Assembly: GCF_000380335.1 (NCBI RefSeq)
Contig: NC_021149.1
Coordinates: 434,001-498,000 of the forward strand
Reading direction: 5' to 3'
DNA: 64,000 nucleotides
From: Azotobacter vinelandii CA
Lineage (GTDB): Bacteria > Pseudomonadota > Gammaproteobacteria > Pseudomonadales > Pseudomonadaceae
The notes below the pieces were generated by a model. That model was not told the DNA's origin and did not search any database. It saw only the letters and a list, made by a program, of their open reading frames with translations. Shown one piece after another: positions 1 to 64,000 of the stretch. Numbering within the stretch: the first letter of the stretch is position 1; every line of letters starts with the position of its first letter. The translations under genes were made by a program, and so were the position numbers.

Positions 1-465
1 TTTTTACGTCGATGCTGCATTCGGGAGCGGATCGAGAGGAGTCCGCCGACTTGGACTGTCCGGCACGGGCCGCCACCCGCAAGCCCATGCTCAATTGCGC
101 GCCGCGCCAGGTCATACCCCTGTTTACCGGGAAGTGGCTCCGCACGCCGCTGCGCACGCCTCGACTACTGGCCGGGCGGCCAGTGCCGTACAGGTGGGGC
201 CTGGCGGGCGCTGCCCAATATCTCCGGGGCGTCGTTGGCGCGGACCCTGCGCGATGTGGAAGCACGCAGCCTGGAGGAATCGTTTGCCGGCCCATGGGGC
301 CTCCCCCTCCTTAAGCATAAGAAGGCGATCGTTTTATTGATTCATGTCAATGAAAGCGGTAGCTTCTGTCCCAAGGGAGACGAAACAACGGCGATAACGG
401 CGCCACATCTCGTCTCGATTGAATCGACTGGTAACGACCGCTCGTCTCGCTCTGGGGGAACCGCC
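1..465. other. Non-coding leader region
   Basis: No convincing gene is visible. Open frames here overlap each other on both strands, lack ribosome binding sites and resemble no family I know. The last 130 bases are less GC-rich and hold the promoter region of the next gene, including an FNR/Anr-like palindrome at 337-350 and a possible -10 (GATAAC near 393). Confidence 0.6.
337..350 (+). promoter_or_regulatory. Anr/FNR-type binding site candidate
   Basis: TTGAT-N4-GTCAA matches the consensus used by Anr/FNR regulators in Pseudomonas, and by CydR in Azotobacter. The centre lies about 61 bases upstream of the start site expected from a GATAAC -10 near 393, a usual spacing for class I FNR activation. 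The gene it would control starts at 466. Assigned by eye; no scoring was possible. Confidence 0.4.
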
Positions 466-855
466 ATGAAAAAATTCGGAATGCTGGCTCTGACCATCGG
501 CATGCTCACCGTCGGTACTGTCAACGCCGCGGAAATCGTCCGGGAAGTGACGAGCGAGACTTCCGGACAGGCCACGGGCGGCATGAGTGGCATGATGGCC
601 GGCTCCGTCGGCGGTCCGATCGGTGCGCTGATCGGCGCGGGCCTCGGCGCGCTGTTCGGTGGTTCCGGCCAGAAGGCCCTGGGTGCCAGCGAGCGCATCT
701 ACCTGGTGCGTACCGACAGCGGCGAACTGAAGGAATACCGCTCGCCGAACTACGTCTTCGCCGAAGGCGATAAGGTCGTGATCCACGGCAACCGCCCACG
801 TCCCTACGGCTGGACCCCGGAAACCGCCGAAGCCTTCGCCTATAACGGCCGCTGA
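466..855 (+). CDS. Glycine-zipper periplasmic/envelope protein
   Basis: A 129-residue protein. The N-terminus is a clear signal peptide (Met-Lys-Lys, a hydrophobic core, then VNA/AE as the likely cleavage site). Residues about 37-67 are a run of Gly, Met, Ala and Ile typical of glycine-zipper segments in small outer-membrane-associated proteins such as the SlyB/Rick_17kDa type. There is no lipobox cysteine. The C-terminal 55 residues look like a small beta domain with Tyr, Arg and Pro. The start is fixed by a strong GGGGGAA ribosome binding site at 454-460. It is monocistronic, with an intrinsic terminator 30 bases after the stop. The function is unknown; a structural role in the envelope is inferred from the fold type only. 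Confidence 0.75.
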   Translation: MKKFGMLALTIGMLTVGTVNAAEIVREVTSETSGQATGGMSGMMAGSVGGPIGALIGAGLGALFGGSGQKALGASERIYLVRTDSGELKEYRSPNYVFAEGDKVVIHGNRPRPYGWTPETAEAFAYNGR

Positions 856-885
856 TTCCCGCGACGATCGACAGATCGGAACACC

Positions 886-918
886 GAACCCCCGCCACAC
901 CGGCGGGGGTTCTTTTTT
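886..918 (+). terminator. Rho-independent terminator
   Basis: A perfect 11-bp stem (886-896 with 902-912), a 5-base loop and six T residues directly after it. It ends the glycine-zipper gene. Confidence 0.9.
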
Positions 919-1127
919 GGGTGCGCCGGGCATGGCGCGCAGCGGCGCGACCGACGCTGTTCGGTGCCCTGTGGCCCGGAAATGCGGCTGCCTGCGCGAG
1001 CGATCCGGGGATCTGTTGCGTGGGACGCGGTGGGGCGAGGCATCGTGCGGATCGGCCCGCTACCGCGAAGCTGGGCGGGGTACTTCGAGTCGAGCCGGAG
1101 CAAACGGCCACTGGCGGGCTGGACGGC

Positions 1128-1157
1128 TTATCCGGTTCCGGGGTTTGCGCCTATAAT
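1128..1157 (+). promoter_or_regulatory. Probable sigma-70 promoter of the his operon
   Basis: A perfect TATAAT at 1152-1157 lies 36 bases before the hisB start. The -35 is poor (TTATCC at 1128-1133, 18-base spacer). No his leader peptide with repeated His codons is visible between 920 and 1190. Confidence 0.55.
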
Positions 1158-1192
1158 GACGCCCTTTCGTCCCACGACTAGCGGAGCTGTGG

Positions 1193-1786
1193 ATGGCCGA
1201 ACGTACGGCTTGCGTCGAGCGCAACACCCTGGAGACCCGGATCAAGGTCTCGGTCAACCTGGACGGCACCGGCAAGACCCGGTTCGCCACCGGCGTGCCC
1301 TTTTTCGAGCACATGCTCGACCAGATCGCCCGCCACGGCCTGATCGACCTGGATATCGAGTGCCAGGGCGACCTGCACATCGACGACCACCATACCGTGG
1401 AAGATGTCGGCATCACGCTCGGCCAGGCCTTCGCCAGGGCCATCGGCGACAAGAAGGGCATCGTCCGCTACGGCCATTCCTACGTGCCGCTGGACGAGGC
1501 GCTGTCGAGGGTGGTGGTGGACTTTTCCGGCCGCCCGGGCCTGTCGATGCAGGTGCCCTACACCCGCGCGCGGGTCGGCAGCTTCGACGTGGACCTGTTC
1601 CAGGAGTTCTTCCAGGGCTTCGTCAATCACGCCCAGGTGACCCTGCATATCGACAACCTGCGCGGCAGCAATACCCATCACCAGATCGAGACGGTGTTCA
1701 AGGCCTTCGGCCGCGCCCTGCGCATGGCCGTCGAGCCCGACCCGCGCATGGTCGGGCAGACGCCCTCCACCAAGGGGTGCCTGTGA
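1193..1786 (+). CDS. hisB: Imidazoleglycerol-phosphate dehydratase
   Basis: Catalyses the dehydration of imidazole-glycerol phosphate to imidazole-acetol phosphate in histidine synthesis, in the cytoplasm. At 197 residues it is the monofunctional form, without the N-terminal phosphatase domain of the enterobacterial enzyme. The two metal-binding HHxxE-type motifs are present (HHTVEDVG and THHQIE), as expected for the duplicated fold that binds two Mn ions. ATG start with a GGAG-type site just upstream. It is the first gene of an operon; its TGA overlaps the hisH ATG by one base (1784-1788), which suggests translational coupling. Confidence 0.97.
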
Positions 1787-2424
1787 TGCAGACGGTAGCC
1801 GTGATCGACTATGGCATGGGCAACCTGCACTCGGTGGCCAAGGCGCTGGAGCACGTCGGCGCCGGCAGGGTGCTGATCACCAGCGACGCCCAAGTGATCC
1901 GCGAGGCCGACCGGGTGGTGTTTCCCGGTGTCGGCGCGATCCGCGACTGCATGGCCGAGATCCGTCGCCTGGGCTTCGACGCCCTGGTCCGCGAGGTGAG
2001 CGCCGACCGGCCGTTCCTCGGCATCTGCGTCGGCATGCAGGCGTTGCTGGAGCACAGCGAGGAGAACGGCGGGGTCGACTGCATCGGCCTGTTCCCCGGC
2101 CGGGTGCGCTTCTTCGGCAAGGACCTGGTCGAGGGCGGCGAGCACCTCAAGGTGCCGCACATGGGCTGGAACGAGGTCGCGCAGAGCGTCGACCATCCGC
2201 TCTGGCACAACATCCCGGACCGTGGCCGCTTCTATTTCGTGCACAGCTACTACATCGAGGCCGGCAATCCGCGCCAGGTGGTCGGTCGCGGCCACTACGG
2301 GGTCGACTTCGCCGCCGCGCTGGCCGAGGGCTCGCGCTTCGCCGTGCAGTTCCACCCGGAAAAGAGCCACACCCACGGCCTGCAACTGCTGCAGAACTTC
2401 GCCGCCTGGGACGGGCGCTGGTAG
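1786..2424 (+). CDS. hisH: Imidazole glycerol phosphate synthase, glutaminase subunit
   Basis: Class I glutamine amidotransferase of 212 residues that supplies ammonia to HisF, forming the HisH-HisF complex. The nucleophile Cys81 is in FLGICVGMQ, and His190/Glu192 of the triad are in VQFHPEKS. The oxyanion-strand motif FPGVG is also present. It overlaps hisB and is followed immediately by the DUF2164 gene, so all should be on one mRNA. The hisF partner is about 1.1 kb downstream in the same operon. Confidence 0.97.
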
Positions 2425-2679
2425 ATGGGCCGGATCAAGACCCCGGCTCTCTCCCTGGATGCCGCGCAGGAGCAGGCCGCGTTGCTGATTCTCAAGCGTT
2501 TCCTGGCCGATCGCTTCGAACTCGAGCTGGGCTCGTTCGAAGTGCAGGAGTTGCTGGATCTGTTCGGCCGGGAAATCGCTCCCCACTACTACAACAAGGC
2601 GATCTTCGATGTGCAGGCGCACCTGAAGGACAGGTTCGAGAGCATCGAAAGCGACTTGTGGGCGCTCGAGAAGAGCTGA
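2425..2679 (+). CDS. DUF2164 family protein
   Basis: A small soluble protein of 84 residues, starting directly after the hisH stop codon with no gap. It has the features of the DUF2164 family: predicted helical, acidic and aromatic-rich, with an HYYNKAI-type segment near the middle. No enzymatic motif is visible. As I recall, the family is found at this place in his operons of pseudomonads, which hints at a link with histidine or amidotransferase metabolism, but no function is established to my knowledge. Confidence 0.8.
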   Translation: MGRIKTPALSLDAAQEQAALLILKRFLADRFELELGSFEVQELLDLFGREIAPHYYNKAIFDVQAHLKDRFESIESDLWALEKS

Positions 2680-2715
2680 CCCTTTCGAATTCCGAGACTT
2701 GAGCAGGTTCAACCG

Positions 2716-3453
2716 ATGCTGATCATTCCCGCAATCGACCTCAAGGACGGCGCCTGCGTGCGCCTGCGCCAGGGCCGCATGGACGATTCCACGGTGTTCT
2801 CCGACGACCCGGTGGCCATGGCCGCCAGATGGGTCGAAGCCGGCTGCCGCCGCCTGCACCTGGTCGACCTCAACGGCGCCTTCGAGGGCCAGCCGATCAA
2901 CGGCGAAGTGGTCACCGCCATCGCCCGGCGCTACCCGGACCTGCCGATCCAGATCGGCGGCGGCATACGTTCGCTGGAGACCATCGAGCACTACGTGAAG
3001 GCGGGCGTCGGCTACGTGATCATCGGCACCAAGGCGGTCAAGCAGCCGGAGTTCGTCGGCGAAGCCTGCCGAGCCTTTCCCGGCAAGGTGATCGTCGGCC
3101 TGGATGCCAGGGACGGCTTCGTCGCCACCGACGGCTGGGCCGAGGTCAGCAGCGTGCAGGTCGTCGACCTGGCCAGGCGCTTCGAGGCCGACGGCGTGTC
3201 CGCCATCGTCTATACGGATATCGCCAAGGACGGCATGATGCAGGGCTGCAATGTCGAGGCCACCGCCGCCCTGGCCGCCGCCACGCGCATCCCGGTGATC
3301 GCCTCCGGCGGCATCCACGACCTCGGCGACATCCGCAAGCTGCTGGATGCTCGCGCTCCGGGGATCGTCGGCGCCATCACCGGCCGCGCCATCTACGAGG
3401 GTACCCTGGACGTGGCCGAAGCCCAGGCGCTGTGCGACGGCTTCAAGGGCTGA
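2716..3453 (+). CDS. hisA: Phosphoribosylformimino-5-aminoimidazole carboxamide ribotide isomerase
   Basis: A 245-residue (beta/alpha)8 enzyme that isomerises ProFAR to PRFAR, the substrate of HisH-HisF. The first catalytic aspartate is Asp8 in IPAIDLKDG and the second lies in [11 protein letters not shown]. Both phosphate-binding halves (IQIGGGIRS and VIASGGIHD) are conserved. It lies 36 bases after DUF2164 in the his operon. The 92 bases to hisF are occupied by a REP-like palindrome. Confidence 0.97.
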
Positions 3454-3459
3454 CAACGC

Positions 3460-3528
3460 GTAGGGTGGAAAACCGCGCAGCGTTTTCCATCGAATGACGG
3501 GGGACAAGCAGAGCGTTGTCCACCCTAC
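3460..3528. repeat. REP-like palindromic element in the hisA-hisF spacer
   Basis: Bounded by GTAGGGTGG (3460-3468) and its inverse CCACCCTAC (3520-3528), with inner inverted segments containing GGAAAAC/GTTTTCC. The same end motifs occur at 30950-30958 and 31178-31253, so this is a dispersed element. It sits inside the his operon and could form a strong hairpin in the mRNA just before the hisF ribosome binding site. Confidence 0.75.
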
Positions 3529-3545
3529 CCAGAGAGGACACCACC

Positions 3546-4316
3546 ATGGCCCTTGCCAAACGCATCATCCCTTGCCTCGACGTGGACAACGGCCGCGTGG
3601 TCAAGGGCGTCAGGTTCGAGAACATCCGCGACGCCGGAGACCCCGTCGAGATCGCCCAGCGCTACGACGAGCAGGGCGCCGACGAGATCACCTTCCTCGA
3701 CATCACCGCCAGCCACGAGGGGCGCGACACCACCCTGCACACCGTCGAGCGCATGGCCAGCCAGGTGTTCATCCCGCTGACCGTCGGGGGCGGCGTGCGC
3801 ACCGTGCAGGATATCCGCAACCTGCTGAACGCCGGTGCCGACAAGGTATCGATCAACACCGCCGCGGTGTTCAACCCGGAGTTCGTCGGCGAGGCCGCCG
3901 GGCGCTTCGGCTCGCAGTGCATCGTGGTCGCCATCGACGCCAAGAAGGTGTCGGGGCCGGGCGAAGCGCCGCGCTGGGAAATCTTCACCCACGGCGGACG
4001 CAAGCCCACCGGGCTGGACGCGGTGGCCTGGGCGAAGAAGATGGAAGACTACGGCGCCGGCGAGATCCTGCTGACCAGCATGGACCAGGACGGCATGAAG
4101 AGCGGTTTCGACCTGGGCGTGACCCGCGCCATCAGCGAGGCGGTGGGCATCCCGGTGATCGCCTCGGGCGGCGTCGGCAACCTCGAACACCTGGCGGCCG
4201 GCATCCTCGAGGGCAAGGCCGATGCGGTGCTGGCGGCGAGCATCTTTCACTTCGGCGAGTACACGGTGCCGGAGGCCAAGGCCTACCTGGCCGGTCGCGG
4301 CATAGTGGTGCGCTGA
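3546..4316 (+). CDS. hisF: Imidazole glycerol phosphate synthase, cyclase subunit
   Basis: A 256-residue (beta/alpha)8 subunit that closes the imidazole ring of IGP and releases AICAR, using ammonia channelled from HisH. The catalytic aspartates are Asp12 in IPCLDVDNG and the one in LLTSMDQDG; phosphate motifs TVGGGVRT and IASGGVGN are intact. The ATG at 3546 is preferred over one 30 bases upstream because it has an AGAGAGGA site and gives the normal family N-terminus. Last gene of the his operon, convergent with ctp. Confidence 0.97.
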
Positions 4317-4324
4317 CATCGGCG

Positions 4325-4346
4325 AGGAGGGCGCAGGCGCCTTCCT
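4325..4346. terminator. Hairpin between convergent hisF and ctp
   Basis: A nine- to ten-base-pair stem (4325-4334 with 4337-4346, one G-T pair) lies in the 49-base gap between two convergent genes. There is no T-run on either side, so it may be a Rho-assisted or processing hairpin and not a classical terminator. Confidence 0.35.
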
Positions 4347-4365
4347 CCCGTTCGACGCCGGCCTG

Positions 4366-5685
4366 TTACCGCTGCAGTCCGCGGGTCAGGTTGAGGCCCT
4401 TGAGCAGGTTGAGCGCCTGGCTCAACTGGTAGTCGTCGTCCTGCGGACGCGCCTTGCCTTCCTGCCCGGCCTTGCCGCTGGGCTTGTCCGGCCCGCCGTT
4501 GCCGTTGCCCAGGTGGCCGGCCAGATCGGCCTCGCGCAGGTGTTCCTGCTGGGCGTCCTGGGTCAGCTTGGCGCGCTCCACCACGATGTCCGGCACTATG
4601 CCCTGAGCCTGGATCGAACGGCCGTTGGGGGTGAAGTAGAGAGCGGTGGTCAGCTTCAGGGCGCGGTCGTTGTTCAGCGGCAGCACGGTCTGCACCGAGC
4701 CCTTGCCGAAGCTGTCGGTGCCCATCAGCACCGCCCGCTTGTGATCCTGCAGGGCGCCGGCGACGATCTCCGCGGCCGAGGCGCTGCCGCCGTTGATCAG
4801 CGTCACCATCGGCACGCCTTCGCTGGCGTCGGCCGGGTCGGCGGAGAAGCGCAGTTCGGAGTTGGCGATGCGGCCCTTGGTGTAGACGATCAGGCCCTTG
4901 GTGAGGAAATGGTCGGTCACCTCGACGGCCGACTGCAGCACGCCGCCGGGGTTGTTGCGCAGGTCCAGCACCAGGCCCTTCAGCTTCTGTCCGCCGTTCT
5001 CCTGCTTCAGGCGCGCCAGCGCCTTGCCGACTTCCTCGCCGCTGTTGACCTGGAACTGGGTGATGCGCAGGTAGCCGTAGCCGGACTCGAGCGACTGGCT
5101 CTTCACGCTCTTGACCTTGATCACCGCCCTGGTCAGGCTGACATCGAACGGCCTGCCGCCCTCGCGCACCAGGGTCAGCTCGATCTTGCTGCCGGGCTTG
5201 CCGCGCATCTTGTCCACGGCTTCGAGCATGGACATGCCCTTGGTCGGCTGGCCGTCGATCCGGACGATCAGGTCGCCGGCCTCGATGCCGGCCTTGGCCG
5301 CCGGCGTGTCGTCGATCGGCGCGACCACCTTGAGCTGGTCGTCCTCCATGCCGACCTCGACGCCGAGACCGCCGAACTCGCCGCTGGTGCTCTCCTGCAG
5401 GTCGAGGAATTCCTCGGGCTCGAGGTAGGCCGAGTGCGGATCGAGATTGCTGATCATGCCCTTGATGGCGTTTTCCAGCAGGGTCTTGTCGTCCACCGGC
5501 TCGACATAGGCGGCCTTGATGCGGTCCATGACCTCGGCGAAGGTGCGCAGCTCTTCGAGGGGCAGGAGGGGCTTGCCTCGCGTCTCGGCGGCTGGCGCGG
5601 GCGCCTCCTCGGCGCGCAGGAGGGGAGCGCCGAGCGCCAGGGCGGCGACCAGGGCCAGCGACAGGGGGCGGGGCAGGTACGGCAT
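4366..5685 (-). CDS. ctp: Carboxy-terminal processing protease (S41)
   Basis: A 439-residue periplasmic serine protease. An N-terminal signal peptide (cut near LLRA/EE) is followed by an S41 N-terminal region, a PDZ domain at about 105-190 and the protease core. The Ser/Lys dyad is visible: Ser303 in NGGSASAAEI and Lys328 in DSFGKGSVQ. The C-terminal 60 residues are polar and low-complexity. The ATG at 5685 is chosen over an upstream start because of a GAGGAG site and an immediate signal peptide. It follows envC by 29 bases on the same strand. CtpA-type proteases trim or degrade cell-wall hydrolases and lipoproteins, so pairing with envC fits a role in wall remodelling. Confidence 0.93.
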   Translation of the reverse strand: MPYLPRPLSLALVAALALGAPLLRAEEAPAPAAETRGKPLLPLEELRTFAEVMDRIKAAYVEPVDDKTLLENAIKGMISNLDPHSAYLEPEEFLDLQESTSGEFGGLGVEVGMEDDQLKVVAPIDDTPAAKAGIEAGDLIVRIDGQPTKGMSMLEAVDKMRGKPGSKIELTLVREGGRPFDVSLTRAVIKVKSVKSQSLESGYGYLRITQFQVNSGEEVGKALARLKQENGGQKLKGLVLDLRNNPGGVLQSAVEVTDHFLTKGLIVYTKGRIANSELRFSADPADASEGVPMVTLINGGSASAAEIVAGALQDHKRAVLMGTDSFGKGSVQTVLPLNNDRALKLTTALYFTPNGRSIQAQGIVPDIVVERAKLTQDAQQEHLREADLAGHLGNGNGGPDKPSGKAGQEGKARPQDDDYQLSQALNLLKGLNLTRGLQR

Positions 5686-5714
5686 GAAAACGGACTCCTC
5701 GAGTGAAAGCGGCG

Positions 5715-6977
5715 CTATCCCTGCGCGCGGCACCACAGGGCGGGATCGCTCGGGTGGCCCTGCTGGCGGATGGCGAAGTAAAGCGCAGGCATGTCCTGCC
5801 CGCCACTGGTACCGACCGTCGCGATCGGTTCGCCGGCCTTGACCATGTCGCCGGCGCTTTTCAACAAACTCTCATTATGCCCGTAGAGGCTCAGGTAGCC
5901 ATTGCCGTGGTCGAGAATGACCAGCAGGCCCGAGCCGCGCAGCCAGTCGGCGAAGACCACGCGCCCGGCATGGATGGCGCGTACCGGAGTGCCGGCATTG
6001 GCGCTGATCAGGACACCGTCCCAGCGAGTGCGGGCATCTTCGCTGCGTGGCGAGCCATAGGGCACCAGCAGACGGCCATCGACCGGCCAGGGCAGGCTGC
6101 CGCGCGCACGGGCGAAGGGGCCGTCGGGAACCGTTCCCCGGCCGGACAGGAGCGGGGCCTCGCCGGCGGGCGCGCTGGCGCGCTGGCGCTGCCTTTCCTG
6201 CTCCTGCTGGCGGCGCTGTTCGGCGAGGGCGCGCTGGCGCGCCTCCTCGGCCTCGCGGGCCTGGCGGGCGAGGGCTTCCTCGATGCGCCGCAACACCCGG
6301 CCGAGTTCGGCCCGCTCTTCCTCGCGGGCCTCGAGTTTCCGGGCGCCGCTGGCGTATTCCCGGTTCAGGCGGACCAGCATCCGGCGACGCTCCTGGCGCA
6401 GGGCGGCGAGCCGCTCGCGGCGCTCTTCCAGCTCGCTCTTGCGCTCGCTGAGCCGAGTCCGCTGGGTGGCGAGGTCCTGCTCGACCGCGGCCAACTGGCG
6501 CAGGGTCGCGTCGAGGGCTTCGAGCTGCCTCTGGCGCGCCTGGTCGAAGTAGCCGTAATAGGCCAGGGTACGCGACAGCAACTCCGGCCGCTGCTGGTTG
6601 AGCAGCAGCTTGAGGTATTCCTGGCGACCGCTCTGGTAGGTGGCGCGGGTCTGCACGGCGATCAGCCGCTGCTGTTCGTCGCGGGTCTCTTGCAGCGTCT
6701 GCTTTTCCCGGTCGAGACGACGGATCTCCCGTTCGCGCCCGTCCAGTTCGTTCTGCAGCTCGCGTACCCGGTTTTCCAGGTCGCCCATCTCCCGTTCGGT
6801 CTTGCCCAGCTCCTGCTGCACGCCGCTCCTTTCCCGGTTCAACTGCTCCTGCAGCTTCTTCAGCGTGGCGATGTCCTGGCGGGCCCGCTCCAGTTGCTCG
6901 AGGGTTTCGCTGCGCTCGTCGGCGAATGCCGGGCTGAGCGCGAGGGCGAGGATCAGCGGGGGAAGGATGCGGGACAT
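5715..6977 (-). CDS. envC: Murein hydrolase activator EnvC
   Basis: A 420-residue periplasmic protein. The signal peptide ends near PAFA/DE; residues about 20-270 form a long charged coiled coil; residues about 300-420 are a LytM/M23 domain. The Zn ligands of active LytM enzymes are absent: the usual HxxxD is replaced by a Trp-Asp context and the HxH by LYF (PALYFAIRQ). This is as expected for EnvC, which activates amidases AmiA/B at the septum without cutting murein itself. It lies between gpmI and ctp on the same strand, the order also seen in other pseudomonads and similar to E. coli gpmM-envC. Confidence 0.92.
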   Translation of the reverse strand: MSRILPPLILALALSPAFADERSETLEQLERARQDIATLKKLQEQLNRERSGVQQELGKTEREMGDLENRVRELQNELDGREREIRRLDREKQTLQETRDEQQRLIAVQTRATYQSGRQEYLKLLLNQQRPELLSRTLAYYGYFDQARQRQLEALDATLRQLAAVEQDLATQRTRLSERKSELEERRERLAALRQERRRMLVRLNREYASGARKLEAREEERAELGRVLRRIEEALARQAREAEEARQRALAEQRRQQEQERQRQRASAPAGEAPLLSGRGTVPDGPFARARGSLPWPVDGRLLVPYGSPRSEDARTRWDGVLISANAGTPVRAIHAGRVVFADWLRGSGLLVILDHGNGYLSLYGHNESLLKSAGDMVKAGEPIATVGTSGGQDMPALYFAIRQQGHPSDPALWCRAQG

Positions 6978-7104
6978 GGGCGTGCGGCGTCGAGAGAGTG
7001 GATCGGCATAAGTATGCCTAAAAATGTGTCGTCCGGCTGCAAGCCGCAGCAATGACTCCGGACGGCCGGCGGACAGGCCCGGGACCTGCCCGCGTCTTGC
7101 CGCC

Positions 7105-8640
7105 TCAGGCCGGCTCGACCAGCGGCCGGCCGGTCATTTCCCGCGGCTGCGGCAGGTCGAGCAGCTTCAGCATGGTCGGCGCCACGTCGGCCAGCACACC
7201 GCCCGCGCGGATGCGCAGCGCGCGCTTGCCCACGTAGATGAAGGGCACCGGCTCGCAGGTGTGCGCGGTGTGCGCCTGGCCGGTGCTTTCGTCGCGCATC
7301 TGCTCGACGTTGCCGTGGTCGGCGGTGATCAGCGCCTCGCCGCCGACCTTCTCCAGCGCCGCGACGATGCGCCCGAGGCTGGCGTCCAGGCATTCCACTG
7401 CCTTGACCGCCGCCTCGAATACCCCGGTGTGGCCGACCATGTCGCCGTTGGCGTAGTTGGCGATGATCACGTCGTAGCGCCGGTTTTCGATGGCCTCGAC
7501 CATGCGCTCGGTGACTTCCGGCGCGCTCATCTCCGGCTTGAGGTCGTAGGTGGCGACCTGCGGCGAGGGGATCAGGATGCGTTCCTCGCCCGCGAACGGC
7601 TCCTCGCGGCCGCCAGAGAAGAAGAAGGTGACGTGGGCGTACTTCTCGGTCTCGGCGATGCGCAACTGGGTCTTGCCGTTGTTCGCCAGGTACTCGCCGA
7701 GCACGTTGGTCAGTTCCGTCGGCGGGAAGGCGCAGGGCGCCGGGATGCTCGCCGAATACTGGGTGAGGGTGACGAAGCCGGCCAGCCGCGGCACGTGCGG
7801 GCGCTCGAACTCCTTGAAATCGGCCTCGACGAAGGTGCGGCTCAGTTCGCGGGCGCGGTCGGCGCGGAAGTTCATGAACACCACGGCGTCGCCGTCTTCC
7901 ACGCGCACCGGCGCGCCGATGGCGGTGGCCTTGACGAACTCGTCGCTCTCGTCGCGGGCGTAGGCGGCCTGCAGGCCGGCCGCGGCGGTTTCGGCGGCGT
8001 ATTCGGCCTTGCCGTCGACGATCAGCCGGTAGGCCTGTTCGACACGATCCCAGCGGTTGTCGCGGTCCATCGCGAAGTAGCGGCCGATCAGCGTGGCGAT
8101 GCGGCCCTTGCCGAGGCGTTCGAAGGTGGCTTCGAGCGCCTCGATGGGGCCCTGGGCGCTCCTGGGCGGGGTGTCGCGGCCGTCGAGGAAGGCGTGCAGG
8201 TAGATCTTCTCGGCGCCGCGCCGCGCGGCCAGCTCGGCCATGGCGGCGATATGGTCCTGGTGGCTGTGCACGCCGCCTTCGGAGAGCAGGCCGAGGATAT
8301 GCACCGCCTTGCCGGCGGCGACGGCATGGTCGACGGCGGCGCAGATGGCCGGGTTGTCGAAGAACTCGCCGTCCTGGATGGCCTTGGTCACCCGGGTGAA
8401 GTCCTGGTAGAGCACGCGGCCGGCGCCGAGGTTCATGTGGCCGACCTCGGAGTTGCCCATCTGGCCGTCGGGCAGGCCGACGTCCATGCCGGAGCCGGAG
8501 ATCAGGCCGTGGGGGCAGGTGGCGAGCAGGCGGTCGTAGACCGGGGTGCGGGCGGCGTGAATGGCGTTGTAGGCAGGGCTGTCACTGTGACCGAAGCCAT
8601 CGAGGATGATGAGAACCAGTGGTTTGGGGGTGGCAGTCAT
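7105..8640 (-). CDS. gpmI: 2,3-bisphosphoglycerate-independent phosphoglycerate mutase
   Basis: Interconverts 3- and 2-phosphoglycerate in glycolysis and gluconeogenesis using two Mn ions. At 511 residues it has the family length. The phosphorylated serine is Ser64 in [10 protein letters not shown]; the metal motifs LILDGFGH near the N-terminus and [11 protein letters not shown] near the C-terminus are intact, as is the [13 protein letters not shown] segment. It is divergent from yibN with a 178-base spacer. It may be co-transcribed with envC and ctp, although the 127-base gap to envC leaves room for a separate promoter. Confidence 0.97.
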
Positions 8641-8818
8641 GGTTCCGACTCTGATTGCGGTGAGGTGGGTGCCCGGCAGCCCGAGGCGTGCGAAGGGCGG
8701 CAGTCTACTGCTTCGCGAAGCGCAGCGTCATTGCCATTGACTGCCGCCGCGCTGGCGGGTTCAGCCGGTCCGGGGGGCTGTGTATACTGCCGGGATTTTA
8801 CCGTTCTGGAACTTCCCG

Positions 8819-9232
8819 ATGGTCCCCAAGCTGATCGAATTCGCTTCCAACCACTATATCCTCGTCGGCCTCCTGCTGGTCCTGCTGGTTCTGCTGCTGG
8901 TGACCGAGCTGCGTCGCGGCGGTCGCAGCCTCAGCAGCGGCGAGCTGACCTCGCTGCTCAACGGTGGTCAGGGCATGGTGCTGGATGTGCGTGCCCACAA
9001 GGAGTTCTCCGGCGGGCACATCGTCGATGCACTCAATATTCCCTACGACAAACTGACCGGCCGCATCGCCGAACTGGAAAAGTTCAGGAGCAAGACCCTC
9101 ATTGTGGTCGACGCCATGGGCCAGCACGCCGGAACCGTCTGCCGCGACCTGCAGAAGGCCGGCTTCGACGTGGCCAGGCTGGCCGGCGGGATGAGCACCT
9201 GGCGCGGGGACAACCTGCCCGTGGTCAAGTGA
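8819..9232 (+). CDS. yibN: Membrane-anchored rhodanese-like protein (YibN type)
   Basis: A 137-residue protein with one N-terminal transmembrane helix (about residues 10-30) and a rhodanese fold. The active-site loop reads VDAMGQHAG where active sulfurtransferases carry Cys, so it should not transfer sulfur through the canonical thiolate. A Cys occurs only five residues after that loop (TVCRD). E. coli YibN, in the same yibN-grxC-secB arrangement, also departs from the canonical loop. The ATG at 8819 is preferred over an upstream ATG because it puts the membrane helix at the right distance. A TATACT-like -10 lies at 8783-8788. Confidence 0.88.
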   Translation: MVPKLIEFASNHYILVGLLLVLLVLLLVTELRRGGRSLSSGELTSLLNGGQGMVLDVRAHKEFSGGHIVDALNIPYDKLTGRIAELEKFRSKTLIVVDAMGQHAGTVCRDLQKAGFDVARLAGGMSTWRGDNLPVVK

Positions 9233-9239
9233 GGGAGCC

Positions 9240-9494
9240 ATGCCGCACATCGTCATCTATACCAGCGCCTGGTGCCCCTACTGCATACGGGCCAAGCAAC
9301 TGCTGGACAGGAAAGGCGTCGCCTACCGGGAGATCGGTGTCGACGGCAAACCGGAGCTGCGCGCCGAGATGACCCGCAAGGCCGGACGCACCTCGGTTCC
9401 GCAAATCTGGATCGGCGATACCCACGTGGGTGGGTGTGACGATCTCCATGCCCTGGAGCGCGCGGGCCGCCTGGACGCGCTGCTCGAGGATTGA
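9240..9494 (+). CDS. grxC: Glutaredoxin 3
   Basis: An 84-residue cytoplasmic dithiol glutaredoxin. The active site is CPYC (residues 12-15, in [11 protein letters not shown]). The cis-proline loop TSVPQIWIG and the GG(C)DD motif for glutathione binding are conserved. It reduces disulfides and glutathionylated proteins using glutathione. The gene starts seven bases after yibN and is followed by secB after 25 bases, so the three probably form one operon. The glutathione synthesis gene gshA is also in this window. Confidence 0.95.
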
Positions 9495-9519
9495 ATCCGC
9501 AAATCGACAAGGCTCTGCC

Positions 9520-10011
9520 ATGACTGAACAAGCTAGCAACGGCGCCGCACAAGACGGCCAGAACGCCCAATTCTCCCTGCAGCGCATCTATGTGCGCGAC
9601 CTTTCCTTCGAGGCACCGAAGGCGCCGGAGATCTTCCGCCAGGACTGGAAGCCGAGTGTCCAACTGGACCTGAACACCAGGCAGAAAGCGCTCGACGGCG
9701 GCGACTTCTACGAAGTGGTGCTGAGCCTTTCGGTCACCGTGAAGACCGGCGAGGAAGTGGCCTTCATCGCCGAGGTGCAGCAGGCCGGCATCTTCCTGAT
9801 CAAGGGCCTGGACGCCGAAGCCATGGGTCACACCCTGGGCGCCTTCTGCCCGAGTCTGCTCTTCCCCTATGCCCGCGAGGCGCTGGACAATCTGGTCGTG
9901 CGTGGCTCCTTCCCGGCCCTGATGCTGGCGCCGGTGAATTTCGACGTGCTCTACGCCCAGGAACTGGCGCGGATGCAGGCCGAGGGCCAGGCATCGGGTA
10001 CGGTGCAGTAA
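9520..10011 (+). CDS. secB: Protein-export chaperone SecB
   Basis: A 163-residue chaperone that works as a tetramer, holds unfolded pre-proteins and delivers them to SecA. It shows the usual acidic N-terminal tail, the [11 protein letters not shown] start of the core and the conserved [12 protein letters not shown] segment of the interface helix. Last gene of the yibN-grxC-secB operon, followed by a good intrinsic terminator. The ATG at 9520 fits the family N-terminus. Confidence 0.97.
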
Positions 10012-10030
10012 GGTCGCAGCCCTGCCGAGA

Positions 10031-10055
10031 AAAGCGCCCTGCGGGGCGCTTTTTC
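10031..10055 (+). terminator. Rho-independent terminator after secB
   Basis: Stem AAAGCGCCC (10031-10039) with GGGCGCTTT (10044-10052), a four-base loop and a short T-run. The A-run on the left arm means it can also serve the convergent trmL transcript on the minus strand. Confidence 0.85.
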
Positions 10056-10063
10056 GTTTCCGC

Positions 10064-10525
10064 TCAGTCCATCGCGAAATCGAGCTGGCGCCAGGCCTCG
10101 TAGACCGCCACCGCCACCGTGTTCGACAGGTTCAGGCTGCGACAGGCGGAGCGCATCGGCAGGCGCAGGCGCTGCTCCGGCGGCAGGCTCTCGCGGACTT
10201 CCTGCGGTAGCCCACGGCTTTCCGGCCCGAACAGGAAGGCGTCGCCGCGCCGGTAGGCCACGCTGTGATAGGGCTGCGATCCCTTGGTGGTGAAGGCGAA
10301 CAGGCGCGGCCGACCGAGGCTCTCCAGGCAGGAGGGCAGGTCGGCGTGGCGCTTGAGGGTGGCATATTCGTGGTAGTCCAGGCCGGCGCGGCGCAGGCGC
10401 TTGTCGTCCAGTTCGAAGCCCAGCGGATCGATCAGATGCAGGCTGCAGCCGGTGTTGGCGCAGAGCCTGATGATATTGCCGGTGTTCGGTGGGATTTCCG
10501 GTTGGAAGAGGATGACGTGAAACAT
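10064..10525 (-). CDS. trmL: tRNA (cytidine/uridine-2'-O-)-methyltransferase
   Basis: A 153-residue SPOUT enzyme that methylates the ribose at wobble position 34 of certain leucine tRNAs using AdoMet. It begins with the typical MFHVILFQPEIPPNTGN, and carries the knot motifs LFGPESRGLP and RSLNLSNTVAVAVYE in which AdoMet binds. The family length fixes the start at 10525; a longer in-frame extension to 10666 has no homology features. Convergent with secB. Confidence 0.95.
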   Translation of the reverse strand: MFHVILFQPEIPPNTGNIIRLCANTGCSLHLIDPLGFELDDKRLRRAGLDYHEYATLKRHADLPSCLESLGRPRLFAFTTKGSQPYHSVAYRRGDAFLFGPESRGLPQEVRESLPPEQRLRLPMRSACRSLNLSNTVAVAVYEAWRQLDFAMD

Positions 10526-10722
10526 GCACGGCTCCGGACAGGGAGGCGGCATTCTATCCTGTCGCCGCACCCTTGCCGTAGCCGGGGCGCCGCCGTCCCG
10601 CGATGGCGAGCCGGATGTCGGCGTTGCCGACCGGGGCTCCCGATGTTCCGTGCCGAGGCGAAGCATCCTGTGTGCCAGGGCTTTCGGGCTCGGCCGAAGA
10701 GACGGATCGGTCCGGCAGGGGA

Positions 10723-10740
10723 TATAGGCAAAGGCTTACA
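10723..10740 (+). promoter_or_regulatory. GacA-type upstream activating sequence candidate
   Basis: TATAGG-N6-CTTACA resembles the GacA box TGTAAG-N6-CTTACA: the right half is exact and the left half matches at four of six positions. Its centre is about 65 bases before the predicted start of the adjacent GGA-rich RNA, the distance typical of rsm genes. A -10 candidate is TAGTCT at 10785-10790. Confidence 0.5.
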
Positions 10741-10796
10741 TGGTGTGATGGCGATCGCCACTGTTTAGTCGATGGGGGGATGCCTAGTCTATTGCT

Positions 10797-11140
10797 CAAG
10801 GGCGTCGCGCAGGAAGCGCATCGAAAAACACGGACGGCGTCGCAGGTTCCGCCAGGATGGCGGATGATAGGGAGATCGCGCAGGAGGCGCATCGACCGGC
10901 ATGGATGGGGTCGGGAATTCACCGGGAGGGTGAGGCCGCAGGGATGGTTGGCGCAGGATGCATTGGGGAACTCAGGGACGATCGCCAGGATGGCATTGTT
11001 CAGGGACGATGCGCGCAGGATGCGCCATGTGACTCATGGACGATTCAGGGACGATCGGGGATGTTCCGCCAGGATGGCGGAGGTAGTCAGGGATGTCAGA
11101 ATCAGTCTGCAAGACCCCGCTTTGCGGGGTTTTCTTTTTT
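10797..11140 (+). ncRNA. GGA-rich RsmA/CsrA-sequestering sRNA (RsmY/Z or CsrB type)
   Basis: About 340 nt from a predicted start near 10797 to an intrinsic terminator. I count about 22 GGA triplets. At least six are in AGGA five-base loops on GC stems: 10807-10819, 10849-10863, 10878-10890, 10984-10994, 11013-11025 and 11066-11080. The second and last hairpins share a 17-base identical sequence. This is the signature of RNAs that titrate RsmA/CsrA. No protein frame with a ribosome binding site runs through it. The neighbours, a LysR gene and a class III aminotransferase-like gene, recall the rsmY locus of P. aeruginosa, but this RNA is about three times the length of RsmY and close to E. coli CsrB. 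The boundaries are predicted. Confidence 0.75.
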
Positions 11141-11141
11141 T
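11114..11141 (+). terminator. Rho-independent terminator of the Rsm-type RNA
   Basis: Stem ACCCCGC (11114-11120) with GCGGGGT (11124-11130), a three-base loop and a T-rich tract of 11 bases with one C. It faces the 3' end of the convergent lysR gene 26 bases away. Confidence 0.9.
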
Positions 11142-11166
11142 GCGCCTGCGAAACGGCGCTTTGGAC

Positions 11167-12066
11167 TCAGCCGCGGACCTCATGGAGGCCGGGCATTCCC
11201 TCCAGCAGCGAGCGCAGCAGGTTCACCATGCCCTGCTGGCGCTGCGCATCGCGGTAGACCAGTCCCACCTTCAGGGGGATGCGCGGTTCGCTGAGCGGTT
11301 TCCACAACAGACCCGGATGGCTGTGCGGCGGCCGCGAACAGCCCGGCAGCACCGTGGCCAGGGTCGTGTGCGGCAGGCTGTCGAGGATGCTGTTCATGTG
11401 GTTCAGCTCGGCCTGTACCTGCGGACGCCGGCCGAGCATGCCGAGCTGCTCCTGCCAGATCTGCCGCACGCGGAATTCCTCGCCGAACAGCAGCATCGGC
11501 AACTCCGCCGCCTGGGCCAGGGAAACCTTCTTGAAGTCCTTGAGCGGATGCTTTTCCGGGATCACCAGCTGCAATTCATCCTCGTACAACGGCAGGCTGT
11601 GCAGCCCGGGCTGACGCGGCGGCAGAAAACCGATGCCGATATCCAGGGTACCGGCCAGCAGGCGTCGTTCGATATCGGTGCCGGACAATTCGTAGAGCTG
11701 TACCACCAGGTGCGGCTGGGCCTGGCGCAGACGCTCCAGCAGCGGCGGCACCAGGCTGGCGCTGACCGTTTGTAGCACACCGACCGCCAGGCTGCGTGCC
11801 GCCTGCCCACGGAAGGCGCGCAGTGCGTCGCGGGCGCGCTCCAGGCCTTCCAGTAGCGGCACCGCATGGGTGTACAGGGTCTGCGCGGCGAGGGTCGGCA
11901 GCAGGCGCTTGCCGGTGCGCTGAAACAGGCTGACGTCGAGGTCCGACTCGAGGTGGCGGATCTGCTGCGAGAGCGCTGGCTGCGATAGGCTCAGGCGCTC
12001 TGCGGCGCGCCTTACGTGGCCTTCCTCGTACAGGGCGACGAAATAACGCAACTGACGGAAATCCAT
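11167..12066 (-). CDS. LysR-family transcriptional regulator
   Basis: A 299-residue regulator. The winged helix-turn-helix is in residues 1-60 (AERLSLSQPALSQQIRHLE); a two-lobed periplasmic-binding-protein-like effector domain follows from about residue 90. The sequence is closest in feel to the CynR/CysL-type subfamily, but the effector cannot be deduced. It is transcribed away from the aminotransferase-like gene at 12287; the 220-base spacer would hold its operator and LysR proteins often control the divergent neighbour. Its 3' end faces the Rsm-type RNA. Confidence 0.9.
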   Translation of the reverse strand: MDFRQLRYFVALYEEGHVRRAAERLSLSQPALSQQIRHLESDLDVSLFQRTGKRLLPTLAAQTLYTHAVPLLEGLERARDALRAFRGQAARSLAVGVLQTVSASLVPPLLERLRQAQPHLVVQLYELSGTDIERRLLAGTLDIGIGFLPPRQPGLHSLPLYEDELQLVIPEKHPLKDFKKVSLAQAAELPMLLFGEEFRVRQIWQEQLGMLGRRPQVQAELNHMNSILDSLPHTTLATVLPGCSRPPHSHPGLLWKPLSEPRIPLKVGLVYRDAQRQQGMVNLLRSLLEGMPGLHEVRG

Positions 12067-12286
12067 AACTTTCTCTTATCGATGAATCTGGAAAATCGAA
12101 ATAGCCGTGGGTGGCGATACCTCCTAGTCTAATCCCCATCGATCACGCTTACAGCGCTCTGGAGGCCAGGCTGAGTGATGTGCCAGGCAGTGGTATCAAG
12201 GGTGCTCATAGGCAAAGCCGAAGGAATTGATGTCGAACTGAGCCGCGCCGCTGGCTGCCGGGCTCTCTGCCCGGAGGGGGTGCAAG

Positions 12287-13459
12287 GTGCGTGAAGCCTT
12301 GGCCTGCATGCGGATGATGCGCACCCTGGAGCGTCCGTCGCAGCTTTTCGTGCGCGGCCAGGGGTCCTGGTTGTGGGATGTCGAAGGTGATGCCTATCTC
12401 GACTTCACCCAGGGGTTGATGGCGAACAGCCTGGGGCATTGTCCGAGCGTTCTGGTGGGTGCCTTGCGGCGCCAGGTGGACAATCTGATCAATCCGGGGG
12501 CGGGTTATTACAACCTCGGCATGCTCAAGCTGGCCACGCGCCTGTGCCAGGTCACCGACAGCGATCAGGCCTATTTCCTGAGCAGCGGTGCCGAGGCCAG
12601 GGGAGCGGCGATCCGGCTGGCGAGCAAGTGGGGGCAACTGCATCGCGGTGGCGCCGGTCGCATCGTCATGGTGTGCGACGGTTCTCGCGGCAATGTCCAG
12701 GATGCGCCGGCCGCCCGGTACTGGGCGACTGCCGTGGACAAGCCGGGTACGGCGGAACTCGTCGGGGTGCCCTGCAACGATCTGCAGGCGTTGGCGTCCG
12801 CGCTCGACGAGCGGACCGTGGCGGTGATGCTGGAGCCGCTGCAGGGCGAGACGGAGGTGGCGACTCGCGAGTACCTGCAGGCCGTCTCCCGGCTGTGCAA
12901 CGAGCGCGGCCTGCTGCTGATCCTCGACGAGGTACAGACCGGGATCGGGCGTTACGGCGCGCTGCTGGCCGGGGAGTTGTATGACGTACGTGCCGACATC
13001 GTCACGCTCGGCACGGGGTTGGGCGGGGGAATGCCTCTGGCGGCCCTGCTGGCTCGCGGTAGCGCCTGCTGCTTCGAGCCGGGCGATCTGGTCGGCAGTT
13101 GTCATGGCAACGCGCTGGCGAGCGCTGCCGGTCTGGCGGTACTCGACACAGTGCTGGAGGCGGGGTTTCTCGAGCACGTTCGAGCGGCCGGCGAGCATCT
13201 GCGCGAGGGGCTGGTCCAATTGGCCGGTCGCTATGGTCACGGCCCGCTGCGCGGCCGGGGTTTGTTGACGAATTTGCCGCTGGCGGGCCTCCCGGCTGCG
13301 GCGGTGGTGGAAGCGGCGCTGAAGGAGCGCCTGCTGATCGGCGCGCCGCAGGCGCACTGTCTGCGCTTTTCGCCGGCGCTGACGGTCAGCCACGGCAACA
13401 TCGATGAAATGCTCAAGCGCCTGACGCGTGCGCTGTGCCGGGTTTCCGGCCGAAACTGA
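12287..13459 (+). CDS. Class III aminotransferase-like protein lacking the PLP lysine
   Basis: A 390-residue protein of the acetylornithine/ornithine aminotransferase fold. Recognisable motifs include VMLEPLQGE, LILDEVQTGIGR and LGTGLGGGMPLAAL. In the last one, position 243 is Thr (ACG) where the family has the catalytic Lys (normally AKALGGG or GKGLGGG); AAG to ACG is one base. The PLP-phosphate motif is also altered (SSGAEARGAA for SGAEANEAA), as is the usual FHGRT segment. It may therefore be a pseudo-enzyme or bind PLP in another way. A strong GGAGGGGG site six bases upstream supports the GTG start at 12287; ATG codons 8, 10 and 11 are alternatives. Divergent from lysR, ended by a good terminator. 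Confidence 0.8.
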   Translation: MREALACMRMMRTLERPSQLFVRGQGSWLWDVEGDAYLDFTQGLMANSLGHCPSVLVGALRRQVDNLINPGAGYYNLGMLKLATRLCQVTDSDQAYFLSSGAEARGAAIRLASKWGQLHRGGAGRIVMVCDGSRGNVQDAPAARYWATAVDKPGTAELVGVPCNDLQALASALDERTVAVMLEPLQGETEVATREYLQAVSRLCNERGLLLILDEVQTGIGRYGALLAGELYDVRADIVTLGTGLGGGMPLAALLARGSACCFEPGDLVGSCHGNALASAAGLAVLDTVLEAGFLEHVRAAGEHLREGLVQLAGRYGHGPLRGRGLLTNLPLAGLPAAAVVEAALKERLLIGAPQAHCLRFSPALTVSHGNIDEMLKRLTRALCRVSGRN

Positions 13460-13484
13460 ATACCGTCTCTTGCGAAATCGCAGC

Positions 13485-13516
13485 CGCCCCGCCAGGAATG
13501 CCGGGGCGTTTTTTTT
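13485..13516 (+). terminator. Rho-independent terminator
   Basis: Stem CGCCCCG (13485-13491) with CGGGGCG (13502-13508), a ten-base loop and eight T residues. It ends the aminotransferase-like transcript. Confidence 0.9.
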
Positions 13517-13935
13517 GCCTGTCGGTCCAAAACGAATGAAGAAAATCCTTGTGGAGGCGAAGGCGAAAAAAGAGGCTGGGCCCGACCGCTGCCCAACCTT
13601 CACGCCAAACCGTGCCGCGCTCTGCCCCGACGCGATTTCCGCAGGGACGGGCGAGCACTGGAACCTCAGCGAGATTCGTGCCGTTGGACGGGTGCGGGTA
13701 TTGGCGGTGGATTTCGCTGAAAATCGCCGATCATGCCGAGGTCTGACGGGGCGTGCGAGCCAGGGGCATCCTGCGGACAGGACATGTCCGAAATGCTGGA
13801 CACGGGATGTCCCGCCAGTCGGACGTCGCAACGGGCATCGAGCAGGGCAAGCATGGACCGGCGGGCGCCAAGGAACCCGGGAGGGCTGTCTCGGGTCGAT
13901 TCAGGAAAGCCTCGCGACCATCGACGGAGAATCCC
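13517..13935. other. Intergenic region without recognised gene
   Basis: About 420 bases. Open frames on both strands are overlapping and have no ribosome binding site or family features. A perfect GGACATGTCC palindrome lies near 13780, with a related GGACA...GATGTCC pair 20 bases on; this could be a small operator. A GGAG site at 13927-13930 belongs to the next gene. Confidence 0.5.
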
Positions 13936-14094
13936 ATGGACCTGCTGCGCATTCTCATCGCCATTCTGCTGCCGCCGCTTGGCGTGTTCCTGCAGGTAGG
14001 TTTCGCCGGCGCCTTCTGGCTGAACATCCTGCTGACCCTGCTCGGCTACCTGCCGGGCATCATCCATGCGGTGTACATCATCGCCAGGCGCTGA
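13936..14094 (+). CDS. Pmp3/YqaE-family small membrane protein
   Basis: A 52-residue protein made of two hydrophobic helices with the conserved LLPPLGVFLQVG motif between residues about 12 and 25 and an LGYLPGIIHAVYII second helix. This is the UPF0057 (YqaE/Pmp3/PMP3) family of stress-related plasma-membrane peptides, in which loss affects membrane potential in yeast; the bacterial role is not well defined. The ATG at 13936 follows a GGAG site. It is convergent with the lipid-transporter operon, whose last stop is four bases away. Confidence 0.9.
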   Translation: MDLLRILIAILLPPLGVFLQVGFAGAFWLNILLTLLGYLPGIIHAVYIIARR

Positions 14095-14097
14095 GTC

Positions 14098-14715
14098 TCA
14101 GCGGCCGGCGGCCAGGCGTCCGCCCTGGGCCAGGGTCCAGTCCACCAGTTGCCGGCTCAACCGGTCGCTGGCCGCGCCGAAGGCGGCGACCACGCTGTCG
14201 AGCCGTCCGTCGCTGACGCTCTGGCGCACCTCGAAGCGGCGACTGGCCAGGATACGCTGGCTGGCGCTGTGCACCAGGCTGACATCGAGACCGAGCCGGA
14301 CCTGCGGCTGGCCGTCGACGTATTCGCTATGGAAGCTGCGCAGGTCGCCGAGCAGTTCCAGATCGGCGTAGAGATGATTGTCGTCGCTGCTCACCGAGGC
14401 GGTGCGGCCGTCCTCGCGGAAGGCCTCGATCAGCCGGTCGCGCAGCAGGGTCGGGGCGTCGTCGCTCCAGCGGGCGCCCTGGTAGTTGCTGATCCGGTTG
14501 CCCTCCGGCATCACCGCGATGCGTGCGCTGCCGAGCATGCGGTCGGCCTTGGGGGTGGCGATGCGCAGCGCCTGGTCGAGGCGGGCGGTGGCCGGCTGGG
14601 CCTGGAGAGGCGTGCCGGGCAGGCGGTAGATGTGAATGGGCTCGGCTTCGGGCAGCACCGAGCAGGCCGTCAGGCTGCCGAGCAGAGCGAACAGGTAGAG
14701 GGGGTGGCGGGTCAT
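14098..14715 (-). CDS. ABC-transport auxiliary lipoprotein (PqiC/YmbA-like)
   Basis: A 205-residue lipoprotein with a signal peptide and lipobox LTAC (Cys18). The rest matches the pattern of the ABC-type transport auxiliary component family (PqiC/YmbA): an HIYRLPG start of the beta domain and a tyrosine/arginine-rich core. It is probably anchored in the outer membrane and receives lipid from the MlaD-like partner. Its start overlaps the stop of the MlaD-like gene by four bases, making it the last gene of the operon. Confidence 0.85.
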   Translation of the reverse strand: MTRHPLYLFALLGSLTACSVLPEAEPIHIYRLPGTPLQAQPATARLDQALRIATPKADRMLGSARIAVMPEGNRISNYQGARWSDDAPTLLRDRLIEAFREDGRTASVSSDDNHLYADLELLGDLRSFHSEYVDGQPQVRLGLDVSLVHSASQRILASRRFEVRQSVSDGRLDSVVAAFGAASDRLSRQLVDWTLAQGGRLAAGR

Positions 14716-15650
14716 GGTGCGAACTCCTGCATCTTCTCCCGACCGAGGAAAAAGCCCGAGGGATCGTCTTCGAGGTGGCGGGTGACCCGGCGCAGTCCGC
14801 CGAGGGTGGTGCGCAGCTCACTGATCGCCGGGCCCAGTTCGGCGATGCCGTCCATGCCGTTGTGCAGGGCCTGCTGGTTTTCCTCCAGCAGACGATCCAG
14901 GCGCGAGGTGCTGCGTTCGAGGGCGCTCATCGAGCGCTGTGCGCTGGCCAGCAACTTGCGGCCGTCGCCGTCCAGCAGCCCGTTGGCGTTGCGCGCCAGG
15001 CGGGTGATCTCTTCGAGCAGGGTACCGGTCTGCCGGCCGAGCTGGTTGAGCTGCCGCACGGTCTGGCCGAGTTCGTTGCGCTGCGCGGCGATCGCTCCCG
15101 TGGCCTGTTCGAGATGTTCCAGGATATGGCCGAGGCGGCCGACGTTGTCGGCCGAGAAGAGGAGGCTGGCGCCGGTCAGAATGCTGTTGATGCTGCTCAT
15201 CACGTCCTCGCCCTCGTCGAGCAGGGTATTGAGCGGGGAGGGATCGGCGACGATCAGCGGCGGCTTGCCGCCTTCGCGCTCGAGTCGCGGGCTTTGCGGC
15301 GTGCCGCCGAACAACTGGATGCTGCGGGCGCCGGTGATGTTGGCCAGCAGCAGGCGGACGCGGGTGTCCTGCTTGATCGGCGTGCCGCTGTCGATGCGGA
15401 TGAGCGCGCGGGCCATGCGCGGGTCCTGGGGGTCGAGCCAGAGCTGTTCCACGTCGCCGACCCGGATGCCGCTGTATTCCACCGGACTGCCGACCGCCAG
15501 GCCGCTCACCGAATGGTTGAACAGCACCTCGTAGTGATCGAACTCGCGGTCCAGGCTGGACTTGCTCAGCCAGAGGGCGAGCAGCAGGGCGGCGATCACC
15601 GCGACGACCGTGAACAGGCCGATCAGCACATGATGAGCGCGGGTTTCCAT
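14712..15650 (-). CDS. MlaD-family substrate-binding protein
   Basis: A 312-residue inner-membrane-anchored protein. One N-terminal transmembrane helix (about residues 8-27) is followed by an MCE/MlaD domain (YEVLFNHSVSGLAVGSPVEY, with the GIRVGDV loop) and a long helical tail of coiled-coil character (residues 150-290). MCE proteins form hexameric rings that bind phospholipid or other lipids between the two membranes. The ATG at 15650 overlaps the ATPase stop by four bases; longer in-frame extensions have no features. Confidence 0.9.
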   Translation of the reverse strand: METRAHHVLIGLFTVVAVIAALLLALWLSKSSLDREFDHYEVLFNHSVSGLAVGSPVEYSGIRVGDVEQLWLDPQDPRMARALIRIDSGTPIKQDTRVRLLLANITGARSIQLFGGTPQSPRLEREGGKPPLIVADPSPLNTLLDEGEDVMSSINSILTGASLLFSADNVGRLGHILEHLEQATGAIAAQRNELGQTVRQLNQLGRQTGTLLEEITRLARNANGLLDGDGRKLLASAQRSMSALERSTSRLDRLLEENQQALHNGMDGIAELGPAISELRTTLGGLRRVTRHLEDDPSGFFLGREKMQEFAP

Positions 15651-16450
15651 CAGGGGGTCTCCTGCAGTTCGGCGGCCTGCCGTGCCGCGCGGCCGCGCGG
15701 GCCGTGGAAGTATTCGCGTATCCAGGGATCGTCGGTGGCCGCCACCGTTTCCAGGCGGCCTTCGACCAGCACGCGCTTTTGCGCCAGCACGGCGATCCGG
15801 TCGCAACTGGTATACAGGGTGTCGAGGTCGTGGGTGACCAGGAACACGCTGAGTCCCAAGGCATCGCGCAGGGTGAGGATGAGCCGGTCGAAGGCCGCCG
15901 CGCCGATCGGGTCGAGCCCGGCGGTCGGCTCGTCGAGAAACAGCACTTCCGGGTCCAGCGCCAGGGCACGGGCCAGGGCGGCGCGCTTGATCATGCCGCC
16001 GGACAGTTCGTCCGGGTACTTGCCGGCGGCGTTGGCCGGCAGGCCGGCCAGGGCCAGCTTGAGGCGGGCCAGATGCTCGGCTTCGGGGCGCGTCAGTCCG
16101 GCGTGTTCGATCAGCGGCAGGGCGACGTTCTCCTCGAGATTCAGCGAGGTGAACAGGGCACCCTGCTGGAAGAGCACGCCGAAACGCCGCTCCAGCCGGG
16201 AACGGCGCAGGGGCGGCAGGGCCAGCAGGTCCTCGCCGAACACCTCGATCCGCCCGGCGCTGGGCCGGTGCAGACCGACGATACTACGCAGCAGCACCGA
16301 CTTGCCGGTACCCGAGCCGCCGACCACGCCGAGGATTTCGCCGCGGCGGATGTCCAGGTCGAGACCGTCGTGCACCGTCTGCTGACCGAAGCTGTTCACC
16401 AGGCCGCGTACCCGGATCAGCGCCTCCCGGGACGGCGCGCCGGCGCTCAC
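15650..16450 (-). CDS. ABC transporter ATP-binding protein (MlaF-like)
   Basis: A 266-residue ATPase. Walker A is GGSGTGKSVLL, the signature is ELSGGMIKRAALARAL, Walker B is VLFLDEPTAGLDP, and the switch is LVTHDLD. The LSGGMxKR signature is typical of the MlaF group. The start is taken as GTG at 16450, because it overlaps the permease TGA in a GTGA arrangement and the next possible start would cut the fold. It powers the MlaE-type permease encoded directly upstream. Confidence 0.93.
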   Translation of the reverse strand: MSAGAPSREALIRVRGLVNSFGQQTVHDGLDLDIRRGEILGVVGGSGTGKSVLLRSIVGLHRPSAGRIEVFGEDLLALPPLRRSRLERRFGVLFQQGALFTSLNLEENVALPLIEHAGLTRPEAEHLARLKLALAGLPANAAGKYPDELSGGMIKRAALARALALDPEVLFLDEPTAGLDPIGAAAFDRLILTLRDALGLSVFLVTHDLDTLYTSCDRIAVLAQKRVLVEGRLETVAATDDPWIREYFHGPRGRAARQAAELQETP

Positions 16451-17595
16451 CAGCCCATCTCCATGAGGAACAGGGCGGCCAGGGCGTCGATCAGGATTAC
16501 CATGAAGATCGACTGTACCACGCTGGAGGTGGTGCGTTCGCCGACCGACTGGGCGCTGCCGCTGGCCTTGAAGCCCTCCAGGCAACCGATCACGGCGATC
16601 AGGAAGGCGAACAGCGGCGCCTTGCCGAGGCCGACCAGATAATGGTTGACCGGAATTTCCTGTTCGAGGATGGCGAAGTACTGCACCGGCGAGATGTCCA
16701 GCGCCAGGACGCAGACCGCCAGGCCGCCGAGGATGCCGCAGAGCATGGCGATGAAGGTGAGGATCGGTAGGGTCAGCAGCATCGCCAGCACCCGCGGCAG
16801 CACCAGCAACTCGATCGGATCGAGGCCGAGGGCGCGGATCGCGTCGATTTCCTCGTTGGCCTTCATCGCGCCGATCTGCGCGGCGAAGGCGCTGGCGGTG
16901 CGTCCCGCCATCAGAATGGCGCAGAGCAGCACGCCGAATTCGCGCAGGAAGGAATAGGCCACCAGGTTGACGGTATAGATGGTGGCGCCGAACTGGCCGA
17001 GCACGGTGGCGCCGAGGAAGGCCACCACCGCGCCGACCATGAAAGTCAGCAGGGCGACGATGGGCACGGCGTCCAGCCCGGTCCGCTCGATGTGCGCCAC
17101 CAGCGGAGTGATGCGCCAGCGTCGCGGGCGCGGCAGGGTCGCCAGCAGGGTGCTCAGAGTCAGGCCGATGAAGCCGTACAGCGTGCGCTGCTGTTCCCAG
17201 AGCGTCTCGACGACCCGGCCGATGTGCGCCAGCTCGTCCTTGAGGGTGGAGCGTTCCGGCTCCTCCTCGGTACCGGCGGCGCCGGCGACCGCCATGGCGA
17301 CCGTGCGCAGCAGGGCCTGGCGCTCGGCCGGCAGTTGCGGCGCCCAGCGGGCGATGTCCGTCAGGCGCCGGGCGCCGAGCAACTCCACGAGCAGGCCGGC
17401 GCCCGCGGTGTCGAGCGCGCCCAGGCCGTCCAGCACGACCGGGCAGGCGTCGTCGAGCCGCGGCCTGGCGCGCTCGATTTCGCGTTTCAGGCGTGGATAG
17501 TGCTGCAACGTCCAGTCGCCGACGACGTTCAGCCCGGGAGGCTGGCCGGCACTGCTCGGTTGCAGTTGACCTGGTGATGAGGGGGTCGGATACAT
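16447..17595 (-). CDS. STAS-MlaE fused lipid ABC permease
   Basis: A 382-residue permease. The first about 100 residues look like a STAS domain (VVLDGLGALDTAGAGLLVEL), fused to the MlaE permease region from about residue 120. The MlaE signature is seen in GRTASAFAAQIGAMKANEE and in EIDAIRALGLDP. Five or six transmembrane helices are likely. In the canonical mla system the STAS protein (MlaB) is separate, so the fusion is a subtype. First gene of a four-gene minus-strand operon with four-base overlaps at every junction. Confidence 0.92.
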   Translation of the reverse strand: MYPTPSSPGQLQPSSAGQPPGLNVVGDWTLQHYPRLKREIERARPRLDDACPVVLDGLGALDTAGAGLLVELLGARRLTDIARWAPQLPAERQALLRTVAMAVAGAAGTEEEPERSTLKDELAHIGRVVETLWEQQRTLYGFIGLTLSTLLATLPRPRRWRITPLVAHIERTGLDAVPIVALLTFMVGAVVAFLGATVLGQFGATIYTVNLVAYSFLREFGVLLCAILMAGRTASAFAAQIGAMKANEEIDAIRALGLDPIELLVLPRVLAMLLTLPILTFIAMLCGILGGLAVCVLALDISPVQYFAILEQEIPVNHYLVGLGKAPLFAFLIAVIGCLEGFKASGSAQSVGERTTSSVVQSIFMVILIDALAALFLMEMGW

Positions 17596-17746
17596 CGTTG
17601 CCCTGTCCGTGTCGCCTTGCGGTGGAGACTCGCGACGAATCTCGGGGGATCATAGCAGCCTGTTTTTTCGATCACAGCATGCAGCCGGCCGGAGCCGGGA
17701 TATGTTCAGGTAGGCTAGCGACTTTTCACGTCGAGGATGTTCCACC

Positions 17747-18418
17747 ATGTCCGACCGCGCCGAAACGCCGTCTGTCCGGGAGCCGTTCAACGCCATCGAG
17801 GTCCGCATTCTGGGGTGCCTGATCGAGAAGCAGGCGACCACGCCGGAGAGCTACCCGCTGACCCTCAATGCCCTGGTGCTGGCCTGCAACCAGAAAAGCA
17901 GCCGCGAGCCGCTGATGAACCTCGCTTCCGGCCAGGTCGGCCAGGGGTTGCGCCAACTGGAGGGACGCTCCCTGGTGGAGCTGGTCATGGGCAGCCGGGC
18001 GGACCGCTGGGAGCATCGCCTCGACAAGGCCCTGCAACTCACGCCGCCGCAACTGTCGCTGCTCGGCCTGCTGTTGCTGCGCGGTCCGCAGACCGTCAAC
18101 GAACTGCTGACCCGCAGCGCCCGCCTGTACGCTTTCGATGACGGCGAGGAACTGCAGCACCAACTGGAGCGGCTGATCGGTCGCGAACTTGTCTGCCGCT
18201 TGCCGCGCCAGCCGGGGCAACGCGAGGAGCGCTACATGCATCGGTTGGGTAGCGCGGAGGATCTGGAGGAACTGCTGGCCGCACGCGCGACCCAGGCGGC
18301 CGTCAACGAGGGGGCGGCGGGTGGCCGGATCGAGGCGCTGGAAGCGCGCATCGCGGAGCTGGAGACGCGGTTGGCGAAGCTGGAGGAGGATCTGGGGAGC
18401 GGCGAGCCGCGGGGGTGA
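17747..18418 (+). CDS. YceH/DUF480 family protein
   Basis: A 223-residue protein of UPF0502 (YceH). The N-terminal part has the typical [20 protein letters not shown] and SREPLMNL segments of a tandem winged-helix fold; the C-terminal about 40 residues are a coiled coil of Glu, Leu, Ala and Arg heptads. The paired winged helices suggest DNA binding, but no function is established that I know of. Divergent from the lipid-transport operon. Confidence 0.9.
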
Positions 18419-18444
18419 GCCGGGTTTTCCGGAAAGGGGGATCG

Positions 18445-18818
18445 CTCGAAGCACAGAGGGGAGCCTGAGCTCCCCTCGAAATCGACTTTGTGCTTTGTTC
18501 TTCTTGTGCTCGATCTGTTGTTGTTTTTGTCGACCGCCACTCTGAAGAAAGTGCTTCAGTCGGCCCCAGCCGGGGCCAAGAGCAAACGTATTTCTTTGAT
18601 CGCCGATATCGCGATGATCACCAAGTGATCCAACCAGTCCGGGCGCTACCTCGAGGTAGTTTTATTGTTCTCTGTCCGGCTGCGGGGCCTAGACCCCAGG
18701 AGCGCGAATCCTCTCCAAAAAAATCAGTTTGCGCCGTCTCTGCCGTGCTTGTTCTTGTTATGTCAGAGTCGTTTCGTATTGTTGTTCTTGAGATACCGTT
18801 TTTTATTTTTGTTGTGTG
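18445..18818 (-). ncRNA. CrcZ/CrcY-type Crc/Hfq-sequestering sRNA
   Basis: About 370 nt on the minus strand. The predicted 5' end GCACACAACAAAAATAAAA resembles the start of CrcZ as I remember it. The RNA carries at least five AANAANAA motifs, the A-rich sites bound by Hfq/Crc: near 18785 (AAGAACAA), 18757 (AACAAGAA), 18666 (AACAATAA), 18525 (AACAACAA) and 18500 (AAGAAGAA). It is preceded by a sigma-54 promoter and a CbrB-like palindrome, as in crcZ genes. GC content drops sharply against both neighbours. It is not next to cbrAB, so it is more likely a CrcY-type paralogue than CrcZ itself. The 3' end is at a strong hairpin with a weak T-tract. Confidence 0.8.
18456..18477 (-). terminator. Terminator hairpin of the Crc-type RNA
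   Basis: A perfect nine-base-pair stem (18456-18464 with 18469-18477) and a four-base loop. On the minus strand it is followed by TGTGCTT, a poor U-tract. It is also 37 bases after the yceH stop and might serve that gene on the plus strand. Confidence 0.55.
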
Positions 18819-18826
18819 CGAGATAG

Positions 18827-18842
18827 AGCATTACCTGTGCCA
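18827..18842 (-). promoter_or_regulatory. Sigma-54 promoter of the Crc-type RNA
   Basis: TGGCAC-N5-ATGCT on the minus strand. GG (18841-18840) and GC (18829-18828) are separated by exactly ten bases, the -24/-12 spacing. The expected start is near 18817. Sigma-54 dependence together with CbrB is the known mode of crcZ/crcY expression. Confidence 0.7.
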
Positions 18843-18991
18843 AAAAAATAAAGTCATTGAAAATCAAAGGCTTATATTTTGTGGTGTTTTGGTGGAGCCC
18901 ACGGAGAGGGAAATTCTGTTTCCGTTCGACCCAGATCTGCTACCCGTGGCCGGGGTGAGGGTAACAACCGGTTGCCCGTCCGGCTCCGCTG

Positions 18992-19011
18992 GGTAACGTC
19001 CGTTTGTTACC
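18992..19011. promoter_or_regulatory. CbrB-type operator candidate
   Basis: A perfect inverted repeat GGTAAC-N8-GTTACC about 180 bases upstream of the Crc-type RNA start, with a further GTAACAAC half-site at 18961-18968. Enhancer distance and GTTAC-like half-sites agree with CbrB activation of crc RNAs as I recall it; the exact consensus needs checking. Confidence 0.5.
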
Positions 19012-19026
19012 GATCCCGGCCGGGGC

Positions 19027-19362
19027 TCAGCGGGCGTCGAAATGCACCGGAGCTTCGGGCTGGCCGGCGAGGATCGCGCCGGCCAGTTCCATGTCGCTGG
19101 CTTGCAGTCGCGGGTCGGCCTCGCGCAGTTGCCGCAGCGCCGCCTCCAGGTAGGGGCCGCGAATCCGCCCGTCGCTGGCGACGAAGGTGCCGGCATCCTC
19201 CCGGGCAGCGACGATCAGCTTGTCGTCCTTGACGGTCAGGTAGGTCGAGGCGGTGGTGATACCGGAGGAGATGATGTCGCGTACGAAGTCGTCGTCGGCC
19301 TGTGCCGCGCCGAAGGGGAGAGCGGTGAGGCCGATGGCGAGGACGGCGATCTTGCTGTTCAT
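19027..19362 (-). CDS. DUF2388 family periplasmic protein
   Basis: A 111-residue protein with a signal peptide (cut near GAAQA/DD). The mature part has the features of the Pseudomonas DUF2388 family: a Ser/Thr-rich STYLTVKDDKLIVAA segment, the AREDAGTFVASDGRIRG motif, and an LEAALRQLR helix. Such proteins are often encoded in multiple copies in pseudomonads; no role is known to me. It is transcribed from within the upstream region of the Crc-type RNA only on the same strand and has its own ATG at 19362. Confidence 0.85.
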   Translation of the reverse strand: MNSKIAVLAIGLTALPFGAAQADDDFVRDIISSGITTASTYLTVKDDKLIVAAREDAGTFVASDGRIRGPYLEAALRQLREADPRLQASDMELAGAILAGQPEAPVHFDAR

Positions 19363-19450
19363 GAGGTAACTCCTGGACGCGATGTCTAAATGAGATCATC
19401 GGCGTGCGATCCGGGTTCCCCGCCGGCGGCTCCGGACCCGGCCGGCCCGA

Positions 19451-19702
19451 TCAGCGGTCCAGCAGATGCTCGCGCCAGCGTTTCCAGAGCAGCAGCAACA
19501 GCGTCGACAGGCTGACGAACAGCAGCAGTTGCAGCTTCCAGGAAAAATCGGGCAGGACCTGCAGCAGCACGGCGAGGCCGGTGGCGACCAGGGCCATCCA
19601 CAACAGGTAGCCGCCGGCGTCGAAGACTTCCAGGATCAGTAGCAGGATGCCGAGCCCCAGCCAGTGCCAGGGCGACAGTCCCTGCAGAAAGGTCAGCAAC
19701 AT
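19451..19702 (-). CDS. Short NfeD-like membrane protein
   Basis: An 83-residue protein with three hydrophobic helices and the start typical of NfeD proteins (WHWLGLGILLLILEVFDAGG). Usual NfeD proteins continue with a soluble OB-fold domain to about 140 residues or more; here the frame stops at HLLDR directly after the helices. The sequence downstream does not encode the missing domain in any frame that I can see. It may be a natural short form or a truncated copy. The family is linked to membrane-protein quality control with stomatins, but no stomatin gene is adjacent. Confidence 0.65.
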   Translation of the reverse strand: MLLTFLQGLSPWHWLGLGILLLILEVFDAGGYLLWMALVATGLAVLLQVLPDFSWKLQLLLFVSLSTLLLLLWKRWREHLLDR

Positions 19703-19796
19703 GGGCGGCTCCGCGGGCCGGGACGGGGACGGATGATTCGGTGATTTGGCATGGAGCTTTCCCGAGGGTGGACGGACGATACGCAATCCTACCGGT

Positions 19797-21581
19797 TCAC
19801 TGCCGATCGCTCTGCGGGGTGACGCGCATGACTTCTTCGAGGGTGGTCGAGCCGGCGGCGACCTTCAGCGCGCCGGACAGACGCAGGCTGCGCATGCCGT
19901 CCCTGAAGGCGGCGCGGCGCAGCGCGAGCAGGTCGGTATCGGTTTTGATCAGCGCTTTGAGGGCATCGTTCAGCAGCATGATCTCGTAGACTCCGGCGCG
20001 CCCGCGATAGCTGGTGTCGCGGCATTCGGCGCAGCCCACCGCCCGCTGCGCAGCGCTCGGCGGCGGGGCGTTCCAGGGACGGGTGAGGGCCTGCCAGTCG
20101 GCCGCATCGAGGCTGACCGGCGCCTTGCAGTGCGGGCACAGGGTTCGTACCAGGCGCTGGGCCATGACTCCGAGCAGGGTGGCCTTGATCAGGTAATGAG
20201 GCACGCCCAGCTCGAGCAGGCGGGCGATGGCGCCGGGCGCGTCGTTGGTGTGCAGGGTGGAGAGCACCAGGTGACCGGTGAGTGCCGCCTGGATGGCCAT
20301 CTCGGCGGTTTCCAGGTCGCGGATCTCGCCGATCATGATGATGTCCGGGTCCTGGCGCATCAGCGCGCGCACGCCGCTGGCGAAGTCCAGATCGATGTTG
20401 CGCTGCACCTGCATCTGGTTGAACGCCGGTTCGATCATCTCGATGGGGTCTTCGATGGTGCAGACGTTGACTTCCGGCGTCGCCAGTTGTTTCAGCGTGG
20501 TGTAGAGGGTGGTGGTCTTGCCCGAGCCGGTCGGGCCGGTGACCAGGACGATGCCGTTGGGTTGGTCGGTCATGCTCCGCCAGCGCCGCAGGTCGTCGGC
20601 GGAAAAACCGAGGGCGTCGAAGCTCTTGAGCAATACCTCGGGGTCGAAGATGCGCATCACCAGCTTCTCGCCGAAGGCGGTCGGCAGGGTCGAGAGGCGC
20701 AGCTCGATCTCGCCGCCGTCCGGGCTTCTGGTCTTGACCCGGCCGTCCTGCGGCTTGCGCTTCTCGGCGACGTTCATCCGGCCGAGACTCTTCAGCCGGC
20801 CGACTACCGCCATGCTCACCTGCGACGGGAACCGGTAGACGTTGTGCAACACGCCGTCGATGCGAAAGCGCACGCTGCCGGCCTCGCGGCGCGGCTCGAT
20901 GTGGATGTCGCTGGCGCGCTGCTCGAAGGCGTACTGGAGCAGCCAGTCGACGATGGTGACGATGTGCGCGTCGTTGGCGTCCGGCTCCCGGTCCGCCGCG
21001 CCGAGCCTGAACAACTGCTCGAAGTTGCCGGTGCCGGCGCTCTTCTGCTCCGGGGCCGAGGCGCCGCTGACCGACCTGGCCAGGCGGTAGAACTCCTGGG
21101 TGAAGCGGCGGATGTCGACGGGGTTGGCCACCACCCGGCGGATCGGCCGCCTGAGTGCCTGGGCCAGATCGGCCTCCCAGGCGCCGACGAAAGGTTGCGC
21201 GCTGGCGACCGTGACGCCGTCCGCCGCGACCGCCACGGCGAGGATGCCGTGGCGCTGGGCGAAGGCGCGGGACATCAGCGGGGTGATCGCGGCGACGTCG
21301 AGCTTCAGCGGGTCGATACGCAGGTAGGGTTGCCCGGCATGGTCGGCCAGCCACTGGGTGAGGCTTTCCAGGTCGAGCTTGCGGCCGGGTCGGAGGCGGT
21401 CGTCGAGCCGTTGGGCGGCGAGCGACTCGAGTGGGTGCTGTCGGCTGTCCGGGGTGCTGCGCTGGATCGCCAGGCAGCGCTCGGCGCTGTCCCGGTCGAT
21501 CCGGCCGCAGGCGACCAGCTCGCGCAACAGCTCGCCCGGATCGAGCCGGCGGTCCTCGGTGGGAGATGCGATGGAAGGCAT
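19797..21581 (-). CDS. GspE/PilB-family secretion ATPase, stand-alone
   Basis: A 594-residue hexameric ATPase of the type II secretion/type IV pilus assembly class. An N-terminal GspE_N-like region (about 60-190) is followed by the ATPase core: Walker A GPTGSGKTTTLYT, the Asp box EDPIEMIEP, Walker B DIIMIGEIRDLETAE, and a His box LVLSTLHTNDA. The Zn-binding CxxC pairs (TLCPHC and GCAEC) place it with PilB/GspE. No pilin, prepilin peptidase, secretin or GspF gene is nearby, so its partner system is elsewhere or it is an orphan. The ATG at 21581 begins the region that looks coding; earlier in-frame codons overlap the DUF502 gene. Confidence 0.9.
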   Translation of the reverse strand: MPSIASPTEDRRLDPGELLRELVACGRIDRDSAERCLAIQRSTPDSRQHPLESLAAQRLDDRLRPGRKLDLESLTQWLADHAGQPYLRIDPLKLDVAAITPLMSRAFAQRHGILAVAVAADGVTVASAQPFVGAWEADLAQALRRPIRRVVANPVDIRRFTQEFYRLARSVSGASAPEQKSAGTGNFEQLFRLGAADREPDANDAHIVTIVDWLLQYAFEQRASDIHIEPRREAGSVRFRIDGVLHNVYRFPSQVSMAVVGRLKSLGRMNVAEKRKPQDGRVKTRSPDGGEIELRLSTLPTAFGEKLVMRIFDPEVLLKSFDALGFSADDLRRWRSMTDQPNGIVLVTGPTGSGKTTTLYTTLKQLATPEVNVCTIEDPIEMIEPAFNQMQVQRNIDLDFASGVRALMRQDPDIIMIGEIRDLETAEMAIQAALTGHLVLSTLHTNDAPGAIARLLELGVPHYLIKATLLGVMAQRLVRTLCPHCKAPVSLDAADWQALTRPWNAPPPSAAQRAVGCAECRDTSYRGRAGVYEIMLLNDALKALIKTDTDLLALRRAAFRDGMRSLRLSGALKVAAGSTTLEEVMRVTPQSDRQ

Positions 21582-21655
21582 GCGGGGTCTCGGCGGTTCT
21601 ACGTCCGCATGCCAGCATGCCCGATGGGCTCGTCGGGGCGAAGCGACGGCCGTCT

Positions 21656-22345
21656 TCAGAGGCTTTTTCCGTGACCCAGGTCGAGGCTTTGTTCCCTTCT
21701 CGCCCGGCTCCTGGCCTTGGAGGGCGGCGTGAGGCCCATGGAGACATAGATGCTGGTCAACTCGTCGATCCCCATGTGCGCCGGACGCACCCAGTCCACC
21801 GGCACGTAGAGCAGGCCGCCGCCGACCGGGATCGGCGCGGTGGGCACCAGCACGGCATGGTAGCTGCGGCCCTCGATCTCGATCGGCGCGGAGCTCGGCA
21901 GCAGCGCCAGCACGGCGACGCCGTCGCCGCCGAAGAAGCACCAGACCGGGCTCATGGCGCCGATGTCGGGGTTCTTGTCCTTGTCCAGCAGGGCGACGAA
22001 GCGGTCCGCCAGGTTGTAGAGCTGGCCGATCAGCGGAGTACGCCGCAGGGTGACGTCGATCAGCCGGGTCAACGGCCCGCGCAGGCCCAGTTGCACCGCC
22101 AGGCCCAGCGGGTAGAGGCAGGCCAGCAGCACGAAGCCGCCGAACAGGTAGGCCAGCGACGGATTGCTCACGAAGTACTGGCCGAGCCCGGCGGAGATCT
22201 GCCCGGCGAGGGTGGAAGGGCCGATCAGGCGGTTCAGCAGGCTGATGATCCAGGCCAGCAGCACCAGGGTCAGGGTCAGCGGCAGAAGCGCCAGAAGGCC
22301 GGTCAGCCAGGTGGTGAAGATGGTTTTGAGACTTAGCTTGAACAT
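21656..22345 (-). CDS. DUF502 membrane protein
   Basis: A 229-residue protein with two N-terminal transmembrane helices (about 10-35 and 65-90) and a soluble C-terminal half with a PLIGQLYNLADRFV segment, as in the DUF502 family. The C-terminal 25 residues are basic. A regulatory or scaffolding membrane role has been suggested for relatives in plants (LIKE COV); the bacterial role is unknown. It lies between the CYTH gene and the GspE-like gene on the same strand, with short gaps of 52 and 74 bases. Confidence 0.85.
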   Translation of the reverse strand: MFKLSLKTIFTTWLTGLLALLPLTLTLVLLAWIISLLNRLIGPSTLAGQISAGLGQYFVSNPSLAYLFGGFVLLACLYPLGLAVQLGLRGPLTRLIDVTLRRTPLIGQLYNLADRFVALLDKDKNPDIGAMSPVWCFFGGDGVAVLALLPSSAPIEIEGRSYHAVLVPTAPIPVGGGLLYVPVDWVRPAHMGIDELTSIYVSMGLTPPSKARSRARREQSLDLGHGKSL

Positions 22346-22397
22346 TGCGTGCGTCCGTATGGAGTCGCGCGGCAGGGCCCGCCTGCCGGGCGGGAGC

Positions 22398-23762
22398 CTA
22401 TTTCAGCAGCGCTTTCCAAGGTTTCAGGGTCGCCACGATCTGCGCCTGGGCGGCGCGCTGCTCGCGCAGGTCATCATCCAGCGGACGGGCGGCCAGCTCG
22501 CCGAGCTTCGCCAGTTCGCCGTACAGGCGGTCTGGCTCGGGCATTTCAAGCACGTTGCGGGCAAGGCGCAGCCAGACTAGCACACGCTCGAGGCGCGGAA
22601 GCTGCTCCGTTAGATTTTCCGGCTGTTGCTGGCAGCGGGGCAGCGACAATGCGCGCGCTTCGTCGGCCAGCAGGTGCGTCAGCCAGCGGCCCAGGGGCGC
22701 TGCGCCCTGGCGCTGGCCGGCGGCGTTGCGCCGCTCGGTCCAGGCGCGGGTCAGCAGCCAGCGCGAGGCTTCCAGCGAGAACAGTCCCCAGCGCGGTCGT
22801 TCCAGTTCGGCGGCGAAGCGGGCCGGAGCCGCCTGGCGCACGGCTTCGTCGTCCCGGCCGGCGACGAGCTGTGGCCGCCAGTCTCCGATCAGCGCGTCCA
22901 GCGCGCCGCGCAGGGCGCTGGAGCCGGCCCGCGGAGCGGCCTGGCCGAGGCTGCCGAGCAGGGCGCGCAGGTCGATCAGTTGGGCGAGCCACTGCTCCAG
23001 CAGTTTCCAGTGGCCGTTGAAGCGGTACTGCTCGGCCAGGCGCTGGCTGCAGCCGAGCAGGTGCCAGGCCAGCGGCGCGAAGGCCTCGTCCAACGGCAAC
23101 TCCGCGTCCGGGATCGGCGCCGGCAGGACGAGGGCGTAGCTGGCCGGATCGAACAGCCGGTAGCCGCGTTCGGCCTTGCTGATGTCGCAGGGCATCAGCG
23201 GCAGGTCGGCGGCCAGGGCGAGGGCCAGTTCCAGCAGCGCGGCGGGTTCGCCCTCGCGCAGTTCCAGCTCCAGTTCGCAGATTTCTTCCTCGCGCGGACC
23301 GGCGACCACCTTGCCCAGATCCAGCGCCGCCTCGACGGCCACCCGACGCCCGTCGCGCTGCCAGACCAGATCGGCCTTCTCGCGGACGAAGTCGGTGCTG
23401 AAGATCGGCAGCAGGGTGCCCTTGTCCAGGCCGGCCAGCTCCGCCGGCCAGCACTGGTCGTCGAGCAGTGCCGGGTCCAGGACGGGCGCTTCCAGGTACC
23501 AGTCCCACTCGTTGCGCTCGGACAGCCCGGCGACGCTCTGCCCGCGGCTCTTCAGGGTCTGGATGCACTGCCCGCCGTCGCGCCGCAGGCGCAGGGCCAC
23601 CCGGGCGCGGGCCAGGTCGCGCGCCGGGGTGTCGTAGTACTGGTTGAGCAGTTCGTGGCGCTGCCAGCCGCCCTCGCTGCGGGCGTTCAGCAGGGGGTGT
23701 TCGCGCAGGGCGGCGAGGGTGGTGCGACTGACGCGCAGCTTGATTTCGGTTTCTTTGGCCAT
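22398..23762 (-). CDS. CYTH-CHAD inorganic triphosphatase (YgiF-like)
   Basis: A 454-residue protein. The N-terminal CYTH domain (about 1-205) opens with the ExExK motif (ETEIK, residues 4-8) that binds triphosphate and metal in triphosphate-tunnel enzymes; further acidic and basic tunnel residues follow (RLRRDG, ELELELREGE). The C-terminal half (about 215-454) is a helical CHAD-like domain. E. coli YgiF with this layout hydrolyses inorganic triphosphate. The ATG at 23762 is chosen because the motif must be near the N-terminus. Confidence 0.88.
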   Translation of the reverse strand: MAKETEIKLRVSRTTLAALREHPLLNARSEGGWQRHELLNQYYDTPARDLARARVALRLRRDGGQCIQTLKSRGQSVAGLSERNEWDWYLEAPVLDPALLDDQCWPAELAGLDKGTLLPIFSTDFVREKADLVWQRDGRRVAVEAALDLGKVVAGPREEEICELELELREGEPAALLELALALAADLPLMPCDISKAERGYRLFDPASYALVLPAPIPDAELPLDEAFAPLAWHLLGCSQRLAEQYRFNGHWKLLEQWLAQLIDLRALLGSLGQAAPRAGSSALRGALDALIGDWRPQLVAGRDDEAVRQAAPARFAAELERPRWGLFSLEASRWLLTRAWTERRNAAGQRQGAAPLGRWLTHLLADEARALSLPRCQQQPENLTEQLPRLERVLVWLRLARNVLEMPEPDRLYGELAKLGELAARPLDDDLREQRAAQAQIVATLKPWKALLK

Positions 23763-24256
23763 CGTCGACTCACAGTGGGTTGCTCGGGCGAACGGCACGG
23801 GACCCGGCCGAAGTACCGGCGGAACCGGGCTCGCACCGGTCGACGCCGGGCATCCGGTTCGGCAGGAGGATCAAGCATGAAAATTCCGTGATTGTCCGCC
23901 GGGGGCGCGCGATTATGCCAGAAGGCAGGGCGGGCCGGAGTCGGCCCGTCGGCGAATCGGGCAATCGCATGAAGTTGTGGGAAGCTTGAAACTGGACCGG
24001 CAAGGTTGGCGTCGTCTTGCGATCCGCGGCATCGGCCGCTTGCCGAGAGGCCGTAGGTGTCGGAGCGCTCGGCAAGCAGCCATGCCAAAGGTCATGCAAT
24101 CTTGCCGGGCCGGGATCAGGCGGGCGTTTCATGTGATCGTCCTGGTCGGCGACTGTCATCGCCCGGTCAACTGGAGCTGTTAAGAAGCCCTGTGCCCGCT
24201 TTTCCCCGTCCGGGCACGCTTCCTGTCCTTCCACCTCCAGGATTCGCCCGGTCCGC
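23763..24256. other. Divergent promoter region, no gene seen
   Basis: About 490 bases between the divergent CYTH gene and the CorA-type transporter. Open frames here are short and overlapping. No strong hairpin with a T-run, tandem repeat or recognisable operator was found by eye. Confidence 0.45.
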
Positions 24257-25276
24257 ATGAACCGCGATTTCGTCCACAGCAGCCAGGACGCCGACCTGTT
24301 CGGCCTGCTCTACGGCTTCCGCTTCCGCCCCGGCGAGCGCGGCCGGGAGGTCGATTCGGCGACCGCGCTCGAATGCCTGCGCCAGTCCCGCGACTCCGAC
24401 GAGTTCCTCTGGCTGCACCTGAACCTGGCGCACGCCGCCTGCGAGCGCTGGATGCGGACCCATCTGGACCTGCCGGAGTCCTTCTTCGAAACCCTGCGCG
24501 AAGGTTCCCGCTCGACGCGCATCGAGCACGTCGACGCGGCGCTGCTGGCGGTGGTCAACGACGTGGTGTTCAGCTTCGGCCGGGTTTCCTCGGACGTCGC
24601 CACCCTCTGGGTCTGCGCGCGCCGGCACCTGCTGGTCAGCGTCCGCCTGCAGCCGCTGCGCTCGGTGGATGAACTGCGCTCCTCGGTGCGGCGCGGCGAG
24701 TGCTTCCGCTCCACGCTGGAGTTGCTGGTGCACCTGCTGCGCGACCAGGGCGACATCCTCACCCGCATCGTCCGCGATACCAGCACCGGCGTCGACCGCA
24801 TCGAGGACCAGTTGCTTTCCCTGCGCCTTTCCGACAATCGCGCCGAACTCAGCGCCATGCGCCGCGTGCTGGTGCGCCTGCATCGCCTGCTGGCGCTGGA
24901 GCCGGGCGCGCTGCTGCGCCTGCTCAACCGGCCGCCGGCCTGGCTGGCCGAGGCGGACGTGCAGGCGCTGCGCGAATCCACCGAGGAGTTCTCCCTGGTG
25001 ATCAGCGACCTGACCGCCCTCGGCGAGCGCATCAAGCTGCTGCAGGAGGAGATCGCCGCCACCCTCAACGAGCAGAGCAACCGCACGCTGTCCACCCTCA
25101 CCCTGGTCACCGTCCTGGCGCTGCCGATCAACATCACCGCCGGCTTTTTCGGCATGAACGTCGACGGCATCCCGCTGGCGGACAATCCCCATGGCTTCTG
25201 GGTCCTGGTGGCGCTGGTCGCCACCTTCACCGCCCTGGCCGGCTTCCGGGCCTTCCGCAAGGGCGGCGACCAGTAG
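24257..25276 (+). CDS. CorA/ZntB-family divalent cation transporter
   Basis: A 339-residue pentameric channel-type transporter. The long N-terminal cytoplasmic domain with its coiled-coil helix (about 190-260) is followed by two C-terminal transmembrane helices (about 280-300 and 313-332). The pore signature GMN is in GFFGMNVDG directly after the first helix. It is closer to ZntB than to CorA in the short, variable N-terminal domain, so Zn as well as Mg is possible. Seventy-five bases before the Pit-type phosphate transporter on the same strand. Confidence 0.88.
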   Translation: MNRDFVHSSQDADLFGLLYGFRFRPGERGREVDSATALECLRQSRDSDEFLWLHLNLAHAACERWMRTHLDLPESFFETLREGSRSTRIEHVDAALLAVVNDVVFSFGRVSSDVATLWVCARRHLLVSVRLQPLRSVDELRSSVRRGECFRSTLELLVHLLRDQGDILTRIVRDTSTGVDRIEDQLLSLRLSDNRAELSAMRRVLVRLHRLLALEPGALLRLLNRPPAWLAEADVQALRESTEEFSLVISDLTALGERIKLLQEEIAATLNEQSNRTLSTLTLVTVLALPINITAGFFGMNVDGIPLADNPHGFWVLVALVATFTALAGFRAFRKGGDQ

Positions 25277-25351
25277 CTGGAAATGTGCGAACTGTCACAT
25301 TCTGCAACGAGAATCCGCTTGCCTTCATTTTCAACCTGGATTCTTCGCTTC

Positions 25352-26962
25352 ATGACTTCAGATTCCGTTTCCCAGGCCGCGCTCCTCGACGCCCGGCCTC
25401 AACTGGACCAGCGCGCCGGCCGGGTCACCGCGGCGATGTTCCTCACCATGCTCAGCCTCGGCCTGCTGTTCTCCGTCTACAGCCTGGTGCAGGACATGGA
25501 CGGCGCCGGCACCGTGATGACCACCTGGACGCCGTTCCTGCTGCTCGGCGTGGCCCTGCTGATCGCCCTCGGCTTCGAGTTCGTCAACGGTTTCCACGAC
25601 ACCGCCAACGCCGTGGCCACGGTGATCTACACCCACTCGCTGCCGCCGCACTTCGCGGTGGTCTGGTCCGGCTGCTTCAACTTCCTCGGCGTGCTGCTGT
25701 CCAGCGGCGCGGTGGCCTTCGGGGTCATCACCCTGCTGCCGGTCGAACTGATCCTGCAGGTCGGCTCCTCGGCTGGCTTCGCCATGGTCTTCGCCCTGCT
25801 GATCGCCGCCATCCTGTGGAACCTGGGCACCTGGTGGCTGGGGCTGCCGGCCTCCTCCTCGCACACCCTGATCGGCTCGATCATCGGCGTCGGCATCGCC
25901 AACGCGCTGATGCACGGCCGCGACGGCACCAGCGGGGTGGAGTGGTCGCAGGTCGTCAAGGTGGGCTATTCGCTGCTGCTTTCGCCGGTGATCGGCTTCG
26001 TCTTCGCGATCCTGATGCTGCTGTTGCTGCGCACCCTGGTGAAGAACCGCACCCTGTACAAGGCGCCCGAAGGCAAGACGCCGCCGCCGTGGTGGATTCG
26101 CAGCCTGCTGGTCCTCACCTGCACCGGGGTGTCCTTCGCCCACGGCTCCAACGACGGCCAGAAGGGCATGGGCCTGATCATGCTGATCCTGGTCGGTACC
26201 CTGCCGACGGCCTACGCGCTGAACCGCGCCATGCCGGTCGAGCACACCACCCAGTTCGTCGCGGTCGCCGAAGTCACCCAGCAGGCGCTGCTGAAGGATC
26301 TGCCGCAGCCCGTGGTGGTCGAGGACCCGCGCCAGGTGCTGTCCGGCTACCTGCGCAGCAAGGAAGCCCCGGCGGAGCTGATCCCGGCCGTGGCGGCGCT
26401 GACCGGCGTGATCGCCGACGAGGTCCGCGACTACGGTGCGCTGGCGCGGGTGCCGGCCGAGGCGGTGGCCAACGTGCGCAACGACATGTACCTGGCTTCC
26501 GAGGCCATCCGCCTGATGGAGAAGGACGAGATCGGCAACTTCGACGCCGATACCCAAAGCAAGCTGCAGGCCTTCAAGAAGCAGATCGACGGCGCGACCC
26601 GCTTCATTCCCCTGTGGGTCAAGGTGGCGGTCGCCATCGCCCTCGGCCTGGGCACCATGGTCGGCTGGCGGCGCATCGTGGTGACCGTCGGCGAGAAGAT
26701 CGGCAAGTCGCACCTGACCTACGCCCAGGGCGCCTCGGCGGAGAGCGTGGCGATGCTCACCATCGGCGCGGCGGACATGTTCGGCCTGCCGGTGTCCACC
26801 ACCCACGTGCTGTCCTCCGGCGTGGCCGGCACCATGGCGGCCAATGGTTCCGGGCTGCAGATGGGCACCATCCGCAACCTGCTGATGGCCTGGGTGCTGA
26901 CCCTGCCCGCGGCGATCCTGCTCTCCGGCTCGCTGTACTGGCTGTTCACCCGGCTGTTCTGA
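25352..26962 (+). CDS. Pit-family inorganic phosphate transporter
   Basis: A 536-residue inner-membrane transporter with about ten helices and a soluble central loop (about 245-430, rich in Glu, Lys and Val). The duplicated family signature is clear: FEFVNGFHDTANAVATV near residue 75 and VSFAHGSNDGQKGMG near 260. It imports metal-phosphate or phosphate driven by protons, usually at low affinity and constitutively. The ATG at 25352 is preferred over an upstream start because of length and the acidic N-terminus. It is near argE/argA, as in P. aeruginosa to my memory. Confidence 0.92.
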   Translation: MTSDSVSQAALLDARPQLDQRAGRVTAAMFLTMLSLGLLFSVYSLVQDMDGAGTVMTTWTPFLLLGVALLIALGFEFVNGFHDTANAVATVIYTHSLPPHFAVVWSGCFNFLGVLLSSGAVAFGVITLLPVELILQVGSSAGFAMVFALLIAAILWNLGTWWLGLPASSSHTLIGSIIGVGIANALMHGRDGTSGVEWSQVVKVGYSLLLSPVIGFVFAILMLLLLRTLVKNRTLYKAPEGKTPPPWWIRSLLVLTCTGVSFAHGSNDGQKGMGLIMLILVGTLPTAYALNRAMPVEHTTQFVAVAEVTQQALLKDLPQPVVVEDPRQVLSGYLRSKEAPAELIPAVAALTGVIADEVRDYGALARVPAEAVANVRNDMYLASEAIRLMEKDEIGNFDADTQSKLQAFKKQIDGATRFIPLWVKVAVAIALGLGTMVGWRRIVVTVGEKIGKSHLTYAQGASAESVAMLTIGAADMFGLPVSTTHVLSSGVAGTMAANGSGLQMGTIRNLLMAWVLTLPAAILLSGSLYWLFTRLF

Positions 26963-27288
26963 GCCGGACCCGCGCGGCCCCGGAGGTTCCCTCCGGCGGC
27001 GGTCCGGGCACGGGCCTTTTCGCCTTCGCCGGCGGGTTCGAGCCGCCGACTCCGGTGCGGACCTTCGCTCCGTCCGGCCGTTTCTTCATGCACCACGAGC
27101 CGATGCGGTCCGTGGGGCGCTTCATGCGATTGCACGGCGGGGCGAGCGGCATGCATGGCTTTCTCCCCTCTCCCAAGCATGGGAGAGGGGCTGGGGGAGA
27201 GGGAGCCGGGCGTCCGAGGAAGGGCGCAATCCGCCGATTCCGGTGCGGCTCCGCGCCATATTCGGCGGGCTTCATCCCTATCGGCTGA
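26963..27288. other. Intergenic region with a palindromic repeat
   Basis: About 325 bases after the phosphate transporter. No gene is visible. It holds a strong palindrome of the CCCTCTCCC type (listed separately), and a CCGGCGGG-type inverted segment near 27025-27055 that may help end transcription. Confidence 0.5.
27165..27190. repeat. CCCTCTCCC-type palindrome
   Basis: A perfect 11-base-pair stem CCCCTCTCCCA (27165-27175) with TGGGAGAGGGG (27180-27190), loop AGCA. The same core occurs at 63073-63094. A dispersed repeat found in many high-GC proteobacteria; it lies in a convergent intergenic gap. Confidence 0.75.
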
Positions 27289-28050
27289 CTAGTCCCGGCC
27301 GGCGTAGGGGCCGGTGGCGAGCAGGCGTTCGATCAGTCCGGCGGACGAGGCGCCGTCGCCTTCGGTCTGGTGGGTCATGTAGTTGAAGTCGAGGTCGATC
27401 ATTCCCTGCAAGCGGGCGGCGTAGTCGCTGGGGTATTGCGCCTGCTCGATGGCGGGAAGTTCCTTGTAGTGTTCAAGCACTTCAATGAAAAAATTGGTGA
27501 GCTTGCCGGTGCGGTTGTATTCGTCCGTTGCTTGAGCCACTACTTTTCGCCGCCAGACCTGTTCTTGATCGGCTGCTTCAAGGTAAGCGGCCCGTCGCTC
27601 GTTGACGGTAAATGTGCCACTGTCGTCATAGGCGATCAGGGCCAGTTGGTCCCGCGACATGCCTTTGAAAGGATTGCTGCCCTTGCCATTGACGAAGTCG
27701 GTTGCCTGCTCTGCGCGTGCTAGCAACTTGGGGTCGTCAGTGTTGGGTACCTCTGCATCGTGCAACTCTTGGTTGTAGTGATAGCTATCTCCAATGATTT
27801 GATCCAGCAGCGTCGCGGCCTTTTGACCCAGCTCTTTGTAGCTTAGGCTCATATCGCGGACTTCGGCGCCCGCAGCAGCCTCGCTCAACTGCCGGGCGAG
27901 GCTGGAAAGGGTGCTGGAAGAGGCGCTCGTGGCGGTTGCGCTGCCGCTCTTGTCCGCGCTGGAAACCGCCTGGGTCCGGCCCGTGGCGGTGCTTGCGGTG
28001 CCGGTCGCGCGGTTGCTGGAAAGCGAGAGGTGGGGGGTGATGCCGACCAT
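27289..28050 (-). CDS. Hypothetical protein of lower GC content
   Basis: A 253-residue protein that I do not recognise. The first about 60 residues are rich in Ser, Thr and Ala and likely disordered, with no signal peptide. The remaining part is predicted helical with Tyr- and Asp-rich stretches (ELHDAEVPNTDDP, MSRDQLALIAYDDSG, FFIEVLEHYKEL). The central part of the gene is visibly lower in GC (near 50-55 percent by eye) and uses codons such as TTG, AAT and GAT that neighbours avoid, which points to recent acquisition. An AAGGAGAA site nine bases before the ATG supports the start. Confidence 0.75.
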   Translation of the reverse strand: MVGITPHLSLSSNRATGTASTATGRTQAVSSADKSGSATATSASSSTLSSLARQLSEAAAGAEVRDMSLSYKELGQKAATLLDQIIGDSYHYNQELHDAEVPNTDDPKLLARAEQATDFVNGKGSNPFKGMSRDQLALIAYDDSGTFTVNERRAAYLEAADQEQVWRRKVVAQATDEYNRTGKLTNFFIEVLEHYKELPAIEQAQYPSDYAARLQGMIDLDFNYMTHQTEGDGASSAGLIERLLATGPYAGRD

Positions 28051-28356
28051 GACGATGGTTCTCCTTGGGCAAGTGGCTTCGGCAGGCGGGGTCTCGGTTC
28101 GCGGGATGCGCGGCTCGTCGAGCGCGCGTTCTTCCTGGCTGAATTAACGGCAAGGCGAGCGGAAACCTTAGCGATGGTTCCGAGCCGTCCGATGCCGGAC
28201 CTCTCCGAAAGGCGGTTTGCGGGGCGTAACCCTTCGATTCCGCGGCTTTGCGCCATGTCCGGCGGGCCGCAGCTACCCGGTATCCCGCCTACGGCGATAT
28301 CCTCGGCCGCCACCCCGGCCTATGATGACGGCAGGCTCTGTACAGGAAACCCGCCG
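28051..28356. other. Divergent promoter region, no gene seen
   Basis: About 305 bases between the orphan gene and argE. A GCGCGGCTCGTCGAGCGCGC palindrome lies near 28110-28129. No other repeat, operator or small gene could be supported. Confidence 0.4.
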
Positions 28357-29514
28357 ATGTCACTCCCCAGTCTCAAGCAGCAGTTCGCCGAACTGATCGC
28401 CCTGCCTTCGGTGAGCTGCACACAGGCCGCCCTCGACCTGCCCAACCGTCCGCTGATCGAGCGCCTGGCGGACTGGCTGGACGAACTCGGCTTCGCCTGC
28501 GAGATCCGGGAGGTCGCCCCCGGCAAGTGCAACCTGCTGGCCAGCTACGGCAGCGGCCCCGGCGGTCTGGTGCTGTCCGGGCACAGCGACACCGTGCCCT
28601 TCGACGCCGCGCTGTGGACGAGCGATCCGCTGGCCCTGCGCGAGGCCGACGGCCGCTGGTACGGCCTCGGCAGTTGCGACATGAAGGGTTTCTTCCCGCT
28701 GGCGATCGAGGCGCTGCGCCCGCTGCTCGACCGGCCGTTCCGCCAGCCGCTGCTGATCCTCGCCACCTGCGACGAGGAAAGCTCGATGGCCGGTGCCCGC
28801 GCCCTGGCCGCCGCCGGCCGGCCGCTCGGCCGCGCCGCGCTGATCGGCGAGCCGACCGGGCTCAGGCCGATCCGCCTGCACAAGGGGGTGATGATGGAGC
28901 GCATCGACATCCTGGGGAAAAGCGGCCATTCCTCCGACCCGAGCCTCGGCAACAGCGCCCTGGAGGCCATGCACGAGGCCATCGGCGCGCTGCTCGAACT
29001 GCGCGGCCAGTGGCAAAGCGAATTCCGCAACCCGCTGTTCGACGTACCGCAGCCGACCCTGAACCTCGGCTGCATCCATGGCGGCGACAACCCCAACCGC
29101 ATCTGCGGCCAGTGCGCGCTGGAGTTCGACCTGCGCCCCTTGCCGGGCATGGACCCGCAACAACTGCGCGCGGCGATCCGCGGCAAGCTGCAGCCCTTGG
29201 CCGAGCGGCGCGGCGTGCGCATCGACTACGCCCCGCTGTTCCCCGGTCTGCCGCCGTTCGAGCAGGCGGCAGGCAGCGAACTGGTGCGCCTCGCCGAGCG
29301 CCTCACCGGGCACCGCGCCGAGGCGGTGGCCTTCGGCACCGAAGCGCCCTACCTGCAACAGCTCGGCTGCGAGACCATCGTCCTCGGCCCCGGCGACATC
29401 GCCTGCGCCCACCAGCCGGACGAATACCTGGAGCTGGCGCGGATCGAGCCGACCGTGCAACTGCTGCGGCAACTGATCGGGCATTATTGTCTCGCTCCGG
29501 CTCCTATCCCGTAG
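28357..29514 (+). CDS. argE: Acetylornithine deacetylase
   Basis: A 385-residue M20-family amidohydrolase that removes the acetyl group from N-acetylornithine in arginine synthesis. Metal ligands are visible in LSGHSDTVPF (His), GSCDMKGFF (Asp), ATCDEESSM (Glu, with the general base next to it) and AFGTEAPYL; the C-terminal ACAHQPDEY supplies the last His. ATG at 28357 gives the family length. Forty bases upstream of argA, so the two probably form an operon. The argE-argA pairing matches P. aeruginosa. Confidence 0.94.
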   Translation: MSLPSLKQQFAELIALPSVSCTQAALDLPNRPLIERLADWLDELGFACEIREVAPGKCNLLASYGSGPGGLVLSGHSDTVPFDAALWTSDPLALREADGRWYGLGSCDMKGFFPLAIEALRPLLDRPFRQPLLILATCDEESSMAGARALAAAGRPLGRAALIGEPTGLRPIRLHKGVMMERIDILGKSGHSSDPSLGNSALEAMHEAIGALLELRGQWQSEFRNPLFDVPQPTLNLGCIHGGDNPNRICGQCALEFDLRPLPGMDPQQLRAAIRGKLQPLAERRGVRIDYAPLFPGLPPFEQAAGSELVRLAERLTGHRAEAVAFGTEAPYLQQLGCETIVLGPGDIACAHQPDEYLELARIEPTVQLLRQLIGHYCLAPAPIP

Positions 29515-29554
29515 GAGCGATCACGGACACGGGTTTTCCATCGACAGGTTTTCC

Positions 29555-30853
29555 ATGCGCGACTACGTCAACTGGCTCCGCCACGCCTCGCCCTACATCA
29601 ACGCCCACCGTGACTGCACCTTCGTGGTCATGTTGCCGGGCGAGGGCATCGAGCATCCCAACTTCGGCAACATCGTCCACGACCTGGTGCTGCTGCACAG
29701 CCTCGGCGTGCGCCTGGTGCTGGTGCACGGCTCGCGCCCGCAGATCGAGGCGCGCCTCGCCGCCCGCGGGCTGACCCCGCGCTTTCACCAGAACCTGCGG
29801 ATCACCGACGTGCCGACCCTCGAATGCGTGATCGACGCGGTCGGCAGCCTGCGCCTGGCCATTGAGGCGCGCCTGTCGATGGACATGGCCGCCTCGCCGA
29901 TGCAGGGCGCCCGGCTGCGGGTGGTCGGCGGCAACTTCGTCACCGCCCGGCCGATCGGCGTGGTCGACGGCATCGACTACCTGCATACCGGCGAGGTGCG
30001 CCGGATCGACCGCAAGGGCATCGGCCGCCAGCTCGACGAGCGCGCCATAGTGCTGCTCTCGCCCCTGGGCTATTCGCCGACCGGAGAAATCTTCAACCTC
30101 GCCTGCGAGGACGTGGCGACCCGCGCGGCCATCGACCTGAAGGCCGACAAGCTGCTGCTGTTCGGCGCCGAGCCGGGCCTGCTCGACGGGCAGGGCACGC
30201 TGATCCGCGAACTGCGCCCGCAGCAGGTGGCGGCGCACCTCGAACGCCTCGGCGCCGACTACCAGGGCGAGTTGCTCGACGCCGCCGCCCAGGCCTGTCG
30301 CGCCGGCGTGCCGCGCAGCCACATGGTCAGCTATGCCGAGGACGGCGCGCTGCTCACCGAGCTGTTCACCCGCGACGGCGGCGGCACCCTGGTCACCCAG
30401 GAGCAGTTCGAGAAACTGCGCGAGGCGACCATCGAGGACGTCGGCGGGCTGCTCGAACTGATCCGCCCGCTGGAGGAACAGGGCATCCTGGTGCGCCGCT
30501 CGCGCGAGGTGCTGGAGCGCGAGATCGGTCAATTCAGCATCGTCGAGCGCGACGGCCTGATCATCGCCTGCGCCGCGCTCTATCCGATCGCCGACTCCGA
30601 TGCCGGCGAACTGGCCTGCCTGGCGGTGAATCCCGACTATCGCCACGGCGGGCGCGGCGACGAACTGCTCGAACGCATCGAGGCGCGCGCCCGCGCGCTG
30701 GGCCTCAAGACCCTGTTCGTGCTCACCACCCGCACCGCCCACTGGTTCCGCGAGCGCGGCTTCCAGCCCAGCGGCGTCGAGCGCCTGCCGGCGGCGCGCG
30801 CCTCGCTGTACAACTACCAGCGCCAGTCGAAGGTGTTCGAGAAGGCGCTGTAG
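29555..30853 (+). CDS. argA: Amino-acid N-acetyltransferase (N-acetylglutamate synthase)
   Basis: A 432-residue enzyme that acetylates glutamate with acetyl-CoA, the first step of arginine synthesis. The N-terminal amino-acid-kinase-like domain (about 1-280, opening RHASPYINAHRDCTFV) is the site of arginine inhibition; the C-terminal GNAT domain (about 290-432) contains LACLAVNPDYRHGGRGDEL, which binds acetyl-CoA. The length and layout are those of classical ArgA. Possibly translated from the same mRNA as argE. Followed by a 470-base REP-rich spacer. Confidence 0.96.
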   Translation: MRDYVNWLRHASPYINAHRDCTFVVMLPGEGIEHPNFGNIVHDLVLLHSLGVRLVLVHGSRPQIEARLAARGLTPRFHQNLRITDVPTLECVIDAVGSLRLAIEARLSMDMAASPMQGARLRVVGGNFVTARPIGVVDGIDYLHTGEVRRIDRKGIGRQLDERAIVLLSPLGYSPTGEIFNLACEDVATRAAIDLKADKLLLFGAEPGLLDGQGTLIRELRPQQVAAHLERLGADYQGELLDAAAQACRAGVPRSHMVSYAEDGALLTELFTRDGGGTLVTQEQFEKLREATIEDVGGLLELIRPLEEQGILVRRSREVLEREIGQFSIVERDGLIIACAALYPIADSDAGELACLAVNPDYRHGGRGDELLERIEARARALGLKTLFVLTTRTAHWFRERGFQPSGVERLPAARASLYNYQRQSKVFEKAL

Positions 30854-30892
30854 GCGGGAGCGGGCTCGTCGCGACGGCGTTGAAACATTCCA

Positions 30893-30958
30893 GGTGTGGA
30901 TGGCCGAAGCCATCCACCACGACCACGGTGGAAAACGCTACGCGGTTTTCCACCCTAC
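30893..30958. repeat. REP-like element, copy 1 downstream of argA
   Basis: Contains GTGGATGGCCGAAGCCATCC (30896-30915) and a second palindrome GGTGGAAAAC...GGTTTTCCACC ending in CACCCTAC at 30958. The same two modules occur in copy 2 at 31178-31253 and the second module in the hisA-hisF spacer. Confidence 0.8.
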
Positions 30959-31066
30959 GCGGTCCCTGGGTGGCGCAGGGCGGGTGCACCCGCCGATTCC
31001 GTCGTGATCCACCATGTCCGGCGGGTTGCACCCAGGGGCGCGGCGAACGTCCGGCTGCCTGGTGTG

Positions 31067-31173
31067 GGAGCGGATTCATCCGCGACTTGCGCCAACGGCG
31101 CGACGAACCGGCCAAGCGGCGACCCGCCGGGCGGCGATCCGCCGGGCGGGTCGGTCGCGGATGAATCCGCTCC
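31067..31173. repeat. Nested inverted repeat of GGAGCGGATTCATCCGCGAC type
   Basis: GGAGCGGATTCATCCGCGAC (31067-31086) is followed, after 67 bases, by its perfect 20-base inverse (31154-31173). Each arm is itself partly palindromic around GCGGAT/ATCCGC. The unit is of the Pseudomonas REP type and is embedded between the two GTAGGGTGG-type elements. Confidence 0.8.
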
Positions 31174-31177
31174 GGCC

Positions 31178-31253
31178 GTAGGGTGGATGGCCGAAGCCAT
31201 CCGCCGTGGTGGGCAGCGGGTGGTGGAAAACGCTAAGCGGTTTTCCACCCTAC
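31178..31253. repeat. REP-like element, copy 2 downstream of argA
   Basis: Bounded by GTAGGGTGG (31178-31186) and CCACCCTAC (31245-31253), with the inner palindromes GGATGGCCGAAGCCATCC and GGTGGAAAACGC/GCGGTTTTCCACC. Same end motifs as the 3460-3528 element. Confidence 0.8.
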
Positions 31254-31322
31254 TGACTCAGCGCGCGGTGGCCCACTGAGCGGCAAGACGGTATCTACAG
31301 GAGCGCGGCGTTTTTCGTCGTT

Positions 31323-32357
31323 TCAACCGCACAGCGACTGGCGCAGCGAACTGGGCGGCATGCCGGTCCAGCGCTTGAACGAGCGGCGGAAGTTGTTGGC
31401 GTCGTGGAAGTGCAGGTAGCTGGCGATCGCCTCGTTGCCGTAGCCCTTCACCTGCTGGAGCCAGAGCGCCACGTGCAGACGGGCGCGGTCGTGCTGCTCC
31501 TGGTAGCTGGTGGCGTGCTTGCGCAGCTTGCGCTTGAAGGTGGTCGGGCTCATCGCGAAGGCTTCGGCGGCGCGCTCCAGGCCGGGCGCCTCGCGCACGT
31601 GCGCGAGCAGCCAGTCGTACAGGCGGTCGAGCAGGCTGGCCGCCGGGCCGGCGCTCTCCAGTTGCGCGCGGGCCTGTCGGCGGCTCACCGCGCCGGCCGT
31701 CGGGGCGGCCTGCGGCAGCGGGCGGTTCAGGCAGTCGAGCGGCAGGCGCATCAGGTCGCAGGGGCTGCCGAAATGCAGGTCCTCGCCCAGATGCACCCAG
31801 TACTGCTCGACGCAGCGCGGCTCGGCATGCCGGAAATGGAAGCGCCAGGGCAGGCGTTCGCCGCTCAGCCGCCGGCCCAGGGCGGTCGCCGCCGCCATGT
31901 GCGCTTCGAGCAGAAAACGCAGCGACGGCCCGGCGCCGCAACTGTCGAGCCAGTACAAATAGGCGTACCGCTCGTCGCAGACCAGCCGCGGGCTCAGCAG
32001 CGGGCAGAGCAGGGCACGCAGTTCGCCGAGCAGGCGCAGCGCCTCCAGCAGGTTGCCGGCCTGCGCCAGGGCCTGGCTGGCGGCGCCCTGGTGGCCTGGC
32101 AGCAGCCGCTGGCCGAACAGGAAGCTGGTGTCGTCCGCCGCCAGCAGGCGCTGGGCGTTGTCGATCAGGCGCAGGTACTGCTCGGGGCTGATCAGCGTCG
32201 CGCCGCGCAGGATGTCCTCGTGGAACAGGCCGCTGCCGCGTAGCAGGCGGTGGCTGTCGATGCCGCGGCCCAGGCCCAGGTCGAGCAGCCCGGCGGGCTG
32301 CTGATGGGCGGCGATGAAGCGGCTGTCGCGCTCGTACCAGGGCTCGCGGGCGGACAT
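31323..32357 (-). CDS. AraC-family transcriptional regulator
   Basis: A 344-residue regulator of the larger AraC class (arabinose-binding-domain-like N-terminal half, DUF4880/OruR-like pattern). The C-terminal 100 residues hold two helix-turn-helix motifs (AAEAFAMSPTTFKRKLRKH and ASYLHFHDANNFRRSFKRW). The Phe/His-rich FHFRH segment in the middle is typical of this subfamily. Its ATG lies two bases after the GGDEF gene stop, so the two are probably translated together. The effector is unknown; the divergent phytase/TonB cluster is an obvious candidate target but this is inference. Confidence 0.88.
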   Translation of the reverse strand: MSAREPWYERDSRFIAAHQQPAGLLDLGLGRGIDSHRLLRGSGLFHEDILRGATLISPEQYLRLIDNAQRLLAADDTSFLFGQRLLPGHQGAASQALAQAGNLLEALRLLGELRALLCPLLSPRLVCDERYAYLYWLDSCGAGPSLRFLLEAHMAAATALGRRLSGERLPWRFHFRHAEPRCVEQYWVHLGEDLHFGSPCDLMRLPLDCLNRPLPQAAPTAGAVSRRQARAQLESAGPAASLLDRLYDWLLAHVREAPGLERAAEAFAMSPTTFKRKLRKHATSYQEQHDRARLHVALWLQQVKGYGNEAIASYLHFHDANNFRRSFKRWTGMPPSSLRQSLCG

Positions 32358-32359
32358 GC

Positions 32360-33274
32360 TCAGGCGCTCAGGGCCAGGCCCTGCTTGGCGCGGGCCAGGG
32401 CCAGGTTGAGGCGGCGCAGCAACTGCTCGGCATCCTCGTCGAGGGCCATCGCGCAGGCCACGCTGGCGCCGAGTTGCAGGCGTTCGCCGTGCTGGCGGGT
32501 CTTGTGCGCCAGGTGTTCGACGGCCAGGGCCATTTCCCCGGCCAGTTGCCGGGCCTGGCTCTCGCCGGTGTGCGGCAGGAGGATCACGAAGCGGTCGCCG
32601 GCCAGCCGGCAGAGCAGGTCCTGGCGGCGCAGGTTGAGCAGCAGCAACTGGGTCACCGCCTGCAGCACCGCATCGCCCTCGGCATGCCCGAAGCGCTGGT
32701 TGATGGCGTCGAAATGATCCAGGTCCACCGCCACCAGCGACAGCGGCCGGCCCTCGCGGCGGCTTTCCTCCAGGCTCAGTTGCAACTGGCGGCGCAGGTA
32801 GTCGGCGCCGGCCAGCGGGGTGAGCTTGTCGAACAGCAGGTGTTCGCGGAACAGCCGCTCGCGCTTTTCCATCTGGGCGCTGATCGCCAGTTGCTCGTGG
32901 TGCCAGTGGTAGAGGCCGTAGGTCAGCAGCAGCAGGCCGACCGGCATCGGCGCCGACTCCAGCCAGTGATCCCAGTGCACCGACTCGGGCAGGCGGACGA
33001 ACTCGTCGAGGCAGTCCGTCCACCAGGAGAAGAACACGCAGCCCAGCCCCAGGGCTAGCAGGTTGGTCACCCGTCCGGCCGGGCGGCTGCTGAGCATCAG
33101 GCCCAGCCAGACCAGCGCCAGCAGCGCCGCGCCGCCCTCGCCGAAGATGTCCAGTGGATTCCACTCGCGCACCGGGATGGGGTCGCCGGCCGCCAGGTGC
33201 AGCAGCAGGGAGAAGTTGGCCGCCAGCACTACGGCGAGCAGTTTGAGGCGATGGTGGCGCAGCAGGCTTGGCAT
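32360..33274 (-). CDS. Membrane protein with degenerate GGDEF domain
   Basis: A 304-residue protein. Four or five N-terminal transmembrane helices (about 10-130) are followed by a GGDEF-type domain (about 145-300). The metal and base-binding part is recognisable (VDLDHFDAINQRFGHAEGDA), but the signature is RLAGDRF in place of RxGGEEF: the catalytic Glu position is Arg. It is therefore probably not an active diguanylate cyclase, though GTP binding is possible. The ATG at 33274 is preferred because earlier in-frame codons are unlike the family. First gene of a pair with the AraC regulator, divergent from the phytase cluster with a 332-base spacer. Confidence 0.85.
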   Translation of the reverse strand: MPSLLRHHRLKLLAVVLAANFSLLLHLAAGDPIPVREWNPLDIFGEGGAALLALVWLGLMLSSRPAGRVTNLLALGLGCVFFSWWTDCLDEFVRLPESVHWDHWLESAPMPVGLLLLTYGLYHWHHEQLAISAQMEKRERLFREHLLFDKLTPLAGADYLRRQLQLSLEESRREGRPLSLVAVDLDHFDAINQRFGHAEGDAVLQAVTQLLLLNLRRQDLLCRLAGDRFVILLPHTGESQARQLAGEMALAVEHLAHKTRQHGERLQLGASVACAMALDEDAEQLLRRLNLALARAKQGLALSA

Positions 33275-33606
33275 GGTCGCGGAGTCCCGGCCGGTGGCGA
33301 GGCCGCCAGCAGAACAGAGGCATATGACCGGACGGTTACGGCGCAGGGGGGCAAATCGGGCCAGTCCGCTTCGGAATTTTTTCGCGCCGCGCCGCCCGCT
33401 ACCCGCGCCAGGGACGCTTCTTCCTTTTCCGGGGGCGGCGCGGAGGGGGCATTTCGGACCATCCGGCGCCGGAAAGCCCCGGAAAACCCCGGTTTCCGGC
33501 GCTTCGTGGCCGGGGTTGTCATGCAAGTGCCATGTCGCGCTCCTAGCTTGCGCTCCCACTTCGGCGGCTCGTTTGCCCGCCGCTATCGAGAAGGGGGGAA
33601 ACCGAG
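33275..33606. other. Divergent promoter region of GGDEF-araC and the phytase cluster
   Basis: 332 bases without a gene. It contains a GCGCCGGAAAGCCCC...GGTTTCCGGCGC inverted repeat around 33458-33502 and a Pho-box-like double repeat at 33516-33533. The GAGAAGGGGGGA site at 33589-33600 serves the TonB-receptor ATG. Confidence 0.5.
33516..33549 (+). promoter_or_regulatory. Pho-box-like PhoB site with -10
   Basis: Two seven-base direct repeats with four-base spacing: TTGTCAT (33516-33522), GCAA, GTGCCAT (33527-33533). Against CTGTCAT they match six and five of seven. A -10 candidate TAGCTT (33544-33549) follows ten bases after the second repeat, the spacing of PhoB-activated promoters. This would make the phytase/TonB cluster phosphate-starvation inducible. 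No score was calculated. Confidence 0.5.
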
Positions 33607-36135
33607 ATGCAGCAACGCCGACTCGCCGCGCGCCCTGGGCGCTTCCGGCTCAGTGCCCTGGCTCTGGCCATCGCCGCCGCGCCGGTCGGGGCCGTGGAAG
33701 AGAACGTCGTGGCCCTCGAACATATCGAGGTGGTCGGCCAGGCCGCCAGCATCGACGCGGCGCTGAACGACCAGCGCGATTCCGACAGCGTGCAGAGCAC
33801 CGTGCATGCCGACGGCGTCGCCCAGTTGCCCGACGAGAACGTCGCCGAGGCGGCGCAGCGCCTGCCCGGCGTGTCCATCGAGCGCGACCAGAACGAAGGC
33901 CGTTTCGTCAGCGTGCGCGGCCTGGGGCCGGACCTGAACAGCGTGACCATCAACGGCACCCTGGTGCCGGCGCCGGAGAGCGGCCGCCGTGCGGTGGCCC
34001 TCGACGTGCTGCCGGCCGAACTGGTGCAGTCGCTGTCGGTGGTCAAGACCCTGACCCCGGACATGGACGCCAACTCCCTGGGCGGCACCATCGAGGTGGA
34101 GAGCCTGTCCGCCTTCGACCACGACGGGCTGTTCTACACCCTGAGCAGCGAGGCCAGCCACGACGAGAACACCGGCGAGAACAGCCCGAAGTTCTCCGGC
34201 GCGATCAGCCAGCGCTTCAGCCTCGGCGACGGTATCGACAACTTCGGCGTGGCCGCCGCCTACAGTTGGTCGGACCGCGACTTCGGCTCGGACAACGTGG
34301 AAACCGGCGGCGACTGGGACTTCGAGGACGGGCCGCGGCTGGAAGGGGCGGAGCTGCGCGACTACGAGATCAGCCGCGAGCGCACCGGCTTCGGCCTCAA
34401 CTTCGACTACCGCCCGGACGACTACTCCAGCTATTACCTGCGCACCCTCTACAGCCGTTACGCCGACAGCGAGACGCGCAACGCCGCCGGCGTCGAGTTC
34501 GCCGATCCGCTGGCGCCGGGCGGCAGCGGCGAGGCCGAGGGCTGGCGCGAGCTGAAGGATCGCACGGAAATCCAGACGATCCGCTCCTACGTGCTCGGCG
34601 GCGAGCGCCTGCTCGGTCCCTGGACCCTGAAGGGACAGGTCGGCTACAGCCGCTCCAGCGAGAACTCCCGCGGCCTGGGCAGCGCCGTCTTCGAAAGCGA
34701 CGAGGAGTTCGAGGACGCCGGCTTCACCAGTCGCGCCAAACCGCACCTGAACATCGGCAGCGGCTTCTTCAGCGCCGACGGCTTCAGCTTCGACGAGGCG
34801 GAGATGGCCAGGGAGCGCACCACCGACACCGAGCGCAACCTCAAGCTCGACCTGGCCCGCGACTACGAGCTGTCCGGGCATGCCGCGCAGGTCAAGTTCG
34901 GCGGCAAGCTGAGCCGCCGCGACAAGGACAACGACACCGATATCTGGACCTACGAGGACCTCGACGAATACGGCCTGAGCGACGCGCAACTGGCGATGAG
35001 TGGCTACACCAGCGGCACGGTGCACTATGGCCTCGGCAACTTCGGTCCGGGGCTGTCCGCCAGCCGGATCAGAGCGCTGCTCGGCGGGCTCGACCGCGAC
35101 GACTTCTACGACGAGGAAGAGTCGCGGGTGAACGACTACGACATGAAGGAAGACATCGACGCCGCCTACCTGATGCACAGCCTGGACATCGGCGACCTGC
35201 GCATCATCGCCGGCATGCGCTACGAAAGGACCCGTTTCGAGGCCCGCGGCAGCGGTATCCGCGACGGCGACTTCGAGTCGATCGACGAGCGCAACACCTA
35301 TGACCACTGGCTGCCGGGCCTGCACCTGCGTTACCGGTTGGGCGAGAACACCCAGGTGCGCGCCGCCATCACCAACTCGGTGGTGCGCCCGACCTTCGGC
35401 CAACTGGCGCCCGGCTTCGTCATCGACGGCGACGAGGCGAGCTTCGGCAACCCCAATCTGTCGCCCCTGGAGTCGCGCAACTTCGACCTGGGCATCGAGC
35501 ACTACCTGGGCCGCGCCGGGGTGGTCTCGGCCTTCCTGTTCTACAAGGACATCGACAACTTCGCCTATAACACCGATCTGGCCGGCAGCGGCGTCTGGGC
35601 CGACTTCTCCGAGGCGAACACCTACGCCAACGGCGACCGCGCCGACCTCTGGGGACTGGAGCTGGCCTGGTCGCAGAAGTTCGACTGGCTGCCGGCGCCC
35701 TGGAACGGCCTGCTGGTCGGCGGCAACCTCACCTTCACCCATTCCGAGGCGAGCATCAGTAGCCGCGACCCGGACAGCGGCCGCAAGCGGCACCGCGACA
35801 TCGACCTGCCCAACCAGTCCAAGCGGGTCGGCAACCTGATGCTCGGCTGGGAGGACGACCGGCTGAGCCTGCGCCTGTCGCTCAACTACAAGTCCGATTA
35901 CCTCCAAGAGGTGGCCGGCATCGACGACGAGGACCACGACCTCTACGTGGACGACCAGACCTTCGTCGATTTCAGCGCCCGCTACTCCCTGACCCCGAAC
36001 CTGCAACTGTCCTTCGAGGCGCAGAACCTCACCGACGAGCACTACTACGTCTACAGCGGCCACCGCAGCTTCAACGCCCAGTACGAGGAGTACGGCCCGA
36101 CCTACAAGGTCGGCCTGACCCTGGTCAATTTCTGA
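33607..36135 (+). CDS. TonB-dependent receptor (probable phytate receptor)
   Basis: An 842-residue outer-membrane receptor. Signal peptide (cut near GAVE/EN), then a plug domain (about 55-180, with QLPDENVAEAAQRLPGVSIE and VSVRGLGPDLNSVTING) and a 22-stranded barrel ending in the terminal Phe. No STN signalling domain and no TonB-coupled sigma factor nearby, so it is not a siderophore surface-signalling system. The next gene is a phytase, followed by ExbB, ExbD and TonB, which points to inositol phosphates as ligand. This link of TonB receptors with beta-propeller phytases is known in proteobacteria; the ligand here is inferred. Confidence 0.85.
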   Translation: MQQRRLAARPGRFRLSALALAIAAAPVGAVEENVVALEHIEVVGQAASIDAALNDQRDSDSVQSTVHADGVAQLPDENVAEAAQRLPGVSIERDQNEGRFVSVRGLGPDLNSVTINGTLVPAPESGRRAVALDVLPAELVQSLSVVKTLTPDMDANSLGGTIEVESLSAFDHDGLFYTLSSEASHDENTGENSPKFSGAISQRFSLGDGIDNFGVAAAYSWSDRDFGSDNVETGGDWDFEDGPRLEGAELRDYEISRERTGFGLNFDYRPDDYSSYYLRTLYSRYADSETRNAAGVEFADPLAPGGSGEAEGWRELKDRTEIQTIRSYVLGGERLLGPWTLKGQVGYSRSSENSRGLGSAVFESDEEFEDAGFTSRAKPHLNIGSGFFSADGFSFDEAEMARERTTDTERNLKLDLARDYELSGHAAQVKFGGKLSRRDKDNDTDIWTYEDLDEYGLSDAQLAMSGYTSGTVHYGLGNFGPGLSASRIRALLGGLDRDDFYDEEESRVNDYDMKEDIDAAYLMHSLDIGDLRIIAGMRYERTRFEARGSGIRDGDFESIDERNTYDHWLPGLHLRYRLGENTQVRAAITNSVVRPTFGQLAPGFVIDGDEASFGNPNLSPLESRNFDLGIEHYLGRAGVVSAFLFYKDIDNFAYNTDLAGSGVWADFSEANTYANGDRADLWGLELAWSQKFDWLPAPWNGLLVGGNLTFTHSEASISSRDPDSGRKRHRDIDLPNQSKRVGNLMLGWEDDRLSLRLSLNYKSDYLQEVAGIDDEDHDLYVDDQTFVDFSARYSLTPNLQLSFEAQNLTDEHYYVYSGHRSFNAQYEEYGPTYKVGLTLVNF

Positions 36136-36162
36136 TCCGCCACGACAAGGATTCCCCAGCCC

Positions 36163-38154
36163 ATGATTCCCGCGTTTTCCCGCGTCCTCCCGGCCGGCCT
36201 GCTGCTCTGCGCCGGCCTGGCCCAGGCCGCCGACCCGCCGCGCCTCGAACTGCAACCCTGGAAGGCGCCGGCCGGCGTCGAGATCGCCGACCTGCGCCTG
36301 GTCCCGGACGGAGCGGCCGGCGCCGGGCTGCGTCTGGCCGCCAGCGAACGCCAGGGGCTGCTGCTGCTCGACGGCGAGGGCCGCGAACTGGCGCGCCAGG
36401 GCGGCAGCTACGCCAGCCTGGACAGCCGCCTCGCCGGTTCCCGGCTGATGGTCGCCGCGCTGGACGAGACCGCCCAGCGGGTCGCACTGTTCGCCCTCGA
36501 CCCGGCCAGCCGCCAGTGGGGCCAGCCGCTGTGGCTTCCGGCGCGCGACTACGGCCTCGCCGGGCTGTGCCTGTACCGCGACCAGGCGGCCAATCTCCAC
36601 CTGTTCCTGCTCAGCGAGGAGGGGCGGGGCGAGCAGTGGCTGGTCGGCAGCGGCGAGCGACTGGCCGGCGAGCCGCGCCTGGAACGCAGCCTGCCACTGC
36701 CGGCCGGGGCCGGGCACTGTCAGGTCGAGGATGGCGCGGGCCTACTGTTCGTCAACGAGGAAGACGTCGGCCTGTGGGCCTATCCGGCGCATCCCGAGGC
36801 CGACGGCACGCGCCGGCCGGTGGACATGCTCGATCCCTTCGGCTCGCTGGGCGGACGCGCCGGGGCCGTGGCCGCGCTGCCCGGCGGTCTGCTGGCGCTG
36901 GACCCGCGGCGCGCTGAGCTGCACCTCTACCAGTGGCAGGCGTGGGGCTGGCAGGCGCTGGGCGCGCTGCCGCTGGCCGGCCTGGCGGCGCCCGAGCGGC
37001 TGGCCGCGCGACCCACCGCCAACGGGCTGGAACTGCTGGTCCGCGACGACGACGGCCGCCTGTTCGCCGGCACGCTGGACTGGCGGGCGAGCCCGCCGGC
37101 CCTGCCGAAGGCGCTGCCCGAGGTCGCCGCGCTGCGCCAGAGCGAGCCGGTCGGCCGCCATGGCGACGCCGCCGACGACCCGGCGATCTGGGTCCATCCC
37201 GGCGATCCGGCGCGCTCGCGGGTGCTCGGCACCGACAAGAAGCAGGGCCTGCAGGTCTACGACCTCGACGGCAAACTGCTGCAGGAGTTGCCGGTGGGGC
37301 GCCTGAACAACGTCGACCTGCGCCCGGACTTCGCGCTCGGCGGTACGCGGGTCGACCTGGCCGTGGCCAGCCACCGCGACCGCAACAGTATCGTCGCGTT
37401 CGCCATCGACCGCGCCAGCGGCGAGCTGCGCGAGGCCGGCGAAATCTCCACGCCGCTGGCGGAGATCTACGGCATCTGCCTGTTCCAGCCGGCGCCGGGC
37501 GAGTTGTACGCCTTCGCCAACGGCAAGGACGGCAGCTTCCGGCAGTACCGCCTGTACGACGCCGGCGGCCGGGTGGCGGGCGAGCCGCTGCGCGGCTTCC
37601 GGGTCGCCAGCCAGCCCGAGGGCTGCGTCGCCGACGACCGCCGCCAGCGCCTGTTCCTCGGCGAGGAGGACACCGGAGTGTGGGCGCTGGATGCCCGCCC
37701 GGACGCGCCCGTCGAGCTGCAAAGCGTGATCCGCGTCGGCGCGGACCTGCAGGCCGATGTCGAGGGGCTGGCCCTCTACCGGGGCGCGGCCCACGACTAT
37801 CTGGTGGTCTCCAGCCAGGGCAACGACAGCTATCTGGTGCTCGACGCCGAGCCGCCGCATGCGCTCAAAGGCGCCTTCCGGGTCGGCCTGAACGTCGAGC
37901 TGGGCATCGACGGCGCCTCCGAGACCGACGGCCTGGAGATCGTTTCGGCCGACCTCGGCGGTCCCTGGAGCACCGGCCTGCTGGTGGTGCAGGACGGCCG
38001 CAAGCGCATGCCCGAGCGGACCCAGAACTTCAAGTTCGTGCCCTGGAGCGCGGTCGCCGAGCGCCTGGGCCTGGCGCCGCCGGCGGCCGGCGAAAACGAC
38101 GTCGAACCGCAGTCGCCGGCCGACGCGGACGGACCCACGGGAGTCGCACCATGA
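36163..38154 (+). CDS. Beta-propeller phytase, two-domain
   Basis: A 663-residue secreted or periplasmic enzyme that releases phosphate from phytate with calcium. The signal peptide is cut near LAQA/AD. The C-terminal propeller (about 330-640) carries the diagnostic DDPAIWVHPGDP (starting at residue 338), GTDKKQGLQVYDLDGK and NNVDLRPDF motifs. The N-terminal half (about 25-320) looks like a second, degenerate propeller without those ligands, as in dual-domain phytases. The final 30 residues are Pro- and Asp-rich. It lies 27 bases after the receptor gene and overlaps exbB by four bases, so it is part of the operon. Confidence 0.88.
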   Translation: MIPAFSRVLPAGLLLCAGLAQAADPPRLELQPWKAPAGVEIADLRLVPDGAAGAGLRLAASERQGLLLLDGEGRELARQGGSYASLDSRLAGSRLMVAALDETAQRVALFALDPASRQWGQPLWLPARDYGLAGLCLYRDQAANLHLFLLSEEGRGEQWLVGSGERLAGEPRLERSLPLPAGAGHCQVEDGAGLLFVNEEDVGLWAYPAHPEADGTRRPVDMLDPFGSLGGRAGAVAALPGGLLALDPRRAELHLYQWQAWGWQALGALPLAGLAAPERLAARPTANGLELLVRDDDGRLFAGTLDWRASPPALPKALPEVAALRQSEPVGRHGDAADDPAIWVHPGDPARSRVLGTDKKQGLQVYDLDGKLLQELPVGRLNNVDLRPDFALGGTRVDLAVASHRDRNSIVAFAIDRASGELREAGEISTPLAEIYGICLFQPAPGELYAFANGKDGSFRQYRLYDAGGRVAGEPLRGFRVASQPEGCVADDRRQRLFLGEEDTGVWALDARPDAPVELQSVIRVGADLQADVEGLALYRGAAHDYLVVSSQGNDSYLVLDAEPPHALKGAFRVGLNVELGIDGASETDGLEIVSADLGGPWSTGLLVVQDGRKRMPERTQNFKFVPWSAVAERLGLAPPAAGENDVEPQSPADADGPTGVAP

Positions 38155-38855
38155 GTCCGGCCATCGAACCGATGAGCGTCTGGGGCCTGATCGAGGAGGC
38201 CAGTCCGCTGGTTAAGCTGGTCATGCTGACCCTGGTCCTCGCCTCGCTCGCCAGTTGGTACCTGATCGTCCGCCGCAGCCTGCTGCTCGGCGCCAGCGAG
38301 CGCCTGTGCAGGGACTTCCTGCGGCGCTTTCGCGGCAGCGCCGAGCTCGCCCCGCTGTACCGCGAGGCCGCCGAACTGCCCGCCGACGCCGGCCTGGAAC
38401 GCCTGTTCCGCGCCGGCTACGGCGAATTCCAGCAGCTCGGCGGCGAGCCGGGCGTGGCGCCCGAGGCGGTGATCGAAGGCGTCGAGCGCAGTCTGCTGGT
38501 GGCCATCAGCGAGGAGGAGGAGCGTCTCGGCAAGGGCCTGGCGCTGCTCGCCAGCATCGGCTCGGTGAGCCCCTACATCGGCCTGTTCGGCACCGTCTGG
38601 GGGATCATGAACTCCTTCATCGGCCTGTCGCAGGTGCGCCAGGCGACCCTTTCCACCGTCGCGCCGGGCATCGCCGAGGCGCTGATCGCCACCGCCATCG
38701 GCCTGTTCGCGGCGATTCCCGCGGTGCTCGCCTACAACCGCTTCAGTGCCCGCGTCGCCAGCCTCTCCAGCCGTTACTACGCCTTCGGCAACGAGCTGCA
38801 GGGGCGCCTGCACCGTCGCCTGCAGGCCGCGCCCGGCCTGGTCCGGGCCGCCTGA
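38151..38855 (+). CDS. exbB: ExbB/TolQ/MotA-type proton channel
   Basis: A 234-residue inner-membrane protein with three transmembrane helices (about 18-38, 130-155, 170-195), and the conserved motif [20 protein letters not shown] followed by [20 protein letters not shown]. It forms the pentameric proton channel that energises TonB. The overlap ATGA with the phytase gene and the direct sequence into exbD show that it belongs to this cluster. TolQ and ExbB are hard to separate on sequence alone; the neighbours favour ExbB. Confidence 0.9.
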
Positions 38856-38864
38856 GGAGGCCGC

Positions 38865-39308
38865 ATGCGCAAACCGCACAACCCGCACGCGCCCAAGGCC
38901 GAGATGAACGTGGTGCCCTATATCGACGTGCTGCTGGTGCTGCTGGTGATCTTCATGGTCACCGCGCCCCTGCTCACCCAGGGCGTGCCGATCGAACTGC
39001 CCGAGGTCGCCGCCGAGGCGTTGCCGACGGACAACCGCCAGCAGATCCTCACCCTCTCGGTGAAGGCCGACGGCGGCTACTACTGGAACCTCGGCCCCGA
39101 ACTGGATACCGAGGGCCGTACCGACAGCGCGGCGGACTTGGCGGAGATGAGCGCCAAGGTCGGCGCCATAGTCGCCGCGCACGGCGACACCCAGGTCTAC
39201 GTCCGCGCCGACCGGGACGCCGACTACGCCAGCGTGGTCGCCGGCATCGCCGCGCTGCAGCAGGGCGGGGTGAGAAACCTCGGGCTGATCACCGAGGCGC
39301 CGCAATGA
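38865..39308 (+). CDS. exbD: ExbD/TolR-type energy-transducing protein
   Basis: A 147-residue protein with one transmembrane helix (about 15-35, [19 protein letters not shown]) carrying the essential aspartate of ExbD/TolR at Asp21, and a periplasmic domain. Works as a dimer inside the ExbB pentamer. Nine bases after exbB; its stop overlaps the tonB start (ATGA). Confidence 0.9.
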
Positions 39309-40177
39309 GCGCCGCGATCCTCGACGGTCCGGCGGCCGTCATCCCGGCCCGGAGCGGCGGCGACCGGTCGCGCCGGCTCGCCGCCGCCGGCGTGGCGCTG
39401 GCTGTGCACGCTGCCGTGCTGGCCCTGCTGACGCTCGCCTGGCGGGACGAGCCGCCGCTGGCCCCGCAGGTGCGCACCTTGACCACCCGGCTGGTCGCCC
39501 TGGCGCCAGCATCCGCGCCGCTGCCGGAGCAGCCCGTCGCGGCGCGACCGCCCGGCCCCGTGGCGGCGCCTGAGCCTCACGCGGCACGGCAGAAGCCGGA
39601 ACGGGCGGCCCTGGCGCGCAAGCGGCTGGAGATGGAAAAGCGCGAGCGGCAGCGCGTCGAGCGGCAACGCGTGCAGGAGCGCCACGAACAGGCGCGCCGC
39701 GAGGCCGAGGCGCTGGCGCGGCGCGAGGCCGAAGCCGCCGAACGCGCCGCCACGGAACGCGCCCGCGTCGCGCAAGCCGCCGCCACAGCCGAACGCGCCC
39801 GCGTCGCGCAAGCCGCCGCCACAGCCGAACGCGCCCGCGTCGCGCAAGCCGCCGCCACAGCCGAACGCGCCCGCGCCGAGGCCGCCGAAGCGGCCAGCAG
39901 CCAATACCTGCCGATCGCCAAGCGGGCCCCGGACTACCCAGAATCCGCTCTGGACAGGGGCATCGAGGGCGACTGCACGGTCGGTTACCGGGTCGACGCC
40001 CAGGGCCGGGTGGAGGAGCCACGGATCGTCGGCGACTGCCATCCGCTGTTCGTCCGCCCGTCGCTGGCCGCGGCCAGGACCTTCCGCTACCGGCCACGGA
40101 TCGTCGACGGCCGGGCCGTCGTCGTGCCCGACGTGAAGAACACCTTCCACTACCGAATCCGGGAAAAGCGCCGATGA
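39305..40177 (+). CDS. tonB: TonB-family energy transducer
   Basis: A 290-residue protein. A transmembrane anchor (about 25-46) is followed by a Pro-rich region and a long helical, Ala/Arg/Glu-rich spacer, then a TonB C-terminal domain (about 205-290: [20 protein letters not shown] ... [10 protein letters not shown] ... [10 protein letters not shown]). The spacer contains three perfect tandem 12-residue repeats. The spacer is Ala/Arg/Glu-rich and not the usual Pro-Glu/Pro-Lys type, so it may be a stiff helix as in TolA. It would deliver energy specifically to the phytate receptor of the same operon. Confidence 0.85.
39755..39874 (+). repeat. In-frame tandem repeat inside tonB
   Basis: Three copies of a 36-base unit (39755-39790, 39791-39826, 39827-39862) coding [12 protein letters not shown], followed by a partial fourth copy. 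The copies are almost identical at DNA level, so copy number is likely to vary by slippage or recombination, altering the periplasmic span of TonB. Confidence 0.9.
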
Positions 40178-40470
40178 GCCAGGAGCACAGCCGCTTCCGC
40201 GCCGCCCATGACGGCATCTCCATCGATGCCGGCGCCGATCCGCCGCTGGCCGAAGCGCTCGACTTCGCGGGCGTGCCGGCGCGGCGCGACCCACGATTCG
40301 ACCGCGTGCCGGTCGCCGGGGGCGATACGGTCGTGCCGTTCTTTTCCCGGGGCAGGCCCCACGACTCACCCCGAACCGTGGAGGCGATCCGCTCGCACTC
40401 CACGAGTCGATCGGACGATTTTTTTGCATGGCAAAAAAAATTTGAATGTTTTTTCTTGTTGCTGGTCTAG
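40174..40470 (+). CDS. Possible small protein after tonB
   Basis: A 98-codon frame that overlaps the tonB stop (ATGA). The first about 75 codons show the strong third-position G/C bias of real genes in this window, after which the sequence turns AT-rich. No recognised domain, signal peptide or motif. It may be the remains of a longer gene whose end was lost, or a chance frame. A terminator follows at 40519. Confidence 0.3.
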
Positions 40471-40518
40471 CTTAATGACGCGTAATTTGTAGGTGCGTGA
40501 CTCGCATGAGTACCTTTC

Positions 40519-40544
40519 TCCCTCCGCATGGAGGGATTTTTTTT
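40519..40544 (+). terminator. Rho-independent terminator of the phytase/TonB cluster
   Basis: Stem TCCCTCC (40519-40525) with GGAGGGA (40530-40536), loop GCAT, eight T residues. It is the first strong terminator after tonB. Confidence 0.85.
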
Positions 40545-40928
40545 GCGCTGCATTATGGTGCGTGCAGGCATATGGATGGCCATGCTTCTCCTGCCGCGGC
40601 GAGTGACGACCGCGATCGTCGAGGCGCCCGTCCTCGCCGTTGGTCTGCGGGTGACAAGAGGGGCTGAGGTTCGGGCGAACGCCTGGCCGGCCAGATGGCC
40701 AGTTCGGTCGATCGGCTGGCTTGGCGCGGGGTACTCCCCGTGGCGCGCCGTTGTCGGAGTCCGGCCCTGGAGCGGGGCATGCCTGGCCCATCGCCTGCGA
40801 GTAGCCGGAGAACGCCAATGGCGCCGAGGCCGGCCGACCGGAACTGTTGCGTCTGCCGAAGGGTGCCCGGAAAGGAGGCACGCTGTCGGTGGAGAGCATC
40901 GATCGGCGCGGGACTCCGGGGGCAGGAG
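40545..40928. other. Intergenic region between convergent tonB cluster and gshA
   Basis: About 380 bases. Open frames here have no ribosome binding site or known features. The region looks like ordinary high-GC DNA after the AT-rich 40400-40545 stretch. No second terminator for gshA on the minus strand was found. Confidence 0.4.
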
Positions 40929-42521
40929 TCAGCCCCCGTCGCCTTGAATGCTCGCCTGATAGGCCGCGACGAAGTCGTCGAAGCTGCCGGTGTCGCGGCG
41001 TTCCAGCTCCGCTTGTTCGGCCAGGGAGGCGCGGGCCTCGGCCTCGAAGGCCTGGCGCTCCTCCTCGCCCAGTGGGCGGGCGCGGAGGCTTTCGGCGTGG
41101 GCCAGGCTCTGGCGCAGGGCGAAGGCGCGGAAGCTCTCGCCGCGCTCGCGCAGGGTCGCGAGGAGGCGCGCCGAGGGGGTGAGTTCCGGGTCGGCGACCT
41201 TGGCCTGCTGGGCGTGCAGGGCCTTTTCGTAGCCGTCGCCGCCGTAGGCCCGGTCGAACAGGGCGGCGAGCGGCTGCAGGCGTTCGAGCAGTTCGCCCGC
41301 CCAGGCCGCGAGCGGCATCGGCTGTCCGTGGCGCTGCAGATGCAGGCCGGGACGGCGACCCTCCTTGACCACCTTGAGGAAGTTGCCGGTGCAACTGGCG
41401 CATTCGCCCGCGGCCAGGCAGGGGCTGTCTTCGAGGGCGCAGAACAGCAGGAAGGCGTCGAGGAAACGTGCCTCGTCGAGGTCGATGCCCAGCGGCAGGA
41501 AGGGGTCGATGTCCAGGCAGCGCACCTCGACGTACTGCACGCCGCGGGCGACCAGCGCCTGGATCGGCCGCTCGCCGCTGGCGGTGACGCGCTTGGGGCG
41601 GATGGTCGAGTAGTACTCGTTCTCGATCTGCAGGACGTTGGTGTTGAGCTGCAGCCATTCGCCGTCGCGCTGGGTGCCGATCGCGGCGTAGGGCGCGTAG
41701 GGGGTGGAAACCGCCCGGCGCAGGCTGTCGGTGTAGCTGGCCAGGTCGTTGTAGCAGGGGGTCAGGTCGGCCTGGGCGTTGTTGTGGTAGCCCAGGTCGC
41801 TCATCCGCAGACTGGTCGCCCAGGGCAGGTAGAGGGTTTCGGCGTCGAGTTCCTGCAGGTGATGCGGGCGGCCGCGCAGGAAGCTCTTGTCCAGCGCCGG
41901 CGAGGCGCCGAACAGGTACATCAGAAGCCAACTGTAGCGGCGGAAGTTGCGGATCAGCGCGATGTAGCGCTCGGACTGGAAGTCGCGGACGCCGCGGACG
42001 CCGCGGACATCGCCCTCGGCCCGCTGCAGCAGCGGCCAGAGCTCTTCCGGCAGGGAGAAGTTGTAATGGATGCCGGCGATGCATTGCATGGTCTTGCCGT
42101 AGCGCAGCGCCAGTCCCTTGCGGTAGACGTGCTTGAGCCGGCCGATATGGGAGTTGCCGTAGCGGGCGATGGGGATGTCCTCTTCCGCCGGCAGCGGGCA
42201 GGGCATCGACGGGCTCCAGAGGTATTCGCCGTCGAGCTTGGCGCAGGCGAAGCGGTGGACGCGCTCCAGCGCGGCGAGGGTCGCCGCCGAGTCGGTCTCG
42301 GCGGGGGTGATGAACTCCAGCAGCGCTTCCGAATAGTCGGTGGTGATGTACGGATGGGTCAGCGCCGAGCCCAGCGCCGCCGGGTGCGGGGTCCGCGCCA
42401 GCTCGCCGGCGGCGTCGACGCGCAGGCATTCCCGCTCGATGCCGTGCAGGCAGTGCCTGAGCAGGGACTGGTTGGCGGGCTCGCCCAGCAGGGCCAGGCG
42501 ACGGGAGAAAAGCTCGCTCAA
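40929..42521 (-). CDS. gshA: Glutamate-cysteine ligase
   Basis: A 530-residue enzyme that joins glutamate and cysteine with ATP, the first step of glutathione synthesis. The class I GshA pattern is clear: [10 protein letters not shown] near the N-terminus, [26 protein letters not shown], and [12 protein letters not shown]. Start is TTG at 42521, preceded by an AAGGA site eight bases away; E. coli gshA also starts with TTG, and no ATG fits. A short in-frame DNA duplication yields GVRGVRD near residue 175. Upstream of it lies the thioesterase gene 173 bases away on the same strand. Confidence 0.95.
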
Positions 42522-42694
42522 GTTAGGATTCCTTCAGGCACGATCGGCCCAATATGGGGACTGACGTACGGCTATACAAGTATCGTCGGCCCCGGGCCGA
42601 AGGGAAATGGCTGCGGTCGGGCAGGCGCACGGGACCGCTCGCGGCGGGAGAAGCCGCCGGCCGTTCCCTGCCTGCCCGACGCCGGGCGAGAGGC

Positions 42695-43084
42695 CTACAG
42701 GAGGGCGAAGGTGGCCAGGGCCTTGGCCACCAGCTTGCCGTCCTGGTGCACCTCGGCCTCGATCACCTGGGTGCGCGTGCCGTGGTGCTCGATCCAGGCA
42801 CGACAGGTCAGGGCGCCCTCGCTGACCGGACGGATGTAGTTGATCTTGCACTCCAGGGTGACGCTGTTCGGCGTGCCGTCGCCCAGGCTGTGGCTGGCCT
42901 GGCCCATGGCGCTGTCGATCAGCGAGAACAGCGCGCCGCCGTGCAGCTTGCCGTGCAGGTTGCGCAGGCCGTCGTGCATGGTCAGGCGCACGCTGGCCTC
43001 GCCGCCGCCGGCGGACAGTATCTCCAGGCCGAGCAGGCGCCCGAAAGCGCTGCTCCTGCCGATTTCTTCCTCTTGCATGCTCAC
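42695..43084 (-). CDS. Hotdog-fold thioesterase (PaaI/YdiI-like)
   Basis: A 129-residue hotdog protein. It carries the family motif LHGKLHGGALFSLIDSAMG (HGG with Asp on the central helix) and SVTLECKINYIRPV on the following strands. It likely hydrolyses an acyl-CoA, substrate unknown. The start is GTG at 43084 with GAGG ten bases upstream inside the tex end; an ATG two codons on (43078) is an alternative. It follows tex by four bases, so it is translationally coupled with it. Confidence 0.88.
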   Translation of the reverse strand: MSMQEEEIGRSSAFGRLLGLEILSAGGGEASVRLTMHDGLRNLHGKLHGGALFSLIDSAMGQASHSLGDGTPNSVTLECKINYIRPVSEGALTCRAWIEHHGTRTQVIEAEVHQDGKLVAKALATFALL

Positions 43085-43088
43085 GGCG

Positions 43089-45401
<2,313 letters not shown>

Positions 45402-45492
45402 ACGACTTCTTCCTGCTTGGGCGGGGGAAGGTGGCCAGGCAGTGGCCACAAGGGAGCGCGATTATAGCGGCCACTTCCGTGCCGATCGAAGC

Positions 45493-45633
45493 TCACCGGT
45501 CGAGCATGAGGCAGTGATGGATCAACTGCTGCTCGATGCTCTGGCGTTGTCCCGGGATGAGCAGGACGACGACCGGGGGCTTTTCTTCGTCTGACGAGAC
45601 CCGGCGCGAGGCCGGGTCGGAGATGTCGTTCAT
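45493..45633 (-). CDS. Possible 46-residue protein at the end of the cellulose operon
   Basis: A 46-codon frame 35 bases after bcsZ. Codon third positions are strongly G/C as in real genes here. The sequence is polar at the N-terminus and has a hydrophobic VVVLLIPG stretch; it resembles no Bcs accessory protein I know, including BcsF. There is no clear ribosome binding site. A seven-base-pair hairpin (45598-45604 with 45612-45618) overlaps it and could instead be the 3' end of the bcs mRNA. Confidence 0.3.
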   Translation of the reverse strand: MNDISDPASRRVSSDEEKPPVVVLLIPGQRQSIEQQLIHHCLMLDR

Positions 45634-45668
45634 TGGCGCCACGGACCGGCCGCAGGGGACGGCTGTCC

Positions 45669-46682
45669 CTATGGCGCCCCCTCCTTGCGCGCCAGGCGCG
45701 CGAGCATCAGCAGCGACATCGAGTAGTAGTCCTCCTTCGCGAGTTGTTCGGGCGTGGCGACGGGTTCCTCTCCCCTGAGCAGGGCGGCGATCGCCTTGAC
45801 GCCGACGGAGCCCGGATAGGGCGAGAGTTTGCCGCTGTTCAGGTCCACCCAGGCGTGCAACGGCTCGCAGCAGGACCAGAAGTCCGCGAAGGGCGCGAGC
45901 CGGGGCGAGGAGAGGGGCTCGCCGTCCCAGGCCAGGTAGAGCGGCACCCGCACGGCGTCGAAGCCGAAACGGGCAGGCCAGGCGGCGGCGGGCTCGAGCG
46001 TGCCGTCCGCGCCGAGGGCCAGCCAGTCGGGAGGCAATCGGTACGTCCCGAAACGCGCGCGGTCCAGCAGGCTCCGGCTGTCGTCCAGCAGCCTCTGCCA
46101 GCCGCCGCCGGGGTCGGCCCGGGCGAAGGCCCGGATGGCCGGCATCACCAGATAGGACGGGTTCAGAATGAGCTGGCCGTTCTGCTCGAAACCCTGCAGG
46201 CCGGGCAGGAGAACGGTCAGGCCCGCGTGCTCCTTGATCAGCCGGCCGGCGATCGCCTGACGGATCTTCGCCGATGCGTTCCGGTAGTCGGCGGCGTCCC
46301 AGCGCTGCGCGGCGCGCAGCAGGGCCCAGGCGATCAGCAGGTCGCCGTCGGTGGCGTTGTTGAGGTCCTGCACCGGCGGCGAGGCGGCCGGGTCGTAGCG
46401 CCACGAGAACAGGGCCAGGTCGCGGCGCTGCAGGTGCCGGCGGGTCCAGCTCCAGAGGCGGTCGAAGGTCCGGCGGTCGCCGTTGGCCTCCGCCAGCAGC
46501 ATGCCCCAGCCTTGCCCTTCCGAATGGCTGACGCCCTTGTTGCCGGTGTCCAGCACGCGGCCGCCGTCGATGTAGCGGGTCTGGTAGAGCCGCCAGTATT
46601 CGTCTTCGCCGGCGCTGGCCGGCAGGCAGAAGAGCAGCAGGGCGATCAGGGCCCCCAGCGGGCCGGCTTTCCTAGCGGCCAC
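45669..46682 (-). CDS. bcsZ: Periplasmic endo-1,4-beta-glucanase BcsZ (GH8)
   Basis: A 337-residue family 8 glycoside hydrolase that trims cellulose during export. The start is taken as GTG at 46682, overlapping the bcsD end by 11 bases, because it gives a well-formed signal peptide (cut near ASA/GE). The catalytic acid is Glu55 in VSHSEGQGWG, the same number as I recall for E. coli BcsZ, and the conserved Asp112 is in NNATDGDLL. Longer ATG-initiated readings run into bcsD and lack features. Last certain gene of the operon. Confidence 0.93.
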   Translation of the reverse strand: MAARKAGPLGALIALLLFCLPASAGEDEYWRLYQTRYIDGGRVLDTGNKGVSHSEGQGWGMLLAEANGDRRTFDRLWSWTRRHLQRRDLALFSWRYDPAASPPVQDLNNATDGDLLIAWALLRAAQRWDAADYRNASAKIRQAIAGRLIKEHAGLTVLLPGLQGFEQNGQLILNPSYLVMPAIRAFARADPGGGWQRLLDDSRSLLDRARFGTYRLPPDWLALGADGTLEPAAAWPARFGFDAVRVPLYLAWDGEPLSSPRLAPFADFWSCCEPLHAWVDLNSGKLSPYPGSVGVKAIAALLRGEEPVATPEQLAKEDYYSMSLLMLARLARKEGAP

Positions 46683-47142
46683 AGTGGAATACCAGGGCGC
46701 CGCTCCGACTCCTGTCGGTGCATTGCACCTGCAGCCGCACCTCCTGGTTCTGCGCCTGGAACCAATGCTGGTACATGCCTTCGAGCACGGCGGCGATCGC
46801 CTGGCTCCAGTGCTCCGCGGTTTCCCGGGCGCCCGGATAGGCGCCATGCAGGATGCGGATCGAGCGGTTGTCGGTGCTCAGTTGCACCCAGCCCCACTCG
46901 AACCCGCCCAGCACGCCGTTCAGGGCCTTTTCCAGGGCCGCGAGGGTCGGCTGTTCCTCCAGCGGATGGGCGGCGGCGAGGCGCGAACCCACGTGGCGCA
47001 GGAAATGGCAGGCGTCGGCGGTGCCGGCCGACTGGCAGATCTCGCCCACCAGGGTCCGCACGAACGGCCACCAGGGGCGGTCGTCGTGGCGCTCGCCGTA
47101 ATAGGCCAGGTTCCTGGCCGGGATGTCGTTTTCCGCTGTCAA
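46672..47142 (-). CDS. bcsD: Cellulose synthase subunit BcsD
   Basis: A 156-residue protein that matches the pattern of Komagataeibacter AcsD/BcsD (FEWGWVQLSTDNRSIRILHGAYP, then a Trp-containing helix AAVLEGMYQHWFQAQ). BcsD is a periplasmic octamer that aligns glucan chains for crystalline cellulose; it marks type I bcs operons. The start is TTG at 47142, overlapping the bcsC TGA by four bases; no ATG is available near the N-terminus. Confidence 0.85.
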   Translation of the reverse strand: MTAENDIPARNLAYYGERHDDRPWWPFVRTLVGEICQSAGTADACHFLRHVGSRLAAAHPLEEQPTLAALEKALNGVLGGFEWGWVQLSTDNRSIRILHGAYPGARETAEHWSQAIAAVLEGMYQHWFQAQNQEVRLQVQCTDRSRSGALVFHCGR

Positions 47143-50100
47143 GGAAGATTCTCCAGGGCGTGTTTGAAATAGATCGAGCCGGTCGTCTCCGAGTATTCGC
47201 CGAAGCTGTCGTGTCCGATGGTGCCGCCCACCCGGGTCTGCTCGCTCAGGCGGTATTCGAGCGTGGCGCCGCCGTTGAAGGCCATGCCGCTCTGGCTGTC
47301 GGCGCGGTAATGGGTCTCGATGGCCGGCAACGTCGTGCTCTGGCCGGCGGCGGTCAGTCCGTCGGAGAGGTTCTGCACCGCCGTGCCCAGTTGTTCGAGC
47401 TGGTTCTGCAGCGCCTTGTTCTTGGGGAAATAGGGCGCGCGCTCCTGGGTGAAGGACTGATAGCCGGCGGCCGCGCGCAGCTTCATGTCCCAGCGGTCAC
47501 TCTTGAGGCTGTACTGCACGGGAAAGGATAGCCCGACGAAGTTCTCGGGACTGAAGTAGCCGCCGTGGCCCAGCGTATAGCCGCTGAGGTTCTTGTCGAA
47601 GCCCATCCAGTTCAGGTGCACGCCGGTCTGCAGTTCCCGGCTGGGGGTGTTGATGGGGCGCGCATAGGCGCCCGTGTGCAGGCCGATGGAGTGGTTGTTC
47701 TCGACGTTGTCGCCGCGATAGAGGTAATAGTCGCCGCCGACGTAGAAACCGGCGGCGCCGTTGTCGTAGGCGTACTGGGCGTTGACCCCGGTCTTGGTGA
47801 CGCCGCCCCAGGTCTTGCCGCTGACCGGGTCCTTGGCGCCCGCGTAGGCGAGCAGGCTGTCGGTCACCGCGCGCCGCTCGACGCCCAGGGCGAGGTTGCC
47901 GTTCTGGCCGACCTTCGGCGTCCATTTCGCGCCGCCGACCAGGTTGGTCTTCTCGAAGCCCAGCGGCGTCGTGCCTATGTCGGCCTTGAGCGAGTCGGAG
48001 CTGTAGGCCAGGTTCAGGCCCACGCCCGTGTCGTCCTGGGATTTCGGCCGGTAGGGGGCGAGCACGCGCTGGGCGGTGGAGTTGAGCAGGGTGCTGGCGA
48101 GCCGTTCGCCCTGCTCCGCGCTCAGCCCGGCCGCCACGGCCGCGTTGCCGATCTCCTGCGCGGCCTGGCTCCTGGCCTCCGCGACGATCCCGGCGCGTTC
48201 CGCCAGGGTCAGCACCTGGCCAGCCTCCCTGGCCTGCTGCTCTCTCAATTGCAGAGCCGAGCTGGAGTAGCTCCGCACCAGTCCGTTGTAGGCGCCGAAG
48301 ACGGACTCGGTCAGGCCGCTGGCCAGCGCATAGCTGCCGAAACGCTTGGCCGCGTCGCTGCCGGGCGTGCCGGCGTCCAGGCGGGTGGGCGTGGCGCTCA
48401 GCTCGATGCGGCCGTTGTCCAGCGGCACCATGGAGAGCTGCAGCGGCGCCTTGACCTCGGTCAGCTCGGACAGGCCTTTCTCGCCGTCGCGGATACGCAG
48501 GTTGGTGGCGGCGGACAGCCGGGTGGCGGTCTTCTCGCGCAGGGCGTTCAGGCGGCCCTCGATTTCGCTGGCCAGGGGATCGGCCGTCGTGGACGGAGCG
48601 CGGCCGGCAAAAGCCCGTAAGCCGGGCAGGCCGGCCAGCGGAGCGGTCGCGCGCTGCGCCGGCGTTTCGATACCGGCGTCCGCGTCGGCCTGCGCCAGGG
48701 CGGGGAACATGGCGTCGCGCGGGTCGCGGAAGGGATTGTCGCGCCTCATGAAGGCCGTCGCGCCTGCGACGCCGGCCTGGCCGGTCGCCGCCAGGTGCTT
48801 GCGCCGGGCGCTTTCGAGCAGGGCGATGGCGCGCCGGTGGTCGCCGTTCGCTTCGGCCACGCGGGCGGACAGCAGCAGCGCCGTGGCTTCGTCGAGCGAC
48901 GGGCCGGCGCGCTCGATCAACTGCGCGGCGCGCCTGGCGTCGTTGCCGCCCAGGGCGGCGTTCACCGCGCCGCGCACGCCTTCGAGGTTGTCCGGCGCAT
49001 CTTTCAGCACCGAGTCGTAGACCGCCGTGGCTTCCTTGTACATCTTCCCCGTGTCGTACAGGCGGCCCATGGCCAGCATTAGTTCGGTATCGCCGGGCGA
49101 TTCGTCGATATGGGCCATCAGGGTGTCGTAGGCGCCCGCCAAGTCGCCGTTCTGCCGTTGCCGGTCGGCCTGGGCGACGGCGAAGCCGTTGCGCAGCCTG
49201 CGCAGGGCTTCCCGGTCCTCGGCGTTGAGATCGCCGCGTTCCAGGCGGTGGATCAGGACCTCGGCCTCGGCCACCTGGCCGGTCCTGACCAGTACGGCGA
49301 CGTGCGAGAGGTAGTCGGCGGGCGCGTGGCTGGAGAGGTTGCGCAGGTCGTCGCGCACCATGTCCAGGGCCAGGGCGGGCTCGCCCAGCTCCGCCAAGGC
49401 TAGCGCCACCTCGCCGCGCACCAGCGGCTCCTCCGGCGTTTCGTCGTGCAACGCGCGCAGGGCCCGGCGCGCAGCCAGGCGGTTGGCGCCGGTGGCGGTA
49501 CCGCGCACCGAGGCGATGCGTTCCCTGATCCGCAGGCGCTGTTCGAGGGCCTGGATCTGCGGGCTGGCCTGGCGTTCCGGCGGCAAGCGGCGCAGATGGG
49601 CCCTGGCGTCGTCCCAGCGCGCCTGGTCCATGGCCAGCAGCGCGGCGGCGTGCAGGGCCTCGGCATCGACGGGAGCGCTCGCCGGCGGCTCCATCAGGCG
49701 TTGCGCCTGCTGCGGGTCGCCCCTGGCATCGAGCAGCCGCGCGTAGGTCAGGCGTATCCAGGGGTTTTGCGGCGCCAGCCGCAAGGCTTCGTTCAGCAGT
49801 CGGGCGGCTTCCTCGCCGCTGCCCTGTTTGAGCAGGGCCTCGGCGCGATCGCGCAGGGCCAGTGCCTCGACCTGCTGCCGGCCGCCTTGCAGGGCGTCGG
49901 CCAGGCCGGGATTGCGGCCCAGCAGTTCGCTGGCGGCCTGCCGCTTGCCCTGGCGCAGCAGGCTGTCGTAGAGGCCGGCCAGGGCCGCCCGGTCGTTTCC
50001 GGCCGCCGCGAGCAGATCGCGATAGAGCCGTTCGGCCTCGGCGTCGCGCTGCTGGCGCAGCAGGATGTCGGCCAGCAGCAGCTTGGCGGCCCGCGGGCGT

Positions 50101-51242
50101 TCCCCGCTGCCGTCGGCGAGCGGCCGGGCCAGCGCCTCGGCGCTGTCCAGGTGGCCGTCGTCGCGCTTTTGCCGGGCGGTCTGCAGCTTTCCGTAGAACT
50201 CGGCGTCGGCCAGCGCCTTCGCCCAGCGGTCCTGGCTGCCGGGGGCCAGTTCGGTGGCCCTGCGCAGGCTGCTGGCGGCGTCCCGGTAGTTCTGCGCGCG
50301 CAGTTGGGCGATGCCCAGGCCGCCCCAGGCCTCGGCGTCGCGCGGGTTGTGGTTCAGCGCCAGCCTGAAGCTCTGCAGGGCCGCCGCGTTGCGTTTGCCC
50401 TGCAGCGCGTCGAAGCCGGCGGCCCTGGCGCCGTCGCCGGGCTCCTGGCGCTTGGCCGAGAGCATCGCCTGGAAGCGCGCCGCCACTTCGGTGTCGCCCG
50501 GATTGGCCGCCTCGTAGCGGCTGTAGAGGGCCTCGTCCCCGCTCCCCGCGTCCAGCCAGAGCAGGGCCTGTCGCCAGGCCGTGCGGGCCTCCGGCGATTG
50601 CGGCGCCAGATCGGCCAGTCGCTCGATGGCCTGGCGACGCGTCGCTTCCCGGTAGCTCAGCGCGCGGGCCAGGGCGAGCTTCACCTGCGGGTTGCCCGGC
50701 TGCCCGGCGTGGAGCTTTTCCAGCCCCTCGCGGGCTTCCTGCCAGTGCCCGTCGACGCCCGCCAGGGTCTGGTAATACTCCAGCGCCAGATCGGGCGGCG
50801 GCGCTCCGTCGCCGAACAGCTTGCGATAGGCCTGCACGGCGCCCGCCGAATCGCCCTGGCCGGCCATGAGCCGGGTCCTGGCCAGCGCGGACTTGTCCAG
50901 CTTGCTGCCGCGCAGGGCGGCTTCCAGTTCGCCGATACGCGCGCTGCCGGGATGGTTGTCGGCCAGCCGCTGCAGCCAGGCGCGGGCGGCCTTTTCGTCG
51001 TCCAGCGACAGCATTCCCAGCCGGTAGAGGACTTCCTCGGCGTCCGGTCGGACTTGCAGGGCGCGGTTCAGCGCCTCCCTGGCCAGGTCCGGGCGGTGGC
51101 GGGAGCGCCAGAAGTCGGCCTGTTCGAGCAGGAGCGTCATGCCGGCATCCGCCGGCTCGGCCGAAACGCCCGAGGCATGGGCGATCCCTGCGACGGCGCA
51201 GAGCACGGCCAGGGAGAGTTTTTTCAGGGCAGCGCGGGTCAT
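47139..51242 (-). CDS. bcsC: Cellulose synthase outer-membrane/TPR subunit BcsC
   Basis: A 1367-residue protein. Signal peptide (cut near AHA/SG or VSA/EP), then about 850 residues of tetratricopeptide repeats in the periplasm, and a C-terminal outer-membrane beta-barrel (about 1000-1367, BCSC_C) through which the glucan leaves the cell. The length agrees with the large BcsC proteins. Nine bases after bcsAB, overlapping bcsD by four bases. Confidence 0.94.
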   Translation of the reverse strand: MTRAALKKLSLAVLCAVAGIAHASGVSAEPADAGMTLLLEQADFWRSRHRPDLAREALNRALQVRPDAEEVLYRLGMLSLDDEKAARAWLQRLADNHPGSARIGELEAALRGSKLDKSALARTRLMAGQGDSAGAVQAYRKLFGDGAPPPDLALEYYQTLAGVDGHWQEAREGLEKLHAGQPGNPQVKLALARALSYREATRRQAIERLADLAPQSPEARTAWRQALLWLDAGSGDEALYSRYEAANPGDTEVAARFQAMLSAKRQEPGDGARAAGFDALQGKRNAAALQSFRLALNHNPRDAEAWGGLGIAQLRAQNYRDAASSLRRATELAPGSQDRWAKALADAEFYGKLQTARQKRDDGHLDSAEALARPLADGSGERPRAAKLLLADILLRQQRDAEAERLYRDLLAAAGNDRAALAGLYDSLLRQGKRQAASELLGRNPGLADALQGGRQQVEALALRDRAEALLKQGSGEEAARLLNEALRLAPQNPWIRLTYARLLDARGDPQQAQRLMEPPASAPVDAEALHAAALLAMDQARWDDARAHLRRLPPERQASPQIQALEQRLRIRERIASVRGTATGANRLAARRALRALHDETPEEPLVRGEVALALAELGEPALALDMVRDDLRNLSSHAPADYLSHVAVLVRTGQVAEAEVLIHRLERGDLNAEDREALRRLRNGFAVAQADRQRQNGDLAGAYDTLMAHIDESPGDTELMLAMGRLYDTGKMYKEATAVYDSVLKDAPDNLEGVRGAVNAALGGNDARRAAQLIERAGPSLDEATALLLSARVAEANGDHRRAIALLESARRKHLAATGQAGVAGATAFMRRDNPFRDPRDAMFPALAQADADAGIETPAQRATAPLAGLPGLRAFAGRAPSTTADPLASEIEGRLNALREKTATRLSAATNLRIRDGEKGLSELTEVKAPLQLSMVPLDNGRIELSATPTRLDAGTPGSDAAKRFGSYALASGLTESVFGAYNGLVRSYSSSALQLREQQAREAGQVLTLAERAGIVAEARSQAAQEIGNAAVAAGLSAEQGERLASTLLNSTAQRVLAPYRPKSQDDTGVGLNLAYSSDSLKADIGTTPLGFEKTNLVGGAKWTPKVGQNGNLALGVERRAVTDSLLAYAGAKDPVSGKTWGGVTKTGVNAQYAYDNGAAGFYVGGDYYLYRGDNVENNHSIGLHTGAYARPINTPSRELQTGVHLNWMGFDKNLSGYTLGHGGYFSPENFVGLSFPVQYSLKSDRWDMKLRAAAGYQSFTQERAPYFPKNKALQNQLEQLGTAVQNLSDGLTAAGQSTTLPAIETHYRADSQSGMAFNGGATLEYRLSEQTRVGGTIGHDSFGEYSETTGSIYFKHALENLP

Positions 51243-51251
51243 GGACGGTTC

Positions 51252-54200
51252 CTATTCGCTCAGGCGTCGTGCCGCACGCGCACGCAGGAGGGGTTGCAAG
51301 GCGAGCGCGACGAGCAGCGCCGAGGCCAGCAATAGCGTCGCCAGCAGCGCCGGACGGTCGCTGAACAGCCAGCGGACGTGGATGTGCCAGGGGAGGGTGC
51401 CGTAGGCGAACTGCGTCCCGACGCGGAAGCTCTGCACCTGTCTGGCGCTCGCGAAATGGGTGAGGTCGCCGCGGATTTCCGCGCTGACCTCGGGGGCGTG
51501 CAGGCTCTCGACGATCTGCGGCAGCCATTGCGCCTCGCGGGCCAGGACCAGCACCAGCGCCCGCGCCGGGTCGAAGGGCGAACGGCGGCTGAGCAGCCCG
51601 CGGAACGGCTGGTCGCCGGCGAGTTGCCGCGCGGCCTCCGGCGCCTGGCTGTCCCAGTCGCCCAGAACGAAGCGGCGCACCCGTTCGAGCGGCGTCCACG
51701 GGGCGATGCGCAGTTGTCCTTTCTCCACGCGGAAGTCCGAGCCGGCGAGCAGCGGCGCCAGGGCCAGGTCGCCGTCGAGCCGGCCGATCGCCAGCAGGTC
51801 GCGCCCGGCGACCGAGGACAGCCGGGCCGGGCCGGCGAGCACCTCGACGCCCAGGGCCGGATAGCCGGTGGCTTCGCCGAAGCGCCCGAGCAGGCCGAGC
51901 ATCGCCTCGATTTCCTCTTCCCGCGGCGTGCCCGGCAGCAGTACCGCCGTTTCGGAAAGGTCGGCCATTCGCGTGAAGGGGAAGCCGGCGCCGACGAAGA
52001 ACGACAGGTTGGGCAGCCGGGCGAAGTGCCGGGTGCCGCTGAGGTCGATGGAGGAATCGCCGTCGATCCGGCTCAGGGCCTGTTCGGGCAGCTCCAGCGA
52101 GCAGTCCGGGTCGTCCCTGGTGCGCAGGTTGAAATGGAAGTCCAGGCGGTTGTCGCCGTAGATCAGGTAGGCGGGTATCTCGACCCTGGCCTCTTCCTGG
52201 CGGGTCTGCCGGCCGAGGTAGTGCTTGAGTCTTTCCAGCGGACCGCCTTTCAGCATTGGCAGAGAGGCCAGGTGGCGACCGTTGAGGGCGATGTCCAGAT
52301 GGGTGCGGGAGGCATCCAGCCAGTCGCCTTCGGGAAAGCGGTAGCGCAGGTGCATGGGGATATTCGTCGCGCCCCACAGGAAGTTGTCCGGAGCGGCGTG
52401 GAAGTTGAGGTGCACCCCCGCCGGCGTGGGGCTCTGGCTCGCCAGGGGCTGGTCGGTCAGTTCGGCGAGGCGCACCGGCCGCTCGGCGGGCAGCCAGCGC
52501 GGCGCATCGTAGGGCGCGCGCCGTGGCGGCGCGGATGGTTCTTCCAGCAGCATACTGGCGCCTTTCAGACGGCTGGCGCCGAGCACCAGGGCGAGCGCCG
52601 CCGCGCGCTGCTCGGCCGGAGTGCGCCCGGCGATCAGCAGCAGCTTGGCGTGCGGATCGCGGGGGTTGTCCAGCATGGCCAGCGTCGGTCCCTCGATGGG
52701 CGGCAGTTGCAGGCCGTCGATGCGCTGCTCGACGAGGGCGAACAGCAGGGCGTTGCCCAGCGGCAGCGTGCCGATCGTCACCGGAAAGTCCAGGCTCCGG
52801 TAGCGGGCGAGCGCGCCGAAATGCGAGGCCGCCAGCGCGGCGCTGCGCAGGGTTTCTGCGCCGGGCTGCCCGGCCAGGACCGTGGGCAGGCGCAGCTCGC
52901 CGGGCTGCGCCTCGTCGAAGAAGGGGGCGGGCAGGAGCGCCAGATCGTTCGTCAGGGGCAGCCGGCGCAATTCCAGGGAGAGGCTGGAGTCCTTGCCGAT
53001 GGCGATCTGCAGCGGCGAGCGCTCGGGCGACTCGCAGCGCTGTTCGCCGCTACGCAACCGGAGGCGCAGGCTGTTGTGGGGCAGCAGCAACAGGGGGTTG
53101 ACGGCGATCTCGACGAAGTCGTCGAGCGGTTCGCCGGCGGTCAGGCGCAGGTCGTCGAGCGTCTCGCCGTTGAGCAGAACCTCCAGGCGGGCGTCGGCCG
53201 GCAGCTTGTCCGAGTGACGGACGTGCAGGTCGAGCCGGGCTTCGCTGACGATCTGCTGGCGACCGATCGAAAAGGGGATGTCCACTTCGGCCCGTGCTCC
53301 GCGCAGCGTCGTTCCGTCCCCGATGCCCAACTGCTCGAAGCGCAGGACCTCGATCAGGCCTGCCGCCGCGGGCGGCTGCGCGGTTGCCGAGGGGGGCGGG
53401 AGTTCCAGTTCCCCGGCCAGAAGGGGCGCTGCCGCGATGAGGCAGAGGACGCACAGGAGAAGCAGCAGGAAGGCGTTCGGTACCGCCTGGCCGGCGCGCT
53501 CCTGCGGGGTCCGGGCGTCGGTCGCTGGCGCCGGCTCCTTCCGCCGTCTGGCGGGATTGAGCAGCGTCAGGGCGTTTTTCGCCACGCTCCAGAGCGAGCG
53601 CAGGGGCCGATCCAGCCGTTTCGGAGTACTGGCGAGCCAGGCATCCGCCCGGCCCATGACGATGCGTACCAGTTCGCGCCGCTGATCGATGTCGAGCGGG
53701 CTGAAACTCAGACGCAACTCCCGCCTGCCGGCTCCCATGAGGTGTGCGGGGAACAGTGCCGTGTGGCCATTGCAGGCGATCTCGATATATTCGAGCTGGC
53801 CCGGCGGCTGAGGCATTTTCTTCACTGTCTGCGCCGGGACGACCTTGAGGCCGCCCATGGAGATATCCAGGGTTTCCCCCTGCCAACTGCGTCCGTTGTC
53901 GAAATGCAGGACGACCGGCAGTTTCAGCGTCAGCCGGGTGGTGCTGCGCAGTTGCCGGCTTTCCATTGCCACCGCAGAGGCGGCCAGCAAAAGGAGCAGG
54001 CTGAACAGTGCCCAGCCGATGCTCATCGCGAGCACCTTGGCATCGATGGGAAACCAATCGATATAGAAGTAGCGGATCAGACCCACGGCGATGGCTGTCG
54101 CCAGCAGCGCCGCAGTGAGCAGGTGCGGCCTGACCAGGGCGAAATCGAAGAAGCCCCGGTCGAGCAGTTCGCCCTTGTCGGTCACGTTGAACTTGCCGCG

Positions 54201-55619
54201 CTTGGGGAAAAACAGGGTGACCAGGGTCGGCTTGAGGATATGGAAGGCCAGCACCGTCTCGTACAGCTCGCCCCAGAAGGAATGGCGGTGCCGGCCCTGG
54301 ATCCTGGCGTTGGCCATGATCGAGTGGGCCATGTGCGGGAGCATGTAGGCGAAGATCAGGGTGGCGGGGGCGGCGATGATGTTCTGCCCGAGCAGCAGGT
54401 AGGCGGTCGGCGCCGTCAGGAAGACGATGCGCGGCAGGGCGAACTGATAATGCAGCAAGGCGTTGAGATAGCAGAGCCGCTGCGGCAGGCGCAGACCGCG
54501 GCCCAGCAGGGGGTTGTCCAGGCGGAAGATCTGCGTCATGCCGCGCGCCCAGCGCATCCGCTGGCCGATATGCAGGGCCAGGCGCTCGGTGGCCAGGTCG
54601 GCGGCCAGCGGAACGGGCAGGAAGGCAGTGTTCCAGCCCCTGCGCTGCAGCTTGAGCGCGGTATGGGAGTCTTCGGTGACGGTTTCCACGGCGAAGCCGC
54701 CGATTTCCTCCAGGGCGCTGCGGCGGATCACCGCGCAGGAGCCGCAGAAGAACGCCGCGTTCCAGAAGTCGTTGCCCTGTTGTACGGGACCGTAGAACAG
54801 TTCGCCCTCGTTGGGAACCTCCCGCCCGGTGGCGAGGTTGCGCTCGAAGGGGTCGGGGGAGTGGAAGTGGTGCGGGGTCTGTACCAGGGCCAGCCTGGCG
54901 TCCTGCAGGAACGCCCCGACCGTGGCCTGCAGGAAGGCGCGGGTGCTGACGTGGTCGCAGTCGAAGATGCAGATCAGCTCGCCATCCGTCAGGCTCAGGG
55001 CGTTGTTCAGGTTGCCGGCCTTGGCGTGCCGGTTGTCGGACCTCGTGATGTAGCCGACGCCCGCCGCCGCGGCGAAGGCGCCGAACTCGGGGCGCCGGCC
55101 GTCGTCGAGCAGGTAGACGCGCAGCTTGTCCGCCGGGTAGTCGATGTTCTGCGCGGCCAGCACGGTGTCCTGGACGACGTCGAGGCTTTCGTTGTAGGTC
55201 GGAATGTAGACATCGACCGTCGGCCATTGCGAGAGGTCTTCCGGCAGCGGCCGGATCGCCCGTTTCAGCGGCATGACGGTCTGGAAATAGCCCAGCGTCA
55301 GGATCATCCAGACGTAGACTTCGGCCAGATAGAGCCCCGTGCCCAGGAAGGCCTCCAGGCTATTGTCGAATACCAGTGTCTGGGTGGTCCGCCAGTACAG
55401 GTAGCGGGTGGAGACGGCGACCGAGACGACGATCAGGATCAGCGTGACGGTATAGGACTGGAGCCGGCCCAGCAGCAGCATGAGCAGGATCATGCACACG
55501 CCCATCCCCACCTGCGTGGAAATGTCGAGCGGCACGGTGACGAACAGCAGCAGGGCCGGACTGGCGGCGAGTATCAGAATGAAGGCCGACAGCCCTGCTT
55601 TCCGGGAGGGGGGAGGCAT
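51252..55619 (-). CDS. bcsAB: Fused cellulose synthase BcsA-BcsB
   Basis: A 1455-residue fusion. BcsA part (about 1-690): transmembrane helices, a GT2 domain with DDGRRPEF (about 171), DCDH (about 218, replacing DxD), TED (about 313) and QRMRW (about 351), and a PilZ domain with RSTTR (about 556) and DISMGG (about 582), so c-di-GMP activation should be intact. The linker carries a hydrophobic helix at about 720. BcsB part (about 740-1440): periplasmic carbohydrate-binding and flavodoxin-like domains, and a final transmembrane helix. Fused AB chains are known from Komagataeibacter acsAB. One continuous frame, no sign of a frameshift. Confidence 0.94.
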   Translation of the reverse strand: MPPPSRKAGLSAFILILAASPALLLFVTVPLDISTQVGMGVCMILLMLLLGRLQSYTVTLILIVVSVAVSTRYLYWRTTQTLVFDNSLEAFLGTGLYLAEVYVWMILTLGYFQTVMPLKRAIRPLPEDLSQWPTVDVYIPTYNESLDVVQDTVLAAQNIDYPADKLRVYLLDDGRRPEFGAFAAAAGVGYITRSDNRHAKAGNLNNALSLTDGELICIFDCDHVSTRAFLQATVGAFLQDARLALVQTPHHFHSPDPFERNLATGREVPNEGELFYGPVQQGNDFWNAAFFCGSCAVIRRSALEEIGGFAVETVTEDSHTALKLQRRGWNTAFLPVPLAADLATERLALHIGQRMRWARGMTQIFRLDNPLLGRGLRLPQRLCYLNALLHYQFALPRIVFLTAPTAYLLLGQNIIAAPATLIFAYMLPHMAHSIMANARIQGRHRHSFWGELYETVLAFHILKPTLVTLFFPKRGKFNVTDKGELLDRGFFDFALVRPHLLTAALLATAIAVGLIRYFYIDWFPIDAKVLAMSIGWALFSLLLLLAASAVAMESRQLRSTTRLTLKLPVVLHFDNGRSWQGETLDISMGGLKVVPAQTVKKMPQPPGQLEYIEIACNGHTALFPAHLMGAGRRELRLSFSPLDIDQRRELVRIVMGRADAWLASTPKRLDRPLRSLWSVAKNALTLLNPARRRKEPAPATDARTPQERAGQAVPNAFLLLLLCVLCLIAAAPLLAGELELPPPSATAQPPAAAGLIEVLRFEQLGIGDGTTLRGARAEVDIPFSIGRQQIVSEARLDLHVRHSDKLPADARLEVLLNGETLDDLRLTAGEPLDDFVEIAVNPLLLLPHNSLRLRLRSGEQRCESPERSPLQIAIGKDSSLSLELRRLPLTNDLALLPAPFFDEAQPGELRLPTVLAGQPGAETLRSAALAASHFGALARYRSLDFPVTIGTLPLGNALLFALVEQRIDGLQLPPIEGPTLAMLDNPRDPHAKLLLIAGRTPAEQRAAALALVLGASRLKGASMLLEEPSAPPRRAPYDAPRWLPAERPVRLAELTDQPLASQSPTPAGVHLNFHAAPDNFLWGATNIPMHLRYRFPEGDWLDASRTHLDIALNGRHLASLPMLKGGPLERLKHYLGRQTRQEEARVEIPAYLIYGDNRLDFHFNLRTRDDPDCSLELPEQALSRIDGDSSIDLSGTRHFARLPNLSFFVGAGFPFTRMADLSETAVLLPGTPREEEIEAMLGLLGRFGEATGYPALGVEVLAGPARLSSVAGRDLLAIGRLDGDLALAPLLAGSDFRVEKGQLRIAPWTPLERVRRFVLGDWDSQAPEAARQLAGDQPFRGLLSRRSPFDPARALVLVLAREAQWLPQIVESLHAPEVSAEIRGDLTHFASARQVQSFRVGTQFAYGTLPWHIHVRWLFSDRPALLATLLLASALLVALALQPLLRARAARRLSE

Positions 55620-55647
55620 GATGGGTCACCTGCGTGGCATCGGCCGT

Positions 55648-56439
55648 TCATCCCTGGCGGCGCACGCCGGAGGCGTGGGGCTCCAGGTCTCCGAGCAGCC
55701 GCCCGAGCCGGCGGGCGATCGTGTCGAGATCGTGGGCGGCCGCGGAGCTGGGGTCGAAAGCGAAAATCGATTGTTGCGAGGCGAGCGCCTCGGCCAGGGC
55801 TTCGTCCCGGTGCACCAGTCCGAGCAGCGACCCCTGCAGCCGCGCGCGCATGAGTTCCGTGGTGTCGGCGCTCAGGCGACGGCGGCGATCGACCTGGTTG
55901 ATGATGTAGAGGACCGGCAGGGGACTCCGGGTGGCCTGCGGCACGTAGAAGAAGCCCTGCTCGATCTGCGGCAGCAGCGAAACGGACGCGGCGTCGGCCA
56001 GCAGGACCGCGATGCGGACGTCGGCGATGGCATTCAGGGCATTCAGCGCCGGCGAGGGGCCCGGCGGCGTATCGGCCAGCACCACCATGCGCGGGATCGA
56101 CAGGATTCCCCGCAGGGCCTCCTCCAGGAAGCCCGGCGTCTCGGCGAGGAGGGCCTCGAAGCGCAGCCTTTGCGCCTCGCCGACCATGCCGTAGGGCAGC
56201 AGCCCGATGCCGCCGGAGGTCTGGAGCGCCAGTCGCCGCCAGTCGGATTGCTCGGCGTGGGCCACGTAACCGCGCAGGTCGCCGAGGGCGACGGCGAAAT
56301 GCAGGCGCAGGGCGTTCTGCACATCGAAGTCGATGACCGTGACCGGCAGGCCGAGTCGTTGCAGGGCGAAGGCGAGCCCCGCGGTGAGCGTGGTCCTGCC
56401 CACCCCGCCCTTGGGGGAGGCGATGCAGATCAGCGGCAT
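55648..56439 (-). CDS. bcsQ: Cellulose biosynthesis ParA/MinD-like protein BcsQ
   Basis: A 263-residue protein of the ParA/MinD ATPase fold. The P-loop reads KGGVGRTT: the signature Lys is kept but the second Lys is Arg. E. coli BcsQ is also divergent at this place. The switch motifs are VIDFDVQNAL and VLADTPPGPS. BcsQ localises the synthase at the pole and takes part in the inner-membrane Bcs macrocomplex. It lies 28 bases upstream of bcsAB and overlaps bcsP by ten bases. Confidence 0.88.
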   Translation of the reverse strand: MPLICIASPKGGVGRTTLTAGLAFALQRLGLPVTVIDFDVQNALRLHFAVALGDLRGYVAHAEQSDWRRLALQTSGGIGLLPYGMVGEAQRLRFEALLAETPGFLEEALRGILSIPRMVVLADTPPGPSPALNALNAIADVRIAVLLADAASVSLLPQIEQGFFYVPQATRSPLPVLYIINQVDRRRRLSADTTELMRARLQGSLLGLVHRDEALAEALASQQSIFAFDPSSAAAHDLDTIARRLGRLLGDLEPHASGVRRQG

Positions 56440-56933
56440 GTGCCGATGTCTCGCAGGAGACTTTTCAGGGAGACTTCGGATTGTTCCTGGCGGCTGTCCC
56501 GGTCACTCGGCGGGGTGCTCCGGAAGAGCCTGCCGAAGGGGTTGCCCACCGCGGCCTGGGCGGGCTCCGGAGCGCCGAAGAGCGTTGCGGCCGCCGGCGC
56601 GGGCGAGGCATCCATCGCCTGCGCGGGACGGGCGGCGGCCGGTGCAGGGGCGACGCTTTCGAGCGGGAACGGGGCCGGCCGGGGAGCGGCGTTCGGCATG
56701 CGCGGCGCTTCCAGGGGCACGTCGCCTTCCTGCTGCACCGCCTGCAGCAGCGCCCATGGGGATGCCTGGCCGGTGGCGTTGCCCGCGAACTCCCGATAGG
56801 CGCCCGGCGAGCCGTTCGTCTGCTGCATCAGTCGTTTTACATCGTCCTGCACGATCAACTCCAGGTTCGTACCTGTGCGTCGAGGCTGAAAGCCCGCGCA
56901 TGTACAGGCGTCGGTTGTGGTGGGAACGGTCAT
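56430..56933 (-). CDS. bcsP: Cellulose operon small protein (BcsP/BcsR-like)
   Basis: A 167-residue protein from ATG at 56933. The middle DDVKRLMQQTNGSPGAYREF and a Trp-containing PWALLQAV segment resemble the BcsP/BcsR family; a Pro/Ala-rich low-complexity linker and a C-terminal LKSLLRDIG helix follow. BcsR-type peptides bind BcsQ, and the ten-base overlap with bcsQ fits such a pairing. The N-terminal 35 residues have no family counterpart, and ATG at codon 36 (near 56828) may be the true start. Neither start has a strong ribosome binding site. Confidence 0.65.
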   Translation of the reverse strand: MTVPTTTDACTCAGFQPRRTGTNLELIVQDDVKRLMQQTNGSPGAYREFAGNATGQASPWALLQAVQQEGDVPLEAPRMPNAAPRPAPFPLESVAPAPAAARPAQAMDASPAPAAATLFGAPEPAQAAVGNPFGRLFRSTPPSDRDSRQEQSEVSLKSLLRDIGTCR

Positions 56934-57319
56934 CGGGAAGGCGCGGCAACGATCTTCGTCGGTTTTTTGACGATTCTTTTCGCAGTTGCGGAGTGGTGTC
57001 AAAACTACATTAGTTTAGTATCACGAACAATAGTTCCAAGAGGCTCCTCGGGCGGGCGTGACTTTTTGTAGCAGATGACCGTTGAACGGAGCTGGCGAAC
57101 CAGTGTCGCGTTATCGGCGATCCATGGGAATACGACGACAATCCAATAAGGACGAACCGCGTCCCCGCTCCGTGCGACACGATCGGCCGGGATTCGCCAT
57201 GCCTCGGAAAGCCTGCGCTGGCGGGATGCCCGGCGCCGGGTAAAATCTGCTAACAATGGTCGGCGGCCCGGCCCTGCGGGCTGCGTCATAATGGCGCCCG
57301 ATCGCCGTCAGGAGTCCCG
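56934..57319. other. Divergent control region of bcs operon and ompR
   Basis: About 385 bases, AT-rich between 56960 and 57070, which marks the bcs promoter area. On the minus strand TCGTC-N8-GACGA is an inverted repeat near 56955-56972, and TTGACA-like and GATACT elements are seen near 57010-57040, but no regulator box (FleQ, AmrZ) is clear. The ompR ATG has an AGGAG site. Confidence 0.45.
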
Positions 57320-58060
57320 ATGAACAGCACAGCCAGCGCCACGCCGGAAGGCGAAAAGATTCTTGTCGTCGACGACGACCCACGTCTGCGGCACCTGCTG
57401 GAGCGCTTTCTCAGCGAGCAGGGCTACCGCGTGCGGGCCGTGGAGAACGTCGAGCAGATGGACCGCCTGCTCGGTCGCGAACTCTTCAACCTGGTGGTGC
57501 TCGACCTGATGCTGCCCGGCGAGGACGGCATGTCCGCCTGTCGCCGGCTGCGTGCGAGCGACAACCAGGTGTCGATCATCATGCTCACCGCCAAGGGCGA
57601 CGAGGGCAGTCGTATCCAGGGGCTGGAGCAGGGCGCCGACGATTACCTGGCCAAGCCGTTCAATCCCCGCGAGCTGCTGGCGCGGATCAAGGCCGTGTTG
57701 CGCCGCCAGGTGCCGGTGGTGCCGGGTGCGCCGGCCAGCGAGGACGAGATCGTCAGCTTCGGCGACTACCGCCTGTCCCTGGCCACCCGCGAACTGATGA
57801 AGGGCGACCAGGTGCAGATGCTCACCACCGGCGAGTTCGCCGTGCTCAAGGCGCTGGTCCAGCATGCCCGCGAGCCGCTGACCCGCGACAAGCTGATGAA
57901 CCTCGCCCGCGGCCGCGAATGGGACGCGCTGGAGCGCTCCATCGACGTGCAGATCTCGCGCCTGCGCCGGCTGATCGAGCCGGACCCGTCCAAGCCGCGC
58001 TACATCCAGACCGTCTGGGGCGTCGGCTACGTCTTCGTGCCGGACGGCGCCAAGTCGTAG
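57320..58060 (+). CDS. ompR: Response regulator OmpR
   Basis: A 246-residue two-component regulator. Receiver domain (about 12-130): acidic pocket VVDDD, phosphoacceptor Asp62 in VVLDLMLPG, switch Thr in IIMLTAKG and Lys in YLAKPFNPREL. C-terminal winged helix of the OmpR class (about 150-240: LTTGEFAVLKAL, RSIDVQISRLRRLIE, TVWGVGYVF). Paired with envZ 97 bases downstream. In Pseudomonas this pair is also known as amgRS and controls envelope stress and aminoglycoside tolerance. Confidence 0.96.
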   Translation: MNSTASATPEGEKILVVDDDPRLRHLLERFLSEQGYRVRAVENVEQMDRLLGRELFNLVVLDLMLPGEDGMSACRRLRASDNQVSIIMLTAKGDEGSRIQGLEQGADDYLAKPFNPRELLARIKAVLRRQVPVVPGAPASEDEIVSFGDYRLSLATRELMKGDQVQMLTTGEFAVLKALVQHAREPLTRDKLMNLARGREWDALERSIDVQISRLRRLIEPDPSKPRYIQTVWGVGYVFVPDGAKS

Positions 58061-58157
58061 GGCGCCGGACGGCCGCCGACTTTCCCCACCGGTCCGAGCG
58101 CTGGAAAACCGCCTGGTAGGGCGTTCCGCCCTGCCGCCGATCTTGTGATTGCCATCG

Positions 58158-59471
<1,314 letters not shown>

Positions 59472-59484
59472 GGAACGTACGCCG

Positions 59485-59504
59485 GGGCGACGCATGCGTC
59501 GCCC
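59485..59504. terminator. Bidirectional terminator-like palindrome
   Basis: A perfect 20-base palindrome, GGGCGACGCA (59485-59494) and its complement (59495-59504), in the gap between convergent envZ and rimK. A short T-run (GTTT) follows on the plus strand only. Confidence 0.5.
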
Positions 59505-59513
59505 GTTTCCGGC

Positions 59514-60419
59514 TCAGCCCTTGCCGCGGGTCCGCGTCAGCCCGTGCTCGGCGTTCTTCTCCAGGTATTCGATGATGATCCCCGCGACGTCCTTGCCGGT
59601 GGTGGTCTCGATGCCCTCCAGGCCGGGGGAGGAGTTCACTTCCATCACCAGCGGGCCGTGATTGGAGCGCAGGATGTCCACCCCGGCGACGTTCAGGCCC
59701 ATCACCTTGGCGGCGCGGATCGCCGTCATGCGTTCTTCCGGGGTGATCTTGATCAGGCTGGCGGTGCCGCCGCGGTGCAGGTTGGAGCGGAACTCGCCGG
59801 GCTTGGCCTGGCGCTTCATCGCGGCGATGACCTTCTCGCCGACCACGAAGCAGCGGATGTCGGCGCCGCCGGCCTCCTGGATGTACTCCTGGACCATGAT
59901 GTTCTGCTCCATGCCCATGAAGGCCTCGATCACCGATTCGGCGGCCTTCTGGGTCTCGCAGAGCACCACGCCGATGCCCTGGGTGCCTTCCAGCAGCTTG
60001 ATCACCAGCGGCGCACCGCCGACCATGGCGATCAGGTCGGGAATGTCGTCCGGCGAGTGGGCGAAGCCGGTCACCGGCAGGCCGATGCCCTTGCGCGAGA
60101 GCAGTTGCAGCGAGCGCAGCTTGTCCCGCGAGCGGCTGATCGCCACCGATTCGTTGAGCGGGAACACGCCCATCATCTCGAACTGGCGCAGTACCGCGCA
60201 GCCGTAGAAGGTCACCGAGGCGCCGATGCGCGGGATCACCGCGTCGAAGCCTTCCAGCGGGCGGCCGCGGTAGTGGATCTGCGGCTTGTGGCTGGCGATG
60301 TTCATGTAGGCGCGCAGGGTGTCGATCACGACCATCTGATGCCCGCGCCGCTCGCCGGCCTCCACCAGGCGACGGGTCGAGTAGAGGCGCGGGTTGCGCG
60401 ACAGCACGGCGATTTTCAT
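59514..60419 (-). CDS. rimK: Ribosomal protein S6--L-glutamate ligase RimK
   Basis: A 301-residue ATP-grasp ligase that adds glutamate residues to the C-terminus of ribosomal protein S6. Typical N-terminus [18 protein letters not shown]-loop-like [13 protein letters not shown], and metal-binding [15 protein letters not shown]. The start overlaps the rimB stop by four bases (ATGA), so it is coupled to it. In pseudomonads RimK and RimB together set S6 modification and affect translation and rhizosphere fitness. Confidence 0.94.
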
Positions 60420-60886
60420 TGGACACCAAGCAGCTTGGGGAGGGTGGGTTTGTCTTGCACGTAGGTCAGCGCCGGGTTGACCACCAGTTGACCGTCGACC
60501 AGGGCCCGCGAGCCGAGCAGCACGCGGTAGCGCATGGCCTTGCGGCAGGTCAGGGTGAACTCCACCGGCCAGGTGCGGTCGCCGAGCGCCAGGGTGGTGA
60601 GGATGACGTAGCGGGTCTGGGTCTGGCCGTTGGAGCTCTTGATGGTCTTCACGGCCACCAGGGGCGCCTGGCAATGGCGATGGCGCAGTTGCACCAGGGT
60701 TCCGAGGTGCGCGGTGAAGCGCACCCAGGGGCGCCCGTCGCGTTCGAACTGCACCACTTCGGTGGCGTGCAGGGTCGAGGTGCTGGCGCCGGTATCGATC
60801 TTCGCCCGCAGCCCGGCGACGCCGAGGTCGGGCAGGTCGATCCATTCGCGCAGACCAATCACCGAAAGATGGTCGAATGTCTTCAA
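60416..60886 (-). CDS. rimB: RimB-type retropepsin-like protease
   Basis: A 156-residue protein of the ATP-dependent zinc protease/retropepsin-like family. The aspartic-protease-like motif is [14 protein letters not shown]. RimB removes the glutamates that RimK adds. The start is TTG at 60886, with GGAG ten bases upstream; no ATG is available before the conserved [13 protein letters not shown], so the rare start appears real. It overlaps rimK by four bases and is divergent from hslR. Confidence 0.88.
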
Positions 60887-60978
60887 GAAGGCGGCGCTCC
60901 ACAGTCGGTGTGAGGCATTCTAATCGGCACGACCGGCAACCGCACCTGTTCAGGCCGGCGTAGAGGTGATCGACAAGC

Positions 60979-61371
60979 ATGAACGAAAAAGATGACGAAA
61001 AGATCCGTCTGGACAAGTGGCTCTGGGCGGCGCGTTTCTACAAGACCCGGGCGTTGGCCAAGGAGGCCATCGAGGGCGGCAAGGTGCACTGCCGCGGCGA
61101 GCGCTGCAAGCCCTCGAAGGAGCCGAGGATCGGCGACGAACTGACCATCCGCAGCGGCTTCGACGAGCGCACCGTGGTGATCCGCGCGCTCAGCGCGGTG
61201 CGCCGTGGCGCGCCCGAGGCCCAGCGGCTCTACGAGGAGACCGCCGAGAGCCGGACCAGGCGCGAGGAAGCCGCGGCCCTGCGCAAGGCCGGCGCCCTCG
61301 GCCTGGAGACCTCGGGCCGGCCGACCAAGAAACAGCGCCGGCAACTGTTCCAGTTCCGCGAGGAGCGCTGA
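60979..61371 (+). CDS. hslR: Heat shock protein 15 (S4 RNA-binding)
   Basis: A 130-residue protein with an N-terminal S4 domain (about 8-65, [16 protein letters not shown]) and a basic, helical C-terminal tail. Hsp15 binds free 50S subunits that still carry a nascent chain and helps recycle them. Divergent from rimB with a 92-base spacer; convergent with the porin gene. Confidence 0.94.
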
Positions 61372-61392
61372 AGGCGCGTCCTGCGGGCGGGC

Positions 61393-62868
61393 TCAGAGCA
61401 GCGGGATGCTGTAGGTGACGATCAGGCGGTTCTCGTCCAGGTCGCGACTGTCGTTGCCGCGCAGCGCGGCGTTGCGCCAGGACAGGCCGACGCCCTTGAG
61501 CGGGCCGCCCTGTATCGCGTAGTCGACACGGATGTTGCGTTCCCATTCCCGCTTGTCGCTGCCGGCGGCGTCGATGTCGTCGCCGCTGACATAGGCCAGG
61601 CTGGCCTTCAGGCCCGGCACGCCGACCTGGGCGAAGTCGTAGGCATACTTGGCTACCCAGGAGTTCTCGCCAGCGCTGGCGAACTTGCCGAGTTGCGAGT
61701 CGGTGATCAGGTACAGGCTGCGCCCGCTGCCCTGGAAGATATTCGGGAAGTCGCTGTCGCCGCTGACCTTCTGGTAGCCGGCGCTCAGCGCGTGACCGGC
61801 CAGGCTGTAGGTGAACAGGGCGCTCCACAGGTCGTTGTCGACCTCGCCGCTGCTGCCGTCGGCGCCGCTGCTGACATAGCCCTCGGCACGCCCGGAGGCG
61901 CTCTCGTTCTTGCCGTCGGAGTCGCTGTAGAAGTAGCGCAGGTCGGTCTTCAGCGAACCCACCGGCAGCTTCCAGTCGTGCACCAGGCCGAAGAAGTGCT
62001 GTTTGTAGAAGTCGCGCAGGTTGCCGTAGTAGTACTGCAGCAGCAGATCCTTGGTGGCCTTGTAGTCGGCGCCGGCGAAGTAGAACTCGTTGCTGAACTG
62101 GGCCTTGCTGCCGCTGTTGGCGCCGGAGATCGACAGGCCGTAACTGTCGCTGGAGTTGCGTTCGGTGGAGTGCTCGATCTTGCCGGCGGTCAGGGTCAGG
62201 TCCTTGATCTCGTTGGAGGTGATCTGCGCGCCATGGAACAGTTGCGGCAGCAGGCGGCCGTCGTTGTAGACCAGCACCGGCATCTTCGGCAGCAAGGTGC
62301 CGAGGCGCGCCTCGGTCCTGGAGAAGCGCAGCTTGCCGGTCACGCCAACGCGGCCGAAGTCGGTCTTGCCCTTGCCGTTGCTTTCCAGCGGGAACATGCC
62401 GCCTGGGCTGCGTTCGATGTCCGCCTTGCCGGAGCGGCCGCCGCCGTCGAGGCGAAGGGCGTGCATGGCCAGCACGTCGAGGCCGAAGCCGACCGGACCC
62501 TCGGTGAAGCCGGACTTGTAGTCGAGGAAGAACGCCTGGCCCCACTCCTCGGAGCGCGGCGCGTCCTGGTTGCGGACGTCCTGGTTGATGTAGAAGTTCT
62601 TGAGGCTCAGCGTGGCCTTGCTGTCCTTGATGAACTCCGCCTGGGCCATGGAAGGAATGGCCAGCACTGCCGCCAGCGCGGACAGGGCCATGCTCCGGGC
62701 GAGTGGCGCCACGGTTTCGTTTTCCGAACGGATCTCGCGCGGTGCTTCCCGTCGTCGTGGGGAAACCGCCATGGCGAGGCGGATATCCGCGAGGCTGCGT
62801 GCCGGGACGGTGGGGAGGGACGGATGCAGCGAAAAGCCTGGGGTCGTGTTCTTCATTGTTGTTGTCAT
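61393..62868 (-). CDS. OprD-family outer-membrane porin
   Basis: A porin of up to 491 residues. The mature part (after PSMAQA/EF) is a typical OprD/Occ barrel: SKATLSLKNFYINQDVRN at the N-terminus and RLIVTYSIPLL at the C-terminus. The N-terminal extension before the signal-peptide core is unusually long (about 60 residues from either ATG at 62868 or 62856, basic and Ser-rich). Neither ATG has a clear ribosome binding site, and ATG at codon 60 would give a plain signal peptide. OprD porins take up specific amino acids or carboxylic/sugar acids; the dehydrogenase upstream favours an acid such as glucarate or hydroxyproline. Confidence 0.85.
   Translation of the reverse strand: MTTTMKNTTPGFSLHPSLPTVPARSLADIRLAMAVSPRRREAPREIRSENETVAPLARSMALSALAAVLAIPSMAQAEFIKDSKATLSLKNFYINQDVRNQDAPRSEEWGQAFFLDYKSGFTEGPVGFGLDVLAMHALRLDGGGRSGKADIERSPGGMFPLESNGKGKTDFGRVGVTGKLRFSRTEARLGTLLPKMPVLVYNDGRLLPQLFHGAQITSNEIKDLTLTAGKIEHSTERNSSDSYGLSISGANSGSKAQFSNEFYFAGADYKATKDLLLQYYYGNLRDFYKQHFFGLVHDWKLPVGSLKTDLRYFYSDSDGKNESASGRAEGYVSSGADGSSGEVDNDLWSALFTYSLAGHALSAGYQKVSGDSDFPNIFQGSGRSLYLITDSQLGKFASAGENSWVAKYAYDFAQVGVPGLKASLAYVSGDDIDAAGSDKREWERNIRVDYAIQGGPLKGVGLSWRNAALRGNDSRDLDENRLIVTYSIPLL
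62855..62862 (-). promoter_or_regulatory. Crc/Hfq A-rich motif at the porin start
   Basis: On the minus strand AACAACAA ends directly at or in the start codon, followed by GAAGAAC. AANAANAA next to the start codon is the recognised Hfq/Crc target in pseudomonads and would place the porin under carbon catabolite repression. Confidence 0.55.
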
Positions 62869-63072
62869 CGGCGAAAGGTCGGTGAAAAAGTCGTGAAAGA
62901 CCCCCTCCGCGGTCGTGGATGCGTCGGACGGAAGAGGGGGCGGTCCGGCGCTGATCGCCGGGGCCGGCGGATCAGGGGCCGGAGCGGGCGTGGGCTGGGG
63001 CGGTCATGGGCGCTTCCGGTTTCTTGTTGTCGTTGTGGGGCGGTTGGAGTTGCCTGTCGCCCCTCTCCCTGG

Positions 63073-63094
63073 CCCTCTCCCCAAGGGGAGAGGG
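63073..63094. repeat. CCCTCTCCCC-type palindrome
   Basis: A perfect ten-base-pair stem CCCTCTCCCC (63073-63082), loop AA, GGGGAGAGGG (63085-63094). A second imperfect copy of the same kind follows at 63111-63156 (CTTCTCCCCTC ... GGGGGAGAGGGG). Same family as the 27165-27190 palindrome. The rest of the 62869-63159 spacer holds no gene. Confidence 0.75.
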
Positions 63095-63159
63095 GAGGCG
63101 GCGGTGTAGCCTTCTCCCCTCGCCCAGGTGTGGGAGTGGGGCCGGGGGAGAGGGGGGCT

Positions 63160-64000
63160 TTACAGCGCCTCGCGGCTCGGCTGGCCGTCGACCAGGCGCA
63201 GGATGCCCAGCGGGTTGGCGTTCTTCAGCGCGTCCGGCAGCAGTTCGTCCGGGTAGTTCTGGTAGCACAGCGGGCGCAGGAAGCGCTCGATCGCCAGCGT
63301 GCCCACCGAGCTGCCGCGGGCGTCCGAGGTGGCCGGGTAAGGGCCGCCGTGGACCATCGCATCGCACACCTCCACCCCGGTCGGGTAGCCGTTGACCAAC
63401 AGGCGCCCGGCCTTCTGCTCGAGCACCGGCACCAGGGACGCGAAGGCGGACAGGTCCGCCGGCTCGGCGATCAGGGTGGCGGTGAGCTGGCCGTGCAGGG
63501 CCGGCAGGGCGCGGACCAGTTCGGCCTGGTCGGCGACCTCGACGACCACGGTGGTCGGGCCGAAGACCTCTTCCTGCAGCAGTTCGTCGCCGTCCAGCAG
63601 CAGGGCGACGTCGGCCTGGAACAGTTGCGGCCGGGCCTGCCGGCCTTCCTGCTTCTGGCCGGCCAGGTGCCTGACCTTCGGGTGGGCGTGCAGGGCGGCG
63701 ATGCCCTGCTCGTAGCTCTTCAGGGTGCCGGCGTTGAGCATGGTCTGCGGGCCCTGTTCGGCCATGGCGGCGACGAAGACCTCCAGGAAGGCGGAGAACT
63801 GCGCCGAGCGCAGGCCGAGGATCAGCCCGGGGTTGGTGCAGAACTGCCCGCAGCCCATCGTCACCGAGGCGGTCAGCTCCTTGGCGATCTGCTCGCCGCG
63901 TTGCTCGAGCGCCTCGGGCAGCAGCAGCACCGGGTTGATGCTCGACATCTCGGCGAACACCGGGATCGGCTGCGCGCGGGCGGCGGCCATGTCGCAGAGG
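63160..64000 (-). CDS. Aldehyde dehydrogenase, ketoglutarate-semialdehyde type (3' part)
   Basis: 280 codons of the C-terminal part; the gene runs off the right end of the window. The catalytic Cys is in MGCGQFCTNPGL, and a conserved EEVFGPTTVVVEV motif follows. The GCGQFC context and NPGL are typical of alpha-ketoglutarate semialdehyde dehydrogenases, which oxidise the semialdehyde to 2-oxoglutarate in the catabolism of glucarate, galactarate, arabinose or hydroxyproline. It is on the same strand as, and upstream of, the OprD porin, separated by about 290 bases with palindromes, so uptake and catabolism genes may be linked. Confidence 0.88.
   Translation of the reverse strand, partial: LCDMAAARAQPIPVFAEMSSINPVLLLPEALEQRGEQIAKELTASVTMGCGQFCTNPGLILGLRSAQFSAFLEVFVAAMAEQGPQTMLNAGTLKSYEQGIAALHAHPKVRHLAGQKQEGRQARPQLFQADVALLLDGDELLQEEVFGPTTVVVEVADQAELVRALPALHGQLTATLIAEPADLSAFASLVPVLEQKAGRLLVNGYPTGVEVCDAMVHGGPYPATSDARGSSVGTLAIERFLRPLCYQNYPDELLPDALKNANPLGILRLVDGQPSREAL

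Follow-up and report, generated by a model that had tools for sequence, protein, structure and literature searches.

The small RNA at positions 10797 to 11140 of the window (the whole 64,000-nucleotide stretch of the Azotobacter vinelandii CA genome that was analyzed, contig NC_021149.1, positions 434,001 to 498,000) is taken to be rsmY of A. vinelandii, the same gene as the RsmY of the literature, since this genome has a single RsmY locus. It lies on the plus strand from 10797 to 11139; the part up to and including the terminator stem is ~337 nt, a T run follows, and the 5' end is placed by homology. Based on sequence comparisons, we consider it probable (at roughly 0.85) that rsmY of Azotobacter encodes a GacA-activated transcript made of four tandem descendants of the RsmY body and functions as a sponge for several RsmA dimers; the ~337-nt transcript length, the number of dimers held, and the increase in sponge capacity per transcript that this growth would bring are features that we infer. 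The usual size of RsmY is ~120 nt, which is typical of the family and not defining, and the A. vinelandii RNA exceeds it.

RsmY was the best Rfam family for this RNA. The RsmY model (RF00195) matches positions 11002 to 11133, the 3' third, with 62.8 bits, which is above the gathering score of 57. A second match, at 10798 to 10878, has 36.2 bits and is below the gathering score, and a search of the organism's own genome gives a third match at 10869 to 10949 (28 bits). The gathering score is exceeded at one locus of the genome only, 10797 to 11140. A second RsmY elsewhere in the genome was considered and rejected, since outside the rsmY locus there is no match at an E value of 0.001 and the next best has 16.7 bits (E = 0.2). 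Both ends of the RNA are homologous to ordinary RsmY; for example, two other genomes (G052 and G281) match the 5' and 3' ends of the query. The initial annotation had suggested an expanded RsmY, and this reading is supported by the Rfam matches, by both ends, by the promoter box, and by the tandem units that lie between them. A search of a phage collection gave no match, and there was no sign of a phage element.

The features that surround the RNA are also of the RsmY type. A GacA box (upstream activating sequence), TATAGGCAAAGGCTTACA, is present on the plus strand at 10723 to 10740, with 2 mismatches to TGTAAG-N6-CTTACA, the motif known as the GacA box; the boxes of the other three Azotobacter genomes have 1 mismatch each. 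Counted from this box, the first hairpin starts within ~3 nt of its position in ordinary RsmY, as read by eye. A putative -10-like element, TAGTCT (10785 to 10790, plus strand), has TATTCT or TACTCT as its aligned counterpart in the other three Azotobacter; a sigma-70 scan found no promoter match. At the 3' end there is a single intrinsic terminator (11111 to 11133, plus strand), printed by the terminator scan as two overlapping stems; its hairpin has 10 pairs, and a T run continues to 11140. The clean terminator described earlier is thus confirmed. Ordinary RsmY (RF00195) shares with Azotobacter RsmY the GacA box and its spacing, a 5' start with the gcgcAGGAAgcgc hairpin, a second AGGA hairpin, a 3' end of the form GGATGTCAG...AGTCTG plus a terminator, and, in many genomes, a LysR neighbor.

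That neighbor, a LysR-family regulator gene at 11167 to 12066 on the minus strand, is convergent with the RNA and is a frequent neighbor of rsmY. The other neighbors in the window are genes for a class III aminotransferase and a SpoU-type methylase. The LysR and aminotransferase genes adjoin the RNA, as expected from the rsmY-like neighborhood that had been recognized from the sequence. The closest named LysR loci are those of Azotobacter beijerinckii (95%) and Azotobacter chroococcum (93%). The LysR query fetched 61 loci, of which the 46 from Pseudomonadaceae were examined and the 15 from outside this family were left out; in 38 of the 46, a GacA box with ≤1 mismatch lies no more than 2.5 kb past the end of the LysR gene.

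One alternative is that the locus consists of two adjacent RsmY genes, RsmY1 and RsmY2, which yield separate short RNAs by transcription or processing. Table 1 of a review (PMC7366521) gives "RsmY1-2" for A. vinelandii, and there are two separate Rfam RsmY matches within the locus, with none outside it reaching an E value of 0.001. However, inside the RNA no GacA-like box was found at up to 3 mismatches, and the terminator scan found no terminator before 11106. The other A. vinelandii papers, in their available portions, count one RsmY, and what Rfam gives as two matches may be a single long RNA whose two ends were each counted. For these reasons we regard a pair of genes as quite improbable. 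A single long RNA would also bear on why the review gives "RsmY1-2" for this organism.

The plus strand of 10797 to 11140 contains 22 GGA triplets, and the reverse strand contains 2. This agrees exactly with the earlier estimate of roughly 22 GGA in about 340 nt and is above the value in every one of 2,000 dinucleotide shuffles (mean, 14.0; maximum, 21). The number of AGGA sites, 7, is high compared with the same shuffles (mean, 2.6), yet within their range (maximum, 8). GGA-holding loops with at least 4 closing pairs, G-U pairs allowed, number 12, compared with a shuffle mean of 3.6 and a maximum of 10, and 0 of 2,000 shuffles reach 12. Folding of the whole region, which had been proposed as a check, gives an energy with a z score of -2.1; 2 of 100 shuffles are equally or more stable. 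In the partition function, the eight hairpin-loop GGAs are unpaired with a probability of ≥0.91, and 13 of the 22 GGAs have an unpaired probability of >0.5. In a GGA-density scan of the window (344-nt stretches, every 4 bases, both strands, threshold of 16 GGA), stretches with at least 16 GGA occur in two places: the rsmY locus and a plus-strand stretch from ~18093. The latter reaches the end of the CrcZ small RNA, which is encoded on the opposite strand (18416 to 18815, minus strand, 325.6 bits).

Eight hairpins can be drawn in the RNA, two per unit, all on the plus strand and all with a loop GGA that is kept in 4 of 4 Azotobacter species. Three short hairpins keep all of their pairs in all four species: hairpin 1a (gcgc-AGGAA-gcgc, 10807 to 10819), hairpin 2a (gcgc-AGGAG-gcgc, 10878 to 10890), and hairpin 4a (gcgc-AGGAT-gcgc, 11013 to 11025). 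In hairpins 1b, 2b, 3a, 3b, and 4b, some positions are unpaired in at least one of the four. Hairpins 1b (10848 to 10864) and 4b (11065 to 11081) are both tccgcc-AGGAT-ggcgga; the six pairs of 1b are kept in 2 of 4 species and are broken, as drawn, in A. beijerinckii and A. chroococcum, and all six pairs of 4b are kept in 3 of 4. Hairpin 2b (ttcacc-GGGAG-ggtgag, 10918 to 10934) has, in A. beijerinckii, an AGGAT loop and one A-U pair replaced by G-C. The third pair is weaker in A. vinelandii, where hairpin 3a (gcgc-AGGAT-gcat, 10951 to 10963) has 2 unbroken pairs and hairpin 3b (gcc-AGGAT-ggc, 10982 to 10996) has 3. Among the hairpins with 5-nt GGA loops, 4 or 6 pairs close five AGGA loops, 3 pairs close the AGGA loop at 10982, and 2 unbroken pairs close the one at 10951; the GGGA loop is closed by 6 pairs. 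The initial annotation had counted at least six AGGA hairpins with five-base loops, which holds only if the 3-pair hairpin at 10982 is included.

Standard pairs occupy 93.8% of the named-pair cells in the four species, compared with 36 to 54% when partners are slid, a gap that is partly expected because one of these same sequences served to draw the structure. Pair covariation among the four Azotobacter sequences does not attain significance, being matched by 69 of 500 shuffles. The consensus fold of the four sequences has some long-range pairs in place of local hairpins, and so homology and the partition function are the grounds on which the local hairpins are assigned.

The tandem organization was defined with a covariance model built from 30 of 77 ordinary RsmY bodies, with the divergent genera g5, g6, and g18 left out. 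In 4 kb, the four best matches to this RsmY-body model are consecutive within the RNA, and the next match, outside it, has 7.4 bits. Unit M1 (10800 to 10870, plus strand) corresponds to the 5' part of ordinary RsmY, with a model match at 10797 to 10878 of 40.1 bits, and unit M4 (11006 to 11104, plus strand) corresponds to the 3' part, with a match at 11001 to 11109 of 43.5 bits. Between them are two internal copies on the same strand: M2 (10871 to 10943; match at 10879 to 10946, 15.0 bits), which has 79% identity to M1 over 38 nt, and M3 (10944 to 11005; match at 10966 to 10995, 10.0 bits), the most eroded of the four, which has 73% identity to M4 over 44 nt. The M2 and M3 matches are weak, with E values of 0.0058 and 0.15 in 4 kb and of 0.12 and 3 over 82 kb. 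Over 82 kb, two unrelated places in the window, at 63274 and 41864, outscore M3, with 11.3 and 10.4 bits versus 10.0 bits. Four model matches in a row are also present in A. beijerinckii and A. chroococcum, and only two are listed in the remaining Azotobacter genome, G003.

Other comparisons also relate the units to one another. When units are aligned in pairs within A. vinelandii, 5 of 6 pairs beat shuffled sequences (≤2 of 1,000 shuffles reach the score); the alignment of M2 with M3 is no better than shuffles (495 of 1,000). Direct repeats fall into families whose copies start 71 and 135 nt apart in the first, 62 nt apart in the second, and 217 nt apart in the third. Among the four Azotobacter species, the same-numbered unit is the best cross-species match in 47 of 48 comparisons. 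Same-numbered units have a median identity across species of 0.89 and a minimum of 0.77 (24 pairs), while different-numbered units have a median of 0.75 and a maximum of 0.87 (96 pairs). Because the units match in register across the genus, the array and the duplications that produced it are older than the split of the four Azotobacter species.

Growth by internal duplication had been proposed earlier from 17 identical bases shared by 10848 to 10864 and 11065 to 11081. This identity is real, but it is the second hairpin of RsmY, which has nearly the same form in ordinary one-unit RsmY genes, and so it is not by itself proof of a recent duplication. The tandem units are better evidence for the same proposal. 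A fuller history, to which we give about even odds, is that a two-hairpin RsmY became a CsrB-like multivalent sponge through approximately three rounds of tandem duplication inside one RNA gene before the Azotobacter species separated, so that the sponge has been scaled in two ways, by more genes (rsmZ) and by more sites per RNA (rsmY).

The unevenness of the units raises the possibility that the working RsmY is the 3' third alone (11002 to 11133) and that the upstream units are decaying relics with little RsmA binding, which would be compatible with the identification of the gene as rsmY. In its favor, the 3' unit has the highest score, the scores of M2 and M3 are low, and in A. vinelandii the 3a and 3b hairpins are weak. 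On the other hand, the promoter box and the 5' end are conserved on the 5' side of all the units in 4 of 4 species, and the eight loop GGAs and a total of 20 to 22 GGAs are kept in all four. The cross-species identity of same-numbered units, which nowhere falls below 0.77, argues in the same direction. We therefore think that relic units are unlikely.

Among the genomes measured, the four-unit form is found in Azotobacter only. The distance from the GacA box to the RNA end is 386 to 393 nt, with 20 to 22 GGA, in 4 of 4 Azotobacter genomes (393 nt in A. vinelandii). In other Pseudomonadaceae it is 168 to 232 nt (median, 178), with 5 to 8 GGA, in the 93 of 96 genomes in which a box was found, and in all 30 of the 30 top-scoring RsmY loci, 27 of them from further genomes and 3 from genomes already counted, it is 175 to 181 nt. 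This survey examined 127 of 141 genomes with an RsmY match (100 plus 27), of which 124 gave a length (4 Azotobacter and 120 others); three genomes (G143, G090, and G013) were left out of the length range because they have no box at ≤2 mismatches. The RNA start was assumed to be 57 nt after the box end, which sets the length of ordinary RsmY at ~110 to 175 nt (168 to 232 minus 57). Ordinary RsmY is thus a one-unit RNA of ~110 to 175 nt with 5 to 8 GGA, whereas Azotobacter RsmY is a four-unit RNA of ~337 nt with 20 to 22 GGA.

When 398 Pseudomonadaceae genomes were searched at the DNA level, 276 had matches. Among the matches listed, in order of score, a full-length match (1 to 343) occurs in the four Azotobacter genomes only, and matches outside Azotobacter cover the 3' end, with G052 and G281 also covering the 5' end. 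No intermediate with two or three units was found among the genomes examined or among the DNA matches listed. One Azotobacter genome (G001) had appeared from its Rfam coordinates to carry a short form; this was rejected, since its RNA is full length. In genus g6 (e.g., loci L125, L204, and L207) and part of g16 (e.g., L165 and L168), the box is ~220 to 232 nt from the RNA end, compared with the usual ~178 nt, with no more GGA. Either the promoter is spaced farther away in these genomes or the RNA is another kind of Rsm RNA.

The four Azotobacter sequences also bear on whether the region could be coding sequence or a GGA-rich stretch that arose by chance. In A. vinelandii the 343 nt can be read through without a stop in two of three frames, and in Azotobacter G003 in one. 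However, all three frames contain stops in A. beijerinckii and A. chroococcum, and the RNA lengths in the four genomes are 343, 339, 343, and 336 nt, with gaps that are not in threes; a coding sequence was rejected on these grounds. The GGA number and the hairpins stand above the shuffles, which argues against chance, and we consider either origin to have a negligible probability compared with that of a structured RsmY RNA.

The size and GGA number of Azotobacter RsmY are like those of the CsrB RNA of enterobacteria. Escherichia coli CsrB is about 370 nt long. Like Azotobacter RsmY, it has 22 GGA (PMC7652899) and is a multi-hairpin protein sponge. The CsrB-like size and number of sites that had been noted from the sequence are therefore borne out, with 22 GGA in both RNAs, and this does not imply common descent. 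An RNA that descends from CsrB would account for the size and for a GGA number equal to that of E. coli CsrB (PMC7652899). However, RsmY is the Rfam family that fits best; no CsrB match up to an E value of 10 is among those listed, with three weaker same-clan overlaps standing outside the listing; and the neighbor, the 5' and 3' ends, and the promoter spacing are all of the RsmY type. Descent from CsrB is thus very improbable. CsrB also differs in promoter context and lineage. Because the best family match and the context are those of RsmY, we take the presence of ~20 GGA in an RNA of 300 to 400 nt as convergence, a likeness of work and not of descent, judged from these features. Azotobacter RsmY is, from its sequence, most likely a high-capacity RsmA sponge that has converged with CsrB in size and in number of GGA sites.

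A closer parallel in mode of growth is the tandem rsmX-1/rsmX-2 arrangement of Pseudomonas brassicacearum, in which Rsm capacity was also raised by tandem duplication (PMC7911923). These are separate genes of 110 to 111 nt (PMC7911923), whereas the copies in Azotobacter RsmY are inside one RNA. In the available part of the same paper, added Rsm sponge capacity is discussed as whole-gene duplication, and a link between the number of GGA sites and RNA stability is hypothesized for P. brassicacearum. By that rule, Azotobacter RsmY could be long-lived.

What is reported for A. vinelandii provides the setting in which such an RNA would act. Expression of rsmY depends on GacA; RsmZ1-7 and RsmY are induced through GacA in stationary phase; RsmA represses the algD, phbR, and arpR mRNAs; and RsmA binding has been demonstrated for RsmZ1 and RsmZ2 (PMC12923157, PMC4824345, from the portions available). 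The genome has one CsrA-family gene, and its RsmA is identical to the RsmA of A. vinelandii DJ as given in PMC12889724. Of three published A. vinelandii primers, the reverse primer for rsmZ1 and an rsmA primer match the genome exactly; the rsmZ1 forward primer (PMC4824345) does not, which speaks against identity of the strain. The species is almost certainly A. vinelandii. We propose that GacA would activate the rsmY promoter on entry into stationary phase and that the resulting transcript of ~337 nt would begin like ordinary RsmY, run through the four tandem descendants of its two-hairpin body, and end in an ordinary RsmY terminator. The GGA-loop hairpins and single-stranded GGAs would let one RsmY molecule hold several RsmA dimers, and RsmA held in this way would free algD, phbR, arpR, and other RsmA-repressed mRNAs. 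One CsrA dimer bridges two sites that are 10 to 63 nt apart, according to the available text of PMC7652899, and the loop-to-loop spacing within the units of Azotobacter RsmY, 32 to 54 nt, fits this range. If RsmY is indeed a multivalent sponge built by duplication, no other single transcript in the cell would take up as much RsmA, and its binding might be cooperative and its life longer.

The rsmY gene of A. vinelandii is an already studied gene, described in the literature as GacA dependent. One paper is devoted to A. vinelandii RsmY (Lopez-Pliego 2020). Apart from that paper, a literature search on RsmY length or duplication in Azotobacter found no statement of length or of repeats in the accessible parts of the sources. 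It may therefore be that neither the four-unit form nor its confinement to Azotobacter among the 124 genomes measured has been remarked on, or they may already be described by Lopez-Pliego. In either case, Azotobacter and its close relatives offer one-unit and four-unit versions of the same RNA, under the same kind of promoter, that can be compared. With this comparison one could test whether the number of sites is all that separates long sponges such as CsrB from short ones or whether affinity, cooperativity, and stability differ as well. Within A. vinelandii, an expanded RsmY bears on the control of alginate, polyhydroxybutyrate (PHB), and cyst lipids.

The RsmZ RNAs of A. vinelandii belong to the same genome and the same GacA-Rsm system as RsmY. 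There are 8 matches to RF00166 over its cutoff, and in the papers the set is given as RsmZ1-7 or RsmZ1-8. Unlike the expanded RsmY, the RsmZ matches are of ordinary size (128 to 140 nt) and are at separate loci. Four of the eight are within 37 kb (C1:385522-422379), ~22 to 59 kb from rsmY at C1:444797, which is a local cluster of Rsm RNAs. A possible ninth RsmZ-like locus (L086) is present at C1:4253268-4253409, where RF00166 scores 27.6 bits, below the cutoff of 44. It has a GacA-like box ~60 nt upstream and no terminator that is evident by eye, and it may be a decayed copy.
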